From assembly GCF_001888165.1 (NCBI RefSeq), contig NZ_CP015455.1, forward strand, positions 2,970,001 to 3,034,000: a DNA stretch of 64,000 nucleotides, written 5' to 3'. Origin of the DNA: Syntrophotalea acetylenica (GTDB lineage: Bacteria; Desulfobacterota; Desulfuromonadia; Desulfuromonadales; Syntrophotaleaceae). Below are positions 1 through 64,000 of the stretch, piece by piece (positions within the stretch are counted from its first letter, which is position 1; each line of letters begins with the position of its first letter). The notes under the pieces are model-generated. The model ran no database searches. It worked only from the letters and a program-made list of their open reading frames with translations, and had not been told where the DNA came from. Made by a program: the position numbers and the translations under genes.

Positions 1-379
1 AAGCCCTCTCGATGGGATTGCGCAGAAGCACGATCATTTTCATCTGCGCGTTGTATTCCCAGATCCGCCTGGGCGCATCGCGCCAATACATATAGCTCGG
101 CGTCGCTTCGCCGACAATTTTATGGGGTGCACAGGGATCGAAAGCGGCATGATAACGAGCGTAGTCGGGCCTGTTTTTTCGAAAAAAATCCTCGTTGTCG
201 AAAAAGTGCACCTCTTTTTTCCGGGCCATGCAGATTTCTGGATGTTCCCGCAGGCAGGCATCCAACGCCGTGGTACCACCCTTCTGGGTGCCACATACAA
301 TAAAATCCACAAGCCGGACGGTGTTTTTCCCCCAGGGAAACCACCGTCCGGCCTTCAGTCGCTCGATTGAATAGCGCAT
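1..379 (-). CDS. Sulfotransferase family protein, N-terminal part (runs off the window)
   Basis: The reverse strand reads open from an ATG at 379 to the left edge, about 126 residues. Near residue 30 it has the motif GTQKGGTTAL, the 5'-phosphosulfate-binding loop of PAPS-dependent sulfotransferases, followed by MARKKEVHFFDN and IVGEATPSYM, both typical of the bacterial Sulfotransfer_1/3 families; the fragment ends in VLLRNPIERA, the start of the 3'-phosphate-binding region. Such enzymes move sulfate from PAPS to a hydroxyl or amine, often on a surface glycan or lipid. The start is chosen because TGA lies two codons upstream and a GGGG stretch precedes it. The C-terminal half is outside the window, so the acceptor cannot be guessed. 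Confidence 0.85.
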   Translation of the reverse strand, partial: MRYSIERLKAGRWFPWGKNTVRLVDFIVCGTQKGGTTALDACLREHPEICMARKKEVHFFDNEDFFRKNRPDYARYHAAFDPCAPHKIVGEATPSYMYWRDAPRRIWEYNAQMKMIVLLRNPIERA

Positions 380-620
380 CCATCAACCCCAAAACCCTGC
401 GATGCATCATTTGCAGCGCAGCGCATCAACAGCAAAGCCCGGCCCGTCAACAACCATCGGGACCGGCGAATTCACGACGAGGGTAACAAACACCTGAAGC
501 CTTTATCATCCTTTGCCACCGGCGGCAATCGAAAACTGGCTGCCCGCTGGCCGGTCCTCAATCATTGCAGACCGGCCCGGGAGCACTGATATTGTTGAGA
601 GATTTGGCGATTCGCTCTCT

Positions 621-1202
621 CTAAAACCGGTATCTGAAACCCGCGCCGACCAGATTGGAGCCGCCGGACACGCCGTCAAACAGACCGAACACCCCGGAAC
701 GGTGATGCACCCTCAGAAAATAGTCCCAACGAGGATGTTGCGGCAGGCAAAAAGCCAGCTCGAACAGCAGGTAGTTCAATAATTGCGAGGTCCGGCCATG
801 TTTTTCAACCTCGATGGCCGGGTCGCGCGTGGCATAGGACAGCCCTTCACCGACGGCGAAACTGGTATCCAGGTAGCGGTCCCAGGGGAAAGGCAGCCAG
901 CGAAGCACCACCAGGGCGTTGACTTCGAAATGATTCATCAGGTCGAAGTGTTTGACGAGCTGCCCCTCGGCCTCCAGACGCAGATAGTGTCGGTAGCCGG
1001 TCAGTTCCCGGCCGACAAGCAGGGCCGCGGCGTAGGAATCGGCGTATTCGCGGTCGGACAAAACCTCCCGGAGCGTATCGTACACCGCCCTGCCGCCGTA
1101 AAAGCCGAGGGACCAGTCCGCCTCACCGTGCGCGGTTCCCCCACCGAAAAAAACCAGCAAGACTCCCAACGACAGAACCACCCTTCTCATAGGCACGCGC
1201 AT
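621..1202 (-). CDS. PagL-like outer-membrane barrel (acyloxyacyl hydrolase family)
   Basis: This 193-residue protein begins with a clear signal peptide (hydrophobic VVLSLGVLLVFF, then GGGTAHGEA) and ends in GAGFRYRF, the aromatic C-terminus of an outer-membrane barrel. Near the end the segment HHRSGVFG provides the His-x-Ser pair used by lipid A 3-O-deacylase PagL (PF09411), and GGSNLVGAGF follows as in PagL-like proteins. PagL trims an acyl chain from lipid A in the outer leaflet; activity here is inferred. The frame stays open to 1385, but AAAGGAG lies just upstream of the ATG at 1202 and the signal peptide starts there, so 1202 is the better start. It could be a barrel of the same fold without hydrolase activity. 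Confidence 0.65.
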   Translation of the reverse strand: MRVPMRRVVLSLGVLLVFFGGGTAHGEADWSLGFYGGRAVYDTLREVLSDREYADSYAAALLVGRELTGYRHYLRLEAEGQLVKHFDLMNHFEVNALVVLRWLPFPWDRYLDTSFAVGEGLSYATRDPAIEVEKHGRTSQLLNYLLFELAFCLPQHPRWDYFLRVHHRSGVFGLFDGVSGGSNLVGAGFRYRF

Positions 1203-1820
1203 CATGCTCCTTTCTGGCGATAGCGGATCCCCGCTTTGCACATAAATGGTAGAGCCAAAAAACCGGACATAGCCAAACCGGCAGACCACACTGCGTTCAT
1301 CATCCATGGCAGCATCGGTTGACAGAAACCCGCCAGGAGCGCCACGGGCGGGGAGCATCCCACCACCGGCAAACCGAAATTGCACGATAGCCTTATTTTA
1401 CACCAATGCTCATGCGGTGGAATACCGATCGATTGATGGGCCTACCGGCGGCTCGAAATTTTTTTCGGAGAGGGCCAGTTGTCAGATGCGACGTTCCGCA
1501 GGGAGAGCCTACGTTGCCTCGTGCCTGACCGTAACCGAACGCTGCATCGCCCACCCCTCACACACCCTGTAGAAAAAAATTGACGGGGAGGAATCAAAGG
1601 CCTACAAAGGATACTAATAATATTTTTCCATGGAATAACTCATGATCACGAAAATTCCTGAAATGCTGTCGGTATTTTACCGACCGGCGAACGGCACCCT
1701 TCCCGGAGACCGTGCCAGAAATACGCAGCCGTCAAACCTTACAGGAACATGGGAAGAGAAGTTCTTCAAAAGTGGAGGAAGCGAAGTTCCGGAAGACTGT
1801 TTCTTATCAGCGAGGTGGGC
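1203..1820. other. Intergenic region between divergent genes
   Basis: This 618 bp gap lies between a minus-strand and a plus-strand gene, so both promoters should lie here. A short stem-loop GTCGGTA-TTT-TACCGAC sits near 1668-1684, and a GGCAC/GTGCC stem near 1693-1716, both upstream of the autotransporter. No known riboswitch core could be matched to it. No gene is supported. Confidence 0.5.
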
Positions 1821-3308
1821 ATGCGAAACGTTCTAAAAAAAGGGAAAATCCGGCTTTTCAAAAAAAACAAATGGTTGCTGTTTGCTTCAGTATTCCTATT
1901 GCTTTTATCGCATGCAGGGCTGGTGAGCGGAGGCGATCTTTTGGTAACGGGCAGCGACACCTTCGCCTATCCAAGATCGAGGATCCCAGAGCCGATTTCC
2001 CCCATGGGTACGGTTATAACCAACTTCACGAACTATTCCGCGGCCACCTTTCCCTGTGTCACGGGGGTTTTCTATGTATCGCAAGCTGCAGACTATACGG
2101 CCAACCTGCGATCTACCATTGCCAATGGCATCTATATTTCCCTTGGCCCCTTTGTCCCCTCCGCCACGAGCGCCCCTTCCACCCCGCTGTCCGATGTCAT
2201 GTATTTCATCCAGAACGGAAACAACACGACGCTTTCAAATATCGACCTGCAAGCTGGAACCCTGTATTCATACATTTTGGTTTATAACGGGTCTCTTTCA
2301 GCGTCATTTGCATTCACTTTATCGGGGCTGGGGGATATTCACGTTCCAGGTTCGGATGAGGCCAGATTTCTCACCCACCTGCTTCCGGCCGTCCGCGATA
2401 TCCTGACGACCAATGTTCGCCTGATTGGTCAAAGGCAGGACCTGAACAGAGGTCTGGCTTCCGGCGATGAGTTTCTCGGCAATGGCCACCTCTGGATGAA
2501 ACCCTTTGGCTCGTGGGCCGATCAGGGCGACCGGAATGGCGTGGCTGGTTACAGCGCCGACACAACGGGCCTCGCTATCGGCGTGGAGGGCGACGTGGCC
2601 ACATCGCTGAATATCGGTGGCGCTTTCATGTACGCCAGGAGTGACATCGACAGCGATGACAGCATGGCAAAGCAAGGCGTGGATGTCGATCTGTATCAGG
2701 CTGTGGTATACGGCAGCTATTTATTCGACGATCGTTCCTTCATCGATTTCCAGGTTGGCGCAGGCCAACATAAAAACAAGGGGTATCGGCAGGTCGTATT
2801 TTTCCCTGACTTCGCTGCGTCGGATTACGATGGCCGTTCCTACCATTTGGGAGCCGCCCTGGGGAGAGTTTTCCCGTTGTCGAGCCAGACCCGTTTCGTG
2901 CCGTCCATCCGCGCCGATTACCTCTGGATTGAGAATGATGGCTACCATGAGACCGGCGCCGGTTCCTTAAATATGACCGTCAGAAGCAATCGGGCAGAGG
3001 CCTTGATTGTCGGGATTGATGGCAAGTTGGTGCACCAGTTGAATCCCCGGATGTCCCTTGTTGGTGACCTGGGTGTCGGCTACGACACACTGAGCCATCG
3101 AGAAAGTGTCACCACGGTTTTTGCAGGCATTTCTGATGCCCCCTTTATCACAGACGGAATCGATCCAGAACCGTGGGTGGGTCATGCCGGCCTCGGTGCT
3201 ATCTATAGAATAAAGGACCGCCTTGATATCAATGCGCGCTACGACGTGGATTATCGCGAGCACTTTTTCAATCAAACCGCATCCATGAATCTCCGTTGGA
3301 TGTTCTAA
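1821..3308 (+). CDS. Autotransporter with short passenger domain
   Basis: The 495-residue protein has a long basic N-region, a hydrophobic signal segment (LLFASVFLLLLSHAGL) and a passenger of only about 170 residues. A C-terminal autotransporter beta domain (PF03797) follows from about residue 210, recognisable by GHLWMKPFGSWADQ, TTGLAIGVEGD and repeated alternating strands. It ends in LRWMF, an aromatic residue suited to the BAM complex. It is predicted to insert in the outer membrane and display or release its passenger. ATG 1821 is preceded by GAGGTGGGC; the upstream in-frame ATG at 1749 would put 24 polar residues before the signal peptide. The passenger has no recognised domain. Two other autotransporters occur at 6467 and 37389. 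Confidence 0.85.
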   Translation: MRNVLKKGKIRLFKKNKWLLFASVFLLLLSHAGLVSGGDLLVTGSDTFAYPRSRIPEPISPMGTVITNFTNYSAATFPCVTGVFYVSQAADYTANLRSTIANGIYISLGPFVPSATSAPSTPLSDVMYFIQNGNNTTLSNIDLQAGTLYSYILVYNGSLSASFAFTLSGLGDIHVPGSDEARFLTHLLPAVRDILTTNVRLIGQRQDLNRGLASGDEFLGNGHLWMKPFGSWADQGDRNGVAGYSADTTGLAIGVEGDVATSLNIGGAFMYARSDIDSDDSMAKQGVDVDLYQAVVYGSYLFDDRSFIDFQVGAGQHKNKGYRQVVFFPDFAASDYDGRSYHLGAALGRVFPLSSQTRFVPSIRADYLWIENDGYHETGAGSLNMTVRSNRAEALIVGIDGKLVHQLNPRMSLVGDLGVGYDTLSHRESVTTVFAGISDAPFITDGIDPEPWVGHAGLGAIYRIKDRLDINARYDVDYREHFFNQTASMNLRWMF

Positions 3309-3397
3309 AACAATAGCAGGCCCGGGGTCTACCATCGGAATCAGCAGATGGCGGGTCACCGGCCATGGTCCTCTTGGCTTGCAGCCCTCAAAAACCC

Positions 3398-3620
3398 AGG
3401 AGTCTGTCGGACTATCCGGGTCGAAGCGAAAATTTGGATGTTTGAGAACAGATTTCAGCTCGTTTCCCATATGAAAACTACGCTGTATCCATCCGGAGTT
3501 TCCGGATGGATACTAGTTCGTTTGAAGGTTCATAGCCGTAGCTGTGGGCTGAAAAGGAGCTGAAATATGGGCCAAACAGCCGAATTTGCAGCCGGCGCAT
3601 GGATAGTTCGACAGACTCCT
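3398..3620. mobile_element. Fold-back MITE-like element with 20-bp terminal inverted repeats
   Basis: AGGAGTCTGTCGGACTATCC at 3398-3417 and GGATAGTTCGACAGACTCCT at 3601-3620 are inverted copies with one mismatch. Inside them further inverted segments pair (ATTTCAGCTC near 3452 with GAGCTGAAAT near 3557), so the whole 223 bp can fold on itself. There is no transposase. The ends resemble those of full-size insertion sequences, which suggests a non-autonomous derivative; a target duplication is not obvious. Confidence 0.6.
3461..3513 (+). repeat. Dispersed mosaic repeat, fragment R1
   Basis: This carries the CGTTTCCCATATGAAAAC module followed by the hairpin GTATCCATCCGGA-GTT-TCCGGATGGATAC, a perfect 13-bp stem. 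It matches the right end of the full-length copy at 62799-62974. It occupies the centre of the fold-back element at 3398-3620. Confidence 0.85.
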
Positions 3621-3756
3621 AGAGTAAGAAAAAAGGTATTACTTTGGAGGCAGCATGAACTTGCGAGACCGAATCGCCGGCTATACGCATTCGCGCGCCG
3701 GAAACCAGCAGCAAGCCTCCCAACGACAGAAGCACAGTCCGAATCAACATAAGCAT
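3619..3756 (-). CDS. Possible 45-residue exported peptide
   Basis: A short ORF starting MLMLIRTVLLSLGGLLLV has the look of a signal peptide, with a run of hydrophobic residues then SGAR. It lies directly downstream of the large membrane-anchored gene that ends at 3808. Its 3' end touches the terminal repeat of the neighbouring fold-back element, so it may be the broken start of a longer exported protein. No family is recognised and the ribosome-binding site is weak. Confidence 0.25.
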   Translation of the reverse strand: MLMLIRTVLLSLGGLLLVSGARMRIAGDSVSQVHAASKVIPFFLL

Positions 3757-3807
3757 TATCTTTCTCGCTGCTGGCAAGACAAAACTGATCCTGCCGGCGC
3801 AGAAGTA

Positions 3808-5745
3808 TCACCGCAAATCCCGCAGGGGAATATGCCGAAACCGTTCGTAGCCGGCGAGTCTGTTCAACTCGCTGGCCCAATCCTGCACCTGGGTCAAAGG
3901 CACCTCATGGCGTTCACCCAGTTGGGTATCGCCAAGAAAGGTCTGGTCGCGAAGCACCTCCGTCCAATCTGCGGCCATACGATCCTGGGCCTGCTGCCGA
4001 CGGTCATGAGTCTGCTCGATAATGGCGCCGATCTCCCGCATGTCGCTGGCCGCTTTGTCGAGCCTCTGCCGGTGCACATGATCGGCCACCTTCCAGTTGT
4101 TCCAGATTTCCATTAGCATGGGCAGATTGCGGGCGAAAACCTGGGTCGGAGCAGAAACGATGGACAGGTAAAAGGTCCACTGGTTGTATCCCGGCATGAC
4201 TCCGAACAATGCCAGGCTGGTGAACTCCCGGGCCTGTGCACCCGTCCCCTGCTGCCAGTCGAAATGCACGAAAGCTGCCTGACCACCGTGAGGCCAGGGC
4301 GTTGGCGCGCTGTCGTGGATGCGCAAAATCCGTTGCGGTGACTGCAACCCAAACTGGGGAAACAGATTTTGCAGTGCCGTGACCGGATCACTGTAGGGAG
4401 CCACCGGCACGGGTACCGTGGCGCCCGGCATCTGCTGATAAGCCGCCCCCATTTCCGGTGTCAGCACCGGGCCGTGAATGCCCAGAGCGACATGACTGCC
4501 GTCGATGCCCAAAGCGTCCACCATGCCTTGACTGGCCGCAGCTATTCGCCAATCCGTCGGCAGCATCATGCTGCCACTGCCATCGGGCAAGGGCACCTGC
4601 CGCCAATCAACCGGCCGCGACGCTGGCTGATTCGCTGGCACGGAGGCAGGCAGATGCCGTGCGATCGTCCGAATCATGGAGGGGAAACTTACTGACAGAT
4701 TGGCTGGCGCATCGAACAGGCAGGCCGCTGCCATAGCGTCATCCTTTCTGACGGCAACCAGCAATCCACGCTTTTCACCGGCGACAGTGTGAACCCTGAA
4801 CAAGGCCCGCGTTTCCCGGTCCTGGTCATCGCCAATGACCGCCGCCAATATCGGGCGTTCCCCAAATGCCGGCTCTAGACGCTCGACGGCGTCCATCAGC
4901 GCCTGACGCGAGGATCGCTTACCCACCTCGTCGCACAGCCACAGTTCACCGCTGTCAGCCCCGTGCCGAACCCTGCTGTATCCCGGCGGGGGCTGCAGAA
5001 ACGCGGAGTCGGCAGGAGTGTCGTCATCCCGGACCAGAAAATCACGCTGCGCCTCGATCTCGGAGTAATCCCTGCCCGCCCCTTCCAGATGCAGCGCGTC
5101 AAATTGGAAGCGCCCGCTGCCCACAGCCAGCAAACCCACCCCTTCGCCGGTAACCGCACCGCGACCGATGCTGCCGATGTCATAGCCATTGGCGCGCAGA
5201 ATCAGCATGGATTCAGCGACGAGGATTTCCAACCGGTTGAAGCCCTCGGTGCGGATCGCATCATGCGTACCGCTCATGCTGATCCGCGCACCCTCCGCGT
5301 CACGTTGCAAAACCGCATAGCCCTGACGGCCGGTGAGTATCAAGCCGATATAATGCTGTGTTCGCGGATCGAACCCGAACAGAAGGCCGGCACCGGAGAG
5401 TTCCTCTTTTCCCGGGGAATCCAGGGCCACGGCAACCATGGCACGAGCGCCTTCGGTAAAACAATTGACTTCTTTCGGAATCAGATAACAATAACGAATA
5501 GCCCGAGGATCGCCGCGGTTCTCGAGAACATAGCGCCCCTGTGAAACCGTGCCGGACCATCCGTCATCTTTCCCCAGCAACAGATGGCCGCCGAGCATGG
5601 CGGCAGGATCCTTGCCATCGGCGAAATCTTCCTGATACATGCTTCTTTCAGGCCTGTTGAACGAAGCGCGCGCGAAAAACAGCCCTGCCAACGCTACAAC
5701 GGCCAGCAAGCCAACGGATAGGCGTATCCAGCTTTTTCGTTCCAC
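3808..5745 (-). CDS. Large membrane-anchored periplasmic protein of unknown function
   Basis: The 645-residue product has one N-terminal membrane segment (LSVGLLAVVALAGLFFARA, residues about 8-26) and no further hydrophobic stretches, so it is probably anchored in the inner membrane facing the periplasm. Residues about 40-215 have the beta-rich pattern of a concanavalin-like lectin/glucanase fold (LLLGKDDGWSG, GAGLLFGFDPRTQHYIG, LILRANG). The C-terminal half is mixed, with a charged helical region near 570-620 (AIIEQTHDRRQQAQDRM). The start is GTG 5745, with AAGGAG six bases upstream; the longer frame to 5898 adds 51 residues of non-coding character. No catalytic motif is recognised and no function is assigned. 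Confidence 0.75.
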   Translation of the reverse strand: MERKSWIRLSVGLLAVVALAGLFFARASFNRPERSMYQEDFADGKDPAAMLGGHLLLGKDDGWSGTVSQGRYVLENRGDPRAIRYCYLIPKEVNCFTEGARAMVAVALDSPGKEELSGAGLLFGFDPRTQHYIGLILTGRQGYAVLQRDAEGARISMSGTHDAIRTEGFNRLEILVAESMLILRANGYDIGSIGRGAVTGEGVGLLAVGSGRFQFDALHLEGAGRDYSEIEAQRDFLVRDDDTPADSAFLQPPPGYSRVRHGADSGELWLCDEVGKRSSRQALMDAVERLEPAFGERPILAAVIGDDQDRETRALFRVHTVAGEKRGLLVAVRKDDAMAAACLFDAPANLSVSFPSMIRTIARHLPASVPANQPASRPVDWRQVPLPDGSGSMMLPTDWRIAAASQGMVDALGIDGSHVALGIHGPVLTPEMGAAYQQMPGATVPVPVAPYSDPVTALQNLFPQFGLQSPQRILRIHDSAPTPWPHGGQAAFVHFDWQQGTGAQAREFTSLALFGVMPGYNQWTFYLSIVSAPTQVFARNLPMLMEIWNNWKVADHVHRQRLDKAASDMREIGAIIEQTHDRRQQAQDRMAADWTEVLRDQTFLGDTQLGERHEVPLTQVQDWASELNRLAGYERFRHIPLRDLR

Positions 5746-5901
5746 GGCTGTCTCCTTCTCTAAACCGATCCTGATCCATCGATAACCCTGATCCTTGCCA
5801 AGCCGACGAGCCCTGCCTGCCACGGATGCCACCTGCCGGGGCTGCCACAGTTTTCCTCTGTTTCTGCAGCATAGCACTAAAAAATTACGTTGCCGCATCC
5901 T

Positions 5902-6115
5902 GTTTTCATCCGGGAACGGCGCTTCTGCGCTGTGGCGGCGTCAATGTGCAGGCCTTCTTGTGTCTCGGGCCAGGCCCTGGCCCTTGCCCTTCAGGCAGCC
6001 GAAGACTTTCCACTTTGCCAGCCTTCGCGTTATGTGGCGTACCGCTAAACACCTTCGCGCACCCCCAGGGTTCCCTTGCCACAACGGAAAATGTCTCGTT
6101 TCCCATGTGGACACT
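5902..6115 (+). repeat. Dispersed mosaic repeat, diverged copy R2
   Basis: The order of modules matches the full-length copy at 62799: GTTTTCATCCGGGAACGG at the left, GTGGCGGCGTCAAT, then CCTTGCCACAACGGAAAAT and CTCGTTTCCCATGTGG at the right. The middle carries extra GC-rich sequence absent from the full copies, and the terminal GTATCCATCCGGA hairpin is missing. The rest of the gap (6116-6466) holds only a short related fragment at about 6340-6360 (AAGTTTCCGAATGGATACC) and the leader of the next gene. Confidence 0.7.
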
Positions 6116-6466
6116 ACCTTAGGCCACGCTGGCAGTGCAAAAACCGAGCACAGCCAAATGAGAGATTCCCTATGCTTTGATTTTACACCAATGCGCATTT
6201 GATGCGATGCTTACTGGTTGACGAAAATACCCTCCGGGCTGAATCTATCGCTCGTATTCGGAAAAAAGGACTCAATATCGACGTTTTTCATGGTATATAT
6301 TATTTAAAATAAGCTTATTGGCTTCCCATATAGGTAGTGTCAAGTTTCCGAATGGATACCGATTAACTTATTTCCTTGACCGAAAGGCAACCGGCGGCAA
6401 AACCTTGCTTTCATGCTTATCGGCACCATGACTACGACCTCGAACACGTTTCCCGGGAGAAACACC

Positions 6467-8893
6467 ATGCCTAGCAAATGCGGACACAAGGGCACATCCC
6501 CATCTCCCCGCCCCCGTGTAAAAAACCCCTCCGGCATCAACGTCTTTATCTACTGCCTTGAGACGCGGAACCTGATAGTCCTTTTCACGTTAGCTCTTTT
6601 TCTTGCCGCGACACCGGCATTTGCGGATATCCGGGATTGGAACGCGCTGGAGGGAGACTGGCTCGATCCGGACAACTGGACAATTTCATCAGACCCCGCC
6701 GACCAGGCGAATGTGAACAATGCCGGCATTGCCAGGTTGATGGGACCTGATGCCGTGGTGGCTCACGAAACGGTCCATGTCGGCACAAACGGACAGGGAC
6801 AGGTCGAAATTCTGAACGGTGGCACCCTGACGGCCACTTCCCTGGTTCAAGTCGGTGTTAATTCAGGAGACGGCACCCTTATCGTGGATGGCCCAGGGTC
6901 GCAATTGCAAACCCACCGCCTGGAACTCGGCTACCTGGGCACCGGCACGCTCACCGTGGCCAATGGCGCCAGCGTTGTTGTCGACGAGTTTCTCTTTGGG
7001 TACGGCAATGTTACGCTGAATATCGGCAATGGCGGTCCCGCGGGAACCCTCCAGATAAATTCAATGATATCGTCAAACAGGGACAGCAATACAAATATTG
7101 CAATCAACTTCAATCACAACGAAGAGGCGTTTTATTTCGCGCAAGACGACAGATGGTCAATGTGGGGAGATGTCGTACCCTTTTATGTCACGGAGATCAA
7201 TCACCTTGGACCCGGCACCACGATTCTTGATGGCAATTACGACGATTGGTATGCCGTCGATACCACCATCAGCTCCGGGGTCCTGCGAATCGACGGGGTC
7301 TTCAGAAACTTCACCACCTACGTCAACACCGGCGGCACTCTGGCGGGCAGCGGCTGGGTTGGAAGCGTCCTCGTCAATGGTGGCACGGTCGCGCCCGGAA
7401 GCTCCATCGGCACGCTTAACGTCTCCGGTAGCGTGGATTTCTCCGGCGGCGGCACCTATGCGGTGGAGGTTGATGCCGCCGGCGACGCGGACCGGATCTC
7501 AGCCACAGGCGCGGCGACGCTTGACGGCGGCACCCTGCGCGTGATGCCTTTGCCGGGAGTTTATTCCGGCAATACCGAATACACGATTTTGACAGCAGAC
7601 AGCATTGATGGCACCTTGGCTCTCGCCTCGCCGAGTTTGGCCTTTTGCGATTTTGCCCTGGCATACACCGCCACCGAAGCCACCCTCTCCCTGATGCGCC
7701 GGCCCTTCGACGCCATTGGCGGAACCCCGAACCAGCGGGCTGTGGGTGCGGCACTGAACTCGCTGGAAACAACCGGCGCATCAGGTATGGACGGACTGTT
7801 CGCAGCTTTGCTCGCCCTGGAATCCGAGACCGGCGCATTGTTCGCCTACGATGCTCTTTCCGGCATCCAGCATGCCCACGCCCAGACTCTTGCCCTGGAA
7901 GCGGGCCGGCAGTTCCGAAACCTTTTGAACGAGCGACTGTCTGCCGGCGGGGCTGTCAATGCCGATACCCGGCAGGTTCTTCTGGCTGATGCCAGCAGCG
8001 ACCGGGGGCTGCTGGCCACAACGACGAGCCGCAGCCAATCCGTATCTGCCGGCCCTGAGGGAACGGACAAGGGGAGTCATCTGTGGGTGCGGGGGTTGGG
8101 TGGCTACGGCGATATCGACCGATCCTCCGAAGCTTCCGGTGCGGATTATCATACGTCCGGGGCTGCTCTGGGCGTCGATCGCATGTTGGCCAACGATCTC
8201 ACCCTCGGCGCGGCCTTCGGCTACGTCAACACCGATGCAGATACCGCCGACGGCGGGCTTGATATCGACTCCTGGCAGCTTGCGCTCTACTCAGGGTGGA
8301 TACCCGGCCCATACTATCTTCGTGGCATGGCCAGTGCCGGACTGCACCGGATCGGAGCCAAGCGCCAGGTAGCCTTCGGCTCCTTCGACCAGACCGCATC
8401 GGCCAGCTACGACAGCGTCACCTGGGGAGCCGATATTGAAGGAGGACGTGCCTTTGACCTGGGGCTGAACATAGCGCCTTTCGCCGGCCTCGAATACGCC
8501 CATCTCCGACGCGAATCCTTCATCGAAAGTGGCACCGATACCGCCGCTCTGGACGTGAAAACCGAAAAGCAGATGTCTCTGCGCTCACGGCTGGGAGTTC
8601 GGTTGGACAAAGAGTACGTTATCCGCGGCATGGTAATCGCGCCATCCCTTGAATCCGCCTGGGTTCACGAATTTGCCGATGAACTCGCACGCATCGACGC
8701 CAGGTTTGCCGGCAGCGCAACAGTCAGCTTCGATATCGAAGGACCAAAGCTCGACCGCGACAGGCTCCAGATCGGCGTGGGCCTCGATGCACGCTTCAAC
8801 ACGCGTTTCGCCATGTCCCTCGGTTACCGCCTGGATGCCGCCAATAGCGACCAGCACCAGAAGATTGCCGCAACCCTTCACCTCCTGTGGTAA
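6467..8893 (+). CDS. Autotransporter with beta-helix passenger repeats
   Basis: The 808-residue product has an extended basic N-region before the signal peptide (NLIVLFTLALFLAATPAFA). The passenger is built of autotransporter-type repeats such as GQVEILNGGTLTA, GTLIVDGPGSQL and GTLTVANGASVVV, expected to form a right-handed beta helix. A stretch with GSGWVGSVLVNGGTVAPG and SIGTLNVSG matches the passenger-associated strand repeat that aids folding. A PF03797-type barrel fills the last 280 residues (HLWVRGLGGYGD ... TLHLLW). It should be secreted by the type Va route. The chosen ATG has GGGAGA six bases upstream; the in-frame ATG at 6413 is an alternative. The passenger's target is unknown. Confidence 0.85.
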   Translation: MPSKCGHKGTSPSPRPRVKNPSGINVFIYCLETRNLIVLFTLALFLAATPAFADIRDWNALEGDWLDPDNWTISSDPADQANVNNAGIARLMGPDAVVAHETVHVGTNGQGQVEILNGGTLTATSLVQVGVNSGDGTLIVDGPGSQLQTHRLELGYLGTGTLTVANGASVVVDEFLFGYGNVTLNIGNGGPAGTLQINSMISSNRDSNTNIAINFNHNEEAFYFAQDDRWSMWGDVVPFYVTEINHLGPGTTILDGNYDDWYAVDTTISSGVLRIDGVFRNFTTYVNTGGTLAGSGWVGSVLVNGGTVAPGSSIGTLNVSGSVDFSGGGTYAVEVDAAGDADRISATGAATLDGGTLRVMPLPGVYSGNTEYTILTADSIDGTLALASPSLAFCDFALAYTATEATLSLMRRPFDAIGGTPNQRAVGAALNSLETTGASGMDGLFAALLALESETGALFAYDALSGIQHAHAQTLALEAGRQFRNLLNERLSAGGAVNADTRQVLLADASSDRGLLATTTSRSQSVSAGPEGTDKGSHLWVRGLGGYGDIDRSSEASGADYHTSGAALGVDRMLANDLTLGAAFGYVNTDADTADGGLDIDSWQLALYSGWIPGPYYLRGMASAGLHRIGAKRQVAFGSFDQTASASYDSVTWGADIEGGRAFDLGLNIAPFAGLEYAHLRRESFIESGTDTAALDVKTEKQMSLRSRLGVRLDKEYVIRGMVIAPSLESAWVHEFADELARIDARFAGSATVSFDIEGPKLDRDRLQIGVGLDARFNTRFAMSLGYRLDAANSDQHQKIAATLHLLW

Positions 8894-9045
8894 ATTTTTT
8901 CTGAACCTTGGTGTCCTGACTTTTTGTGCTTAGCATCCATCCCACCAAGCTTCGCAGCTGTCCTTGCCCGGGCCGGGGAAAACGCTGACGCATCAGGGAC
9001 TTGCACCAAGCGGTTGAAATGGCAGCAAATCAAACCCGAGACCGC

Positions 9046-9108
9046 ACAAGCAAGACTGCGGATTGACGCTGCCACGGCGAAAAAGGGCCGTTTCCGGGTG
9101 GAAACAAG
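9046..9108 (-). repeat. Dispersed mosaic repeat, fragment R3
   Basis: Plus-strand text runs from GCAAGACTGCGGATTGACGC through GCCACGGCGAAAAAGGG to CCGTTTCCGGGTGGAAAC, the left third of the full-length repeat in reverse orientation. A remnant of the hairpin end may lie near 8932-8945 (GCATCCATCCCACC). Confidence 0.7.
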
Positions 9109-9306
9109 TCAGGGGTTCCCGGTCTCTTTGTACCAACCTTCCTGCGGCATGGAATCAAAGCATGTCGGCTTCGGGTTTATCCATTTGCCTTCCGCGGTAA
9201 TCTGCCATTTTGTATAAAAATCCATGGGCGAGGCGGTCTTGTCTATACGATAGCCGTCGGGATGAAAACCGATCTGGATATCCGTAGCCTTGAATTTTTT
9301 CTCCAT
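9109..9306 (-). CDS. Small protein (65 residues) translationally coupled to the ATP-grasp gene
   Basis: The ORF begins MEKKFKATDIQIGFHPDGYRI and ends EGWYKETGNP; it is polar, aromatic-rich and has no membrane segment. Its ATG overlaps the TAA of the upstream ATP-grasp gene (TAATG), and GAGGAG lies 8 bases before it, so the two are almost certainly one operon. No family is recognised. Possible roles are an accessory subunit or a substrate of the ligase; nothing in the sequence decides between them. Confidence 0.7.
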   Translation of the reverse strand: MEKKFKATDIQIGFHPDGYRIDKTASPMDFYTKWQITAEGKWINPKPTCFDSMPQEGWYKETGNP

Positions 9307-10523
9307 TATGTTGGCTCCTCGTTTCCTTTCAGGTTGCTGTGGGCATCGGTCGGGCCTGTTTTTATGAACGGTCGCAAATCCGATCGCAGAATCCATTCCA
9401 GTTCGGCGAAATTGTCCGCCGCGGTTTCCGTGAACAGGAAGCCGAACACCGGGTACTCGTGATAATCGACCTTGCGCAATTCAAGAGGCTTCTCAAACCG
9501 GGCAAGCAGCATGTCGTAATCGAAGCTCCGGATATGCTTCGCCTCGATGCCGGAGCCATTGTCCAACACGACAATGGCAAACAGCTTGCCGGCCTTCCCT
9601 TCCAGAAGACGCGGCCAATCCGGCCTTTGCCGGGAGAAATAACACAGATAGGGATTGAGACCGTAGGCGCGAAAGGTCAGATCCGCGGTGGTACACCAGC
9701 CGCCGAACCGCATGGGATTCACTTCGATGGGCACCACCCGGCCGGCCGCGGTGCGTCGGAGTTCGGCATGCACAGGGAAATTCCTCACCCCGGCCACCTT
9801 ACCGATTTGCCCCAGAAGCTCGCTGAACGCGGCAAGGTTTTCTTCGATAATGGCCTTCGACGTGATGTAGACCCGGTCGCTCACGTCATATCCCGAAGCA
9901 AAGACATGCTGAAAAATCCCCAGCACCACGGGCGCCCCGGCAGCATCGAAATAAGCGTCCACGGCGAATTCCTCGCCGTCGATGCACTCTTCGACGATAA
10001 ACGCGCGACTGTCCAGCACCTCCTCGGGATACAGGCCGCGGGTGCGGTCGATCTCGGACCGGATAGCTGCGACCGCAGCCGTCCATTCCTCTCGGCTGGC
10101 GACCTTGTGCACCCCCATGCTGAAAAACCCGACGGCGGGTTTGATGATGAAGGGCACGGGCAAATCGTCAAAACGGACGGTTGCCAGATCCTCGATGAGG
10201 ACTTCGCGAAAATAAAACTCGGGGAAAAACGGCCGGGTCATCTCGCGAAATTTCAGCTTGTTTTTGAACAGCTCGATTTTGGCCGGGATGCCGGTAAACG
10301 AAAGATGTTCGGCGATCCAGCCGATGCAGTTTTCCGAAGTGGCATAAAGGAGCGGAACCCGGCCCTGTCGCGCCTGCTCAACCGCCTCGTCCTCGGCGAG
10401 AAACCGCGTGCCATCCTTCAGCCCCAGACTTTTCGCCACGGTCGTGGCAACCACGGGCAGGGCATTCTCCAAGAGTGTCTCTTTGACAAACTCCGAAACG
10501 TACGGCTTATCGACAAAAAACAT
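9306..10523 (-). CDS. ATP-grasp domain protein (carboxylate-amine ligase-like)
   Basis: This is a 405-residue soluble protein with an N-terminal pre-ATP-grasp part (KSLGLKDGTRFLAEDEAVEQA), a central ATP-grasp fold with the lysine-containing strand PVPFIIKPAVGFFSMGVHKV, the hinge acids FIVEECIDGEEFAVDAYF, and the metal-binding strand RVVPIEVNPMRFGGW where E and N coordinate magnesium. ATP-grasp ligases activate a carboxylate as acyl phosphate and join it to an amine or thiol. The sequence resembles stand-alone members of the PF13535 group, for which substrates are rarely known. It is followed by a coupled 65-residue gene. GGAAGGG precedes the ATG. The residues needed for catalysis appear present. 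Confidence 0.8.
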   Translation of the reverse strand: MFFVDKPYVSEFVKETLLENALPVVATTVAKSLGLKDGTRFLAEDEAVEQARQGRVPLLYATSENCIGWIAEHLSFTGIPAKIELFKNKLKFREMTRPFFPEFYFREVLIEDLATVRFDDLPVPFIIKPAVGFFSMGVHKVASREEWTAAVAAIRSEIDRTRGLYPEEVLDSRAFIVEECIDGEEFAVDAYFDAAGAPVVLGIFQHVFASGYDVSDRVYITSKAIIEENLAAFSELLGQIGKVAGVRNFPVHAELRRTAAGRVVPIEVNPMRFGGWCTTADLTFRAYGLNPYLCYFSRQRPDWPRLLEGKAGKLFAIVVLDNGSGIEAKHIRSFDYDMLLARFEKPLELRKVDYHEYPVFGFLFTETAADNFAELEWILRSDLRPFIKTGPTDAHSNLKGNEEPT

Positions 10524-10769
10524 GATTCCCTTCCGTAAGGGGATAGAAGTTTCAGATTGCGACCTGGACAGACTCCCCCTCCAACGGGGTCACCCATTCT
10601 TTCACGCATAAGGCCCGGATCGTCCAACAAACGCGAAAAGCAAAGGGGCAACCGCGGAGAACGCTGAGCTCGTCAAGATGCTCCAGAAAAGTGCAGCTTG
10701 CTTTATGCTGTCGTGTTTAACCTGCGTACTTTGTGTGCTCCGCGGTTAATCATAGCTGAACCGTTTCTC

Positions 10770-10804
10770 CAAAAAAAGCCCCTCCGTATGACGAAAGAGG
10801 CCGG
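10770..10804 (-). terminator. Probable terminator after msrAB
   Basis: Read on the minus strand, GGCCTCT, a loop and GGAGGGGC are followed by a run of seven T. The stem is short and has a mismatch. It lies just downstream of the msrAB stop codon, in the 287 bp gap before the ATP-grasp gene; nothing else is seen in that gap. Confidence 0.5.
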
Positions 10805-10810
10805 ATTCGC

Positions 10811-11917
10811 TTATTTAAAGCTTGCGAGGAATTCTCCGTAGCCTTCCTTCTCCAGTTGATCCACGGGGATGAAGCGCAGGGCGGCCGAGTTCATGCAATA
10901 GCGCAAGCCAGTCGGTGGCGGGCCGTCGCTAAACACGTGGCCCAGGTGCGAATCACCGTGGCGGCTACGTATTTCGGTGCGCACCGAAAAGAGTTTGTGG
11001 TCTTCACGCTCGACGATATTCTCCTTTACCAGCGGCCGCACGAAGCTCGGCCAGCCAGTACCTGATGTGTACTTGTCGAGTGAACTGAACAGTGGTTCGC
11101 CCGAGACGATGTCGACATAGATCCCGGCCTGTTTGTTGTCCCAGTATGCGTTTTTAAACGGCGGCTCGGTGCCTTCCTTCTGAGTGACCTTGTACTGCAG
11201 AGGGGTCAGGGTTTTGCGCAGGGTGGCATCATCCGGTTTATGATAACGGGTGTTGCCGGTCATGGGAGCCGCCTTTTTTATTTCCTTGCTCCAGATCTTT
11301 TCCAGAAACTCGTCGCGCCCCGAATTCCGGCGGTAGCATTTGTAGCGGAGCGGATTTTCCTTGTAGTAGTCCTGGTGGTAATCTTCGGCGACATAGAAGG
11401 TTTTGAAGGGCAGAATCTGTGTCACGATCGGTTTGTCGAAACGTCCCGATTGCTGCAGTGCCTGTTTGGATTTCTCTGCCAGATCGTGCTGCTCTTGATC
11501 ATGGTAGAAGATGGCCGAACGGTACTGGGAGCCGCGGTCGACGAACTGGCCTCCGGAATCCGTCGGGTCGATATGCCGCCACAGCACATCCAGTAATTGC
11601 TCATAGCTGATCCTTGCAGGGTCGTAGGTAACCTGCACCGCTTCAACATGACCGGTGCCGCCGGCCGATACCTGCTTGTAGGTCGGGTTCGCGACGTTGC
11701 CGCCGGTAAAGCCCGATATAACCTTGATGACGCCGGGCTCTTTCGCAAAATCGGATTCCACGCACCAGAAACAACCCCCGGCAAAGGTCGCCACCATTTG
11801 CTTTTTACCTTTATCCGTCATGTGTGCTCCTTGATCGGGCCCCGTCGCCGCTGCAGCTACGCCGGCCATAAATATCAACGTGGTGAAAAGAAGAGTCCTG
11901 AACCAGTCAATTATCAT
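10811..11917 (-). CDS. msrAB: Periplasmic methionine sulfoxide reductase MsrA-MsrB fusion
   Basis: An N-terminal signal segment ([16 protein letters not shown]) is followed by an MsrA domain with its catalytic loop GGCFWCVE at about residues 47-54 and the conserved EDYHQDYY, then an MsrB domain from about residue 220 with [19 protein letters not shown] and the catalytic cysteine in [11 protein letters not shown]. The two domains reduce the S and R epimers of methionine sulfoxide in oxidised proteins. The usual two CxxC zinc motifs of MsrB are absent ([17 protein letters not shown]), so this is the zinc-free form. The signal sequence places it in the periplasm. GGAGG sits seven bases before the ATG. 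Confidence 0.93.
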
Positions 11918-12265
11918 GGAGTCCCCTCCTGCTTGCTGAGAAGTATCACTTCATTATACGCGGCACGGGAACTTCGGTCCAATCGAGGGCGAAAGGCGAA
12001 AAGGGGTCATCCATTTGTTTCTGCTGAATGAATAATGGCTTATCGGCGGAAACATGGTAAAGGTTAAAATAACGAGTGGCGGGCCGACATAGTCAGGTCG
12101 GGTTTTGCCAATATTTCTCATCCTGGTCCGATCATCCAGACTGGAGTGAGGGGAACGAATGGACGGAACCAGGGCGTTTGAAGAGTTTCGGCGGTGCCGT
12201 GCACGGGGAATCCTTGTTGACCGGTCCGCCACCCCCCTTTTGCGAATCTGGGAGAAAAGCCATCG
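11918..12265. other. Divergent intergenic region upstream of pduL and msrAB
   Basis: This 348 bp contains GGGAGAAAAG before the pduL start and no other gene. No -24/-12 promoter with the GG-N10-GC spacing was found on the pduL side. Confidence 0.4.
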
Positions 12266-12877
12266 ATGAATAAAGAACTCCGCATCCCCATCAGCGCCAG
12301 CATGCGCCATGTTCATCTTTGCCGACAGGATGTCGAGGCACTTTTTGGCGCCGGCCATCAACTTACACCCGCCAAAGCGTTAAGTCAGCCCGGACAATTC
12401 GCCTGCGAAGAGACGGTCACCATCTGCGGGCCCAAAGGTTGTATCGAGCGCGTCCGCGTCCTTGGCCCGGAGCGCCAGGAGACGCAGCTTGAAATATCGC
12501 GTACCGACGAGTTCAAGCTCGGTGTCGACGCGCCGATCCGCGCTTCGGGAAAGATCGAGGATACGCCTGGCATTCGTCTCGAAGGCCCTCAAGGCGTCGT
12601 GGAGCTGAAAAGAGGTGTGATCCAGGCGGCACGGCATATCCACATGACCCCGGCCGATGCCGAGCGCCTGGGTGTCGAAGACCGGCAATGGGTCATGGTG
12701 CGCGTGGGCGGCAAGCGGGGGATCATTTTTGATGACGTGCTCGTACGGGTCAAAGAGAGCTACGCCCTCGATATGCACCTCGACACCGACGAAGCCAACG
12801 CGGCGGATCTCGGCCCCGGCGCGTGGGGCGTGTTGATCAAAAACCCCACCAGGGTTGCCCCCGATCCTGACGATTGA
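12266..12877 (+). CDS. pduL: PduL-type phosphate acyltransferase
   Basis: The 203-residue product has both PduL barrels, each marked by its His-rich signature: SASMRHVHLCRQDVEALFG near the N-terminus and QAARHIHMTPADAERLG near residue 122, which supply the zinc ligands. PduL interconverts acetyl- or propanoyl-CoA and the acyl phosphate. The N-terminus starts directly at the first barrel and lacks the amphipathic encapsulation peptide, so it is probably cytosolic rather than in a microcompartment. It is structurally unrelated to the Pta encoded at 46862 and gives the cell a second phosphotransacylase. It stands alone, 133 bp before the next gene. Confidence 0.9.
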   Translation: MNKELRIPISASMRHVHLCRQDVEALFGAGHQLTPAKALSQPGQFACEETVTICGPKGCIERVRVLGPERQETQLEISRTDEFKLGVDAPIRASGKIEDTPGIRLEGPQGVVELKRGVIQAARHIHMTPADAERLGVEDRQWVMVRVGGKRGIIFDDVLVRVKESYALDMHLDTDEANAADLGPGAWGVLIKNPTRVAPDPDD

Positions 12878-13010
12878 TCGTCAAGTGCGACGAAGGGTGG
12901 CCCACAGAGACGGTAATTGCTTAATTTCTGGGCGGTTTTGTTGCAATTCCGTCTCCTGCAAGGCGATTCCATCCAGGATACGTCGAACTGCAATACCAAA
13001 GGAGAAAGCC

Positions 13011-13646
13011 ATGAAAGTCGTAGCGTTTAACGGCAGCCCGAACAAGGAAGGAAACACCTGGCATGCCATAAGGATGGTGACTGCCGAGCTTGAAAAGATC
13101 GGAATCGAAACAGAGATCGTCCATCTCGGCAACAAAACCATCAGGGGTTGCACCGCCTGTTACCGTTGCGCAAAAAACAAAAATGAACAATGCGTGCTGC
13201 CTGGTGACGAGGTCAACGAGTGGATTCAGAAGATGAAGCATGCGGACGGGATCATTCTCGGCTCGCCGGTGTATTTTTCAGCTATTGCCGGAACCATGAA
13301 ATCGTTTCTGGATCGCGCGTTCTTCGTGACCAGTGTCAATGACGGCATGCTCCGCCACAAGGTTGGAGCAGCGGTGGTTGCCGTGCGGCGTTCCGGTGGC
13401 TTGCCGGCGTTTGATCAACTGAACAACTTCCTGAACTATGCCGAGATGCTGATTCCCGCTTCAAATTATTGGAACGTGATCCATGGCCGAACGCCGGGAG
13501 AAGTGATCCAGGACATCGAGGGAGAACAGATCATGCGGGTTCTGGGGAAGAACATGGCCTGGGTGATGAAGCTGGTGGAACATGGCAAAGGTGCAATTAC
13601 CCCACCGGAACGGGAGCCTAAAACCTTCTTCAGCTTTATCCACTGA
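13011..13646 (+). CDS. NADPH-dependent FMN reductase family flavoprotein
   Basis: The 211-residue protein begins MKVVAFNGSPNKEGNTW, the FMN phosphate-binding loop of the flavodoxin-like reductases, and has GCTACYRCAKNKNEQC, a cysteine-rich loop typical of the iron-sulfur flavoprotein/multimeric flavodoxin group, then GIILGSPVYFSAIAGTMKSFLDR. These proteins carry electrons between NAD(P)H or ferredoxin and small acceptors. AAAGGAG precedes the ATG at 13011; the frame continues upstream to 12855 but that part is not protein-like. The cysteines could ligate an Fe-S cluster, though the canonical spacing is not complete. The natural acceptor is unknown. Confidence 0.85.
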   Translation: MKVVAFNGSPNKEGNTWHAIRMVTAELEKIGIETEIVHLGNKTIRGCTACYRCAKNKNEQCVLPGDEVNEWIQKMKHADGIILGSPVYFSAIAGTMKSFLDRAFFVTSVNDGMLRHKVGAAVVAVRRSGGLPAFDQLNNFLNYAEMLIPASNYWNVIHGRTPGEVIQDIEGEQIMRVLGKNMAWVMKLVEHGKGAITPPEREPKTFFSFIH

Positions 13647-13733
13647 ACAACCGCTCCCGCACGACCGGCAACCCTCTCGAAGGATAATGGCGGATGCGGA
13701 TTATCAGTGCATTTTCTTGATATGAATCAGTTA

Positions 13734-13910
13734 GTATCCATCCGGAAACTCCGCATGGATACAGCGTACTTTTCATATGTGAAACGAGCAATTTTTCGTT
13801 GTGGCAAGGAAATCAAGGGGTTGCGTGGAGGCGTACATCGGTACGCCGCACAAGCAAGCCTGCGGATTGACGCCGCCACGGCGGAAAAAGAGCCGTTTCC
13901 GGATGAAAAC
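13734..13910 (-). repeat. Dispersed mosaic repeat, full-length copy R4
   Basis: This is the reverse complement of the copy at 62799-62974 over its whole 177 bp with few differences. It contains, in plus-strand order, the hairpin GTATCCATCCGGA/TCCGCATGGATAC, a CATATGTGAAACG module, CGTTGTGGCAAGGAAATCAA, a small stem GGCGTAC/GTACGCC, the GCCGCCACGGCGG palindrome and CCGTTTCCGGATGAAAAC. It lies in the gap after the flavin reductase gene; no other gene is seen there. Confidence 0.9.
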
Positions 13911-13971
13911 TAAATAGGTCTGTCCCGGTTTTTGATCAGGCAAGCAAAGATTTGCCCCTTATCCTTTAAAA

Positions 13972-14058
13972 TCACAGTAGAGCCGATGGGACCTGCGCAA
14001 TAAAATCTTCGATCTCGGACAGGCAAGCCAACGCATGCTCTGCCCAGAAAATTGTCAT
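13972..14058 (-). pseudogene. Truncated ParE/RelE-type toxin
   Basis: The ORF reads MTIFWAEHALACLSEIEDFI and stops after 28 residues. The opening matches the N-terminus of ParE-family toxins (WAEHALxxLxEIEDFIA), which are normally about 95 residues. Its ATG overlaps the stop of the antitoxin remnant by four bases (ATGA), the usual coupling of such pairs. The toxin core is missing, so it should be inactive. Confidence 0.65.
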
Positions 14059-14338
14059 CGAGAGCGCCTCTGCTCACGAGCCGAGGCCAGTCTCGCCTTC
14101 AACTCCTCGGTGTCCATAACGCGCCCGCTCTGTGAATCATCGAGACCCGCCGTCAACGATTCGATGAACCGCCACTGCTCCCTGATCTGATCATATTCAC
14201 CAGAGGAGATCAGCACCGCCGGAGGACGCCCATGTTGAGTAATCACAACGGGGCCGTCCAATTGTTTCAGGTACCGGGTGCATGAGCCTTGAACTCCCCA
14301 AGCGGGACTACACCTTCGGAAATACGAATATCTTTCAT
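14055..14338 (-). pseudogene. Frameshifted Phd/YefM antitoxin
   Basis: From ATG 14338 the frame reads MKDIRISEGVVPLGEFKAHA and then hits a stop; the next frame continues RYLKQLDGPVVITQHGRPPA, VLISSGEYDQIREQWRFIES and an acidic/basic tail. The two parts together are a normal Phd/YefM antitoxin (DNA-binding N-terminal domain plus toxin-neutralising tail). A single missing base at about 14275 in GCACCCGG explains the break. It is paired with the truncated toxin just downstream. Confidence 0.8.
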
Positions 14339-14483
14339 CCGAAACCTCTCTTCCTGTCGGCATCACCCAAAAACATATCCTTTCTTTGATCCGAATTCAG
14401 GTTTGTTTTCAAGTGAAATTTCAGAAAGGCTCCATTTTAAGAGTCTGGCATTAAAAGCCCTGGCCTAAGGGCGCTAATGGTTT

Positions 14484-14568
14484 GTATCCATCCGGAAACT
14501 CTGGATGGATACAGCGTAGTTTTCATATGGGAAACGAGCAATTTTTCGTTGTGGCAAGGAAATCAAGG
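14484..14568 (-). repeat. Dispersed mosaic repeat, half copy R5
   Basis: The hairpin GTATCCATCCGGA/TCTGGATGGATAC, the CATATGGGAAACG module and CGTTGTGGCAAGGAAATCAA match the first half of R4 in the same orientation. The match ends abruptly at the AAGG after ATC, where unrelated sequence begins. Confidence 0.85.
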
Positions 14569-14683
14569 AGTACCCTTGGTCCGACCCTGCGGCCCCCACG
14601 GGAAAACATTTCAAGATAAAACAAAGACAATACTCTTCCAGGTTGGGGATACCTACAAAAACAAAAGACGGTGTCATGGGGCT

Positions 14684-14725
14684 GGGATATTCGTCCCGGA
14701 GTGGGATGGACCTCCCACAATGGGA
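14684..14725 (+). promoter_or_regulatory. Tandem palindromic operator: GGGA-N6-TCCC repeated with 19-bp period
   Basis: GGGA starts at 14684, 14703 and 14722, and TCCC at 14694 and 14713, giving two identical-geometry palindromes and a third half-site at a constant 19-bp step. This regularity is what an activator oligomer would bind. A candidate -24/-12 promoter lies about 150 bp further on. The binder is unknown; AcoR, encoded nearby, is a candidate. Confidence 0.5.
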
Positions 14726-14754
14726 CAAAACCGACAAGTGAGCTAAGCGAATCC

Positions 14755-15188
14755 ATTTAAATGGCGTTTACATCAAAAAAAATAAAAAACTCAAAAATCT
14801 ATTTAACAACAAATATTTATACGAATCATTTTTGACTAAGACGACTTGTATTGACAAAATTTTTCCCGATCGGCATATCGATTGCTAATGTCGATAATAT
14901 AATTCGCAGAACACTATTTAGATATTCTTTATTGTTAAGAAAATGATCTTTATTTGAAAACCTTTTGATTGAAAATTATCTATACTATCGTAAATCAATT
15001 TTCTTAGCTTTATATTTTCGCAAGAATTTTAGGAAATTGTTTTTGAAATTTTGAACGCTTATTTAATTATTATTGAAAACCCTTTGCCATAATCACCGAA
15101 ATTAACGCATCAATGGTTTTAGGACAAAAGTTTTTCTTGGTCTTTGCTTTACAATAAATAATAATATTTATTTATACTTTTTTATGTA
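14755..15188. other. Very AT-rich gene-free stretch
   Basis: This stretch is strikingly AT-rich compared with its surroundings and has no ORF of note. The same character resumes right of the insertion sequence (17783-17935), so the IS4 element landed inside one continuous AT-rich block of about 600 bp upstream of the acetoin reductase gene. Confidence 0.6.
14870..14886 (+). promoter_or_regulatory. Candidate sigma-54 promoter
   Basis: TCGGCATATCGATTGCT has GG-N10-GC spacing and matches 10 of 13 defined positions of the -24/-12 consensus. It points towards the acetoin reductase gene, with the tandem palindromes behind it. A 2.6-kb nested insertion now separates it from that gene. Confidence 0.4.
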
Positions 15189-15974
15189 ATAGACATTCAG
15201 TAGTGTCCCAACGTTTAGTTGAATAAAAACAACTGGTTATCGTTTTCCATTGATGCGGCTGTGTAATCCGCGTCAACAAGTAGCTGATTTAACTGAATTC
15301 TCTCGAACGAGGTTACGCTTAATATCTGTAAAATTGTGTAGAGACTGGCCTCGATCTTGAGCCGTTTTTTCATAATGGCCACCAGCAGATAAACGGTTAC
15401 TGCGATCCAGATCTGGGTTTTGACCGCATTTTCGCTGGTGCCGTAAAAACTCTTAATCCGCAGGTTCTGTTTGATCCAGCGGAAGAACTGCTCGATGTAC
15501 CACCGGCGACGATAAAGCAAAGCAATCGATTCCGCCGGGAGCGTGAAGTTGTTGCTCAGAATGACGATGGTTTTGTCGGTCTCCAGGTCGCGCACTCTGA
15601 CGCGACGTAGTTTCTCCGGATAATCGCGTGTCGCGTAATGCCCGGTTAACTTGAATGTTTGATCGCAAAGCAACCCGGTTTCTCGGTTTACGGGAGCGGA
15701 ATAGAGTCGCCGGAAGGCCATGTTCTTCTTGGCCCGAATGACAAAGAAGGCATGGGCCTTGGTCATCCGATAAAGACGAAAATAGTCGAGGTAGCCACGA
15801 TCCATCACATAGGTGGCTCCGGCTTCCAAAGGCAGATCGTCGAGAACTGCGACCTCGTGCTCTTTGCCGTCTGAGATGTAAATGAACGTAGGAATGCTGC
15901 CGCGCAGATCCAGAAGGGTGTGTAGCTTGATTGCGCTCTTGGTCTGATCTGTCAACACTTTTCCGGACACATGA

Positions 15975-16820
15975 TTACGCAGCTTTTTTCATGGCCTCAA
16001 AGACCAGCGGAGCTTCGTTTCCGTTGGCGGAGTGACGCCGCTGGCGATTGTAAAACACTTCGATGTACTCGAAGATCGACGCTCTGGCTTCGACGCGGCT
16101 TTCGTAGTCGCAATGATGGACCAGTTCAGTTTTCAGAGTATGGAAAAAACTCTCAGCGACAGCATTGTCCCAGCAATCACCCTTTTTGCTCATGCTGGCC
16201 AAAATGCCGTGGGTGAGGTGAATTTTCCGATGGCTCTCAGAAGCATATTGACTGCCGCGATCACTGTGAAAAATCAGGCCCCGGGCTGGCTTGCGCTTCC
16301 AGATCGCCATTCGCAGGGCATCATTGACCAGCGCGGCGTTGATCCGTGAACCCATGGCCCAGCCGACCACGGCCCGAGAGAAGAGATCTATGACAACGGC
16401 CAGGTACAGCCAGCCTTCACGCGTCGGAATATAGGTGATATCGCCGACATAAGCGGTGTCGGGCGTTTCGACGTTAAATTCGCGCTCAAGCAGATTAGGC
16501 GCAATGGGCTTGTCATGTTTGGAATTGGTTGTCGGCTTAAATTTGCGCTTGGTTTTGACCGCCAAACCTTCTTCCTGCATGAGCCGGGCGATGCGCCGGC
16601 GGCTGATGACCGTACCTTGCTTGTCCAGATCGTCTTTGATTCGCCGGGTGCCATAGGTTTTTCGGCCTTTTTCGAATACCCCTTTGATTTGGGGGCGAAG
16701 CGCGTCATCGGCAAGGCTGCGGTTGCTGGGCGCTCGGCTCAAGCTCTCATAGTAGCCGCTTCGGGAAACTTGCAGAACACGACACATGGCCTGGACGCCG
16801 AATTCAGTCTGCTGTCTCAT
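15975..16820 (-). CDS. IS3-family transposase OrfB (catalytic part)
   Basis: The 281 residues contain an HTH_21-like region ([17 protein letters not shown]), then the rve integrase core with the DDE triad: D in [10 protein letters not shown] in [12 protein letters not shown] and E in [13 protein letters not shown], plus the conserved [11 protein letters not shown] near the end. In IS3 elements OrfB is made as an OrfAB fusion by -1 frameshifting. Here the orfA frame passes through an A7G run at about 16866-16873; slipping back one base there leads without a stop into the orfB frame (through [12 protein letters not shown]). The gene appears intact. Confidence 0.92.
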
Positions 16821-16831
16821 CCAGGCGTACT

Positions 16832-17116
16832 TTACCGACTGTTCTTTGCAAAGTACGCCGCCGCTTTTTTTAGGATGTCACGCTCCTCTTTGAGTTGGGC
16901 AATTTCGCGCCGCAAGCGCTTAAGCTCTTCGTAGGGATGCTTGTCCCCCGCGCCTTCTTCGTCCACGGTTTGGGGCTGATGATACTTTGCAACCCAGGTA
17001 TACAGAGTGTTCGGATTGACCCCCAGCGCTCTGGCCGTCTGGGAAATCGGCTGATCAGAATCGACGGCCAACTTCACGGCGTCTTGCTTAAATTCTGGCG
17101 AGTACTTCGATGGCAT
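16832..17116 (-). CDS. IS3-family transposase OrfA (DNA-binding part)
   Basis: The protein reads [20 protein letters not shown] with the IS3 HTH_8 helix-turn-helix ([19 protein letters not shown]) and a leucine-zipper-like C-terminal part ([20 protein letters not shown]) for oligomerisation. GGAGG lies eight bases before ATG 17116. It overlaps the frameshift signal that joins it to OrfB. Confidence 0.9.
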
Positions 17117-17987
17117 CGGACACACCTCCATGGTCAGGTATTTTGCCTCATTTTGTGTGTCCGGGATAGTGTAGCCACATCAGTCTGCCGAAACTCGGCC
17201 CATGGAAACAGCGTCAGACACAAATCGATTGTCGTTGCGTCCAAGGCATAGGCGGCCTGGTCGAGTTCGATGCCAAAATCCTCGTCCAGGTAGAGGCTGC
17301 GCGCCACCGGAATGAGGCTGTGAGCCAAGTCGGCATAAATTCGCCAGTCGCGGACCTTGTTGGCGTTGGCCAGAGTGTTCCTCGATACCTGGCTGCGGAT
17401 GCCCATGTGATAGAGCTTGTTGCTCTGTGCACGAAGACAGGCTTCGATATCGCGCAAGCTTTCGCGATACGTCAGTTGGGCGAAGGCCATACAGAGAAAC
17501 TGGTCGAGACAGGTGAATGACTTGACCTTGCGGTTTCCCTGGTAGCGTTTCACGCATTGCCGAAACGTGTGCAAGGGAAGATGGTCGATGACTTGAGAGA
17601 AAACCAGCTTGCCGGTGGCCATAGCACAGCTCCTGTCGTGAGGTAATGCAACCACACGCAGGATGATGCTGAAGCAGATTTTGTTTCAAGTCGATAACAG
17701 CCATTTTTTCTCGATAGTTTATTTATATCAGTTAGTTATGAACAATTTTTGATTTAACGTTGGGACACCACTGATAGACATTAAATTGTTCGCTGATAAA
17801 CACAATAATTGTTCATATTAACCAACTTCAAATATCATAAAAACAAAAACCAATAGAAAAAAATTATTTAAAATAACATATCTTCTACGCTGTAACTTAT
17901 TAAATTATTGATAATTAAATTTTTTAGTCTTTTTAAGGGGCAATGATGCCCACTGTGTCAACCAACAACATGGAAAGGATTCACCAA

Positions 17988-18797
17988 ATGGCAGACAAGA
18001 AACTAGCAGGCAAGGTTGCAATTGTAACGGGATCGGGCCGTGGCATCGGCAGGGCCATCGCCATGCGGCTGGCGGCCGATGGGGCTGCCGTGGTGGTTAG
18101 CGATGTCATGGCGGACAACATGAACAAGGTTGCGGCCGAGATTGAAGCTGCCGGCGGCAAATCGCTGGCGGTTGCCTGCGATGTGACCAACGAGCAGCAA
18201 GTCAATGCCCTGGTGGAAAAGGCCGTGGCAAAATTCGGCAAGCTGGACATCATGGTGGCCAACGCCGGCATCGGCATCGTCAAGGTCGGTCTTGACCATA
18301 CCCCCGAGGATATCGACAAGCAGCTTGCAGTCAACGTGAAGGGCCTCATTCTTTGTGACAACGCCGCCGCCCGGCAGATGATCAAGCAGGGCAACAAAGG
18401 ATATCTGGGCAGCGGCGGCAAAATCATCAACTGCGCCAGCATCGCCGGTCACGCCGGGTTTGCCTTCCTGCCTGTCTACAGTGCTTCCAAGTTCGCCGTC
18501 AGGGGCTACACGCAAGCCTTTGCCAAGGAAATGGCGGAACACAAAATTACGGTCAATGCCTACTGCCCCGGCATCGTCGGTACCGATATGTGGGATCTCA
18601 TCGATGAAAAAATCGGTGCCTACACCGGTGCGGCCAAAGGGGAAACCCTCAAGGCCTATGTTAACAGCGCCATCCTTGCAAAAGAAGTCGGAAAACCGGA
18701 GCAGGTTGCCGGTTACGTATCCTTTGTCGCTTCCGATGATGGCGATTACATGACCGGCCAGTCGGTCATGATCGATGGCGGAATTATCCTGGTCTAA
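17988..18797 (+). CDS. budC: Short-chain dehydrogenase, acetoin reductase / 2,3-butanediol dehydrogenase type
   Basis: The 269-residue protein has the SDR nucleotide loop TGSGRGIGRAIA (residues about 14-25), NAG in MVANAGIG, the catalytic Ser (CASIAGHAGF), and YSASK with Tyr and Lys of the active site. The NAYCPGIVGTDMWDLIDEKI segment and overall length closely resemble meso-2,3-butanediol dehydrogenase/diacetyl-acetoin reductases, which interconvert acetoin and butanediol with NAD(H). The AcoR-type activator just downstream supports a role in acetoin/butanediol metabolism. GGAAAGGA precedes ATG 17988. An IS4 element sits only 214 bp upstream in AT-rich DNA and may have separated the gene from its original control region. 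Exact stereospecificity cannot be read from sequence. Confidence 0.82.
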   Translation: MADKKLAGKVAIVTGSGRGIGRAIAMRLAADGAAVVVSDVMADNMNKVAAEIEAAGGKSLAVACDVTNEQQVNALVEKAVAKFGKLDIMVANAGIGIVKVGLDHTPEDIDKQLAVNVKGLILCDNAAARQMIKQGNKGYLGSGGKIINCASIAGHAGFAFLPVYSASKFAVRGYTQAFAKEMAEHKITVNAYCPGIVGTDMWDLIDEKIGAYTGAAKGETLKAYVNSAILAKEVGKPEQVAGYVSFVASDDGDYMTGQSVMIDGGIILV

Positions 18798-18845
18798 ATA
18801 TTTCTCGTCTCCCCCCCTTTGCTGCTTTCGGGGCGGGGCGAGTAG

Positions 18846-18884
18846 TCCCCCTCCTCCTCTAACTGCCAATAGAGGGGAGGGGGA
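18846..18884. terminator. Strong inverted repeat after budC
   Basis: CCCCCTCCTCCTCT and AGAGGGGAGGGGG can pair around a ten-base loop with one or two mismatches. There is no T run, so this may be a stabilising 3' hairpin rather than an intrinsic terminator. Confidence 0.4.
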
Positions 18885-19060
18885 CCTCTTCCGCATCTCC
18901 AGCACAAGCAACGGGACCCTTGCACTCGATTGGGCCTGCGCATTTACTGCGAGACGGCAAAGTCAGCGGCGGGATGATGAAAATAATAATCACTGAATAT
19001 GAAATACCGATGGCAATGTCAGGTCACATCTCTGCAGAACAACGCCTTGCCAAATAGCGT

Positions 19061-19090
19061 TTGACAATAATATACCCCTAAATTTATAGT
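19061..19090 (+). promoter_or_regulatory. Candidate sigma-70 promoter of acoR
   Basis: TTGACA at 19061-19066 and TATAGT at 19085-19090 are 18 bp apart, about 80 bp upstream of the acoR start. Nothing else is recognised in the gap 18885-19171. Confidence 0.5.
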
Positions 19091-19171
19091 ACTTACATCA
19101 CGCCTTAGCCCAAAGCAAGCATCGGCAACCCCTCATGACAGGTTGTTACTGACGCGTACTTTTCGGCAGCC

Positions 19172-21187
19172 ATGACTCTCTTAAATAAAAAACATCATAT
19201 TGAGAAAGTCTACTCAGCGGTCGCCCAAACCAACTGCGCCATGACTGACTCTGTTGACGCACCGGTGCTCTGTTCCTGGCAGCGCAGCATGAATCAGCAC
19301 GGCATCGATCCCGCCGATGCAGCTCAGGTCAGAATACTTACCGAACGTGAGTTTAAGGAACAAGCGGAGGCAGCCGAGGACTTTTTGCGCATCGCACGGC
19401 CTGGAGTCAGGGATCTCTTCCATCAGGTCTCGGCCCACGGCTATTGCGCCCTGTTGTGCGATCATAACGTCACGACACTTGATTGGCTCGGTGATGATCA
19501 ACAGGTCCGGGAATGGAAGAAAGCCGGCCTCTACCTTGGCTCGATCTGGGCCGAAGAAGAAGAAGGAACCTGTGCCGTCGGTACCTGCTTAGTCGAAAAG
19601 CGACCCATAACCATCCACAAAGGCGAACACTACCGGGTCATCAACGCCGAACTAACATGCTCTGCGGCACCGATTCTCAACCCCTTTGGCGAGATGCTGG
19701 GTTTGGTTGATATTTCGGCCCTCCATTCGCCTGCCTCCAAGGATAGCCAGTATTTTGCATTGCAACTGGTCAAACAAACTGCCCGCCTCATCGAGGCGGC
19801 TTATTTTTATCACCAATTTGAAGATCAGTGGGTGTTATGTATCTGCAATAATCGAGAAATGGCCGTGGTAAACAGGACCTGCCTATTGGCCCTTGGCGGC
19901 GACGGGATCGTGCTCGCTGCCGACCAAACGGCACGGCAACAATTTGGCGGTGGAATTTACAAAACGATGATCGGCCGCGATATCGAAGACATCTTCGACA
20001 TAAAATTTGACCAATTGATCGACCTTGCTGGTAAATCAGAAATGGTATGGCCCATCCGGACCATTACCAATGGTGCCTATTACTTCGCCACGTTGCGCTC
20101 ACCTCAAGCTATTGCCCTCAAGTCGATTCAGATTCGCCCCTCCCAAAAAACCAAGGTCACGCCACCCAAGGAACTTTCCGCTGCCGAGCCCCTGAGCCTT
20201 GACCTTTTGGCCGGAGCCGACCACCGATTGAAAGAGATTGTTACCCGTATCAAGCGGGTCCTGGACAAAAACATCCCCATACTACTTAACGGTGAAACCG
20301 GTACGGGCAAGGAGGTATTCGCGCGCGCGATTCATAATGCCAGCAGTCGGGCCAACAAACCGTTTGTCGCGATCAACTGCGCGTCGATTCCCGAGTCGCT
20401 TATCGAAAGCGAACTGTTTGGTTACAAGCCAGGAGCCTTCACCGGGGCGCTCAACAAAGGCATGCAGGGCAAGATTGTGCAATCGAACGGTGGCACCTTG
20501 TTTCTCGACGAAATCGGTGATATGCCGACCAGCTTGCAGCCCCGGTTGCTGCGTGTTCTCGCAGAAAAAGAAATCACTCCCCTGGGAAGCACCAGTCCCG
20601 TACCTGTTCATTTAAATGTGATCTGCGCCACCCACCGCAACATCCAGGACATGGTGATCGAGGGTAGTTTTCGGGAAGATCTCTTCTACCGACTTAAAGG
20701 CATATCCTTTGTCCTGCCGCCGCTGCGTCAGCGAACCGACCTCGCTCAGCTTATTCAGATGGCCCTGGCGATTGAGGCAAAAACGGAAATCGGCGCGATC
20801 TCCATCGACAAGGAAGCACTGAATCTGCTGACCCGCTATGACTGGCCAGGAAATATCCGCCAGTTGCGTAACGTTTTACGCTATGCTCTGGCCATGTCCG
20901 ACGGTGACCGCATCACCTCGACCAATTTGCCCGAGGAGGTTGCGAATCAAGAACGGCCCGCTTTGCTATCGCATATTGAAACATCCGCACCTAAAAAAAT
21001 GCAGCCCGTGCCACAAAGAGAGCAGTCGTGGAGCCCGATGGAACAGGCCGAGAGAACGATTATCCTGGAGTCTTTAAAAAAGCACCAATGGCAAGTTGTT
21101 AAAGCGGCAAAAGAAATCGGCATCGGTCGATCAACCTTGTATCGAAAAATAGAAAAGTACGACATTGTGCCGCCAAACAAACGTTAA
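19172..21187 (+). CDS. acoR: Sigma-54-dependent activator, AcoR type
   Basis: The 671-residue protein has an N-terminal sensory region with a GAF domain (about 70-210; GTCAVGTCLVEKRPI, ELTCSAAPILNPFGEMLGLVDIS), a PAS-like linker (about 215-320), an AAA+ core (about 345-570) with Walker A GETGTGKE, the sigma-54-contacting loop GAFTGA, Walker [13 protein letters not shown] and the arginine finger region FREDLFYRLKGISF, and a C-terminal Fis-type helix-turn-helix (QVVKAAKEIGIGRSTLYRKI). This is the architecture of AcoR, which activates acetoin catabolism genes. It follows the acetoin reductase gene on the same strand. No cognate -24/-12 site is seen directly before budC, but one candidate lies at 14870. 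Confidence 0.88.
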   Translation: MTLLNKKHHIEKVYSAVAQTNCAMTDSVDAPVLCSWQRSMNQHGIDPADAAQVRILTEREFKEQAEAAEDFLRIARPGVRDLFHQVSAHGYCALLCDHNVTTLDWLGDDQQVREWKKAGLYLGSIWAEEEEGTCAVGTCLVEKRPITIHKGEHYRVINAELTCSAAPILNPFGEMLGLVDISALHSPASKDSQYFALQLVKQTARLIEAAYFYHQFEDQWVLCICNNREMAVVNRTCLLALGGDGIVLAADQTARQQFGGGIYKTMIGRDIEDIFDIKFDQLIDLAGKSEMVWPIRTITNGAYYFATLRSPQAIALKSIQIRPSQKTKVTPPKELSAAEPLSLDLLAGADHRLKEIVTRIKRVLDKNIPILLNGETGTGKEVFARAIHNASSRANKPFVAINCASIPESLIESELFGYKPGAFTGALNKGMQGKIVQSNGGTLFLDEIGDMPTSLQPRLLRVLAEKEITPLGSTSPVPVHLNVICATHRNIQDMVIEGSFREDLFYRLKGISFVLPPLRQRTDLAQLIQMALAIEAKTEIGAISIDKEALNLLTRYDWPGNIRQLRNVLRYALAMSDGDRITSTNLPEEVANQERPALLSHIETSAPKKMQPVPQREQSWSPMEQAERTIILESLKKHQWQVVKAAKEIGIGRSTLYRKIEKYDIVPPNKR

Positions 21188-21510
21188 CGCCCAATCACTG
21201 TCGACAAGATCTGAACCTGCAAACAATTCCGTATAAACATCCCCCCGATTATCGTCTGCAATCTATCGCCTTAAACCTCTTCTTATCGACTTACCTCCAG
21301 TTCTTGCTATCGGGACCGTCAACCTTCACCGACCGACAGCCCGTTTTTACTCAAAACAGCTGCACTGATGGCTTCATCGACCGGCCAATCACCCATTTTT
21401 TGGTTCTGGTATGAAACAGTTTCTGCTACAATCTGGCCCAAAGCATCATCTCCTTGGTAGTAACAGGTTGTTTGGCGACAACTTACCCCGTTTCAGTTGC
21501 CAATGCTTTT
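21188..21510. other. Intergenic region after acoR
   Basis: No convincing gene. The minus strand has a short open stretch (about 21319-21520, ending SAAVLSKNGLSVGEG) that could be a decayed ORF, without a start codon or family. Confidence 0.35.
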
Positions 21511-22202
21511 ATGCAATTGTTTCAAAGACTTAAAGATATTTCCAAAGCATTGCCACCGGCTGTACCGAACAGCTCGAAAAAACCCATGAGCGATCTTGTT
21601 TTTTCCCAAATAATTCCAGAAGACCGACTGCAACAATTTTTGGAAACGCAGTGTCGGATGCTCAGGCTACCCTGCGCTATCTTCAACAACAAAGGAACGA
21701 TGCTCGCCTCCGTCGGTTGGCAAGAGATCTGTACGCACTTTCATCGCCGCCATCCCGAGACCTGCGCCCTTTGCCGGGAAAGTGACGCCCACGTCGAGGC
21801 CCATATCAATAACTGCCCGAACGGGTATCTCACCTACCCCTGCCTAAACGGGTTATGGGATATTGCCATGCCGATTTTTATCGAAAACCGGCATTTTGCG
21901 ACCTTCTTCACCGGCCAGCTCTTCTACGACGACACCCCCCTGACCGCGAATTTTTCCGCGCCCAGGCAGCCCGGTACGGTTTCGACGAGAAGAAATACCT
22001 GGCAGCCCTGGATAAGGTACCGATCGTAAGCCGTGACCATATCCACAACGCCATGACCGACCTTCTCTCACTGGTAAAAATGATCACCGAAATGGGATTG
22101 GAAAACCTGCGCCTCGTTCAGGAAATACAGCAGCGCGACAAATTGGAACAGGAGGCCTCCTGTCTCCGCTTTCTGGTTAAGAACACCCGCGATTCTATCT
22201 AG
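21511..22202 (+). pseudogene. PocR-domain sensor, frameshifted and C-terminally truncated
   Basis: The first frame carries VFSQIIPEDRLQQFLETQCR, HRRHPETCALCRESDAHVEA and NRHFATFFTGQLFYDD, the PocR sensory domain (PF10114) with its metal-binding-like cysteines. At about 21940, in a run of six C, the frame breaks; the +1-base-corrected frame continues PDREFFRAQAARYGFDEKKY and HIHNAMTDLLSLVKMITEMG. It then stops at LRFLVKNTRDSI, where full-length relatives go on into PAS and kinase or AraC-type output domains. PocR domains sense small molecules such as diols. The start is uncertain (21454 TTG, 21511 or 21586 ATG). The C-run could be a true mutation, a phase-variable tract or a sequencing error. 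Confidence 0.72.
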
Positions 22203-22377
22203 CCATAAGGGCTGACAGATGAAGCGAAAAGACCTGCTCCTTGCAAATCAGTCTCAAACGGGAATTGCAAGCCTGTTTTTGGCGAGGAAACTCAAGGTTT
22301 TCGCTAAGAAATCGGGCATTTGCTTCAATCCGCCCTCATCTGTACACTGGCAAGAACGTACCGGCAGGGTTTCCCCT

Positions 22378-22623
22378 TTAGCGGTAAACTTCGTCATGAC
22401 TGCCGATATCGAGAAGCACAATCTCCTGATGGAAGAAGATCAGTGTCAGGGTGATGCGGTAACCGTAGGTCAGGCTGCCGGCATGGCAACCCGCGAGCTT
22501 GCCGGTCGGTGAATGGAGTTCCAGGTAGGATTGAAAGGGATCTTGCTGCAGGTCGGACAACACCTGGGCCAAAGGCGGTTTCAGGTCCGGATGTTTTCGC
22601 AGAAACTTACGCGCCTGACACAT
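22378..22623 (-). CDS. RelE/YafQ-like toxin, N-terminally truncated
   Basis: The 81-residue ORF contains FLRKHPDLKPPLAQVLSDLQ, GKLAGCHAGSLTYGYRITLT and the terminal EIVLLDIGSHDEVY, the core and C-terminus of RelE/YafQ-type mRNA interferases. Family members usually start about ten residues earlier with a Y-x-L-x-W strand; here that part is replaced by unrelated cysteine-rich sequence. No antitoxin gene is next to it. It probably no longer works as a TA module. The gap 22203-22377 holds nothing recognisable. Confidence 0.6.
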   Translation of the reverse strand: MCQARKFLRKHPDLKPPLAQVLSDLQQDPFQSYLELHSPTGKLAGCHAGSLTYGYRITLTLIFFHQEIVLLDIGSHDEVYR

Positions 22624-22664
22624 CTTACAGCACTTGACAGAACGGGACCGTTTCGTGACAGGTA

Positions 22665-23192
22665 CTATTTCAGTTCGTTGACTAGTTGTGAAAACTTTTT
22701 CTCAAAAAAATCGATTTCTTTTTTTGAGGTGGAATCGAATTGTTCAATGAGCAGTTTTACGTATTCTTTCCTCGCAAGTGTTAATTTCGGTTGTAGTAAA
22801 GACTTATCTTTTCTTGCTATTGCTTCATCGATATCTTTTAAGGTGATGTATTTTGCAATAATTTCAAGTAAAAAATCGAATTTTTTATTTAATTCAAATG
22901 GCTTGCAAGCACTTCCTGTGAATTGATTAAACTCCTCTTCGAGTATTTTCCAATTTTTGTGCTCAGGTGAAATCCCCTCAAATATCTCTGGAGCTACACA
23001 ATACATGTCTTTTAACGTGCCCATGCATTGAACGCATGTTGCATATCGTTGAATAGCCATATTTGTCGTTTCTTCAATCCAGCTCTCTCCTGCGATACTA
23101 AGAAATTTCGTTTCAAATTCAGACATCTCTGCATAAGAGGAGCCTGGTATCAAAACAAGTAGGCTGAAGAGGATGATAATCTTATTTTTCAT
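22665..23192 (-). CDS. Secreted protein of unknown function (175 residues)
   Basis: A signal peptide (MKNKIIILFSLLVLIPGSSYA) is followed by a helical, charged domain with cysteines at CVQCMG, MYC and SACKP that could form disulfides in the periplasm. The gene is AT-rich, unlike most of its neighbours, and lies among toxin and mobile-element remnants, suggesting horizontal transfer. ATG 23192 is chosen because the signal peptide starts there; the frame stays open upstream into an unrelated remnant. No family recognised. Confidence 0.65.
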   Translation of the reverse strand: MKNKIIILFSLLVLIPGSSYAEMSEFETKFLSIAGESWIEETTNMAIQRYATCVQCMGTLKDMYCVAPEIFEGISPEHKNWKILEEEFNQFTGSACKPFELNKKFDFLLEIIAKYITLKDIDEAIARKDKSLLQPKLTLARKEYVKLLIEQFDSTSKKEIDFFEKKFSQLVNELK

Positions 23193-23231
23193 CAATTCTA
23201 CCCTAAGGTGTATGCATGGCCAGTTGACGTT

Positions 23232-23381
23232 CCCCCGTTCCTGATGATAGGGAGCCAGTGATGCAAGGTTACAGAGCTTCATGGAAAGGCTGCTTGGCGT
23301 TCGTCCGAGCTTTGCTGCCACCGCAACAACCAAAAGGTTCCCATGACGAAGTTGACCAAACGGCAGCCCCACCACCTGTAT
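23232..23381 (-). pseudogene. N-terminal fragment of an HNH-endonuclease-family protein
   Basis: The minus strand reads GLPFGQLRHGNLLVVAVAAK, LGRTPSSLSMKLCNLASL and APYHQERG. This matches the segment that precedes the HNH domain in a widespread endonuclease family (LGRTPSAVAMKLVNFASLDP type). The nuclease domain is absent; the RAYT element begins right beside it. Confidence 0.5.
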
Positions 23382-23385
23382 GCCT

Positions 23386-24432
23386 AAGGGGACGTTCTTG
23401 AAAATTATAAAATCGTCTTTAATTTTTTTCTCAATTCCGTCCCTTCCTGAAAAATAGACTCCCCTCTGTTGGCGGCATGCGAAACAGCGGCGGGGGTATA
23501 AGCCAAGATCGGGCCAACATCGACCCCTTTTAAACCCCATTTCCTGATCGCCACATAGCAAATGACCGCTTTTGCCCCGGCAAGATTTCGATTTTTACCC
23601 GACTGACTCAGGGCTGCGGGTTCGACGCCATAATGGCTCGCGACCAGATCCATGAGCTCTCTAAGAGAGCGTTTCTCTCCGACAGGGAACTGGTCGGCAT
23701 GCCGCAAAACCCGTTCAACAAAATCTCCGCCCCCCAGAACGCGATCATCGAAAAGGCTATCGTCGTCGAGATCAGGATCGAGATCCAGGCTGGCCCGTTT
23801 ACCGCCAGCGGAGAGGTTGGCCGAAGGGGCGTCTACTCCGTCGGCGATAAAACGGGTATACTGTTGCCTGGCTGCCCTGAGGCGCTTGGCGAAAAGCGGC
23901 AGAACCTGCCTGTCGTTAATCACCGACCGAAAAGTTTTGCCCAGCAGTTCGCGATGCCCGCACCAGGGATAATCTTCAAGGGACTCAACCGATTTCACGA
24001 TGCCGGCCCGCAGCGGATTCAGGTGGATGTACCTCACCAATTCCAGAAGATAGACATCCCCGTCGCAGACAATCGATTTATACCGATTCTGAAACAGATG
24101 CCCGACACGGCCGTGCCGCAGGTTGAAAACCACGGCGTAGCCGGTCAGCAGGCGACGCATGAATTGGGAAAGCTTGGTGGCACTCGGCTGCAACAAGAGA
24201 TGAAAATGGGAATCAAGCAGCGCCCAGGCAAAGCAATCCGTCTCCGTCTCGGCCAGCAACCGTGAAAGGCGGGAGAGGAGCTCCTCGCGATCTTGATCAT
24301 CGAGAAAAATCGAACGTTTTTCAATTCCTCTGACGATGACATGGTGTAAAAGGCCGGGGAAATCTATGCGGGATTGTCTGGGCATGAGGGGAGATTACCA
24401 TAGGAATTTATATTTATCAAGAACGTCCCCTT
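23386..24432 (-). mobile_element. RAYT element, copy 1, with terminal inverted repeats
   Basis: AAGGGGACGTTCTTGA at 23386 and TCAAGAACGTCCCCTT ending at 24432 are perfect inverse copies, extending to about 24 bp with two mismatches (AAAATTATA versus ATAAATATA). The enclosed 1047 bp contain one transposase gene. The second copy at 28363-29409 has the same length and almost the same sequence. The element abuts an IS3 fragment on its right. Confidence 0.85.
23405..24385 (-). CDS. REP-associated tyrosine transposase (RAYT), copy 1
   Basis: The 326-residue protein has a Y1_Tnp domain (PF01797) at residues 1-170: DFPGLLHHVIVRGIEKRSIF, the HxH metal motif in DSHFHLLLQPS, GHLFQNRYKSIVC and the catalytic-tyrosine helix ELVRYIHLNPLRAGIV. 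The C-terminal third (SLRELMDLVASHYGVEPAAL ... AGAKAVICYVAIRKWG) resembles a DnaA-type helix-turn-helix. Such enzymes act on single-stranded palindromic ends. The gene is intact and nearly identical to copy 2; the one residue difference noticed is Ile versus Val in DVGPILAYT. Confidence 0.9.
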   Translation of the reverse strand: MPRQSRIDFPGLLHHVIVRGIEKRSIFLDDQDREELLSRLSRLLAETETDCFAWALLDSHFHLLLQPSATKLSQFMRRLLTGYAVVFNLRHGRVGHLFQNRYKSIVCDGDVYLLELVRYIHLNPLRAGIVKSVESLEDYPWCGHRELLGKTFRSVINDRQVLPLFAKRLRAARQQYTRFIADGVDAPSANLSAGGKRASLDLDPDLDDDSLFDDRVLGGGDFVERVLRHADQFPVGEKRSLRELMDLVASHYGVEPAALSQSGKNRNLAGAKAVICYVAIRKWGLKGVDVGPILAYTPAAVSHAANRGESIFQEGTELRKKLKTIL

Positions 24433-24438
24433 CGACTT

Positions 24439-24789
24439 CGCAAGCCAGCCCGGGGCCTGATTTTTCACAGTGATCGCGGCAGTCAATATGCTTCTGAGAG
24501 CCATCGGAAAATTCACCTCACCCACGGCATTTTGGCCAGCATGAGCAAAAAGGGTGATTGCTGGGACAATGCTGTCGCTGAGAGTTTTTTCCATACTCTG
24601 AAAACTGAACTGGTCCATCATTGCGACTACGAAAGCCGCGTCGAAGCCAGAGCGTCGATCTTCGAGTACATCGAAGTGTTTTACAATCGCCAGCGGCGTC
24701 ACTCCGCCAACGGAAACGAAGCTCCGCTGGTCTTTGAGGCCATGAAAAAAGCTGCGTAATCATGTGTCCGGAAAAGTGTTGACAGATCA
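24439..24789 (+). pseudogene. 3' fragment of an IS3-family element (orfB end)
   Basis: This is the last 351 bp of the IS3 element at 15945-17182, in the opposite orientation. It contains the end of OrfB (from [13 protein letters not shown] to EAMKKAA) and the terminal repeat ending TGACAGATCA. The left end begins six bases after the RAYT element; the right end joins a broken IS200 transposase. Confidence 0.92.
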
Positions 24790-25135
24790 ACCTGAGCTAC
24801 CGCATACTTTGGCGGGATCGAGATATACACATGGACGTGATCAGCGCACAAATGTCCTTCCAACACCTGACTCTCTCGTTGCCGGGCCAACTCTCGGATG
24901 ACCTCCCCAAGATGTCGCCGAATCCGACCATACAGCACCTTTCGGCGATACTTGGGTATCCAAACAACGTGGTACTTGCAGTCCCAAACCGAATGACTTA
25001 GGCTTTGGGTGTGTTTCATCGAAAGCCTCCTTCTCTGAGAACTTTGAGCGGTTCACAGACGGGAGGCTTTCATTTACTCCCGGAACTGTCAAACTTCTGA
25101 GGTCCCCCGGCAAAGCCGGGGGTTTCCTGTTGTAC
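24790..25135 (-). pseudogene. tnpA: IS200/IS605-type element, truncated
   Basis: The ORF starts MKHTQSLSHSVWDCKYHVVW at 25019 with AAGGAGG six bases upstream, and reaches the HUH motif in HLCADHVHVYISIPPKYAVAQV, where the IS3 fragment cuts it. The catalytic tyrosine is lost, so it is inactive. The hairpin CCCCCGG-CAAA-CCGGGGG-type stem at 25104-25122 and GGGAG/CTCCC repeats mark the terminal recognition end. Confidence 0.85.
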
Positions 25136-25287
25136 TCAATACCTCGATTTTAGGGACTACCCACCGCGTGCACAGGTGGTTCAAGGATTTAATTGATAAG
25201 AATCCTCCAGAAGTTGTCACGAATAATTGTGTGGGTTTGAAAGAAGTCATTATTGGGTTCAATAAGGACGGCGGCGTCTTTACCTGA
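25136..25287 (+). pseudogene. 3' end of a gene-cassette ORF, cut by IS200
   Basis: The plus strand reads THRVHRWFKDLIDKNPPEVV and TNNCVGLKEVIIGFNKDGGV, then FT and stop. It has protein-like composition, ends 12 bases before an attC site in the right orientation, and has no start because the IS200 end joins it at about 25135. The family is not recognised. Confidence 0.5.
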
Positions 25288-25299
25288 GCATCTGGCAGC

Positions 25300-25391
25300 G
25301 CTAACCAAAAGGTCAACCGGACTGGCTGCTTCCCGAAGAAGGCGCTACTAAATCGTACCGGCGCGAAGCAACCGGTTACCATCACGTTAGC
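25300..25391 (+). other. Integron attC site 1
   Basis: The 92-bp site starts GCTAACC (R'') and ends CGTTAGC (R'). Inside, GGTCAACCGG and CCGGTTACC pair as L''/L', with one unpaired C in the first arm, the extrahelical base that sets strand choice by integron integrase. The region between is itself partly self-complementary. This is a textbook attC. Confidence 0.88.
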
Positions 25392-25758
25392 GGCCATAAA
25401 ACACATGCCATTGCTACATCATATATTTCAAAAAATTGCCATTTTTTTATTCGTTGACAGTGTGTGGCTGCATAAATATTGGGGGTGTCATCGGATGGCC
25501 GACCGTTCTTTTTTTGTCCTAGGTCGTCAATTTCACATCTGCGCACGATGTACGGGTCTATTTGTGGGCTTGCCATGTTCGCTTCTACTGTTGCCATGGC
25601 GTGAAGATTTGGCTTATGTATTTGGTGTGTTCGCGTGCTTATTAGTCGCTGACGGCCTTACACAGTTCATCCGCTGGCGAGTTAGTAATAACAGACTTCG
25701 TTTCTTCACCGGTTTCGGCACAGCAGTTACTTTTTTTCCAACAGTACTATCAATCGGG

Positions 25759-27460
25759 CCTGAATCAGTGAGAAGCCAGTCTGCACCTCTCGGGTAATGC
25801 TCGCGTAGCCATTTTCGCGAGACACTTTGCCTGTGACGCCACCGCCTTGAACCGTTTTTCCGGTCAGGCGGGGCCGTTCTTTGACAATTCAGCTGATTCT
25901 AAGGCGATGTTGAGCGGGTTCTCCTGTTTCTGGGCGAGCGGCATTGGCCACACCCTCGGTTGCGGTTTTTCAGAAGCTATGCTGTGCCGGCTGGAGCCTT
26001 AGCCGTACGCAAACCGGGCGTAGGTTGTTGCAAACGACGCGGCCTGATCGTGGGCATGACAACTGAACCGCAGGGTCAGGCCACGACAATGGCGGATCAA
26101 CCGAGCGGCGCAGTAGATCAGGTCCTGAATCACCGTCTTGATCCGCCGCCGCTGCTTGGCGCGTTTCGCCTGGGCCTTGCCCATCAGGCCGACCTGGCCC
26201 ACGGCCCGCAGGATATTGTAGGCCAGGGCCGAACAACTCATGACCAGGGCATTGGTGGCGAACTTGCCTGACGGCAACCGCTCCAGGTCCATGTCGCTCT
26301 TGAGTTCGGAATGGTACTGCTCGCACAGCGCATGCCCCTTGTAAAACTCGATCACCTTGTCCTTGGCGACGGTCAGGTTGGTCCACCAGCCCTCGATCAT
26401 GACGTCGGGGACCAGCAGCGGCGTGCCATCCTTCTCAAAGTAGCGCTCCGTGGCCCGCAGCACACGGCGGACTTTGATGGTTTTTTCCTTGCCATCCTCG
26501 TCCTTGTAGGTGCGCTCGACGATTTCCGTCATGATGGCGATGCGGCCCTTTTTGTCCTGTTTGATCATCTTGCCCTTGGCGAAGACCTCGCTGGCTCTGG
26601 CCGGCACGTCGGTTCCCCGGGGATTCCACTTGACGATGAAGTCGACCCGCTCACTGACCAAGGTCACCAACGTCATGATCGCATCGTGGGCGCTGTCCAG
26701 CCGCACCAGCAAGGGGGCCTCGGTCAATAGCCGGCTCTTGTGGATGGCCCGCAACAGAAAAGGGACGAAACCTTCCTGGGCATGCTGGGAGCCGGGGCGC
26801 TGCTCGATCTCCAAGCACCACCCCTCCAGGCCAAGCCAGGCTGCAATCGGTGCAAAACCGTTGAACTTGCGGTAGGTCCAGGAGACACCCTCTTTCTTGG
26901 TGTTGGAGTTGTCCTGTGTGAAGACGTCCAAATCCAGCGGCATGTGACCCGCTGGCAGCGTGGACAGCGCGGCCTTGGCCTTCTTCAGCAACTCGACGGT
27001 GCAGAGGTTGACGATGGGGCGCACCGCTTCGGCGACCTTGTCCATGCGCTGGCGCAGGGTTTCGGGGGAGGGCACGTTCTGCACTCCCAAGGCCGCAGCA
27101 AAGAATTCATCATCCTCCCAGAAGGGGCGGATGGCCTCGAAGTCGCTCTTGCCCTGACAGAGCAGCCCGAGATAGCAGCGCAGCACGTCGGCGGTGGCGA
27201 TCCCTTGGCAGGGCGCGGCCTTGGCCACCCGAGAAGCGAGCGTGGTGTAGCGGTTGACGGCCAGTCCGACCAGGGCCATGCCGGACTGGGAGGTGTAGAA
27301 TTCGCTGTCGGACTGCTCGATAGTGAACCGCGGAAACGTCATGAAAAAATCTCCTTGGGTGAATTTCGAAGCGGTTCGATAGTAGCAGAAAAGCCCAACA
27401 AAATCAGCTGATTGTCAAAGACCAAACAAGAAATTACGATTACAAACTCACTGATTCAGG
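25759..27460 (-). mobile_element. IS1380-family insertion sequence
   Basis: The ends CCTGAATCAGTGAG (25759) and CTCACTGATTCAGG (to 27460) are perfect inverted repeats. The target duplication TCGGG lies at 25754-25758 and 27461-27465. The 1702 bp carry one transposase. Confidence 0.93.
25999..27342 (-). CDS. IS1380-family transposase
   Basis: The 447-residue product has the DDE_Tnp_1/IS1380 layout: DLDVFTQDNSNTKKEG for the first aspartate, LLVRLDSAHDAIMT for the second, and the acidic third position in CEQYHSELKSDMDLERLPSG. It opens FTIEQSDSEFYTSQSGMALV and ends in a basic region. AAGGAG precedes ATG 27342. The gene appears complete, and its element has intact ends, so it may still be mobile. 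Confidence 0.93.
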   Translation of the reverse strand: MTFPRFTIEQSDSEFYTSQSGMALVGLAVNRYTTLASRVAKAAPCQGIATADVLRCYLGLLCQGKSDFEAIRPFWEDDEFFAAALGVQNVPSPETLRQRMDKVAEAVRPIVNLCTVELLKKAKAALSTLPAGHMPLDLDVFTQDNSNTKKEGVSWTYRKFNGFAPIAAWLGLEGWCLEIEQRPGSQHAQEGFVPFLLRAIHKSRLLTEAPLLVRLDSAHDAIMTLVTLVSERVDFIVKWNPRGTDVPARASEVFAKGKMIKQDKKGRIAIMTEIVERTYKDEDGKEKTIKVRRVLRATERYFEKDGTPLLVPDVMIEGWWTNLTVAKDKVIEFYKGHALCEQYHSELKSDMDLERLPSGKFATNALVMSCSALAYNILRAVGQVGLMGKAQAKRAKQRRRIKTVIQDLIYCAARLIRHCRGLTLRFSCHAHDQAASFATTYARFAYG

Positions 27461-27474
27461 TCGGGGGCTTCTAA

Positions 27475-27705
27475 ATGGCGCAATTTAAAACACTTCAGTT
27501 TCCAAACACTCCCGCAGGGCAAGCGGAAAAAAACAATGTACTGGGGCGAGAGACCAATCAAGGGTGGCTAGTTGTCTCGGAAACCATTGCGCCCGGTAAA
27601 CTTAAGGGTGGGAATGCTTGCTGTCTATTCTTAATCTGCGCTCCGTTCGCATTTTTCGCTGGGCATAAAGACGACATAATCACAGTCACGCTACAAAAAG
27701 ACTGA
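27475..27705 (+). CDS. Small cassette protein of unknown function (76 residues)
   Basis: The ORF starts one step after the DUF2085 stop (TAAATG) and ends six bases before attC 2, so it shares one cassette with DUF2085. It reads MAQFKTLQFPNTPAGQAEKN, with a central hydrophobic stretch ACCLFLICAPFAFFAG that could be a membrane segment. No family recognised. Today its upstream sequence is the IS1380 end, so expression is doubtful. Confidence 0.55.
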   Translation: MAQFKTLQFPNTPAGQAEKNNVLGRETNQGWLVVSETIAPGKLKGGNACCLFLICAPFAFFAGHKDDIITVTLQKD

Positions 27706-27710
27706 TGGCC

Positions 27711-27771
27711 GCTAACCCGTCAGTCGAGAGGGACTTCGCAAAAGCGCGCAGCCCCTCCCTTCTACGTTAGC
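27711..27771 (+). other. Integron attC site 2
   Basis: The 61-bp site runs from GCTAACC to CGTTAGC. GAGAGGGA and TCCCTTC pair as the inner arms with one extrahelical G, and GCGCGC-containing sequence forms the loop. It closes the DUF2085 cassette and opens the next. Confidence 0.85.
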
Positions 27772-27789
27772 TGAAAAAGGATCAGTCCG

Positions 27790-28257
27790 ATGGATCTATC
27801 AGTCCCGGTTGTACTTGAATCACTCGCCAAAGCGGGCGCAGCTGTAAAAGCGCTGAATACTTGGTTGAAAAAAGCCAACGGGAACTCACGAGCCCTAATT
27901 GGGGAGCTCAAGGATAATCTCATCTACCTTGATCTAGTGGCGCAAGACGAGGTCGAACTTTCAGAAGTCATCGAAAAGATCTCCGTTGCGGAATACAAGC
28001 GATTAAGCAAAGAGGGATTTGACTTCAATGCGCTAAAAAGAACAAAGGTCAAACAGTACCCATCTCTTGCAAGCACTGATTTAGCATCGTGGCCGGGGAA
28101 AGAGACGCAAGATCTCGTTGAATCAATTTACGAGAAGATCAACGATCTTAAGATCAGGTATCCGCACGTGAAAAACAATTCCAAGTATCGCTGGCCCACG
28201 CGTGTCCAAAACATCCGAAAACGAGTCTGGTTGTTGTTGAAGCATGTCAACAGCTAA
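27790..28257 (+). CDS. Cassette protein of unknown function (155 residues)
   Basis: The protein reads MDLSVPVVLESLAKAGAAVK and is helical and charged, with no signal peptide or membrane segment. It begins 18 bases after attC 2 and its stop codon lies inside the R'' box of attC 3 (GCTAAC), the tight packing typical of integron cassettes. No family recognised; the charged helical pattern (GELKDNLIYLDLVAQDEVEL) would suit a regulatory or adaptor protein but this is a guess. Confidence 0.65.
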   Translation: MDLSVPVVLESLAKAGAAVKALNTWLKKANGNSRALIGELKDNLIYLDLVAQDEVELSEVIEKISVAEYKRLSKEGFDFNALKRTKVKQYPSLASTDLASWPGKETQDLVESIYEKINDLKIRYPHVKNNSKYRWPTRVQNIRKRVWLLLKHVNS

Positions 28258-28362
28258 CAAGGAGGTCAAGCCGTTCGCCTGCGGCTCACTCGGACGCTCA
28301 GCACTCCGCGCCTGTTCGCGCATGGCTTCGCCATTGATGTTCGATCAATCGCTCCTATGCCT
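28253..28362 (+). other. Integron attC site 3, left half only
   Basis: GCTAACAAGGAGGTCAAGCC has the R'' and L'' boxes of an attC. No matching CGTTAGC follows before the RAYT element begins at 28363, nor just after it, so the right half has been lost. Confidence 0.65.
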
Positions 28363-29409
28363 AAGGGGACGTTCTTGAAAATTATAAAATCGTCTTTAAT
28401 TTTTTTCTCAATTCCGTCCCTTCCTGAAAAATAGACTCCCCTCTGTTGGCGGCATGCGAAACAGCGGCGGGGGTATAAGCCAAGACCGGGCCAACATCGA
28501 CCCCTTTTAAACCCCATTTCCTGATCGCCACATAGCAAATGACCGCTTTTGCCCCGGCAAGATTTCGATTTTTACCCGACTGACTCAGGGCTGCGGGTTC
28601 GACGCCATAATGGCTCGCGACCAGATCCATGAGCTCTCTAAGAGAGCGTTTCTCTCCGACAGGGAACTGGTCGGCATGCCGCAAAACCCGTTCAACAAAA
28701 TCTCCGCCCCCCAGAACGCGATCATCGAAAAGGCTATCGTCGTCGAGATCAGGATCGAGATCCAGGCTGGCCCGTTTACCGCCAGCGGAGAGGTTGGCCG
28801 AAGGGGCGTCTACTCCGTCGGCGATAAAACGGGTATACTGTTGCCTGGCTGCCCTGAGGCGCTTGGCGAAAAGCGGCAGAACCTGCCTGTCGTTAATCAC
28901 CGACCGAAAAGTTTTGCCCAGCAGTTCGCGATGCCCGCACCAGGGATAATCTTCAAGGGACTCAACCGATTTCACGATGCCGGCCCGCAGCGGATTCAGG
29001 TGGATGTACCTCACCAATTCCAGAAGATAGACATCCCCGTCGCAGACAATCGATTTATACCGATTCTGAAACAGATGCCCGACACGGCCGTGCCGCAGGT
29101 TGAAAACCACGGCGTAGCCGGTCAGCAGGCGACGCATGAATTGGGAAAGCTTGGTGGCACTCGGCTGCAACAAGAGATGAAAATGGGAATCAAGCAGCGC
29201 CCAGGCAAAGCAATCCGTCTCCGTCTCGGCCAGCAACCGTGAAAGGCGGGAGAGGAGCTCCTCGCGATCTTGATCATCGAGAAAAATCGAGCGTTTCTCA
29301 ATTCCTCTGACGATGACATGGTGTAAAAGGCCGGGGAAATCTATGCGGGATTGTCTGGGCATGAGGGGAGATTACCATAGGAATTTATATTTATCAAGAA
29401 CGTCCCCTT
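28363..29409 (-). mobile_element. RAYT element, copy 2, with terminal inverted repeats
   Basis: The same 1047 bp as copy 1, with AAGGGGACGTTCTTGA at the left and TCAAGAACGTCCCCTT at the right. Both copies also share TATGCCT just left of the repeat, so the element may begin a few bases earlier. Right flanks differ. It sits on the remains of attC 3. Confidence 0.85.
28382..29362 (-). CDS. REP-associated tyrosine transposase (RAYT), copy 2
   Basis: The 326-residue product is identical to copy 1 except for Val in DVGPVLAYT; other differences I noticed are silent. It has the intact HxH motif (DSHFHLLLQPS) and the tyrosine helix (RYIHLNPLRAG). Two near-identical full copies 5 kb apart mean recent duplication, which is unusual because RAYT genes are generally single-copy and immobile. 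Confidence 0.9.
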   Translation of the reverse strand: MPRQSRIDFPGLLHHVIVRGIEKRSIFLDDQDREELLSRLSRLLAETETDCFAWALLDSHFHLLLQPSATKLSQFMRRLLTGYAVVFNLRHGRVGHLFQNRYKSIVCDGDVYLLELVRYIHLNPLRAGIVKSVESLEDYPWCGHRELLGKTFRSVINDRQVLPLFAKRLRAARQQYTRFIADGVDAPSANLSAGGKRASLDLDPDLDDDSLFDDRVLGGGDFVERVLRHADQFPVGEKRSLRELMDLVASHYGVEPAALSQSGKNRNLAGAKAVICYVAIRKWGLKGVDVGPVLAYTPAAVSHAANRGESIFQEGTELRKKLKTIL

Positions 29410-29496
29410 GGAACGCACTCGACCTTAACTTGTTCATGGTAGGTAATGATCATAGTGGCCTATTTTCCTAGGATTCAACGTTATTGATTTGATAAC

Positions 29497-32400
29497 TTAA
29501 CCACCCCGCCGATTATCCTCAAACATCTCCACCGGCATCGGATACCGCAACCGCCACACCATTTTGATCGGCCGGTCGCTCTCGTAACGCACCATATCCA
29601 CCGGCCCCAGATAGGTAAACGGCACCGTGACGCCATTGCGTCTCTTCTGGTCACGGGCAAAGACCAGGATCGTGTAACCCCGCTCCCGATGGTGAATCAG
29701 GTTCTGCCCGTCCGTGTGATGCTGCGCGGTATTCGCCTGTGACTCCCAGTGCATAAGCTCCCTGCTGATGGGGTAATCGGCGTACATGGTACTCGGTGAG
29801 AACTCCTTCTCGGTCTTCTGAAAGGTGACCAGCAGCACATAGGTCTTTACGTCAGCAAAGTGGAACGAGCCGACACCGGTCTGCCCGGCTGTATCCAGAT
29901 TTGCCCGGCCGAAGACCGCCTGAATCTCCTTGCCGCCGTAGTGGGCGTGCAGCTCCAGCGGACAAGCGATGGGGAGTTGCGGAATCAGGCCGCTGACCTC
30001 GGTGGTGTCCTGCGACCAGGCAAGGATTTCGTCCAGGTCAGCCAGGATCGAAGGATTGCGTGCCAAACGGCGGAACGCATCGTCCAGAGAGGCGATGCCG
30101 AGCTTGCTCCCCTTGTCTCCCCACAGCCGATAGTACACCGACATGACCGCATCCCCTGCCACGGCCAGCGCCTCGTCAATGGCACCCTGGGCAACCTTGG
30201 CAAGCACCTGCCGCAACCGGGTAAGCTCCGCTGGACCATTGATGAAGGAGGCGCGCAACAGAGTCTTTTTCAGCCGTGCCAAATCTGGATCGGCGGGGAT
30301 CGGCGCCAACTGAGCCTTGGCCTTCCATCCCGACCAGGATTCCCTGGCCAGGAGCACTTCCGGTTCGTAATCGTGGTAGCGGATGAAGTTGCCGAAGGTC
30401 AGCTCCTGGCCGCTTTCGCTACTGAAGGTCTGCAGCCGATCGGGCACCTGCACGGCCAGGCGGCCGAGGTTCTCCTTGATGTTCTCCAGCACGTACTGCC
30501 GGGAGAGGCGGTCGAGCTGAATGGAGCAGCCGGCCGGGAGGTGGGGGAAATCCTGCTCCACTTCCTTGTCGATGGAAAACCGATGCCGGGGGAGGAGCGC
30601 TTTCAGCTTGGTGTCGACCCGGTAGCGGCGGTGGGCCTGACCGACGAAGTCGAGCACGGTGAGGCAGTCCTTGCCCGGAGCATGGCGCAGGCCGCGCCCG
30701 AGCTGCTGGAGAAAGACGGTCAAACTCTCCGTAGGGCGGAGGAACAGCACCGTGTTGACCTCCGGCACGTCCACCCCTTCACTGAGTTTGTCCACGGTAA
30801 AGAGGAAGGTGAGGCGGCCGCTTTTCAAGTCAGCCAGCAGCTCCCGGCAACGATCACCGTCCACCCCGGAAACAAAGGCAGCGGCAGGGATTCCCAGGCT
30901 CGTGAAGGACTCTGCCATGAACTCGGCATGCTTGATGGTGACACAGAAACCGATCCCCTTGAGGGCGGTCAGATCGGGCTCGTAGCGATGGAGCGCTGCA
31001 ATGATGGCATCGACGCGCTGTTTGGCGCGGACGCTATCGAGCACATAGACGTTTTCCAGGGCCGAGGCATCGTACTTGCCGTTGCGCCAGAACTGCTCGC
31101 CGTTGATGGCGATCGGGTCGGCCACGCCGAAATAATGGAAGGGACAGAGGAGCTTTTCCTCCAGAGCTTCCGGAAGGCGGATCTCGGCGGCGAAACGATT
31201 GCCGAAATCGGCGGCCACGTTATCACCGTCCATCCGTTCCGGGGTGGCGGTTAGGCCGAGGAGAATCTGCGGGGCAAAGTGGTCGAAGAGCGCCCGATAA
31301 CTGCTGGCGGTGCCGTGGTGGGCCTCGTCGGCCACGATGTAATCGTAAAAGCCGCTCCCCACCTGTTCCCAGAGCCGTCGGCTGTTCAGCATGCCGACGG
31401 AGCAGAAGAGGTGCTCCAGGCGAGTGGCCTGAAACTGACCGACCTGCAGTTCTCCGAAATTCTGGTCACGCAGGACATGGGCAAAAGTGGTGCGGGCCTG
31501 CTGGAGAATCTCCTGGCGATGGGCCACGAAGAGCAGCCGGGCCTGCTTCTGCTTCTGATCGAAGAAGCGCTTGAAATCGAAGGCGGCGACCACCGTTTTG
31601 CCCGTACCAGTGGCGGCGATGACCAGGTTGCGCCAGCGACCATGGGAAGTGCGCTCACGTTCCAGCGCCTCCAGGATGCGTTCCTGAAAGGGGTGCGGGC
31701 GCAAATCGAAGAAAACTGCCGGGCCATTGGTGTTCCCATTCTTGCCGCGAGCAATGGCTGCACGAAATAGCTCCGGCCGCGCTGGATCGAAGGAGACGAA
31801 CTCGCGGCTGTTCCAATAGGTCTCGAATTCGACGGAGAACTTCTCCAGGATATGCGCCATGTCCTGCGCCGTGACCTTGAGGTTCCATTCCAGGCCGCTG
31901 GTGATGGCCGCCTGGGACATGTTGGCTGAGCCAATGTAGGCTGTAGAGAAACCGCTGTTGCGTTTGAAGTGATACGCCTTGGCATGGAGCCGGGTGCGCT
32001 CGGTATCGTAGGAAACGCGCACCTCGACATTCGGCAACCGGGCCAGCCACTCCACGGCCGGGGCATCGGAGGCCCCCATGTAAGAGGTCGTGATCAGGCG
32101 CACCGGCACCTGCCGGTCACGCAGGTCCTCGAAGGCCGGCAGCAGCAGGCGCAGTCCCGACCACTTGATGAATGAAACGAGGATATCCACCCCATCGGCG
32201 GAGCCCATCTCTTGAAGCAGTTCATGGGCTAATTGAGGTTCTTGAGGGGAGCCGGTAAAAAGGCTGCTTTCAGCTAACGGGGTGTGGGGACGAGGGATTC
32301 CTGATTTTCCATAATTGGGCGGGGTGATTTCTAGCAGGAGAGGCTTTTCTCTTGGGGCAAGTCGATGTTTTTCAAGGTGTTCTTTCCCCGGATCTTGAGC

Positions 32401-32628
32401 AACTTGGGCTAGAATCCTGTTGCAAAGCGCAAGCCGTTTCTCCGGGTCGGATTCCTCTCTTAGTGCTTGTTCCAACACCTTTGCAACAAATGCGGAGTAA
32501 CGACCAGGCTGCTCTTCTGGGACAATTTTCCCGAAAACAGACCTTAGCTCCGGGTGTTTAGCTAAAGCATCACTTAAATACTCATCAATAAGTGCGTCGT
32601 AGATGCCATGGGGAAACTGTCCACTCAC
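29497..32628 (-). CDS. PLD-nuclease/DEAD-box helicase/DUF3427 protein
   Basis: The 1043-residue protein has four parts. Residues about 1-110 are helical. About 125-290 form a phospholipase-D-like nuclease domain with HAKAYHF and YIGSANMSQAA. About 310-700 are a superfamily 2 helicase: Walker A AATGTGKT, DEAH box in IVADEAHHG, motif III GLTATPER, and motif VI QQLGRGLRHAPGK. The rest is DUF3427 (GSFHFADVKTYVLLVTFQKT ... YLGPVDMVRYESDRP). It probably tracks along and cuts nucleic acid. The GTG start at 32628 overlaps the stop of the NUDIX gene (GTGA), so both are coupled. This pairing recurs near defence genes; a phage-defence role is inferred. Confidence 0.87.
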   Translation of the reverse strand: MSGQFPHGIYDALIDEYLSDALAKHPELRSVFGKIVPEEQPGRYSAFVAKVLEQALREESDPEKRLALCNRILAQVAQDPGKEHLEKHRLAPREKPLLLEITPPNYGKSGIPRPHTPLAESSLFTGSPQEPQLAHELLQEMGSADGVDILVSFIKWSGLRLLLPAFEDLRDRQVPVRLITTSYMGASDAPAVEWLARLPNVEVRVSYDTERTRLHAKAYHFKRNSGFSTAYIGSANMSQAAITSGLEWNLKVTAQDMAHILEKFSVEFETYWNSREFVSFDPARPELFRAAIARGKNGNTNGPAVFFDLRPHPFQERILEALERERTSHGRWRNLVIAATGTGKTVVAAFDFKRFFDQKQKQARLLFVAHRQEILQQARTTFAHVLRDQNFGELQVGQFQATRLEHLFCSVGMLNSRRLWEQVGSGFYDYIVADEAHHGTASSYRALFDHFAPQILLGLTATPERMDGDNVAADFGNRFAAEIRLPEALEEKLLCPFHYFGVADPIAINGEQFWRNGKYDASALENVYVLDSVRAKQRVDAIIAALHRYEPDLTALKGIGFCVTIKHAEFMAESFTSLGIPAAAFVSGVDGDRCRELLADLKSGRLTFLFTVDKLSEGVDVPEVNTVLFLRPTESLTVFLQQLGRGLRHAPGKDCLTVLDFVGQAHRRYRVDTKLKALLPRHRFSIDKEVEQDFPHLPAGCSIQLDRLSRQYVLENIKENLGRLAVQVPDRLQTFSSESGQELTFGNFIRYHDYEPEVLLARESWSGWKAKAQLAPIPADPDLARLKKTLLRASFINGPAELTRLRQVLAKVAQGAIDEALAVAGDAVMSVYYRLWGDKGSKLGIASLDDAFRRLARNPSILADLDEILAWSQDTTEVSGLIPQLPIACPLELHAHYGGKEIQAVFGRANLDTAGQTGVGSFHFADVKTYVLLVTFQKTEKEFSPSTMYADYPISRELMHWESQANTAQHHTDGQNLIHHRERGYTILVFARDQKRRNGVTVPFTYLGPVDMVRYESDRPIKMVWRLRYPMPVEMFEDNRRGG

Positions 32629-33026
32629 GACTGAACCCCACAAGCTACAAGATAGGAATCAACGACGGGCAAATCTGCTTCAGCCCAGTCGAGACAGTGA
32701 AGTTCTCCCGCTGGCAACCAAGCCAGGGCTGCGTGCTCGTGAAGAACAATCTCCTCCGTCTTGAGCGAACAGATAAACGGATAAAGCGTAATCGCAAACT
32801 TCTGATAATTGTGGGTGCTGGCAGGAAGGCTCTCTTCGATGCCAACCTGAATGCTCATCTCTTCAAGCAATTCCCGCCGAAGGCATTCCTCAGGAGACTC
32901 TCCCGGATCGATCTTTCCACCGGGGAACTCCCATTTGAGCGGCATACTCATGCCCTCGCTCCGTTGGGCGGCAAGGACAAGGCCGTCACGTTCGATGATG
33001 GCGCAGGTTACGTGAATGTGTTTCAT
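32625..33026 (-). CDS. NUDIX pyrophosphohydrolase (MutT-like)
   Basis: The 133-residue protein carries the NUDIX box: GGKIDPGESPEECLRRELLE followed by EM, with the glutamates that bind magnesium. The front part (HVTCAIIERDGLVLAAQR) and tail fit the (deoxy)nucleoside triphosphate pyrophosphohydrolase group. It would hydrolyse damaged or modified NTPs to monophosphates. Its stop overlaps the helicase start, so the two act together or are co-produced. ATG 33026 is used; an upstream TTG is also in frame. Confidence 0.9.
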   Translation of the reverse strand: MKHIHVTCAIIERDGLVLAAQRSEGMSMPLKWEFPGGKIDPGESPEECLRRELLEEMSIQVGIEESLPASTHNYQKFAITLYPFICSLKTEEIVLHEHAALAWLPAGELHCLDWAEADLPVVDSYLVACGVQS

Positions 33027-33093
33027 ATCCAATTTTACCTATTGATATCGTCTTGATTTTTATTCCAAATCAACCAACGCTTCACGAAGATAA

Positions 33094-33996
33094 TCAATAC
33101 GCTTGAACACCATACTTCAACAATAACCGGGGCAATATATCGTCTATATTTTGCACTTCCTTATCCTGAAGCTCGATAAGGTTGAATCCATATTTTTTAT
33201 AGATCTCAATTTTCTTTGCCTTTCTGGCGATGTACTTTTGGTCGTTCTCATACCCCCAATATTCAATGTAAACTTTTCCTGTCGGGATATAAAAATCTGA
33301 ATAAACATCTTCCTCTATCGGCAATTTTCTTTCATATGCATGGACGATTTCCGCCATGTATAACCAATTATCGATAAGCATTTCTGCCTTGGACCGAACA
33401 AAATGGCCATCAGCGCTTCGGTGCTTTGCCTCAAATTTATCTCTAAATCCCACTGGTTCCGTTTCAGAGTCAGTGCCATTGTCGACAGCTTGGGCGGGTT
33501 GGGTATCATCTGTCCCTTTGACCTGACCAATCGTTTCAATGAGCGACTTGGATTCAATAATCAAATCAGGCCAACGAACGTAGGGTATCCCAGATTTTCT
33601 ATCCTCTGCCTGAATGCCACCTTGTTTTTTCCCTTGCTCCGTGACAATCCAACCTTTAAGGCCTTTATTCAGCCAGCCGAGTTCCGAAAGGATAAAGTTG
33701 ATCTTGTTTGCCGATAATTCAAAGGCTTGCCCGATGGCTGTCGCCGTGAGCAAATTTGGGGAAGGTTTGTTCTCGGTGGTATTTGGAGGGTTGAGGTTGA
33801 GATCTTCCGGCCAAACTATGTACTTTCCATATTGTGGAGATTCTTTATAATCCCCGCCTGCTTTTTCTCCCTCTTTTGTCAAAATCCACTTTTCCTCGTC
33901 CTTTTCAATGAGGCCGAGGGCCAACAAATTTGCAAATAACTCTTTTGTGGGGATATTGAGTATTTTTGCTAGTGCCGTTGTTGATACTTGTTTCAC
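33094..33996 (-). CDS. Winged-helix plus PD-(D/E)XK-like nuclease protein
   Basis: The 300-residue protein starts with two winged-helix-like units (TTALAKILNIPTKELFANLL ... WILTKEGEKAGG; LTATAIGQAFELSANKINFI ... WIVTEQGKKQGG). The C-terminal domain has HFVRSKAEMLIDNWL, then SDFYIP and KVYIEYWGYENDQKYIARK, which fits the E, D, ExK pattern of PD-(D/E)XK nucleases. It would bind and cut nucleic acid. Start is ambiguous between TTG 33999 and GTG 33996 after GAGGAG. The gene is AT-richer than the helicase gene. Proteins of this kind are sometimes mislabelled glycerol kinase in databases; nothing here supports that. Confidence 0.7.
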   Translation of the reverse strand: MKQVSTTALAKILNIPTKELFANLLALGLIEKDEEKWILTKEGEKAGGDYKESPQYGKYIVWPEDLNLNPPNTTENKPSPNLLTATAIGQAFELSANKINFILSELGWLNKGLKGWIVTEQGKKQGGIQAEDRKSGIPYVRWPDLIIESKSLIETIGQVKGTDDTQPAQAVDNGTDSETEPVGFRDKFEAKHRSADGHFVRSKAEMLIDNWLYMAEIVHAYERKLPIEEDVYSDFYIPTGKVYIEYWGYENDQKYIARKAKKIEIYKKYGFNLIELQDKEVQNIDDILPRLLLKYGVQAY

Positions 33997-34131
33997 CAAC
34001 CCTATCTCCTCTAAAGCCTATTGAACCGGCTATACACCGCTAACAGGTGGCAGCCGAATAATCCCTTCTCTGTGCTCCTTAAAAAATCACTGATCATGCA
34101 AAAGCTTATCCGGCAGCTCAATCAAGAAACA

Positions 34132-34881
34132 TTAGCCAATGATCTGAATCTTCCGGCACTTCGGAAACGCCGAACACGCCCAAAACCACTTGCCGGCATT
34201 CGGTCCTTTCTTAGCCAGCCGTTTCACCATCGGGGCACTGCAAGCCAAACAGATGGGCGGTACCTGCTCACTTGCTTGCTCTTGTGCTAATCCAACAGCC
34301 ACATTTTCGGCAGACATCTCTTCCAACACCCCCTGCCCCTCCTGCACAACACCCGACAAGGCCACAGGTTCAGAAACCACCGAACCCAAAGAAAGGACCT
34401 CCGCCAGCTTCGTCGTGACCTCCTGCACCGAATACCCCTTGCAGACGGCAAAGTGCGCGATGGGAATACCTGCGGTGCTCAGAGCCTTGTCGACAAACGC
34501 ATCCCTTGCGCTCCGGTCCTTGCGCCGATGGGAGGCATCGTCCAGTTCCACCACCCCCGCCACAGCCAGGGTGTCCGGCTGACAAAGAACAAAATCGACG
34601 TGTTTCTGGTGAATGCGATTCCAGGCTCCGGTTCGTTGACTGCGAGTGAGGCCTTTGGCCGGCTGGATCAGATCCCCCAGGCGGACTTTGCCCATAACGC
34701 GGAATTGCCCCGCAACCGCCTGTTCCAAGACCCCGAAGAAGGAACGTTCCGCCGGACTGAATAATTTCTGCCGGGCTTCATATGTCGCTTCTTCCGATGG
34801 GCCCTTGGACTGCTTCTTGAAAAGTGCAGCTATCACCGCCAGGACAGCGAAGATAGCCAGCAAAAAAAGTAGACTGTTCAT
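34132..34881 (-). CDS. DUF2726 protein with topoisomerase-type zinc ribbon
   Basis: An N-terminal membrane anchor (LLFLLAIFAVLAVIAALF) is followed by DUF2726 (SPAERSFFGVLEQAVAGQFR, VLCQPDTLAVAGVVELDDAS, RKDRSARDAFVDKALSTAGI), related to PD-(D/E)XK nucleases, and a C-terminal zinc ribbon with CLACSAPMVKR and FWACSAFPKCRK as in topoisomerase I tails. It probably binds DNA at the membrane. GGAGG precedes ATG 34881. The frame is open to 34962, but the anchor starts at 34881. It sits in the minus-strand nucleic-acid enzyme island. Confidence 0.82.
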   Translation of the reverse strand: MNSLLFLLAIFAVLAVIAALFKKQSKGPSEEATYEARQKLFSPAERSFFGVLEQAVAGQFRVMGKVRLGDLIQPAKGLTRSQRTGAWNRIHQKHVDFVLCQPDTLAVAGVVELDDASHRRKDRSARDAFVDKALSTAGIPIAHFAVCKGYSVQEVTTKLAEVLSLGSVVSEPVALSGVVQEGQGVLEEMSAENVAVGLAQEQASEQVPPICLACSAPMVKRLAKKGPNAGKWFWACSAFPKCRKIQIIG

Positions 34882-34897
34882 GGACCTCCAAAAAAAC

Positions 34898-34935
34898 AAA
34901 AACCGCCCGCGCCTCACCAGCGCCGAGCGGTTTTT
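34898..34935 (-). terminator. Terminator/attenuator-like hairpin immediately before the DUF2726 gene
   Basis: On the minus strand AAAAACCGCTCGGCGC, a short loop and GGCGCGGGCGGTTTTT are followed by more T. The hairpin ends about ten bases before the Shine-Dalgarno sequence of the DUF2726 gene. It could stop transcription coming from the sirtuin gene or act as an attenuator. Confidence 0.6.
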
Positions 34936-35194
34936 AAAACTATACGATAATCCCCCGAACAATCATTCCATCCTCCGAACATTACAAATACCAGAGGCAA
35001 CAAAACTCCATAAACAAGGATTAAAATAACGCCAGGTTTTTCTTGGGTCAACAATTCTAATGATGTTAGAACGTCCCTTGTCAGAGGTCGTTGGGTAACT
35101 GGGGATCGGAAGCGTTCCATCCGCACGGCATCCCGGGCAATCCTGGCATCGATGCCGGAATACTACTCATGGACAAATGAAGTCTCTGCATGAT

Positions 35195-35965
35195 TTATCC
35201 TCGCAAGGACTCCGCCACTTCCCGGAAATAGGCGTCGAGGTCGCGATCTACAAAATAACGGTGGGGTGCTGGTGGCAGCAGCACCGGTCCACGGTTGACG
35301 ACGATGGTGGTGGCTTGCGTCTGATGCGGGAGGAACGAGGCGGGGGTGACCTTGAGGGAGGAACCGAGCACCAGCAGCAGATCGCACTGCCTTACCAGCT
35401 GCTCGGCCGGTGAGTAATGGTCGACCAGTTCGCCGAAAAACACGATGTCGGGCTTGAGTACGCCGTTGCAGCGGGAGCACAGAGCCAGCGGGGGTGTGGG
35501 ACTGGCGGCCATGGCCTGCTGCCACCAGGCGTAGCTGAGGTCCGCATACTGTGTGCCACAAGCAGTGCAGGTGGCACTGCGGTAGGAGCCGTGCAGTTCG
35601 ATAACCTTGCGGCTGCCGGCCTGTTGGTGGAGGATGTCGATATTCTGGGTGATCACCCCGGCCAGGCAACCCGTCTGTTCCCGTTCAGCCAGCCAGCGGT
35701 GGGTAAAGGTCGGCCGGATATCCTTCACGGTGTCGACGAAATCCCGCGAGAATTCGTAAAAATACTGCGGGCTGCGCCGAAACCAGCCGATCTCGAAGAC
35801 CTTCTCGGGATCGTACCGCCGGGTTACATACAGCCCCTGCGGTCCCCGGAAATCCGGGATGCCCGCTGCCGTGGAGATGCCGGCACCGGTAAGAGCAACC
35901 ACACAGCGGGCCTGCCGGATCAACGCGGCGCAGCGTACCGGCTCAAGTGACTGAATTTTTACCAT
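35195..35965 (-). CDS. SIR2-family NAD-dependent deacylase (internal start)
   Basis: From ATG 35965 the 256-residue sequence is a complete sirtuin of normal size: [20 protein letters not shown] for NAD binding, [12 protein letters not shown], the catalytic histidine in VIELHGSYR, four zinc cysteines (CTACGTQ and CSRCNGV), KPDIVFFGE and GSSLKV. It would remove acyl groups from lysines using NAD+; many bacterial SIR2 proteins in defence islands instead deplete NAD. AAAGGG lies before the ATG. The gene is in frame with the upstream SEC-C gene through a repeat, so the separate start is an inference from domain boundaries. Confidence 0.85.
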
Positions 35966-37093
35966 CGAGAGTGGCCCTTTCTGAGACCAATGCCGATTTG
36001 TCCATCTCGTTTTTATCCGGAGCTTCCGGATGGACCCTGTCTCGTATTCATTGTCAGTGGCCCGTCGGCGCCTACCCCCCTGAAACCGTACCGCCTCGTC
36101 AAGAAGAACCGTTTTTCTCACCCGGTAATCATGCAGAAGCGATTTTTCCCGAGGGATCGATTCCAATTCGGCAAGACCCAGAAATTGGGCGAAACATTCG
36201 AGAGTGCGCAGAGTGTAGCAGGTGCGCAGCTCCTGCTCCGGATCGTATGCCGATGCGGGTGCCATCTCGTCAAGCAGCATGGGGAATGCCTGCAGAAAGT
36301 GGTCTTCGTAAAAAGCCGCATCGCGCCATTGATCGCCGTGGCGGTGCAGCAGAAACAGGGTGAAAAGGAAGGCCTGCTGCAAAAAGGGAATCTCCGGGTA
36401 GCGGTCCCGGTAGGCCCAGTTGAACTTTTGCGTGTAAGCCCGCAGCAGGAGCGGATGGATGGCGGCGTATCCGTTGTGGGAAAGAAGGTTGCGGCAGTTG
36501 CGGCTGAGGATGAAACGGCCTTTGTATTTGCGCAGCAGTCCCGCCGCCTCGGCCACCAGACGGGTGACGTGCAGGTCGAAGAAATCCTCTTCCTTGTTGA
36601 TATTGCCATACCGCGTCCGCTCGCGGCAGGCCTCTTCGCCGAAGTAAGCGAGGGCCGCCTCCCGGCAGAAATGACGCGGCAGGTTGCCTTTGGCGGTGGG
36701 CTTCAGCCCCTGCTCGCCGACGGCCTCCGCCAGCAACCGGAACAGGGTCAGGATCGGTGCCACGGGCTCCGCGGACAGGATTTCGGAAAAACGCACCAGG
36801 CCCGGCGAATCATAAGGGTCGTAGAGCAGCTGATGCATCTGCTGCGCCGACAGGCCGGCAAAATCGGCCACAGACTGCTGGTTGCGCTGCTGCATATGGG
36901 TCTTGAGGAAGGCGTTGGCCTCTTCGAGCGATTCGAAATCGCGCCCTTGCAACGCCTGACGGATTTCAGCAAACATGTCCGCCGGGGTCTGACCAGAGGG
37001 GGCATCCCGGCGCTGGCCCAGGCAGCATTTCTTGTACTTCAGTCCACTGCCGCAGGGGCAGGGATCGTTACGGCCGACTTTGTCCTCCGCCAT
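35195..37093 (-). CDS. SEC-C motif protein, open reading frame continuing into a SIR2 protein
   Basis: The frame starts [20 protein letters not shown], the SEC-C zinc motif (CxCx8-CC), followed by a helical domain of about 320 residues ([58 protein letters not shown]). It should end near [11 protein letters not shown], but no stop follows: a fragment of the dispersed repeat (36014-36035) is read through and the frame continues into a complete sirtuin from about residue 377. GGGAGA lies eight bases before ATG 37093. Either a true fusion of 632 residues is made, or the sirtuin is started separately at 35965. SEC-C proteins of this kind bind zinc and nucleic acid or ribosomes; the function here is unknown. 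Confidence 0.7.
36014..36035 (-). repeat. Dispersed repeat hairpin fragment R7, inside an ORF
   Basis: TATCCGGAGCTTCCGGATGG is the core palindrome of the repeat family. It lies between the SEC-C and SIR2 coding parts and is translated as IRKLRIK in the joined frame. Confidence 0.65.
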
Positions 37094-37239
37094 AAGGATT
37101 TTCTCCCGGCATAGCCTTGTTGGTCTCAAACCGCACCGACGCAATGCTGTGCGGACCTTTGTTTGACAGAAAGTGTAAATGAAATGCGGGTTTTCAACAA
37201 CGTGGGAATGGATCTGCCCGGCGTGTTTATTTCACGTTA

Positions 37240-37267
37240 GTATCCATCCGGGGTTTTCGGATGGCTA
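37240..37267 (+). repeat. Dispersed repeat hairpin fragment R8
   Basis: GTATCCATCCGG-GGTTTT-CGGATGGCTAT is a degraded copy of the repeat hairpin, in the gap upstream of the autotransporter gene. Confidence 0.65.
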
Positions 37268-37388
37268 TTAGCTTAAAATAACCGTGTTTTTTTTGATGAT
37301 GTTATGCTAAATTTCTGACCATATATCTAATGAGCTTTCTTGGTTTTTCCCAAGATTAAGGCAGTTTTTATTGTGAGGAGGTACAGAC

Positions 37389-39140
37389 ATGAAAACCACC
37401 GTTTTGAAAAAGTGGGGGCTGGTCTTATCGGCCTGCCTGCTGTGGGCCGCTCCGGCGGCGGCCGTCGGAAACTACACGACCATTTTTTCGGAGAGTTTTG
37501 ACGACAGTCCCTTCGTCGACCGGGGCTGGACCACCCAGGATCTGCAGGGCAGCGGCATGACCTGGAGCTGGTACAGCTCAGTTTCAACATTCCGCCTGTC
37601 GAGCGACATCAGCTCCGGTGGCGTGGTTGGGGCCGATTCCGACGTTCATTACAACTATTACTGGGATGCGGCGCTTGTTTCGCCCGCCATCGACCTTGGC
37701 GCCGCGCGCGAGGTCATCCTGAGGTTTGCCGGGAATTTTCAGACTTTTGCTCTATCAGATAGAGCATTTCTTGATATCAGCACCGACAGCGGCGCCACCT
37801 GGACCAATCTGGCAACCAAAAACAGCGACGACCCTGCCGGCGGGCTTCTTCAAGAATTTTTTCTGAACGACTATCTGGGGCAGACGGTACAACTGCGCTG
37901 GCGCTATGTCACCGGCGGCACCTGGGAGTGGTTCTGGTACCTGGATAACATCCTGGTGTACGCCATGCTGGGGGTCGAGTTTCCGTTTGCACCCGCCACC
38001 GCCAACCAGGCGGCGATTCTCGCCAGCCTTACAGGGCTGACCGAGGGTGCCGAAGGGCAGACGCTCGATGACCTGCAGGCCCTGGCCGATCTCGGCGATG
38101 GCGCGTTTCAACGCGGTCTGGACGCCCTTTCGCCCGAGCCTTACGCCGCGCTGCGCGATGTCAGCCTGCAGTTGACCCGGCGTTTTGCCGGCATCGCCCG
38201 AAGCCGCACCGAACGTCTTGGCGACAGCGCCCGCACCCTGGCCGGCATGCCGCGCCATTATGCCGCTGCCAACAGCGTGATGAGTGATGTGGATTACATC
38301 GCTGGCGAAGACAGTAACGGACTGTGGGCACAGCCGTTCCTGCTCAGAGCGGACCAGGACGGCAGCGGTGGCCGTTTCGGCTACCGGCACAACGCCTACG
38401 GTTTCGTGCTCGGGTTTGACCGCCGCATCGGCTCCAACGGCCTGGCAGGAGCCTTCTTCGGCTATGGCAACGGTGATGTGCGTTACGACACGGTCAACGC
38501 CGATACGGACCTGGACAGCTATTGCGGCGGCCTCTACAGCGGCTGGAAGCTCGGCCGTTTCGATGTCGATGGCGGCGCCTCCTGGACGCGCAACCGCTAT
38601 GGCACCGAACGCGCCATCCAGCTCGCCGACGGCACCCGCAAAGCCACCTCCAGCCATGATGGGGATGAAATTTCCGCGTGGCTCGGCGGCGCCTACCACT
38701 GGCTGCGCCTCGGCGCCTTCGAACTGCAGCCCATGGCCTCCTTGCAGTACGCCTACTACGACGGCGAAAGCTTTGACGAAAAGGGCGCCGACACCTTCAA
38801 TCTGCATGTCCGGGGCACCGATGCCCACTCCATCGCCTCGCGCCTGGGTTTGCGCCTGAGCAGCGCCTTCAGCTACGAAAAACAGCACATTACCACCGAA
38901 GTGCGCGTGGAATGGGCTCATGAATTCGGTGAAATCAACCGCCAGGTCAGCGCCAACTTCGCCGGCGTGGAAACCTTCACGGTAGACGGCATCGAACCGG
39001 AACGGGATGCCGCCATCATCGGCCTGGGCGTGGCCAACAATTTCACCGACCATCTGTCCATGTTCGTCAACGGCGACGTCGAGTTGCGGGATGATTTCAA
39101 TGGCTGGCAGATTGCCGCGGGGATGCAGGGATCGTTCTGA
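37389..39140 (+). CDS. Autotransporter with MAM/choice-of-anchor-like passenger
   Basis: The 583-residue protein has a signal peptide (WGLVLSACLLWAAPAAAVG) and a passenger of about 170 residues with FSESFDDSPFVDRGWTTQD, DAALVSPAIDLGAAREVILR and DNILVYAML, the beta-sandwich pattern of MAM/choice-of-anchor domains that bind sugars or proteins. A helical linker (residues about 205-290) leads into a PF03797-type barrel (GLWAQPFLLRADQDG ... GWQIAAGMQGSF) ending in Phe. GAGGAGG lies before the ATG and a strong terminator follows, so it is a single-gene unit. The barrel resembles that of the gene at 6467. The target of the passenger is unknown. Confidence 0.87.
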   Translation: MKTTVLKKWGLVLSACLLWAAPAAAVGNYTTIFSESFDDSPFVDRGWTTQDLQGSGMTWSWYSSVSTFRLSSDISSGGVVGADSDVHYNYYWDAALVSPAIDLGAAREVILRFAGNFQTFALSDRAFLDISTDSGATWTNLATKNSDDPAGGLLQEFFLNDYLGQTVQLRWRYVTGGTWEWFWYLDNILVYAMLGVEFPFAPATANQAAILASLTGLTEGAEGQTLDDLQALADLGDGAFQRGLDALSPEPYAALRDVSLQLTRRFAGIARSRTERLGDSARTLAGMPRHYAAANSVMSDVDYIAGEDSNGLWAQPFLLRADQDGSGGRFGYRHNAYGFVLGFDRRIGSNGLAGAFFGYGNGDVRYDTVNADTDLDSYCGGLYSGWKLGRFDVDGGASWTRNRYGTERAIQLADGTRKATSSHDGDEISAWLGGAYHWLRLGAFELQPMASLQYAYYDGESFDEKGADTFNLHVRGTDAHSIASRLGLRLSSAFSYEKQHITTEVRVEWAHEFGEINRQVSANFAGVETFTVDGIEPERDAAIIGLGVANNFTDHLSMFVNGDVELRDDFNGWQIAAGMQGSF

Positions 39141-39180
39141 ATTCGGCGCAACAGCGTTTTTGAAATAAAAAGGAAATTGC

Positions 39181-39213
39181 AAGGAGCGGACTCCAACAGT
39201 CCGCTCCTTTTTT
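39181..39213 (+). terminator. Rho-independent terminator
   Basis: AAGGAGCGGACT-CCAAC-AGTCCGCTCC followed by TTTTTT, a perfect ten-base-pair GC-rich stem 40 bp after the autotransporter stop. Confidence 0.93.
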
Positions 39214-39735
39214 GATGTTGGTAATTTTCCCCGGCCGGCGCTTTACTCACCTCCCCCCCCGGCTCCTGGCCCGCCTGCAACGGCGTCACAAGGGGGAAAA
39301 GACGGCAAACCGGGTTTGCCGTAAACCAATCTCGCAGCGCCGGTTTCCGCAACAGCCCAACTGAAAACTGGCGACGCACTACCGATACGCAAAAGCCCTA
39401 CGCAGCGCAACCCCACCAAACGGGCAGCGCCGCTGACACAAGGCAGCACCCTTGGAGCCGGAGCCTATCATAATGGCGATAGCCGACCCTACGTCCTTTC
39501 TTTCCATACTTTCTTTAGACGAGTAAAGAAAGTATGCCGGCTGCCGGCCGGGACCGGCGAAGTTGAAGTAAAAGATTTTGACCTGAGCTCGCAGCTTACA
39601 GCTTACAACTTACAGCTCTCAGTTCTAAACCTTTAACTTCAATACCGCGGGGTGGCGCCCCCGCCCGGCGCTGCACTCCGGCCGCGTCACAAAGGGAAAC
39701 AAGGAAAGAAATCCATATCCTTCAGCACCAAAACC
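39214..39735. other. Gene-free region with a perfect 13-bp palindrome
   Basis: CATACTTTCTTTA-GACGAG-TAAAGAAAGTATG at 39505-39536 is a perfect inverted repeat with a 6-base loop. Short direct repeats AGCTTACA / ACTTACAGCT occupy 39591-39626, and two loosely similar GC-rich blocks ending GCGTCACAA(A)GGG occur near 39285 and 39688. No gene is supported. Confidence 0.6.
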
Positions 39736-39767
39736 AACGGGGAAGAGCACTGCCGCCCTTCCCCGTT
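39736..39767 (-). terminator. Probable terminator of the small envelope gene
   Basis: AACGGGGAAG and CTTCCCCGTT form a perfect ten-pair stem just past the stop codon; on the minus strand it is followed by GGTTTTGG, a weak T tract. Confidence 0.6.
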
Positions 39768-39773
39768 TCCTTA

Positions 39774-40241
39774 TCAACCTTTATGTTTATGCCCCTTCCC
39801 ATTGCCCTTGCCATGGCCACGCCCATCGTCCTGCGGATAATGAGCCCTGCCCTTGTAATGATGTCTGTCCCTTCTGTAATGGGCATATTCCGCATCCCTT
39901 GCACGGATGATGTCCCGATAACGTTTTTTGGCCAGCCCGGGCGGCAGATGCCGGGGACCGACACCCTGCCAGGGGCCATTGTAGCTCGCGCCCCGATACC
40001 AGCGGCGATCCTTGCAGACATAGTAGCTGCCGCCGACATAGAACATGTCATAAGGCACCCCTACGGCAACATGAAAGCCAAGTTCGGCGGGCGCCAGGAA
40101 CACGGGGGGCTCGTGCACGACGACGGGACGGGCGCCGTGGCTTCCGATGTGCACATCGAGGCCGAAGTCCACGTCGGAGGCCTGGGCGACGGACGTTCCC
40201 ATCAGGGCAACGGCCAGCAACAGAAAAAGCATGTGTCTCAT
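39774..40241 (-). CDS. Small periplasmic protein, histidine/glycine-rich tail
   Basis: The 155-residue protein has a signal peptide (MLFLLLAVALMGTSVAQA), then PAELGFHVAVGVPYDMFYVG, YYVCKDRRWYRGASYNGPWQ, which resembles the YxxxxWY..GPW repeat found in small periplasmic proteins of many proteobacteria. It ends in a tail rich in His, Gly and Lys (GRGHGKGNGKGHKHKG) that could bind metal. AAAGGAG precedes the ATG. Function unknown. Confidence 0.75.
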   Translation of the reverse strand: MRHMLFLLLAVALMGTSVAQASDVDFGLDVHIGSHGARPVVVHEPPVFLAPAELGFHVAVGVPYDMFYVGGSYYVCKDRRWYRGASYNGPWQGVGPRHLPPGLAKKRYRDIIRARDAEYAHYRRDRHHYKGRAHYPQDDGRGHGKGNGKGHKHKG

Positions 40242-40510
40242 TTTCGGATCTCCTTTGCAATGCAGGATAAAAATGAACTTCTACCGGAAGAGCACGATTC
40301 ATGCCGCCGGGGATGAATGAAACCCCGGTCGATGGCTTTGGCAATTGAGACGGTTTGTCAGGCGCAAGGTTTACCGGGTTCCGGGAAATTTTTGCAGAAC
40401 CGCGCCTTTTTTGGAGAATGGGGCGTCACCATGAAGCGACATGCGAAGGCAGGGATTTAGGCGCAACCGTGTTCATGCAAAGGGAATGGATGGCAACGGA
40501 CTCAGTCGGT

Positions 40511-41386
40511 CTAGCGGTCGGGACAACATTGCTGCCAGCGCTCTTGCGTAAAGGTCTCGAACACCACCTCTCCCTTGCAGCGCTTGCACACTACATGACG
40601 CCGGCGGCGTTCGGCGGTGGCGACCCAGCAGCCGTTGCGGCAGCTTACGATGTAACGTGGCGGCGCGAAGCGCAGACCATGGCAACGCTCCCCGCTGCCG
40701 CCAAGCCGTTTGGCCATGGCACGCCATACGGCATCGTGGTTGTGCCCGGGCCCGACCAGGGCGTGGGCGATTTCGTGCAGCAGGGTATCGAGAATTTCAG
40801 CCTCGGGGGCATTGCGCGCCAGATGCCGCGACAGGGTGATGGTCCTGCTGCCGTACCGGCAGCTGCCGGCGCGACGCGTGGCGTCGTCAAAAACAAAACG
40901 CCAGTTCTTCAGGCCGTGGCGCTGGAGCATCTCTCCAGCCTGCTGTTCGACAGCCTCCAGCCGCGAGACATCGTCCGAAGGGGTTGGTTGCGCCGCTCCT
41001 TCCGTTGCCTCGCGCGCCAGCAGCGCATAGCAAACGCGGTATTCGTCGCGGTTGTCGCACACCACCAGCGCCCGTTTGGGATTGAGCCGCGCAATACAGC
41101 CGGCGACGGTTTTCTCGCGGAACCGGAAACACACCCGGTCGCCGACCTGAAACTGCAGGGGGGAAACCGCGGGGACCGGAAGCTCAACAGGAGGAGGCTG
41201 CACCACGGGTGCCCGGGTAGGCGGCACCAGCTGTTCGTGGTCAAGCCGGTAAACGCGGCGGTCGTCGCCGAGGACATACACCTGCCGCCGATCGGCACGC
41301 GCCACGGTGCCGGAAAGTTCGCGGCCCTGATGCATGAAGCGGACGGTCTGCCCGAGCTGGAAGGGAGATCTGCCTGGTTGGGTCAT
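40511..41386 (-). CDS. SprT-like zinc metalloprotease domain protein
   Basis: The 291-residue protein has an SprT-like domain at about 155-290: NWRFVFDDATRRAGSCRYGS, the active-site helix ILDTLLHEIAHALVGPGHNH (HExxH) and a C-terminal zinc ribbon (SCRNGCW, VVCKRCKGE). SprT/Spartan relatives cut proteins crosslinked to DNA. The N-terminal 150 residues contain two small beta-barrel units (FQLGQTVRFMHQGRELSGTV; LQFQVGDRVCFRFREKTVAG) of SH3/KOW-like character, apparently an internal duplication, absent from E. coli SprT. CGGAG precedes ATG 41386. Confidence 0.82.
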   Translation of the reverse strand: MTQPGRSPFQLGQTVRFMHQGRELSGTVARADRRQVYVLGDDRRVYRLDHEQLVPPTRAPVVQPPPVELPVPAVSPLQFQVGDRVCFRFREKTVAGCIARLNPKRALVVCDNRDEYRVCYALLAREATEGAAQPTPSDDVSRLEAVEQQAGEMLQRHGLKNWRFVFDDATRRAGSCRYGSRTITLSRHLARNAPEAEILDTLLHEIAHALVGPGHNHDAVWRAMAKRLGGSGERCHGLRFAPPRYIVSCRNGCWVATAERRRRHVVCKRCKGEVVFETFTQERWQQCCPDR

Positions 41387-41469
41387 TGACAAACTCCGGG
41401 GAAACGGGTGGATTCCGTGTCGGAGTCTGCCAGATTTCTTAAGCGAGGGCAAGACCTTGGCCCCGGCGC

Positions 41470-41498
41470 AAAAAAAATCCCCTCTGCCCAGGAGGGGA
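41470..41498 (-). terminator. Rho-independent terminator of the alcohol operon
   Basis: TCCCCTC-CTGGGCA-GAGGGGA followed on the minus strand by eight T, about 40 bp after the outer-membrane gene stop. It marks the end of the Fe-ADH operon. Confidence 0.92.
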
Positions 41499-41540
41499 AA
41501 ATCTCGCAGAAAAATCGAGAATGACAGAACAGCCTGAATC

Positions 41541-42407
41541 TCAGTAGAAAAAGGCAAAGCGAGCCTGAATCGACTTGGTCTCGACGCCGCTCTTGACCCC
41601 GAAGTCGTCCCGATACTGCAGCAGCAGCTGGTAATTGTCGCCGATATTGAAGGCGGAGGTGAACATCAGGGCATGATTGTCCTGATCGTCCTGCTGGTCG
41701 ATGCCGTCGATTTCGGTTTCGCCGCCGTTGGCGTAGAAATAGCTCAGGCCGAGCCACCAGCGCTTGGTGACATCATAGCTCACGTGCACTTCGGCGCCGT
41801 AGAGCGGGTCCTGCTTTTTGGTAACCGTTTCCTCCCCATTCCAGCAGTCGTCGTTGTCGCCGAAAATCGTGACATTGCCGATCAGGTCGATGTAAAGCGG
41901 CCCGAAGCCCTTGACCAGGCCGATTTCATTCTTGAGCGCCCAGCGGTTGGCGCCAAGGTTCAGCGCCCGTTTCTTGCTGTATTCGCCGATAGGAATGGTG
42001 AAGTAGGGCGTATAGCCGAGCCACAGCTGTTTTTCCGGGTTGTTGACGAACCAGGTGGTCATGAGAAATACCGGGTCGGCGATGCCGGAACTGGATGTAT
42101 CGTTGACCAGATCGCCATCGAGACTGGCTTCGCCGGCGATGATAAGGGCCTGCGGATCGACCACGAACGGCCCGAGATTGGTGTAGTACACCGGACGGAA
42201 GATGACGATATTCTGGCTGAGATTGAAATCGGTGGAAACGACCTGGTCATCGTTCTTGAGGCGGTGGCCGGTGATGTGCTGCAGGTAGGTGCAGAACAGC
42301 ATACTGCCGGCCGGCAGCGGGATGTAGTCACGGGGATCGGCCGATCGGGCCAGATCCGGCACCAAAAAAGCGCTCAGCAGAACGCTGATGATCAACAATC
42401 TTTTCAT
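41541..42407 (-). CDS. Outer-membrane transporter of the phenol-degradation MetA-like family
   Basis: The 288-residue protein has a signal peptide (LLIISVLLSAFLVPDLARSA) and a barrel-like sequence ending QARFAFFY. LPAGSMLFCTYLQHITGH, IVIFRPVYYTNLGPFVVDPQ, GLVKGFGPLYIDLIGNVTIF and YDVTKRWWLGLSYFYANGGE fit PF13557, outer-membrane proteins linked to uptake of small organic compounds. It is 66 bp downstream of the second Fe-ADH gene and before a terminator, so it is the last gene of that operon and may admit alcohols. AGGAGG precedes ATG 42407. Confidence 0.8.
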   Translation of the reverse strand: MKRLLIISVLLSAFLVPDLARSADPRDYIPLPAGSMLFCTYLQHITGHRLKNDDQVVSTDFNLSQNIVIFRPVYYTNLGPFVVDPQALIIAGEASLDGDLVNDTSSSGIADPVFLMTTWFVNNPEKQLWLGYTPYFTIPIGEYSKKRALNLGANRWALKNEIGLVKGFGPLYIDLIGNVTIFGDNDDCWNGEETVTKKQDPLYGAEVHVSYDVTKRWWLGLSYFYANGGETEIDGIDQQDDQDNHALMFTSAFNIGDNYQLLLQYRDDFGVKSGVETKSIQARFAFFY

Positions 42408-42473
42408 GTCCCTGCCTCCTGGATGAAAATGAAATTCCGGGGGCGACCCCTGTCGCCCCCGAAGCACGGGTGA

Positions 42474-43640
42474 TTACATGGCCGCCCGGTACAGGGCCAT
42501 GATTTCATCGATGCTGATCAAGCGCGGATTGGTCAGACAGCAGACATCCTTCGAAGCGTTTTGCGCCAGAATCGGGATATCGTCTTCCTTGACACCCAGC
42601 TCACCCAGGCCGGCGGGAATGCCGACATCCGCCGACAGCCGCCGCATGGCCGCGATGGCCTTTTGGCCGGCATCCATGACGGACAGGCCGGTCACGTTCT
42701 CGCCCATGGCGACGGCGATGTCCCGGAACCGCTCGGGACAGGCGATGAGATTGTACTGTTCGACCACCGGCAGCAGCACGGCATTGCATACCCCGTGTGG
42801 CAGATTGTAAAAGCCGCCAAGCTGATGCGCCATGGCATGCACGTGGCCGATGAAGGCGTTGTTGAAGGCCATGCCGGCCAGGTATTCGGCAAAGGCCATG
42901 CCTTCGCGGGCTTCGAGGTCCTGGCCGTTGGCCACGGCCTTGCGCAGCCACTTGGCGATCAGTTCGATGGCCTGCAGACCGCAGGCGTCGGTGGCCGGAG
43001 TGGCCATGATCGAAACATAGGCCTCCACGGCGTGGGTCAGGGCGTCCATGCCCGTGGCGGCGGTCAATGCCGGGGGCAGACCGACCATGAGCAGGGGGTC
43101 GTTGATGGCGACCGTGGGAGTGATCTGGGCGCCGCCAATGGCCATCTTGACGTGGTTGTCGGTATTGGTGATGACGCAGAAAAAGGTCATCTCGCTGCCG
43201 GTGCCGGCCGTGGTGTTGATGGCGATCTTGGGCGGGGTCGGTTTGGCGATCTTGCCGACGCCCTCGTAATCGCGGATCGAGCCACCGTTGGTGGCCACCA
43301 CGCCGATGGCCTTGGCGCAGTCATGGGAGCTGCCGCCGCCCAGGGATACGATCAGATCGCAGCCGTTGTCCCGGTAGACTTTGAGGCCGGCTTCCACATT
43401 TTTGTCGGTCGGGTTGGGTTCGGCACCATCGAACACGACCACCTGCAGACCGGCTTCTTCCAGGTTGGCCTGGATGTCGCCCGCCATGCCGAGCTTGACC
43501 AGCCCCTTGTCGGTGACCAGCAGGGCCTTTTTGCCGCCGGCCTTTTTCGCTTCGGCGCCGGCCTGTTTGGCGGCGCCTACGCCCAGCAGGCTGACCGTGG
43601 GAATATTGAAAACGAACGTCTGTTCTGCAAGAGCCCTCAT
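42474..43640 (-). CDS. Iron-containing alcohol dehydrogenase (second of a tandem pair)
   Basis: The 388-residue protein is a group III Fe-ADH: NAD loop GGGSSHDCAKAIG (about 101-113), NTTAGTGSEMT, and metal ligands in GMDALTHAVEAY (D199, H203) and HAMAHQLGGFYNLPHGVCNA (two His). It would oxidise ethanol or another primary alcohol or diol with NAD+, giving the aldehyde. It lies 36 bp downstream of a clear paralogue with the same length and motifs, followed by the outer-membrane gene. ATG 43640 has AGAGGA close upstream; the longer ORF from 43667 adds nine residues. Substrate preference cannot be read. Confidence 0.92.
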   Translation of the reverse strand: MRALAEQTFVFNIPTVSLLGVGAAKQAGAEAKKAGGKKALLVTDKGLVKLGMAGDIQANLEEAGLQVVVFDGAEPNPTDKNVEAGLKVYRDNGCDLIVSLGGGSSHDCAKAIGVVATNGGSIRDYEGVGKIAKPTPPKIAINTTAGTGSEMTFFCVITNTDNHVKMAIGGAQITPTVAINDPLLMVGLPPALTAATGMDALTHAVEAYVSIMATPATDACGLQAIELIAKWLRKAVANGQDLEAREGMAFAEYLAGMAFNNAFIGHVHAMAHQLGGFYNLPHGVCNAVLLPVVEQYNLIACPERFRDIAVAMGENVTGLSVMDAGQKAIAAMRRLSADVGIPAGLGELGVKEDDIPILAQNASKDVCCLTNPRLISIDEIMALYRAAM

Positions 43641-43676
43641 ATCTTCCTCTCTTTCCTGAAATCGCAACGGGAATAT

Positions 43677-44846
43677 TTACATCGCCTTTTTGTACAACTC
43701 GATAATGTCTGCAACCTTCACAGTGCGGGGATTGAACAGGGTGCAGACGTCTTTCATGGCGTTTTCGGCCATGACGGGAATATCCTTTTCGGTCACGCCG
43801 ATGGCGGCCAGACCTTTGGGAATACCGATGTCCCTGGACAGGCGACGGATAGCGGCGACGGCCTGTTCGGCCGCTTCCATGGTGGTGAGACCCTCGATGT
43901 TTTCGCCCAGAAGTTCGGCAACTTTGGCGTATTTTTCGGCGTTGGCGATAAGGTTGAATTCACATACCACCGGCAGGCAGATGGCGTTGCACACCCCGTG
44001 CGGCTTGCCCAGCAGACTGCCCGGCTGATGAGCCATGGAATGTACGATGCCCAGACCGGCGCTGTTGAAAGCCATGCCGGCCAGGTATTCGGCGTAGGCC
44101 ATGGCGTCGCGCGCTTCCAGGTCGGTGCCATTGGCCACGGCCTTGCGCAGCCACTTGCCGATCAGTCTTATGGCCTGCATGGCCAGGCAGTCCGTGACCG
44201 GGTTGGACAGCAAGGTGGTGACATAGGCTTCCACGGCGTGGGTCAGGGCGTCCATGCCGGTGGCGGCGGTCAGCGATGATGGCAGACCGACCATCAGGCC
44301 CGGATCGTTGACAGCCACGTCGGCGGTCAGACGGGCATCGCAGAACACCATTTTGACCTTGGTGTCGGTGTTGGTGACCACCGCAAAGCGGGTCATCTCG
44401 CTGCCGGTACCGGCGGTGGTGTTGATGGCGATGTAGGGCGGCAGGTCGGCCTGCAGGGTATCGATGCCGGCCCAATCGCGGATGTCGCCGCCGCTGGTGG
44501 CCATGATGGCCATGCCCTTGCCGCAGTCGTGGGAGCTGCCGCCGCCCAGGGTGACGAGCAGGTCACAGCCGTTGTCCTGCCACACCTTGAGGCAGTCGCG
44601 CACGTTGAGATCGGTGGGATTCGGCTCGGCTCCGTCGAAGACGGTTACGCTCAGGCCGGCTTCCTCCAGGTAGCCCTTGATCTGGTCGGCGACCCCGATC
44701 CTGGCCAGACCGGCGTCGGTGACGATCAGGGCCTTGGTGCCGCCCAGCACCTTGGCCTGCTGACCAACCTGCTTGACCGCTCCCAGCCCCAGGAGACTGA
44801 CCGTAGGCATATAGAATCCGTAAACCTTTTCTGCCATTGCTCCCAT
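43677..44846 (-). CDS. Iron-containing alcohol dehydrogenase (first of a tandem pair)
   Basis: The 389-residue protein shares GGGSSHDCGKGMA, NTTAGTGSEMTRFAVVTNTD, GMDALTHAVEAY and HSMAHQPGSLLGKPHGVCNA with its downstream paralogue, and so has the complete iron site and NAD site. Loops around HQPGSLLGKPHG differ from HQLGGFYNLPHG in the other copy, so the pair may have different substrates. AAGGAG lies nine bases before ATG 44846. A sigma-54 promoter candidate and an enhancer-like motif lie 130-240 bp upstream. In relatives such enzymes feed alcohol-derived electrons into NADH and the aldehyde into acyl-CoA. Confidence 0.93.
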   Translation of the reverse strand: MGAMAEKVYGFYMPTVSLLGLGAVKQVGQQAKVLGGTKALIVTDAGLARIGVADQIKGYLEEAGLSVTVFDGAEPNPTDLNVRDCLKVWQDNGCDLLVTLGGGSSHDCGKGMAIMATSGGDIRDWAGIDTLQADLPPYIAINTTAGTGSEMTRFAVVTNTDTKVKMVFCDARLTADVAVNDPGLMVGLPSSLTAATGMDALTHAVEAYVTTLLSNPVTDCLAMQAIRLIGKWLRKAVANGTDLEARDAMAYAEYLAGMAFNSAGLGIVHSMAHQPGSLLGKPHGVCNAICLPVVCEFNLIANAEKYAKVAELLGENIEGLTTMEAAEQAVAAIRRLSRDIGIPKGLAAIGVTEKDIPVMAENAMKDVCTLFNPRTVKVADIIELYKKAM

Positions 44847-44973
44847 GATGCATTTCTCCTTCTGTTGTGTAACGGGTTAAAGAGAGCATGCGGACGGTGC
44901 CGGCATGCACATAACAACGAACCGCGGCTGCATCCTCCTCCACAAAGCCAACGGTGAATCCGCAACACACCAG

Positions 44974-44990
44974 AGCAGAGAACATACCAA
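44974..44990 (-). promoter_or_regulatory. Sigma-54 promoter of the Fe-ADH operon
   Basis: On the minus strand TTGGTATGTTCTCTGCT has GG-N10-GC spacing and matches 10 of 13 defined positions. The TGCAACG heptamer lies 78 bp upstream of its GG, as at the two related promoters. Confidence 0.6.
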
Positions 44991-45048
44991 GTATCGTAAA
45001 CGGAAATTATGTTTTACTTTCAATATGTTGAATAAAATTCGCAGGCCT

Positions 45049-45085
45049 TGCGCAACCTTTTGGGGTGCAACGAATCCTGCAAATT
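45049..45085 (-). promoter_or_regulatory. Enhancer-like site upstream of the Fe-ADH operon
   Basis: On the plus strand this contains TTGCGCAA, then GGGGTGCAACG (TGCAACG at 45066-45072), then TGCAAA. In gene orientation it reads CGTTGCACCCC-AAAA-GGTTGCG, a loose dyad. The rest of the gap 44847-45283 holds no gene. Confidence 0.6.
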
Positions 45086-45283
45086 TAGAACGATGTTTTT
45101 AGGGAATTGCCAGATGAAAACCAGAATAAAGCAGATTTGTCAGCGGCCAGCAAAGGGATGCGCAAGGGGATGCAAGAAAGATTGACAGAACAGAAAGATA
45201 AATTGAGGAACTATAATCCTCGGATAAAACGCCTTCTCAGCTTTATGCCGCAGCGATGCCACGGCACGGACTCACGACGAAAT

Positions 45284-46711
45284 TCAACGCCCGTCAGGCG
45301 GCTCCTGACGTTTGAGGCGCTGGTTGAGAGCCTGCCGCGAGATCCCCAACAGGGTCGAGGCGACCCCTTGATTGCCTCTGGCCAGATCCATGGCGGCCAT
45401 AATCAGCAGCCTGTCCATCTCCCTCAGGGTGGGAAACCGCCCGAACAGAGTGCGCAACCGTTCGGCGGCGGGCCGATCCCGATCCGGAGAGGGTAATTGC
45501 ACGGTTTTTTCGCGGCAGATCACGCTTTTGAAGCTGTCCATGGACAGCACGCCGGACTGATGCCGGGCCACGGCATCATAAACCATGGCCTGCAGCTCCC
45601 GCACATTGCCCGGGAAGGCATAGCTGCCGAGCAAACGCGACAGTTCCGGATTGGAAACCGGCGGCTTCTTGTGAAATTCCCTGGCCGCCCTGGTGACGAA
45701 ATAATCGAGCAGAACGGGGATGTCCTCGAGCCGCTCGCGCAGCGGCGGGATATGCACATGATGGGCGCAGAGCCGGTAATACAGGTCGCTGCGGAACTGC
45801 TCTTTGCTCATCATCTGCTGCAGATTCTTGTTGGTAGCCACCACCACGCGGGCGTCGCTCTTGCGCGGCACATCGGAACCGATGGGGTAGTACTCCCCCT
45901 CCTGCAACAGGCGCAGCAGTTTGACCTGAGAGGCTTCCCCGAGATCACCGATTTCGTCGAGAAACAGGGTGCCACCGGCAGCCTGGGATATCAGTCCTGC
46001 CCGCGGCCGGTCGGCGCCGGTAAACGCGCCGCGCTCGTGGCCGAACAGGGTATCGGAAAACAGGTTGTCATCCAACCCGGCGACATTGACGCATACCAGC
46101 TTGCCGGCAAGTCTGCTGAGCTGATGGATGGCGGTAGCGAACAGTTCCTTGCCAACACCGGTTTCGCCGGTTATGAGAATCGGCTGGCGGGAGCAGGCGA
46201 TGACCTCCATGTAGCGGAAGATGGCGGTCATCTTCTTGCTGCAGGTAATGATCGGGGCGAACACTTCGGGGTGTTCGAGCTGATCCGAAAGCAGCTGTTC
46301 CTTGAGCAGATGCACTTCGTTGCGCAGGTTGCACAATTCCAGGATGCGCTGCACGCTGGTCACGAAGCGGGTTTTATCGACCGGTTTGACCAGATAATCG
46401 TGGGCGCCGCTCTTCATGCACTGCACCGCCAGCTCCAGTTCGTCGCTGGCGGTCATGATCAGCACCGGAATGTGGGGATATTTGCGGCAGATATCGATCA
46501 GCAATTCCTGGCCGGAAACATGGGGCATGAACAGGTCAAGTACGATGACACCGAAATTGCGTTTGGCCAGCAGGGGCATGACCAGACGGCTGTCATCGCA
46601 GGTCTCGACCTCGCGAATCCCGGCGCTGCGCAGAATGGTACGGGAACTGAAAAGGATGTTGGGCTCGTCGTCGACCAGCAGAACCGGGAGAGTGTCACAG
46701 CCAGGCACCAT
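45284..46711 (-). CDS. NtrC-family sigma-54 response regulator
   Basis: The 475-residue protein has a receiver domain (D14, D15 in LLVDDEPN, phospho-acceptor D59 in [13 protein letters not shown], Lys in DYLVKPVD), an AAA+ domain with [25 protein letters not shown] and FRSDLYYRL, and a Fis-type C-terminus ([20 protein letters not shown]). It activates sigma-54 promoters when phosphorylated. It lies 150 bp downstream of pta, and the five-PAS kinase encoded at 49544 is the likely partner. Three sigma-54 promoter candidates with a common upstream motif lie within 5 kb, so a local regulon is likely. AAGGAGG precedes ATG 46711. Confidence 0.93.
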
Positions 46712-46861
46712 GGTATCCAGCCTCCTTGCGGTGGATGGCGACGGGCCTGAAGCTTAGCCCGCCGCATGGGTTGCACCGGGGCTGCGCCCGGCGACCAGGA
46801 CATTCTACCCGCCGGGCGAAAATATTGCCAGACCTGCGTTAGCGCCGGACCGGAAGGCCGC

Positions 46862-47863
46862 TTACCCCAGGCTCTGCACGGCGGTCATCGCCACCGTACT
46901 GACAATGTCCTCCACCGTGCAGCCGCGGGACATGTCGTTGAACGGCCGCGCCAGACCCTGTACCATCAGCCCCGCCGCCTGGGCCCCGGCAATGCGCTCG
47001 GTCAGCTTGTAACCGATATTGCCGGCATTCAGATCGGGGAAAATGAGGGTATTGGCCCGGCCGGCAACCGGCGATCCCGGCGCTTTCTGGCTGGCGACCT
47101 GGGGGACGATGGCGGCATCCAGCTGCATTTCGCCGTCGATCAGCAGTTCCGGCGCCAGACTTCGGGCGATCTGGACCGCCTGCCGCACGCGGCGCACCTC
47201 CTCATGGTCGGCGCTGCCCATGGTGGAAAAGGACAGCATGGCCGCCCGCGCCTCCACCCCCAGCAGGCTGCGGCAGCTGCGCGCGGTGGTTACGGCGATT
47301 TCGGCCAGTGCCTGCGCATCGGGACGGGGATTGACCACGCAATCGGCGAATAGCAGGGTGCCGTTTTCACCGAGCTCCGGCCGGGGAGTCACCATCAGCA
47401 TCACCGAAGAAACGGTACGGATGCCGGGGGCGGTGCCGACCACCTGCAAAGCCGCGCGCAGTACATCGCCGGTACTGTTAAAGGCTCCGGCCACCGCGCC
47501 GTCGGCATCTCCTTTGCGTACCATCATGGCCGCGAAGTGCAGTTGATCCAGGGCCAGCAACTGTTTGCAGGCTTCGCCGACGGTAAGCCCCTTGTGCTTG
47601 CGCAGATCCGCCAGTTCTTCAGCATAATCCTGCAGCAGGGCGCTGGCAGCCGGTGCCAGCAGCGTTACCCGGCTCAGATCCGCACCGACCGTCTCGGCCC
47701 GGTTCAGAAGAGACTCGGGGTCGCCGAGCAGCACGATGCGGGCCAGCCCTTCCCCGGCAATACGGCCGGCAGCCAGCAGCATACGGTCATCGTAACTTTC
47801 CGGCAACACGATGGTCTGCGGTTGGCGCCGCGCGTTTTGCTTGATCTGCGATATAACATCCAT
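46862..47863 (-). CDS. pta: Phosphate acetyltransferase (PTA_PTB family)
   Basis: The 333-residue product begins MDVISQIKQNARRQPQTIVL and has GDADGAVAGAFNSTGDVLRA, GIRTVSSVMLMV, FADCVVNPRPDAQALAEIAV and NAGNIGYKLTERIAGAQAAG, all typical of short-form phosphotransacetylase rather than phosphotransbutyrylase. It converts acetyl-CoA and phosphate to acetyl phosphate. GGGGGA lies five bases before ATG 47863. The partner kinase gene upstream belongs to the butyrate kinase family, so propanoyl- or butanoyl-CoA may also be used. A near-consensus sigma-54 promoter lies about 60 bp upstream. Confidence 0.87.
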   Translation of the reverse strand: MDVISQIKQNARRQPQTIVLPESYDDRMLLAAGRIAGEGLARIVLLGDPESLLNRAETVGADLSRVTLLAPAASALLQDYAEELADLRKHKGLTVGEACKQLLALDQLHFAAMMVRKGDADGAVAGAFNSTGDVLRAALQVVGTAPGIRTVSSVMLMVTPRPELGENGTLLFADCVVNPRPDAQALAEIAVTTARSCRSLLGVEARAAMLSFSTMGSADHEEVRRVRQAVQIARSLAPELLIDGEMQLDAAIVPQVASQKAPGSPVAGRANTLIFPDLNAGNIGYKLTERIAGAQAAGLMVQGLARPFNDMSRGCTVEDIVSTVAMTAVQSLG

Positions 47864-47924
47864 TGTCATCCCCCGATAACATCCGGTTTGGCCAGTCGCC
47901 TGCCACCAGGTCATGCCTTGGGTA

Positions 47925-47942
47925 AAGCAGCGACCGTGCCAG
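47925..47942 (-). promoter_or_regulatory. Sigma-54 promoter of pta
   Basis: The minus strand reads CTGGCACGGTCGCTGCT, matching 12 of 13 defined positions of the -24/-12 consensus with correct GG-N10-GC spacing. Transcription would start near 47915, about 50 bases before the pta ATG. Confidence 0.85.
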
Positions 47943-48010
47943 TCTGATAATTCTCAAAAACCCTCTATTTTTTAAAGCCTTACAACCACCAGCAAGCCAT
48001 CCATGCTCCC

Positions 48011-48054
48011 TCAAGGGGCTGCAACGAAATATTCATGTGCAAAAAATATTGCAC
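48011..48054 (-). promoter_or_regulatory. Enhancer-like sites upstream of pta
   Basis: GGGGCTGCAACG (TGCAACG at 48020-48026, 80 bp from the -24 GG) is followed by the perfect dyad GTGCAA-N6-TTGCAC at 48037-48054. The motif recurs at the Fe-ADH and kinase promoters. Confidence 0.65.
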
Positions 48055-48075
48055 GAAACAGCGCTTGCAATCCCC

Positions 48076-49161
48076 TCAGCGCGGAGCATAAACTCGCGCA
48101 AATTCCTCGTTCCGCAACACGCGCAGGGCGCCCTGTGCAAGAGCGAGCATTTCGTCCTCGCCCGGATAGGCCCAGACGGTGGCGATCCACCCGACCCTTT
48201 CGCGGATCCATTCGACCAGTTCACTCCAGTGCGCCACCCCGCCGGTCAGCACGATGGCATCGACATCGCCGTTCAGCACGGTAGCCATGGCGCCGATTTC
48301 CTTGGCGATCTGGTAAGCCATGGCCCGGGCCACTGCCAGGGCTTGGCTATCTCCGGCGGCGATGCGGCGGCCTACCTCGATGGCCGAATTGGTCCCCAGA
48401 TAGGAAACCAGGCCCCCTTGCCCGATGAGCTTTTTCTTGATTTCCGCCTTCGTACAGGTACCGCCGAAGCAAAGCTCGACCACATCGAGCAGCGGCAGGG
48501 TGCCGCTGCGCTCCGGGGAAAAGGGCCCGGCATCGAGAGCGCCGCTGACATCGACCATGCGGCCATGCCGATGGGCGGTGACGGAGACGCCCCCGCCGAG
48601 ATGCGCGATGATCAGATTGAGTTCTGCGTAATCCGCAAAATGGTCGGCGGCGGCGCGACGGGCCACCGCCTTGATATTCAGGGCATGGCCAATGCTGTGC
48701 CGCTCGATACCGGCCAGGCCGGAATACCGGGCGATGTCGTCCATTTCGTCCACCGTCACCGGGTCGACGGTAAAGGCCGGCGCGCCGGCGAGACCGGCGA
48801 TCTCCCTGGCAATCAGCACGCCCAGGTTGGAGGCGTGCTCACGGGGACCGATGGCCCGCATTTCCTCCAGCATGGATTGATTGACGGCGTAGGTACCGCT
48901 TTCGAGGGGACCGAAAAGGCCGCCCCGGCCGACGACGGCATCCAGCCCGTTCACAGCGACGCCGTGCTTTTCAAGCCAATGCAGCACCGAATCGCGCCGG
49001 AAGGAATACTGGTCCGGCACATGGGCGAAGGGCGCCAGGGCATCCGTGTCGTAGCGCAGGGTTTCCTGCAACAGCAGGGTGTCGTTTTCAAACAGGGCGA
49101 CCTTGGTCGATGTGGATCCCGGATTGATGGCGAGAATCCGATAGTTGGCATGTGTCGACAT
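48076..49161 (-). CDS. buk: Butyrate kinase-family acyl kinase
   Basis: The 361-residue protein starts with the ASKHA phosphate loop ILAINPGSTSTKVALFEN and has FRRDSVL, GRGGLFGPLESGTYAVN, HASNLGVLIAREIA, LIIAHLGGGVSVTAHRHGRM and IVLTGGVAHW. These and the length place it with butyrate/branched-chain acyl kinases rather than AckA, which is near 400 residues. It makes ATP from an acyl phosphate. With Pta next door it probably produces acetate or propanoate, butyrate being possible. AAGGAT precedes the ATG. A sigma-54 promoter candidate lies 90 bp upstream. Confidence 0.87.
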   Translation of the reverse strand: MSTHANYRILAINPGSTSTKVALFENDTLLLQETLRYDTDALAPFAHVPDQYSFRRDSVLHWLEKHGVAVNGLDAVVGRGGLFGPLESGTYAVNQSMLEEMRAIGPREHASNLGVLIAREIAGLAGAPAFTVDPVTVDEMDDIARYSGLAGIERHSIGHALNIKAVARRAAADHFADYAELNLIIAHLGGGVSVTAHRHGRMVDVSGALDAGPFSPERSGTLPLLDVVELCFGGTCTKAEIKKKLIGQGGLVSYLGTNSAIEVGRRIAAGDSQALAVARAMAYQIAKEIGAMATVLNGDVDAIVLTGGVAHWSELVEWIRERVGWIATVWAYPGEDEMLALAQGALRVLRNEEFARVYAPR

Positions 49162-49210
49162 GGCTTTATCCTTGGCAACCGGGTTGACATGAATACCTGG
49201 CAGGCAGCTT

Positions 49211-49231
49211 TTCCATCCGGATTTTCCGGAA
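49211..49231 (+). repeat. Dispersed repeat hairpin fragment R9
   Basis: TTCCATCCGGATTTTCCGGA is a degraded core palindrome. It lies between the kinase start codon and its -24/-12 promoter, thus in the mRNA leader. Confidence 0.5.
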
Positions 49232-49248
49232 GGTGAAGATGTACAATC

Positions 49249-49265
49249 AGCAAGCCCGATGCCAG
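49249..49265 (-). promoter_or_regulatory. Sigma-54 promoter of the acyl kinase gene
   Basis: The minus strand reads CTGGCATCGGGCTTGCT, 11 of 13 defined positions with GG-N10-GC spacing. It would start a transcript near 49238. Confidence 0.78.
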
Positions 49266-49330
49266 TCCTGTGCGATGGTGCAACTATTCGTAATTTAATA
49301 TAATTATATGGTTTAAAGCAGGATGTTCAC

Positions 49331-49354
49331 GCCCCATGGGGATGCAACGCGGTG
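49331..49354 (-). promoter_or_regulatory. Enhancer-like site upstream of the acyl kinase gene
   Basis: GCCCCATGGGGATGCAACGC contains TGCAACG at 49343-49349, 80 bp from the -24 GG. In gene orientation TTGCATCCCC-AT-GGGGCGTGAA is a near-dyad. No gene is seen in the rest of 49162-49543. Confidence 0.62.
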
Positions 49355-49543
49355 GCGGAGGCATACAAGAGAAGAGCGGTTGAGAAAGGCGGTCGTATCA
49401 GGATCGACCAGGGCCATGGAAAGGCTCTGCAATAGCAATAAATCTTGCAGGCATGGCCGCCATCCCGGACGTCACTTACGGCTGAGCCCAACCTGTATTT
49501 TTCTGCCAAAGCGCTTCGAACGTCTCTCTCTTGCCGGGCAGTT

Positions 49544-52294
49544 TCAAAGTACCGGTAGCGTCACCGTAACCGTGGTCCCGACTCCAACCGTCGATTCAAA
49601 ATCGATGGTACCCTTGTGATCGTTGATGATGGCGTAGCAGATCGACAGACCCAGCCCGGTTCCGCCGGATTTGTGCCTGGTGGTGAAAAACGGATCGAGG
49701 ATGCGGCCACGGATTTCCTCGGGGATGCCGATACCCTGATCGCGGATCCTGATCACCACGGCGCGGGGTGCCTGTTGCAGGGACGTCGAGAGGAAAACGC
49801 CGGACTGACGATCCGGAAGGGCCTGCAGGGCATTGATGAGCAGGTTGATGACAACCTGCTCGATCTTCTGGTAATGCCCCATGATCCGCGGCAGCCCCTC
49901 TTTCAGGTCACAGCTGAAATGATCGGTACTCTGCTTGATCTTGTTGGCCAGAATCACCAGCGCGGCGTTTATGACCCGGTTTATGTCGAAGGGGCGCCGC
50001 ATCGCCTCATCGTCCTGGCGGGAAAAATCCTTGAGGCTGCTGACAATATTCTGAATGCGCCGGGAACCTTCAATGAGACTCCCCAGCAATTGGGGAATAT
50101 CCCTGAGAGCCTCCCCGACGGGCAAACCACCGATGGTAAGATCGGGACGATGCTCGGCATGCTCCTGCAGGCTGCGGCGGATATCGGGCCAGGCCTCCTC
50201 CAGAAACTGGGCATTTGCCAGCAAATAATTGTTGGGATTGTTGATTTCGTGGGCGATCCCCGAGGCCAGGGTGCCAATGGCGGTCATCTTGTTGGCCTGG
50301 ATCAGTTTGGCCTGCATCTCACTACGCTCCTTACGGATGCGCAGTTTTTCGGTGATATCGCGAAAGGTGCCGTAAAGATAGACCTGCCCCCTGGAGCGCA
50401 GCAGCCGGCCGCGAAACGCGGCCATTACCGTATTGCCGCGACGGTCCACGGTGCCCAGGGGGGAAATCTGGCTCCAGGGGGCATCATCGCGGCAGACACC
50501 CTGCTTGCCGGCGAGCTTTTGGGAAAATGAGGCCAGCACTGCCGGCTTCATGAGCAGTGCGAGGCCACCGGAGCGTAAATGCTCCTTTCCATAACCATAA
50601 AGCCTCACCGCCGCCGCATTGGCATCGAGAATCGACAGGCTGTGCGGATCGAGCAGGAACGCCGCATCTTCATTCTGTTCGAAAATCTGCCGGAAAAGCT
50701 CCTCGCTTTCCCGCAGGGCGACTTCGGTACGCTTGCGCTCGGTTATGTCGGCAAGGATGCCGACGGTCCCGATGATTCTGCCTTTTTGATCGTACAGGGG
50801 CGCGGTGGAAAAGCTGATATCCAGCAGGGTGCCGTCCTTGCGGCGGCGGCGGGTTTCCTGACCGTGAAATTTCTCGCCCCGGTTCATGCGGGCCAGGTTT
50901 TCCAGAAACTCGGATTCCTGCCCTTCGGGGACCAGACGGTAACGCTGGCCCAGCACCTCCTTTTCGGTCCAGCCGAACATCTGCTGGGCGGCGGGGTTCC
51001 AGAGCTCAATGCAGCCTTGCCGGTCCAGCACGAAAATTGCCAGCGGCGACGCCTGGATGGTCGCCTGCAGGGTCTGGTTGACTTCCCGCAGGGCGATCTC
51101 CGCCCGGCGCTGCTCGGTAATATCGCGACTGGCGAAAATCGAGCCGGTTACCCGCAACCCCGCCATGGTGCACTTGGCTACCGTTTCCAGCCAGATGTAA
51201 TGCCCGTCCACATGGCGGTAGCGGAACTCTTCATGCACCCTTTTCTTTTCGGGCAGAGTGACCTGGAAAGCCTCCCGCATGCGTTCCATGTCGTCGGGAT
51301 GCATCCAGTCCCACAAGCAGGTACCGACCAAACCTTCATAATCGAAGCCGAGCATTCCTCGATGGGAAGGGCTGAGGTAGGTGAAAATCCCGTCCGTATC
51401 GGCGGTGCTCACCAGGGCCGGCATGTTGTCGGTAATGCGCCGCAGTTGCTCTTCGTTGTGGCGCAGGGCTTGCTCCGTGTGAATGCGATCGGTGACGTCG
51501 CGGCTGGCGAACACCGCACCGTTGATGCGGTTCAGCTTGTCGGTGGTGCATTTGGCGATGGTTTCCAGCCAGATGTAGTGGCCATCGGCATGCCGGTAGC
51601 GAAACTCCGCACGCACGCTTTTCAGCGCCGGCAAAGTCACCTGAAAGGTGATCCGCATGCGCTCCAGATCGTCGGGATGCATCAGATCGTACAGCCAGGT
51701 GCCGACCAGTTTTTCCGGGACAACCCCCAAAACCGGGCCGTGAGACGGCGAAAGATACCGAAAAAACCCGTGTTCATCGGCTTCACTGACCAGATCGAGC
51801 ATGTTGTCGGTGATGCGGTGCAACAGGTCCTGGCGTTCATGCAGCGCCGCTTCGGCCCGCCGGCGCTCGGTCACATCCCTGATGATGCCGAGAATTCCGG
51901 CCGTGTTGTCCTCCAGTCGCAACGGTGCAATCTGAATGATGACCTCGCGGCGGCGGCCTTCATAACTGACGATGCTGGTTTCGTACTGATGACAGGGGAT
52001 CTTTTCCCGAAGCAGGAGGGTGTCGTTGTGGCGGTTGACATGAGCGATGGGGGGTAAAAATAAATCCCTGTCGGTTTTGCCGACGATCTGTTTATATTCC
52101 AGACCAAGCAAGCGCTCGAAGGCGGCATTGCATCGCTGATAGGTGCCATCGGCGTATTTGAAGAAAACCGGATCCGGTGCCAGACGAATGAGTTCATCGA
52201 ACAATTGCTGCCCGCCCGGGCTGCTGGCAGTGCCGTCAAGTGAAGGTTGACAACCTTTTTCTGCGGGGCCTTGCGGATTTCTGGACCGGACCAT
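49544..52294 (-). CDS. Multi-PAS sensor histidine kinase
   Basis: The 916-residue protein has no membrane segment. Five PAS/PAC units are visible: FDELIRLAPDPVFFKYADGT, LHRITDNMLDLVSEADEHGF, LRRITDNMPALVSTADTDGI, ATIQASPLAIFVLDRQGCIE and FRQIFEQNEDAAFLLDPHSL. Units 2 and 3 are so alike (RYRHADGHYIWLETIAKC, RYRHVDGHYIWLETVAKC) that they are a recent internal duplication. The kinase core has the H box GIAHEINNPNNYL, N box NLLINALQALP, G boxes DQGIGIPEE and GGTGLGLS. It is a cytosolic sensor and the probable partner of the sigma-54 regulator at 45284. GGAG lies six bases before ATG 52294; the ATG at 52306 has none. The signal is unknown. Confidence 0.92.
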   Translation of the reverse strand: MVRSRNPQGPAEKGCQPSLDGTASSPGGQQLFDELIRLAPDPVFFKYADGTYQRCNAAFERLLGLEYKQIVGKTDRDLFLPPIAHVNRHNDTLLLREKIPCHQYETSIVSYEGRRREVIIQIAPLRLEDNTAGILGIIRDVTERRRAEAALHERQDLLHRITDNMLDLVSEADEHGFFRYLSPSHGPVLGVVPEKLVGTWLYDLMHPDDLERMRITFQVTLPALKSVRAEFRYRHADGHYIWLETIAKCTTDKLNRINGAVFASRDVTDRIHTEQALRHNEEQLRRITDNMPALVSTADTDGIFTYLSPSHRGMLGFDYEGLVGTCLWDWMHPDDMERMREAFQVTLPEKKRVHEEFRYRHVDGHYIWLETVAKCTMAGLRVTGSIFASRDITEQRRAEIALREVNQTLQATIQASPLAIFVLDRQGCIELWNPAAQQMFGWTEKEVLGQRYRLVPEGQESEFLENLARMNRGEKFHGQETRRRRKDGTLLDISFSTAPLYDQKGRIIGTVGILADITERKRTEVALRESEELFRQIFEQNEDAAFLLDPHSLSILDANAAAVRLYGYGKEHLRSGGLALLMKPAVLASFSQKLAGKQGVCRDDAPWSQISPLGTVDRRGNTVMAAFRGRLLRSRGQVYLYGTFRDITEKLRIRKERSEMQAKLIQANKMTAIGTLASGIAHEINNPNNYLLANAQFLEEAWPDIRRSLQEHAEHRPDLTIGGLPVGEALRDIPQLLGSLIEGSRRIQNIVSSLKDFSRQDDEAMRRPFDINRVINAALVILANKIKQSTDHFSCDLKEGLPRIMGHYQKIEQVVINLLINALQALPDRQSGVFLSTSLQQAPRAVVIRIRDQGIGIPEEIRGRILDPFFTTRHKSGGTGLGLSICYAIINDHKGTIDFESTVGVGTTVTVTLPVL

Positions 52295-52533
52295 GGTCAA
52301 CTCCATGTCTTGTTAAAACACCCGACCGACGCGCTCCCCGCCAGGGGGGATGGCCTGTCTGAAACGATGACGATTCCATGATAGAGTAAACCCGATAAGC
52401 AACTGAAGTAAAAAATCAGGCTTTCACAGGCCATTGCAAGCATATAATGAACTTGCCTGAAGCCCCTGGGCTGGTTATGCTTTACCTACATCGTTCAACC
52501 GATCCGGGATACACAACCAACGGAAAATAATTT

Positions 52534-53094
52534 ATGAACCTCTATTTTCGCCTGATCTGGATGATCCTGCGGGTATGGTTTCTTCGCCGCAAAACGGCCC
52601 TTACGGAAACCTTCCGCCGGCCCTTCCGCGCCTTGCCGACGGACTGCGATATCAACCTGCACCTGACCAACGGCCGCTATTTCAGCCTGCTCGACATCGC
52701 CCGGATCGAACATCTGGCGCGCATGAAGATGATCGGACCGCTGCTGAAACGACGTTGGCTGCCGGTGCTCAATGCCACGGAAATCACCTTTATCCGGCCT
52801 GTCGCTCCATTGTCCAGATTTGACATCGCGACCCGCATCATCACCTGGGATGACAAATATCTCTATATGGAGCAACGGTTTGAAACACCCGGCACCCTGC
52901 ACGCCGTATCCCTGGCGCGGGCCGCCTTTGTCTGCCGGGGAGAGCTGGTGCCTCCGGCGATGGTGGCGCAACTGGCCGGCCACACCGGGGAAGCCCCGCC
53001 CCGCCCCGACATCGTGGGCGGCTGGCACGCGCTGCTGAAAGATAAAAAAGAGCACTTCTCCGCAAGCGCGGCTTCCGGTAAACAAGCACGATGA
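52534..53094 (+). CDS. Acyl-CoA thioesterase-like hotdog protein
   Basis: The 186-residue protein has an N-terminal hydrophobic segment (FRLIWMILRVWFL) and a 4HBT_2-type hotdog domain: RALPTDCDINLHLTNGRYFS and LLDIARIEHLARM, where D-x-N-x-H-x-N-N-like positions form the active site, then NATEITFIRPVAPLSRFDIA and YMEQRFETPG. It would hydrolyse acyl-CoA thioesters near the membrane. It reads divergently from the kinase gene and is followed after 30 bp by the YeeE pair, possibly in one transcript. Confidence 0.8.
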   Translation: MNLYFRLIWMILRVWFLRRKTALTETFRRPFRALPTDCDINLHLTNGRYFSLLDIARIEHLARMKMIGPLLKRRWLPVLNATEITFIRPVAPLSRFDIATRIITWDDKYLYMEQRFETPGTLHAVSLARAAFVCRGELVPPAMVAQLAGHTGEAPPRPDIVGGWHALLKDKKEHFSASAASGKQAR

Positions 53095-53124
53095 CCTTCA
53101 CCCCACCACAAGGAGGAAAAGCGA

Positions 53125-53652
53125 ATGAAACAGATGGATCAGGGCAGTTGGAACCCTTACGTCGCGGGGGCGCTGACCGGTGTCGTCAGTGTTCTTTCGG
53201 TATGGGTGGCGGGAAAGTACTTTGGTGCCTCGACAACCTTCGTCCGCGCCGCCGGCATGATCGAGAAGCTGTTTATGCCTGAACGGGTTGAGAACACGGC
53301 GTATTTCATCAAGACAGCACCTGTCGTCGACTGGCAGTGGATGTTCGTTGTCGGCATTTTCATCGGCGCCCTGATTGCGGCGCTCAGTTCCGGCTCCTTC
53401 CGTCTGCAGGCGGTACCGGACATGTGGGCCGCGCACTTCGGCGCCAGAAGCGGCGGCAAGCGTGCCGCTGTCGCCTTTATCGGCGGCGCGATCCTGATGT
53501 TCGGGGCCCGCATGGCCGGCGGCTGTCCAAGCGGACATGGCCTGAGCGGCACCATGCAACTGGCAGTGAGTGGCTACATCTCTCTGGTCTGTTTTTTCAT
53601 TGGCGGGCTGTTTACGGCCAGACAGATCTTCAAAGGAGGTGGCAAGTCATGA
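53125..53652 (+). CDS. YeeE/YedE-family membrane protein, first half
   Basis: The 175-residue protein has about four membrane segments and the family loop GARMAGGCPSGHGLSGTMQL with its conserved cysteine. YeeE/YedE proteins import thiosulfate or related sulfur species. Here the transporter is split in two genes, as is common; the stop overlaps the start of the second half (ATGA). AGGAGG precedes the ATG. Sulfur transport is inferred from family. Confidence 0.87.
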   Translation: MKQMDQGSWNPYVAGALTGVVSVLSVWVAGKYFGASTTFVRAAGMIEKLFMPERVENTAYFIKTAPVVDWQWMFVVGIFIGALIAALSSGSFRLQAVPDMWAAHFGARSGGKRAAVAFIGGAILMFGARMAGGCPSGHGLSGTMQLAVSGYISLVCFFIGGLFTARQIFKGGGKS

Positions 53653-54176
53653 AAACCCTTATCATCGGCCTGATAACCGGTATTCTGTTTGGCTTCCTGC
53701 TGCAAAAAGGGCGGGTGCTGCGCTACGACAAGCAGCTTGGCGCCCTGCGGCTGCAGGATATGACCATCGTCAAGTTCATGCTGTCCACCGTCATCGTCGG
53801 CATGGTCGGCATTCACCTGCTTAACGATTTCGGCCTGGTAGCCTTCAACATCAAGGGCGCCGTGCTGGGCGCCAACATCATTGGCGGCCTGATCTTCGGC
53901 ATCGGCTGGGGGATGGTCGGCTATTGTCCCGGCACCTCGCTGGGGGCCCTGGGCGAAGGCCGCTGGGATGCCCTGTGGGGCATTCTCGGCATGCTGGCCG
54001 GCGCCGGACTTTACGCCGAAGCCTACCCTGCCATGAAAAAAACCGTCCTGAGCTGGGGCGACCTGGGTAAGATCACCCTTGCCGATGTAACCGGCATCCA
54101 TCCCTGGGTCATTATCGTGGTGCTGGCGCTCGGCGCGCTGGCCCTGTTCCGCTGGTTCGAAAAAAAGGGCCTGTAA
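53649..54176 (+). CDS. YeeE/YedE-family membrane protein, second half
   Basis: The 175-residue protein has four or five membrane segments, the motif GWGMVGYCPGTSLGALGEGR with the second conserved cysteine, and an amphipathic C-terminus. It begins inside the stop of the first half (ATGA overlap) after AAAGGAGGTGG, so the two are translated together and should form one channel. A bidirectional terminator follows. Confidence 0.88.
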   Translation: MKTLIIGLITGILFGFLLQKGRVLRYDKQLGALRLQDMTIVKFMLSTVIVGMVGIHLLNDFGLVAFNIKGAVLGANIIGGLIFGIGWGMVGYCPGTSLGALGEGRWDALWGILGMLAGAGLYAEAYPAMKKTVLSWGDLGKITLADVTGIHPWVIIVVLALGALALFRWFEKKGL

Positions 54177-54208
54177 CCCCCGCCCGTCATACCCGGCACA
54201 TCATGCTG

Positions 54209-54248
54209 AACAAAGGGGCAACCCGGCAGCGCCGGTTGCCCCTTTGTT
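54209..54248. terminator. Bidirectional terminator between converging genes
   Basis: AACAAAGGGGCAACC-CGGC and GCCG-GTTGCCCCTTTGTT form a perfect stem of about 18 pairs with A/T-rich ends on both sides, between the YeeE pair and the decarboxylase gene. Confidence 0.92.
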
Positions 54249-54278
54249 GCGCTTCACCCGCGACACGCCGCAATAAGG

Positions 54279-55946
54279 CTATTCTGAAAGCTTCGCCGAA
54301 GCCCTGACCTTCGCACCCAAGGCATCGGTCAGGCGTTTTAACGCCGGCGAGTGATCGTTTGCATCGAGATGCACATCAATGACAGTAGGCACCAGACTGT
54401 TGTCCAGAGCCGCTTTGAGAGCCTCTGCAAATTGGGTTTCGGTGAAAACCTCAAAACCCAGCCCGGATCCGATCGCTTCTGGAAGCCGGCTGTAACGCCA
54501 GGCGGGGATGTCGTTGAATCCGCCATCGGTCATCGGCCGCTCGGTGCCGTAGCCGCTATTGTTCAGCACCACCACGATAGGCGACAGGCCGAAGCGGGCG
54601 GCGGTGGAGATCTCCATGCCAGTCATCTGGAAAGCGCCGTCGCCAACCAGCACCAGCGGTCGCAGATCGGGTCGGGCCAACTGTGCACCGATGGCACCCG
54701 GCACGGCGAATCCCATGGAGGTGTAGTAGGCCGGAGCGAGAAAAACGGCCGGATGGCGAATGGTCAGGTCGATGGCCGCGAACATCGCCTCACCGGGATC
54801 GGCCAGCAACACCATGCGGCCGTCGATAACGGTTTCCAGGCAGACGAACAGACGACGGATGGTGATGGGCTCATCCCGCGTTTCGAATGCCGGCGAAGGC
54901 TCCAGTTTCGGCCGATCGACCGGCACTCTCCCGCTCAGCGCAACAATGTCGGCATCGCACAGTCCCTGTAGAAAATCTGTCAGAAAAACATCCGGATAGC
55001 GATGAAACGCCATGCAACTGCCGTCACTGGCAGAGGAAATTGTCAGGGCCTGATCGAGCCTGGCAGTGAAGATGCCCAGGTTTACATCGGTCATGAAGGC
55101 GCCGAGCATGATCAGGCAGTCGCTGTTTTCCACCGCCTGGCGGGTCTCTTCCTTGCCGACGGCCCCTGCATAGACCCCGAGAAACAGAGGATGGTCTTCG
55201 GACAAAGTCGATTTGCTCAGGGGAGTGGTGGCAAAGGGGATGCCTGTCTTATGGACAAACTCTAAAAAAGACTGCTGCAGGCCAAAACGCTGAATCTCGA
55301 TGCCGGCAATCAGAACCGGACGGCAAGCCCGGGTTATGCGCCTGACGGCTTCGTCAAGAGCTTCGCGCAATGCCTGCGGGTCACTTGCTTCTGGTGGCGG
55401 CATCGGGTCTCGCGGGCAACTGCAAGTCGCCGTGGTGAGGTCGCGTGGCAACTCGATGTAGACCGGCCGCTTGTAGCGCACTGCGGCGGCCAGCACCCGA
55501 TCGATCTCGCAACAGCCGTTCTCCACCTCGGTAAGATCGGTTGCGGCCACGGTGAGTTGCCGGAAAATCTGCAGTTGCGTATCGAAATCGCGCACCTTGT
55601 GGTGCAGCAAGGGGTTGCGCCAGCGTTCACTGAGCCCTGGCGCGCCGCTGATCACCACCAATGGTGACTTCTCGGCAAATGCCTGGGCGGTACTGTTGAC
55701 GATCTTGAGCCCGCCAACGCAATAAGTAACGCAGACCACACCGAGACCGCGCAGGCGGGCATAGGCATCGGCGGCAAAGCCGGCCCCCTGCTCGTCACAG
55801 GTATTGATCACCCGCAATGGGCTGTTTTCAAGTTGCTGGAAAAACTGCAGAACGTAATCACCCGGTACGCCGAAGATGTGCTCAACGCCGTAATCGGCCA
55901 ACCGGCGGATCAGATACTCGCTGACGGTTTTCGGCTGGGTTTCCAT
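54279..55946 (-). CDS. ThDP-dependent 2-keto acid decarboxylase (pyruvate/indolepyruvate decarboxylase family)
   Basis: The 555-residue protein has the three ThDP domains: Pyr domain with FGVPGDYVLQFF, the catalytic glutamate in CDEQGAGFAADAYAR and the HH pair in NPLLHHKVRDFDTQ; a central domain; and the PP domain with GDGAFQMTGMEIST ... LNNSGYGTE for ThDP/Mg. The HH pair marks decarboxylases making aldehydes rather than acetolactate synthases. Pyruvate or another keto acid would give the aldehyde, which alcohol dehydrogenases could reduce. GGAGG precedes the ATG. It lies 37 bp after the acyltransferase gene on the same strand and may be co-transcribed. The preferred keto acid is not known. 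Confidence 0.85.
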   Translation of the reverse strand: METQPKTVSEYLIRRLADYGVEHIFGVPGDYVLQFFQQLENSPLRVINTCDEQGAGFAADAYARLRGLGVVCVTYCVGGLKIVNSTAQAFAEKSPLVVISGAPGLSERWRNPLLHHKVRDFDTQLQIFRQLTVAATDLTEVENGCCEIDRVLAAAVRYKRPVYIELPRDLTTATCSCPRDPMPPPEASDPQALREALDEAVRRITRACRPVLIAGIEIQRFGLQQSFLEFVHKTGIPFATTPLSKSTLSEDHPLFLGVYAGAVGKEETRQAVENSDCLIMLGAFMTDVNLGIFTARLDQALTISSASDGSCMAFHRYPDVFLTDFLQGLCDADIVALSGRVPVDRPKLEPSPAFETRDEPITIRRLFVCLETVIDGRMVLLADPGEAMFAAIDLTIRHPAVFLAPAYYTSMGFAVPGAIGAQLARPDLRPLVLVGDGAFQMTGMEISTAARFGLSPIVVVLNNSGYGTERPMTDGGFNDIPAWRYSRLPEAIGSGLGFEVFTETQFAEALKAALDNSLVPTVIDVHLDANDHSPALKRLTDALGAKVRASAKLSE

Positions 55947-55983
55947 CTTGACTCCTCCAGGCAGATGCTGTCGGGTTCATACC

Positions 55984-56637
55984 TCATCCGATCAGGTCCA
56001 TGGCCTGTCGTGCGTACCTTTGCATGGCCTCATCCAGCAATGCGGCCTGACGTGCCGCGCCGTCCTTGTCGAGCGTCGCCGGCAGACACATCGGTTCACT
56101 GATCACCAGGCCGATCCGGGCAAAGGGCAGCGGCAGCAGCATGCGGTCCCAGCGATGGTTAAGGCACCATGCCGGGCGGGCGGCCACTCCGACCAGCTGA
56201 ATAGAAAAGCCGAAGTGCGCCGCCAGACTCAGCAATGCCGGCTTGATCTGATACAGGGGACCCAGCGGACCATCGGCGGCCGTTCCCCATACGGCATGTT
56301 CTTCCAGGGCGTTGCGCAATGCCGCCAGGAAACGCCGGCCATGCTCATCAGGCAACTCCACGGTGGCGAAACCGAACCTGCGGCTTATCTGCGCTATCAC
56401 CTGACCACGCAGCGAACGATTGGTCAGAATGCAGGCATTTTTGCCCCGCAACAGGGCGAACAGCGGAACATAACTGCCGTGCCAGAACAGCACCAGCGTG
56501 CGCCGCCTGCCGACGATGCAGCCATCGAGATGCTCCACGCCGATGGCGCGGCGCCGCCAGGTACAACACCAGAGGCGCAGCAACACAGCACCGGCGGCGC
56601 CCAGCAGGCGAGCCCGCCAGGTAGCAGATGGCATCAT
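55984..56637 (-). CDS. DUF374/lysophospholipid acyltransferase-like protein
   Basis: The 217-residue product has LVLFWHGSYVPLFALLRGKN, NRSLRGQVIAQISRRFGFAT and TAADGPLGPLYQIKPALLSL, the DUF374 pattern of membrane acyltransferases acting on lipid A-like or lysophospholipid substrates. Its start (ATG 56637) overlaps the TGA of the glycosyltransferase gene, so the two are coupled and probably share a glycolipid pathway. The longer frame to 56721 would lie inside the glycosyltransferase gene. Confidence 0.8.
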   Translation of the reverse strand: MMPSATWRARLLGAAGAVLLRLWCCTWRRRAIGVEHLDGCIVGRRRTLVLFWHGSYVPLFALLRGKNACILTNRSLRGQVIAQISRRFGFATVELPDEHGRRFLAALRNALEEHAVWGTAADGPLGPLYQIKPALLSLAAHFGFSIQLVGVAARPAWCLNHRWDRMLLPLPFARIGLVISEPMCLPATLDKDGAARQAALLDEAMQRYARQAMDLIG

Positions 56638-57926
56638 TCGCTGGTTTCTCTTACCTGCAATTCGGCCTCCGCGCTCAGAGCCTCGCCCAGGGCACGGGTA
56701 ATATTCGACAGGATCTTCCATTCCTCTTCCAGGCGATGACAGGCGGCGCCCCAGCGACTTTGCTCCGGCGAAGCCTTGCCGTGATGTTGCAGCAGGCGTT
56801 GGTAAAGAGCCAGCATGCGGTCGGCGCTGCGGGCCATGCTGAATTCCCGGGAGGTCTCAAGTGCCCCCTGCTGCAGTTCTAGCCGCTCCACCGCGGAAAG
56901 CTCCAGCACCCCCTGTAATGCCCCGACAAAATCCCCGAGATTCTCCCTGGGCAGCAACCGTCCATTGAAACCATCCCGCACGATATCCCGCACGCCGGAT
57001 GCGGCCACGGCAACCACCGGCGTGGCGGCCGCCATCGCTTCCGCCAGAACCATGCCCTGCGTCTCGCTCTGGGAGGCGAATACGAAAACATCCAAAGCCC
57101 GGTAGGCAGCAGTCAGCTGCGAACGATCCAGCACACCGAGCATGTGCAGCCGATCGCGCAGGCCTTGCTCGGAGAACATCCCTTCGATCTGCTGCTTGCA
57201 AGCCCCTTCACCGGCTATAAGAAACCTGGCCCGATGGTGCTTCCGCAAAAAACGGGCAACCGCCTGCGCCAGAAAACCGAGGTTCTTTTCCGCGGACAGC
57301 CGCCCCACATACCCGACGACAAAGGCATCCTCCGGGATCCCCACGGCACGGCGAAATGCCATGCCATCGGCGGCGGCAAAGGGTTCGGGGTCGATGCCGG
57401 TTGGAATAACCTCGACAGGACGCTGCACTCCTCGATGGCGCAGGCAGTCGGCCAGGGTGGTGCTTGGCGCCACCACGGCGTCGCACAGATTGCAATAGCC
57501 GACCGCCAGTTCCATGACAAAGCGGCGCACCCGCTCGGAGTCGAGGGGCAGATAATGGGTATAGCGTTCATACATGGTGTGGTGGGTAAACAGAATCGGC
57601 AAGTGCCGCTGGGCAGCTGTGCGCAGGGCCGTATCGCCCAGCAGGAACGGATGATGCGAATGAACGATGTCGGGAGCGAAGGCGTCGAGGGTACGTTGCA
57701 GGCCGACCGGTGCCGGCAGGGGAACCGAAAAATCGCTGCCATGAAAATGTTCGACTGCGGGGAATCGCAACACATCCGTTTCCTCTGCCGGGGCGCCTGC
57801 AAATTGCGGCGCGATGACGAGAACCCGGTGTCCCTGCTGACGGAAAGCGTCGCAATAACTCTGCACGCTGCGAGCCACACCGCCGACATGGGGGGTAAAG
57901 GTATTGGTGACCATCAGGATATTCAT
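56634..57926 (-). CDS. GT4-family glycosyltransferase
   Basis: The 430-residue protein starts MNILMVTNTFTPHVGGVARS, typical of GT4 enzymes with the glycine-rich acceptor loop. It has DIVHSHHPFLLG, FTHHTMYERYTHYLP, VEVIPTGIDPEPF and the C-terminal nucleotide-sugar site GRLSAEKNLG, GVLDRSQLTAAYRA, FASQSETQGMVLAEAMAAAT with the E-x7-E motif. This pattern resembles diacylglycerol glycosyltransferases/mannosyltransferases that make glycolipids. GAGG precedes ATG 57926. The coupled acyltransferase supports a lipid role. Confidence 0.9.
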   Translation of the reverse strand: MNILMVTNTFTPHVGGVARSVQSYCDAFRQQGHRVLVIAPQFAGAPAEETDVLRFPAVEHFHGSDFSVPLPAPVGLQRTLDAFAPDIVHSHHPFLLGDTALRTAAQRHLPILFTHHTMYERYTHYLPLDSERVRRFVMELAVGYCNLCDAVVAPSTTLADCLRHRGVQRPVEVIPTGIDPEPFAAADGMAFRRAVGIPEDAFVVGYVGRLSAEKNLGFLAQAVARFLRKHHRARFLIAGEGACKQQIEGMFSEQGLRDRLHMLGVLDRSQLTAAYRALDVFVFASQSETQGMVLAEAMAAATPVVAVAASGVRDIVRDGFNGRLLPRENLGDFVGALQGVLELSAVERLELQQGALETSREFSMARSADRMLALYQRLLQHHGKASPEQSRWGAACHRLEEEWKILSNITRALGEALSAEAELQVRETSE

Positions 57927-58203
57927 CGCGACCTCGACAAAAGGAAAACACGGGGCATACTTTTCATGAATCACCTGCTGGCTTTAATTTTAACCGGTTT
58001 GCCGTCGCTGGCCAGTCCCCGACAACGACCCGCCGAATAAAATGGGGCCACGACCCTATTTTACGCGACCCGAAATTTATTGAACAACATAACGCATTCT
58101 GCCACAATGCTGGCAAAGTCGGCTCCCCACCCACGCCTCATCCACTGACGTGGCGGGAGGAAATGTTCCCGGACGTTCTATTTCGCAAGGAAAGGATTGT
58201 GCT

Positions 58204-58599
58204 ATGTCCCGAATTCTCAACGCTGACCCCCATGGCAAAATCGCGCTTCAGGGTTACGATCCGGTAGCCTTTCATACGGCCGGCAAAGCCGTGAAAGGCA
58301 ATCCCGCGATCCTGGCCGAGAACAGCGGCTACAAATTCGCCTTCTCCTCGGAAGAAAACAGGACGGCGTTCGAAAAACAGCCGGAAAAATATATGCCCGC
58401 CTTCGGTGGCTACTGCGCTTTCGGCGTTTCCATCGGTGTTCTGTTTCCCGTGGAAATCGACACCTGGGAAATTATCGACGGCCGACTGGTGCTCCAATAC
58501 ACCAATGAGGTCAAACAGATGTTCGAGGAGAACAAGGCCGAAAACCTCCGCAAGGCCAATGAGAACTGGGCCAGAATGGAGCCGGAACTCGCCAGATAA
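58204..58599 (+). CDS. YHS-domain protein
   Basis: The 131-residue soluble protein reads KIALQGYDPVAFHTAGKAVK, YKFAFSSEENRTAFEKQPEK and YMPAFGGYCAFGVSIG, a full YHS domain (found in metal-binding and monooxygenase proteins). It lacks a signal peptide. AAGGA lies seven bases before ATG 58204. It stands alone, followed by a terminator. Role unknown; YHS domains may bind metal through the Tyr-His/Cys positions. Confidence 0.87.
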   Translation: MSRILNADPHGKIALQGYDPVAFHTAGKAVKGNPAILAENSGYKFAFSSEENRTAFEKQPEKYMPAFGGYCAFGVSIGVLFPVEIDTWEIIDGRLVLQYTNEVKQMFEENKAENLRKANENWARMEPELAR

Positions 58600-58609
58600 T
58601 CCTGGTTTG

Positions 58610-58626
58610 ATCCGGAATTTCCGGAT
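58610..58626 (+). repeat. Dispersed repeat core palindrome R10
   Basis: ATCCGGAATTTCCGGAT is a perfect palindrome with the CCGGA/TCCGG core of the repeat family, between the YHS gene and its terminator. Confidence 0.5.
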
Positions 58627-58654
58627 GGCATCTCCCTTATTTCCAGTTTCGAGC

Positions 58655-58685
58655 AAAAAGGCTCCTTTCTTCGAGGAGCCTTTTT
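58655..58685 (+). terminator. Rho-independent terminator of the YHS gene
   Basis: AAAAAGGCTCCT-TTCTTCG-AGGAGCCTTTTT, a strong stem with T run. Confidence 0.92.
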
Positions 58686-58845
58686 GCTTCTTCAGAACAA
58701 ATCATGGGCCAAAAGGAGGCGACCCCTTTCGGGAAAAACCCTGGCCTGTTATCCCCCCGGGACGGGCGGATGTTGTGCGGAACCATATCCGCCAGACCTG
58801 GAGCGGCAACCATGCCATCCGGCGAAAGCTCCCCCCCTTTTGCCG

Positions 58846-60024
58846 TCAGGCAAAGCCGAGGTCTTTATGTTTCCGGGCAATCGTGACGGCCATTTCATCC
58901 AGCGCCTTGAAAGTGGCAGGTGTCGGAAGCCCCTTGCAGAGGACAGGATCCAGCACTTCGACCTTGAGATTGGGAATCATCCCCGCAAGAACCTCCACGG
59001 TCTTCCCTCCCCAGCTGTAGGATCCGATGATGGACAGAAGCTTTGCCCTGGGTTTCAGGGCGTTGGCCAAAAACGTGGCATACGCTGCATAAGGATGCGG
59101 TCCGGCCAGAACGGTCGGGGTTCCGACCACAATGGTGCCTGCATCCACCAGCGTCATGGCCAGCTTTCCGATGTCCGCAATCGCCAGGTTGAACAGTTCG
59201 ACCTTGACGCCTTGCTCCGAAAGTGCCGCGGTAAGATGTTCTGCCATCCGCCTGGTGCTCTCGTGCATGGATACATAAGGCAGAACCACCATATTTTTGG
59301 GAGCCCCCGATACCCAATCATGGTAGGCATCCATAATGAATGCCGGGCGCGAGTAGATCTGACCATGGCTGGGAGCGATCATCTCGATGTCGAGAGGGGC
59401 GAGTTTTTCCAGGTTTTTCTGGATCATGCTCCTGAAAGGCATCATGATCTCGGCGAAATACCGCTTGGCAGCCTCGTAGACACGGCATTCATCCGTCACA
59501 AAAAGCTCGTTCGTGGCGATGTGGGACCCCAGGAAATCGCAACTGAACAGGATCCTGTCCTCTTCCAGATAAGTGACCATCGTCTCCGGCCAGTGGACCC
59601 AGGGGGTATGCATAAACTTCAGCGTCTTGTCGCCGAGGGACAGGGTCTCACCGTCTTCGACCGTCTTGAAGGAGGCATCGGATATCTGCAGAAGATCGCT
59701 AAGCAGCTCTTTGGCCTTTGGCGTCGAGACGAGCCTGGCCTCGGGATACTTTTCGAGAACCCGGGGGATCGTTCCGGAATGATCCTGCTCCGCGTGGTGG
59801 GAGATGATGTAGTCGATTCTGGCAACCCCTTCAAGCTGCGCCATGAGTTCGTCGGCCATGGGCGGATCGACCGTGTCCAGAAGGACGGTTTTCTCACTTC
59901 CTTCAATGAGGTAGGCGTTATAACTGGTGCCGTCCGGGAGGGGGATGAGAGAATCGAACAGGCGCCGGTCCCAATCCACGGCCCCCAGCCAGAAAATCCG
60001 ATCTTTGATCCTTCTCTTTTGCAT
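58846..60024 (-). CDS. Flavodiiron protein (FprA type)
   Basis: The 392-residue protein has an N-terminal metallo-beta-lactamase-like diiron domain with SHHAEQDHSGTIPR (H-x-E-x-D-H ligands) and a C-terminal flavodoxin domain with the FMN loop VSMHESTRRMAEHL and GTPTVLAGPHPYAAYATFLA. Such enzymes reduce O2 to water and/or NO to N2O, using rubredoxin or F420. No rubredoxin domain is fused. It neighbours RIC and the hybrid cluster protein, so nitrosative or oxygen stress protection is likely. Order of genes ric, fdp on the same strand with an 89-bp gap suggests an operon. Confidence 0.92.
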   Translation of the reverse strand: MQKRRIKDRIFWLGAVDWDRRLFDSLIPLPDGTSYNAYLIEGSEKTVLLDTVDPPMADELMAQLEGVARIDYIISHHAEQDHSGTIPRVLEKYPEARLVSTPKAKELLSDLLQISDASFKTVEDGETLSLGDKTLKFMHTPWVHWPETMVTYLEEDRILFSCDFLGSHIATNELFVTDECRVYEAAKRYFAEIMMPFRSMIQKNLEKLAPLDIEMIAPSHGQIYSRPAFIMDAYHDWVSGAPKNMVVLPYVSMHESTRRMAEHLTAALSEQGVKVELFNLAIADIGKLAMTLVDAGTIVVGTPTVLAGPHPYAAYATFLANALKPRAKLLSIIGSYSWGGKTVEVLAGMIPNLKVEVLDPVLCKGLPTPATFKALDEMAVTIARKHKDLGFA

Positions 60025-60113
60025 GATGATGCCTCCCTTAAATCACGGTTATCGTCATCTGGACGCGGATTTTTCGTTATGCGCAATCAAAAACATTTTC
60101 TGGCGGTCGTTTT

Positions 60114-60854
60114 TCAACCGCTGTCCTTAAGAAACTGATCCACTTTCGGAAAAACTATATTGTTTTCCAGATGCACATGCTGGTGGAGGTCCTTCTCGAA
60201 GGCTTCCAGCCCCTGATAGGCGACGGCGTAGGTATTGCAAGCGTCGCCCGGCAGTAGAAAATCGCCCGAAAGACGGCGAATGGCATGGATTGCATCGCCG
60301 GCGGTTTCATGTTCGCTGCGCAATCTCGCAAGACCGGTGCGAACATCATTCAGCTTTAAGGAGGCGATCTCGTCCTTTTGTGCTCCGTAAAGGTTTTTGA
60401 AAGCCGGGAAAAAACGTTCTTCCTCATCGCGCAGGTGCTTCTTCAGGTCGTCCATTAATCCTTTGAAAATAGTGGCGATCTGCTTTAATTCCGGATGACG
60501 CTCACCGTGGACTTCAACAATTTTTTGTGTGTGGACGAGAAGCTGCGGACCATGCTCATTGATGTAGACATGATGGATATTCACAATATAGTCGATGAGC
60601 AGGGGAAGGGGCCATTGACCATGGTTTTTACCACGGTCGGCCATAGATTTCCCCAGTGCGGCAATTTCCTTAATGATTAAATCCGGATCAATCCCCTGGT
60701 TCCGGCAGGCTTCCGCCAGGGGCACATTGCCACCGCAACAGAAATCGATCCTGTACCTGTCAAAAATGTTGGCGGCACGATAATCATCAGCGACGATGCT
60801 GCCTATGGTTTCAGACAACAAACTCTGCTCGAAAACATCTTGCGATTCGGACAT
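60114..60854 (-). CDS. ric: RIC protein (YtfE/ScdA), repair of iron centres
   Basis: The 246-residue protein has the ScdA N-terminal domain (IVADDYRAANIFDRYRIDFC with DFCCGGN) and a hemerythrin-like diiron domain with HHVYINEH, HGERHPEL, HLRDEEERFFP, SEHETAGDAI and HQHVHLENN. It releases iron to rebuild Fe-S clusters damaged by NO or peroxide and can reduce NO. AGGAG precedes the ATG. ACCAA-AA-TTGGT lies 30 bp upstream (minus strand) as a possible operator. It sits between hcp and the flavodiiron gene. Confidence 0.92.
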   Translation of the reverse strand: MSESQDVFEQSLLSETIGSIVADDYRAANIFDRYRIDFCCGGNVPLAEACRNQGIDPDLIIKEIAALGKSMADRGKNHGQWPLPLLIDYIVNIHHVYINEHGPQLLVHTQKIVEVHGERHPELKQIATIFKGLMDDLKKHLRDEEERFFPAFKNLYGAQKDEIASLKLNDVRTGLARLRSEHETAGDAIHAIRRLSGDFLLPGDACNTYAVAYQGLEAFEKDLHQHVHLENNIVFPKVDQFLKDSG

Positions 60855-60992
60855 TTCCCGTCTCCTGACTGAATGCGCTTACCAATTTTGGTGCTACCGA
60901 ATAGCTATCGATATGGGGAACAAGAAAGGCCGGGTTTTTCGAAAAAGCACACCGTTTCGATCGATTGCAGCGCCTGTGTGATGCGCCTTTTC

Positions 60993-61033
60993 GCGCCGGG
61001 GGCGGCCCGCGGAGCTAGGGCCGCCCCCGGCGC
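60993..61033. terminator. Very strong hairpin after hcp
   Basis: GCGCCGGGGGCGGCCC and GGGCCGCCCCCGGCGC form a perfect 16-pair stem around a 9-base loop, 14 bases after the hcp stop. No T run follows, so it may protect the 3' end or act with Rho. Confidence 0.7.
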
Positions 61034-61046
61034 TACCTGCAGAGGC

Positions 61047-62693
61047 TTATTGACCTGCCAGCATGGCATTGATATCGTCCTCAACAGTGCCAATGGGTTT
61101 AATGCCAAAATTCTCCACCAACACCTTGGCGACGTTGGGTGAAAGGAAGGCCGGCAACGTCGGTCCGAGACGAATCCCCTTCACACCAAGCGCCAGCAAA
61201 GCCAACAGCACCGCGACAGCCTTCTGCTCGTACCAGGCGATATCGTAGGAGACAGGCAGTTCATTGATATCGTCCAGGCCGAAAACCTCCTTGAGTTTCA
61301 GCGCGATCACCGCCAGAGAGTAAGAGTCGTTGCACTGCCCGGCATCCAGAACGCGTGGAATACCACCAATGTCACCAAGATTGAGTTTATTGTAACGGTA
61401 TTTGGCGCAGCCAGCGGTGAGAATGATGGTATCCTTCGGCAAATTCTCCGCTACTTCCGTGTAGTAGCTACGCGACTTCTGGCGACCGTCACAGCCGGCC
61501 ATAACCACAAATCGCTTGATGGCGCCCGACTTGACAGCCTCCACCACCTTGTCGGCAAGAGCCAGCACCTGATTGTGAGCGAAGCCGCCGACAATGGAGC
61601 CGGTTTCGATTTCAACCGGAGCCGAGCAATTCTTCGCCTGTGCAACCAGGGCGGAAAAATCCTTGGCGCCCCCTGCGACACGCTCCGGGATATGCGCCGC
61701 ACCCGGATAACTGACAACGCCGGTGGTATAAAGCCGCCCCAGATAGGTGCTGTCGGCTTTCAGGGGTACCAAACAGTTGGTAGTCATCAGAATGGGGCCA
61801 TTGAAGGATTCGAATTCGCTGGCCTGCTGCCACCAGGAACCACCATAATTGCCCACGAAATGTTCGTATTTCTTGAAGGCAGGATAGTAATTGGCGGGAA
61901 GCATTTCGCCATGGGTGTAGACATCCACACCAGTGCCTTCCGTCTGCTTTAGCAACTCCTCCATATCCTTCAGATCATGCCCTGAGATGAGAATCCCGGG
62001 GTTGCCTCGAACTCCGATGTTGACCTCGGTAATTTCCGGATTGCCGTAGGCTTTGGTATTGGCCTCGTCCAGAAGCGCCATGGTGGTAACAGCGAATTCC
62101 CCTGCTTTCAGGACCATGGCCACCATGTCATCGGTGGAAAGGTCGCTGGTGGTAGAGGCCAGAGCCTCCATCAAAAAACCGTAAATCTCTTCCTTTTCAT
62201 GACCCAGAACAGCCGCATGATCGGCATAGGCTGCAATGCCTTTACAGCCGATGATTAACAGTTCCCGCAAGGAGCGCACATCCTGGTTCTGCGCCGCGGT
62301 GATCCGTACCGTTTCGGATTGAGCCTTGGACTGCAGGTCGGACCGGTCCCGCGGCGTCCAGGTGGCACATTCAGGCAGATTGTCGGGCACGTTGTCACCG
62401 AGCCTGGACTTGAGACGGCCTCGAACCTCTAGCGCTTCCTCGATGCGAGCAATAATGGCGTCATCGGCCCAGGCTACATTGGTAATGGTCGTGAAAAGAG
62501 CCTGACACAAAAAACGTCCCGCATCCTTATCCACAGGGCCCTGCTGTTTCAACGCCTCCGCATAAACCGCAATGCCTTTACAGACAAAAATAAGCAGGTC
62601 CTGAAGATCGGCAGTTGTTTCAGGCTTGCCGCAAACACCCTTTATGGTGCAGCCCTGATTTTTTGCCGTTTCCTGACATTGAAAACAAAACAT
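61047..62693 (-). CDS. hcp: Hybrid cluster protein (hydroxylamine reductase)
   Basis: The 548-residue protein has the N-terminal cluster motif [20 protein letters not shown] with C-x2-C-x8-C-x5-C as in class I/II proteins of anaerobes, and the hybrid-cluster ligands in [63 protein letters not shown] and [10 protein letters not shown]. It reduces NO to N2O and hydroxylamine to ammonia in vitro and lowers S-nitrosylation. A perfect dyad lies about 80 bp upstream. The neighbours ric and fdp act on the same stress. The gene appears complete. Confidence 0.95.
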
Positions 62694-62769
62694 GCCTTTT
62701 CTCCTTTGTTGAGCTGCTACGACCGATGTCAGTGCAGAATGCCTGCATCCCGCCAGCAGCCATTCCCCT

Positions 62770-62791
62770 GATAAACTGGAAAAAGTTTATC
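62770..62791 (-). promoter_or_regulatory. Palindromic operator upstream of hcp
   Basis: GATAAACT-N6-AGTTTATC is a perfect 8-bp dyad 77-98 bp upstream of the hcp start. Geometry suits a CRP/FNR-family regulator such as HcpR, but the bases do not match the published TTGAC-type site that I know, so the regulator is open. Confidence 0.6.
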
Positions 62792-62798
62792 GAGTCTA

Positions 62799-62974
62799 GT
62801 TTTCATCCGGAAACGGCTTTTTTCCGCCGTGGCGGCGTCAATCCGCAGGCTTGCTTGTGCGGCGTACCGATGTACGCCTCCTCGCAACCCCTTGATTTCC
62901 TTGCCACAACGAAAAATAGCTCGTTTCCCATATGAAAACCACGATGTATCCATCCGGAGTTTCCGGATGGATAC
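62799..62974 (+). repeat. Dispersed mosaic repeat, full-length copy R6
   Basis: The 176 bp carry, in order, GTTTTCATCCGGAAACGG, CCGCCGTGGCGGCG, the stem GGCGTAC-CGAT-GTACGCC, TTGATTTCCTTGCCACAACG, CGTTTCCCATATGAAAAC and the hairpin GTATCCATCCGGA-GTT-TCCGGATGGATAC. It is the inverse of R4. It lies between the hcp operator and a small secreted protein gene, and contains no ORF of note. Confidence 0.92.
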
Positions 62975-63058
62975 GAGTCTATCTCTTTTCATAAACTACG
63001 CCCCAAGATTCAAGATGACCTGAAGCGGACTAAAAAAGTTATTTTTTGTAAATATTCT

Positions 63059-63391
63059 TTATTTTTGATCACGCCAATAGTTGTTTGCTGCCGCAACCGT
63101 CTGAAAATTGATAGCTATTACCTGCGAACATGCGATCAAGGCATCAGGATCTCGTGAATAGACCTCTCTAAGCATAAATAGAACATTTTTGTCTTTTTGT
63201 GTTGTGGTTACTCCTTTCCTGGAAAGTTTCACAGCAAGTTGAAATCCTTCTTCAGGTGTTTTTGTTATCAAGGTCAAGGGGGTCTCTTCTTTTTTTGCCG
63301 TGGCTTGAGAGTCGCTGGATTGCGCTGCCAATGCAGTCGTTACAATTAAAAAACCAAAGACAAGAAAAATAACCGTTCCATTAATTTTCAT
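63059..63391 (-). CDS. Small exported protein of unknown function (110 residues)
   Basis: A signal peptide (VIFLVFGFLIVTTALAAQ) is followed by a polar domain ending VIAINFQTVAAANNYWRDQK, with PEEGFQLAVKLSRKGVTTTQ in the middle. AAAGGAG precedes the ATG. No cysteines or known motif apart from one Cys in IACSQV. Function unknown. Confidence 0.7.
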   Translation of the reverse strand: MKINGTVIFLVFGFLIVTTALAAQSSDSQATAKKEETPLTLITKTPEEGFQLAVKLSRKGVTTTQKDKNVLFMLREVYSRDPDALIACSQVIAINFQTVAAANNYWRDQK

Positions 63392-64000
63392 GGCATTCTC
63401 CTTTGAGTTTATGCAGTGTGGTGCTGGCAGAATTTATCTTCAATATTTCCAAGACGTCATCAACACCATCCCGCGCCCCGGGCAATCATTCGCCGCTATA
63501 AACATCACCAGTCAACCACCACTCTCACTCTGCCGGTGGTCGGAATCCGCCGCGAAGAGAAGACAAGGGACTGTTGACAGTCAACGGTTGACAGGGGCTT
63601 GCTGCCATTAAAACTATCAGAATAAAAGCGATAAGCAACCGGTCCAGTGCCATCTCGAAATCGAGTCTCGATGCGTCTTCGAAATCCGTTCCAGAAAAGA
63701 AGATCGGAAAAAACAGAGCGGGAGGATTCCCACGGTACCGTGCGATGTAAACTCGGAAGGTCCTGTATTAAACGGACCCCCTTTCCTTCATTTTAATCAT
63801 ATTGAAAACACCATGCGGTTCTGATATCATTGTAGCATGAAACTGAATATTATGCGGAAAAAGAAACTTATATTTACATCCACCCCCTTAGCGCACTGCA
63901 GGCCGGCAGTGGGCAACTTGGGGCGCGCTGCATTATTTTGATCTAGCGTTCATTTTTCCCAAGACTCATTTTCGCCAGGCCACAGACTTTCACAGTCTGT
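63392..64000. other. Right-edge region without a supported gene
   Basis: The 609 bp contain short direct repeats (TGTTGACAG / GGTTGACAG near 63578-63595) and a perfect stem ACAGACT-TTCAC-AGTCTGT at 63982-64000. No ORF with coding character, tRNA or rRNA was recognised. Confidence 0.5.

Follow-up and report, generated by a model that had tools for sequence, protein, structure and literature searches.

A probable sigma-54 regulon with position-locked regulator sites in an alcohol and acyl-phosphate gene cluster of Syntrophotalea acetylenica

The DNA examined is a 64-kb window (2,970,001-3,034,000 of NZ_CP015455.1, assembly GCF_001888165.1) of the 3.2-Mb genome of Syntrophotalea acetylenica, a bacterium fermenting acetylene and alcohols; unless stated otherwise, coordinates are those of the window. 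A gene cluster on its minus strand encodes a Phenol_MetA_deg family outer-membrane protein (41541-42407), whose gene adjoins the alcohol dehydrogenase genes in five relatives too, two iron-containing alcohol dehydrogenases, ADH2 (42474-43649) and ADH1 (43677-44846), an NtrC-type response regulator, here called REG (45284-46711), a phosphate acetyltransferase, PTA (46862-47914; TIGR00651 above cut-off), an acyl kinase of the butyrate kinase family, BUK (48076-49161; TIGR02707 above cut-off), and a histidine kinase (49544-52306) that is the presumed partner of REG. The NtrC-like regulator and five-PAS kinase named in the first-pass annotation are borne out: the kinase has about five PAS domains, and REG scores over the cut-offs of Pfam PF00072, PF00158 and PF02954, comprising a receiver, an AAA+ domain (GAFTGA at residue 228, Walker A GETGVGK) and a Fis-type helix-turn-helix (HTH). 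The best NCBIfam score of REG is to ntrC (TIGR01818), at 336.5 bits against a cut-off of 558.6, and falls short of an equivalog assignment. For many REG homologs, the gene directly upstream encodes a kinase. Since PTA ends only 150 bp upstream of REG, the latter may be co-transcribed with pta, and REG would then probably activate its own expression.

Predicted sigma-54 promoters, recognized by GG-N10-GC with flanking consensus and conserved in orthologs, precede three transcription units, all on the minus strand: the ADH operon (TGGTATGTTCTCTGCT, 44974-44989), pta(-REG) (TGGCACGGTCGCTGCT, 47926-47941) and buk (TGGCATCGGGCTTGCT, 49249-49264). On re-reading, these sites and the associated TGCAACG boxes lie exactly where the first-pass annotation had placed them; its match scores of 10, 12 and 11 of 13 became 10, 11 and 11 of 12 consensus positions in our own scoring, the ADH site being the weakest by sequence. 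The plus-strand TGCAACG occurs at 45066-45072, 48020-48026 and 49343-49349, and its spacing of 78, 80 and 80 bp beyond the -24 GG was likewise confirmed; counted from CGTTGCA to the T of the TGG, the distances are 83, 85 and 85 bp. The predicted proximal REG sites, read on the minus strand, are the dyad TGCAGGATTCGTTGCA followed by CCCC for ADH (45062-45081), TGAATATTTCGTTGCA followed by GCCC for pta (48016-48035) and, for buk, CGTTGCATCCC (49339-49349), which is a right half only, as the left dyad half is not recognisable there.

Random occurrence of TGCAACG away from promoters had been named as a possible objection, and it holds for the 7-mer alone, which is non-specific (10 copies in the window), and not for the longer CGTTGCANCCC, which within the window is restricted to the three promoters. 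Genome-wide, CGTTGCANCCC occurs 9 times, against 3 occurrences of a reversed-pattern control; three of the nine copies are the cluster promoters, and none of the other six has a -24/-12-like site at the cluster distance, the best (10/12 positions) being 138 bp away. The composite pattern TTGCANCC-N60-90-GGYNYN5YTGC yields 6 matches in the genome, three of them the cluster promoters, and none in the control. One additional match, C1:2856868, has a gap of 84 and a distance of 92 bp as compared with 81-85, and adjoins another sigma-54 activator; with this activator alongside and, by eye, a radical-SAM-like gene downstream, it was dropped as a fourth target in this genome.

The full predicted site is a 16-bp inverted repeat, TGCAA-N6-TTGCA, present as a proximal and a distal copy. 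Distal dyads, all on the minus strand, were located 105 bp upstream of the proximal site for ADH (GTCAATCTTTCTTGCA followed by TCCCC, 45171-45186), 18 bp upstream for pta (TGCAATATTTTTTGCA, 10/10 positions, 48038-48053) and 91 bp upstream for buk (TGCAAGATTTATTGCT, 49434-49449). The corresponding distances are 103-105 bp in three relatives for ADH, also 18 bp in three relatives for pta and 90-91 bp in four relatives for buk; in the relative G001, neither the ADH nor the pta distal dyad was found. At a threshold of at least 8/10, 28 dyads occur in the 17 family promoters described below, where shuffles give a mean of 1.6 and a maximum of 5; the 32 promoters of more distant homologs contain 34, spread over 21 of them (shuffles: mean 2.6, maximum 7). 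Taken alone the dyad is non-specific, with 40 matches at 8/10 in the 64-kb window, and in the proximal copies its left half is poor. The loose dyad CGTTGCA-CCCC suggested earlier is rejected, since the far-side GGG is found in some sites only and TGCAA-N6-TTGCA beats shuffles; the dyad lies upstream of the CCCC run, which is a conserved flank and not a dyad arm. An IHF-like sequence, ATTCAACATATTG (45021-45033, minus strand, 8/9), occupies the middle of the stretch that separates the ADH promoter from its proximal site. An IHF-like 13-mer (at least 7/9) is found at -46 to -40 in 14 of the 17 family promoters, against a mean of 2.3 over all windows; this positioning is much weaker in the homologs, with 10/34 at 7/9, 13 in the best window (shifted by two) and an all-window mean of 4.5.

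In the family, the pattern TTGCANCC-N60-90-TGGYAYN5YTGCW gives 17 matches in 6 of 14 genomes and none when reversed. Sixteen of the 17 belong to this cluster and have gaps of 73-77 within the permitted 60-90, and a further cluster promoter, that of pta in G001, carries TTGCACCTCC, which brings the total to 17/17. The box expected in orthologous loci is thus present at all 17 ADH, pta, buk and aor promoters available from the six genomes, 81-85 bp before the TGG; the aor promoter is a fourth of this type, found in Pelobacter carbinolicus before aorA4 (aldehyde:ferredoxin oxidoreductase, AOR). A REG ortholog (at least 85%) is encoded in five of the six genomes with cluster matches, while in the sixth (G007) the contig stops inside buk. 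The remaining eight family genomes have neither a REG ortholog nor a pattern match; four encode homologs of 54-61%, and in the other four no homolog was found at E up to 1e-120. An order-wide scan of 136 genomes returned 28 matches in 15 of them, a total that takes in the family's 17, against 1 in the control. These counts, which exceed the reversed controls genome- and family-wide, agree with the earlier contention that the spacing is hard to explain by chance.

A matrix built from the 17 family sites was applied to 32 unselected promoters that neighbour REG homologs with 47-61% identity. Two loci fetched for the motif (L101, L102), five family members, near-duplicates and five loci that look terminator-like by eye were excluded from these counts and from the homolog dyad counts above; earlier counts of 21/37 and 21/34 had included L101 and L102, and earlier negative sets of 8/44 and 8/43 had included four other loci fetched by motif. 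The best matrix match falls at -86 to -81 in 19 of the 32 promoters, compared with about 2 expected under a uniform distribution and a mean of 1.9 (maximum 7) in 500 shuffles, and lies outside this window in 13. Among background sigma-54-like sites of 36 homolog loci, none fetched by motif, 17/166 fall in the window (Fisher p 6e-9, p-values of this kind being too small because some common descent links the homolog promoters). Column information computed without seeding over 34 homolog promoters, with L101 and L102 included, peaks at the same place. Candidates about one helical turn away are few (one homolog locus at -73, and C1:2856868 at 92 versus 81-85), and in three homolog promoters the best match falls at -77, which is not a whole turn. 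No sigma-54-like site was found downstream of 15 of 61 regulators, some of whose loci end there. Many distant REG relatives seem to use the same site in a similar geometry.

We consider it highly probable that a single two-component system controls the cluster as a local sigma-54 regulon, with REG acting at fixed-distance sites. The PAS kinase (49544-52306) would phosphorylate REG (45284-46711), which would bind TGCAA-N6-TTGCA at the distal copy and at the proximal copy (right half TTGCANCCCC), the latter kept 81-85 bp ahead of the TGG in the -24 box. Roughly halfway along the gap, an IHF-like bend may fold the DNA and thereby bring the AAA+ hexamer to RNA polymerase-sigma-54 in a single fixed geometry. 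The alcohol dehydrogenase, phosphotransacetylase(-REG) and acyl kinase operons would then be turned on together, joined in P. carbinolicus by the acetaldehyde dehydrogenase, presumably by read-through from the buk promoter, and by aorA4 through a divergent promoter of its own.

REG is the probable binder, as proposed in the first-pass annotation, because the matches track REG orthologs and distant homologs carry the same site; that the sites are real and bound by another regulator, for instance another NtrC-type activator, with REG merely located in the cluster, is unlikely. TGCA half-sites are common among NtrC-type activators, REG is one of a large family sharing an HTH, of which this genome encodes a second member, and the one further match in the genome adjoins a different activator. 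Yet the second homolog is frameshifted before its HTH, pattern matches and REG orthologs co-occur in the family, and distant REG homologs with other targets carry this site a short way downstream of the regulator gene itself.

Slightly less likely again is that the spacing was inherited by duplication of one ancestral promoter, the distance having no function. Orthologous promoters do have spacer letters in common, but beyond the site, the -24/-12 elements and the IHF-like stretch, the promoters of ADH, pta, buk and aor have different letters by eye, the distal site lies at a distance that varies gene by gene, and the promoters of distant homologs keep the same distance with little shared sequence. 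It is very improbable that the boxes are by-products of terminator hairpins of upstream genes, or of chance: a GCAAC-N4-GTTGC hairpin with a T-rich stretch follows the regulator gene directly, by eye, in the five homolog loci left out of the counts above, yet the seven terminator-like sites found in 44850-49600 are all clear of the three window sites, and the pattern counts are well over their controls.

The predicted REG regulon, then, shares with NtrC-type systems a receiver, an AAA+ domain with GAFTGA, a Fis-type HTH and inverted-repeat sites upstream of -24/-12, and differs in its site, TGCAA-N6-TTGCA instead of the NtrC consensus TGCACC-N5-GGTGCA, and in its targets, which are carbon enzymes. 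Two further comparisons concern the Desulfovibrio vulgaris operon DVU2405-DVU2399, which we take to include an alcohol dehydrogenase, and Clostridium beijerinckii, which belongs to a different phylum from the host. According to excerpts of PMC4641369, the former is an energy-metabolism operon assigned to the sigma-54 response regulator DVU2394, which has GSFTGA instead, and the latter is reported to employ sigma-54 (SigL) and a dedicated activator (AdhR) for ADH genes (PMC7017808). An NtrC enhancer can act from as far as 15 kb (cited in PMC4641369), unlike the proximal REG site with its constant distance. Vibrio LuxO-qrr, as described in excerpts of PMC4740811, is also an NtrC-type activator with sigma-54, loops of about 80-120 bp and a helical-repeat constraint, whereas its lengths cluster about 11 bp apart and its targets are small RNAs; REG has essentially one distance. 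The geometry is unusually rigid within a known type of system. A search of the open-licence literature for TGCAAC/GTTGCA as enhancer elements led to these letters as part of ArcA and FNR sites.

The cluster probably has a role in alcohol, aldehyde and acid interconversion. Of the self-contained alcohol-to-acid regulon proposed earlier, the shared-site sigma-54 regulon is supported and the self-containment is overstated for this strain, whose enzymes taking aldehyde to acetyl-CoA are encoded outside the cluster. In P. carbinolicus, acetaldehyde dehydrogenase and AOR are both inside it; the window holds no homolog of either (E up to 1e-5). Relatives of the acetaldehyde dehydrogenase occur at three other places in the S. 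acetylenica genome, none with a match to the whole-genome site-promoter patterns, and the AOR genes of this genome were rejected as targets, the promoter type being absent from the stretches scanned at five loci. A sixth AOR match, outside that scan, is part of a split gene. In the available portions of PMC3543383, two genes of the cluster, Pcar_2851 and aorA4, are reported as not differentially expressed on P. carbinolicus arrays, so that the cluster is not simply ethanol-induced, and the array authors guess that the two ADHs serve ethanol production. Searched by locus tag, the open-licence literature has a single paper naming any of four Pcar_28xx genes and no mention of Pcar_2849.

The proposed circuit would provide testable control for several P. 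carbinolicus enzyme copies of unsettled role (Pcar_2847/2848, Pcar_2851 and aorA4), and bears on alcohol and acetaldehyde handling in an acetylene fermenter. It is also somewhat more likely than not that a large subfamily of sigma-54 response regulators follows one blueprint, with distal TGCAA-N6-TTGCA dyads and a proximal TTGCANCC half-dyad about 82 bp (+/- 3) before the -24 element; its HTH core reads GNQGxAxxLLGI[ST]RQALN[KQ]RL, and its records carry the titles Desulfuromonas, Geomonas, Geobacter, Deltaproteobacteria and Nitrospirae. If this is true, the enhancer is position-locked and would directly reveal which operons many orphan two-component systems target. Site and distance would offer a simple rule for predicting regulons in genomes of Desulfuromonadota and Nitrospirota, and a natural setting in which to ask why certain sigma-54 enhancers sit fixed while NtrC enhancers do not.

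The cluster on the minus strand comprises, in order, a five-PAS histidine kinase gene (49544-52306), the genes for a butyrate kinase family acyl kinase (BUK), PTA and a regulator (REG, 45284-46711), two Fe-ADH genes (ADH1 and ADH2) and an outer-membrane protein gene. REG joins a receiver to a GAFTGA-containing AAA+ domain and a Fis-type HTH, and scores below the cut-off of the ntrC model (336.5 vs 558.6); judged by sequence, it is a predicted NtrC-type regulator but not NtrC itself, and the cluster is a predicted local regulon of such a regulator, of a known kind. Elsewhere on the 3,192,352 bp chromosome, a second REG homolog (58% identity, G000:C1:2321992-2323197, loci L061 and L088) carries a frameshift just before the HTH, and the HTH stretch goes on in a different frame.

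The first-pass annotation described three sigma-54 promoters, upstream of the ADH pair, pta and buk, with TGCAACG 78, 80 and 80 bp beyond the -24 GG; promoters, boxes and distances were all confirmed in the window sequence. The genome contains nine copies of CGTTGCANCCC (three of the reversed pattern), and at the six copies outside the cluster no -24/-12-like site was found at that distance, the best site lying 138 bp off. At G000:C1:2856868-2856975 (L064), TTGCAACCC is followed 92 bp on by a good -24/-12 site, a spacing about one helical turn above that of the cluster sites; the gene directly before it encodes a PAS-type sigma-54 activator, and a radical-SAM-like gene (by eye) follows.

The box recurs at all eight equivalent promoters of three orthologous loci (L010, L011 and L012), including two weaker versions, GTTGCACCTCC and ATTGCACCCTCC, both in L012. 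A search of the 14 genomes of the family for the box, a free gap of 60-90 and a promoter gave 17 matches in six genomes and none for the reversed pattern; 16 matches fall inside the cluster with gaps of 73-77, and the remaining one (own genome, gap 84) lies outside. Counting the weaker pta site of genome G001, the box is present at 17/17 ADH, pta, buk and aor promoters examined in six genomes. No match was found in the eight family genomes without a REG ortholog. In G007, boxes precede buk and aor, and the contig ends inside buk, short of where REG would be visible. G009, a family member taken as another acetylene fermenter, has no boxes and no ortholog of the cluster regulator, only a 55% homolog.

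Extended to the 136 genomes of the order, the search returned 28 matches in 15 genomes, the 17 family matches among them, and one control match. In four of the loci examined outside the family (L101, L102, L103 and L104) a REG homolog (48-60%) lies near the match, and regulators of this family were therefore collected from the loci examined (61 distinct, including five orthologs); 46/61 have a sigma-54-like site within ~630 bp downstream. The resulting test set of 32 promoters leaves out the 5 orthologs, 5 cases resembling terminators, 2 loci chosen for carrying the motif, and near-duplicates. With a matrix trained on the 17 family sites only, and positions counted from the TGG of the -24 element, the best match falls at -86..-81 in 19/32, where ~2 are expected and 500 shuffles gave a mean of 1.9 and a maximum of 7. 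Other sigma-54-like sites in 36 homolog loci gave 17/166 (Fisher 6e-9, a value that overstates the case because the homolog promoters partly share descent). A motif-free column-information scan of 34 promoters, among them the two from motif-selected loci, peaks at the same place, with a second, weaker peak at -30. The targets beside the homologs appear to differ, comprising, by first residues and by eye, receiver proteins, ADH, a membrane protein and others. L107 and L109, from two other genera, hold a sister cluster of kinase, REG homolog (60%) and ADH (61%), with the proximal site at -79 (TGCCAC-N4-GTTGCA and TGCCAG-N4-CTTGCA). A single short contig (L100, G114:C106, 9.5 kb) carries three TTGCACCC sites with sigma-54 promoters preceding proteins of secreted look (by eye); a REG homolog is absent from this contig and present elsewhere in G114.

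Across the 17 promoters of the family, the inverted repeat TGCAA-N6-TTGCA (at least 8/10) is present in 28 copies; shuffles gave 1.6 on average and at most 5. Relative to the proximal TTGCA, distal dyads lie at -103 to -105 for ADH (4/5), -18 for pta (4/5), -90/-91 for buk (5/5) and -171/-174 for aor (2/2). Among the 32 homolog promoters, 21 carry the dyad, with 34 copies in total against 2.6 on average and at most 7 in shuffles; many of the copies lie between -172 and -141, and seven occupy the proximal position. The dyad by itself is common, with 40 in the window, and its meaning comes from position, not from the dyad alone. Four Geomonas loci (L032, L033, L034 and L042) have a pair of dyads after REG homologs, one near -165 and the other near -147, spaced by ~18 bp (example: CGCAACGGACGTTGCA).

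Between box and promoter, an IHF-like 13-mer (at least 7/9) occurs at -46..-40 in 14/17 family promoters (mean over windows 2.3); in homologs the signal is weak (10/34; best window, -44..-38, 13; mean 4.5). IHF between enhancer and promoter is frequent among sigma-54 systems, and PMC7962754 discusses it with regard to Geobacter. Our best guess is that a putative IHF site in the gap accounts for the fixed distance.

As for function, annotated at first as alcohol-to-acid, the enzyme set of ADH, PTA and acyl kinase suggests that alcohols, aldehydes and acids are interconverted. G004 encodes an acetylating-type aldehyde dehydrogenase between PTA and BUK, whose top-scoring NCBIfam models, with scores under their cut-offs, are acetaldehyde-CoA dehydrogenases, and an acetate uptake transporter gene (AceTr/Gpr1_Fun34_YaaH) between buk and pta in G001 (L012:6482-7204) points to acetate. 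G004 and G007 have a fourth, divergent promoter, which in G004 precedes an aldehyde ferredoxin oxidoreductase (AOR) gene. The G004 gene order fits that of P. carbinolicus Pcar_2847-2853 (PMC3543383), making this gene, by its place, probably aorA4; the same paper reports no riboswitch for aorA4, unlike aorA1-3, and gives Pcar_2851 and aorA4 as not differentially expressed on P. carbinolicus arrays. The window holds no homologs of the G004 acetylating dehydrogenase or of AOR; three dehydrogenases of the former type lie elsewhere in the genome, and none of five AOR loci scanned there has a cluster-type promoter. One aldehyde:ferredoxin oxidoreductase copy (G000:C1:2934687-2936425) is broken into two reading frames.

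For sigma-54 enhancers under helical constraint, the Vibrio qrr genes provide a precedent (PMC4740811). What would be new here is the predicted site code, a putative regulon including aorA4, and an apparently near-constant geometry across the regulator subfamily.
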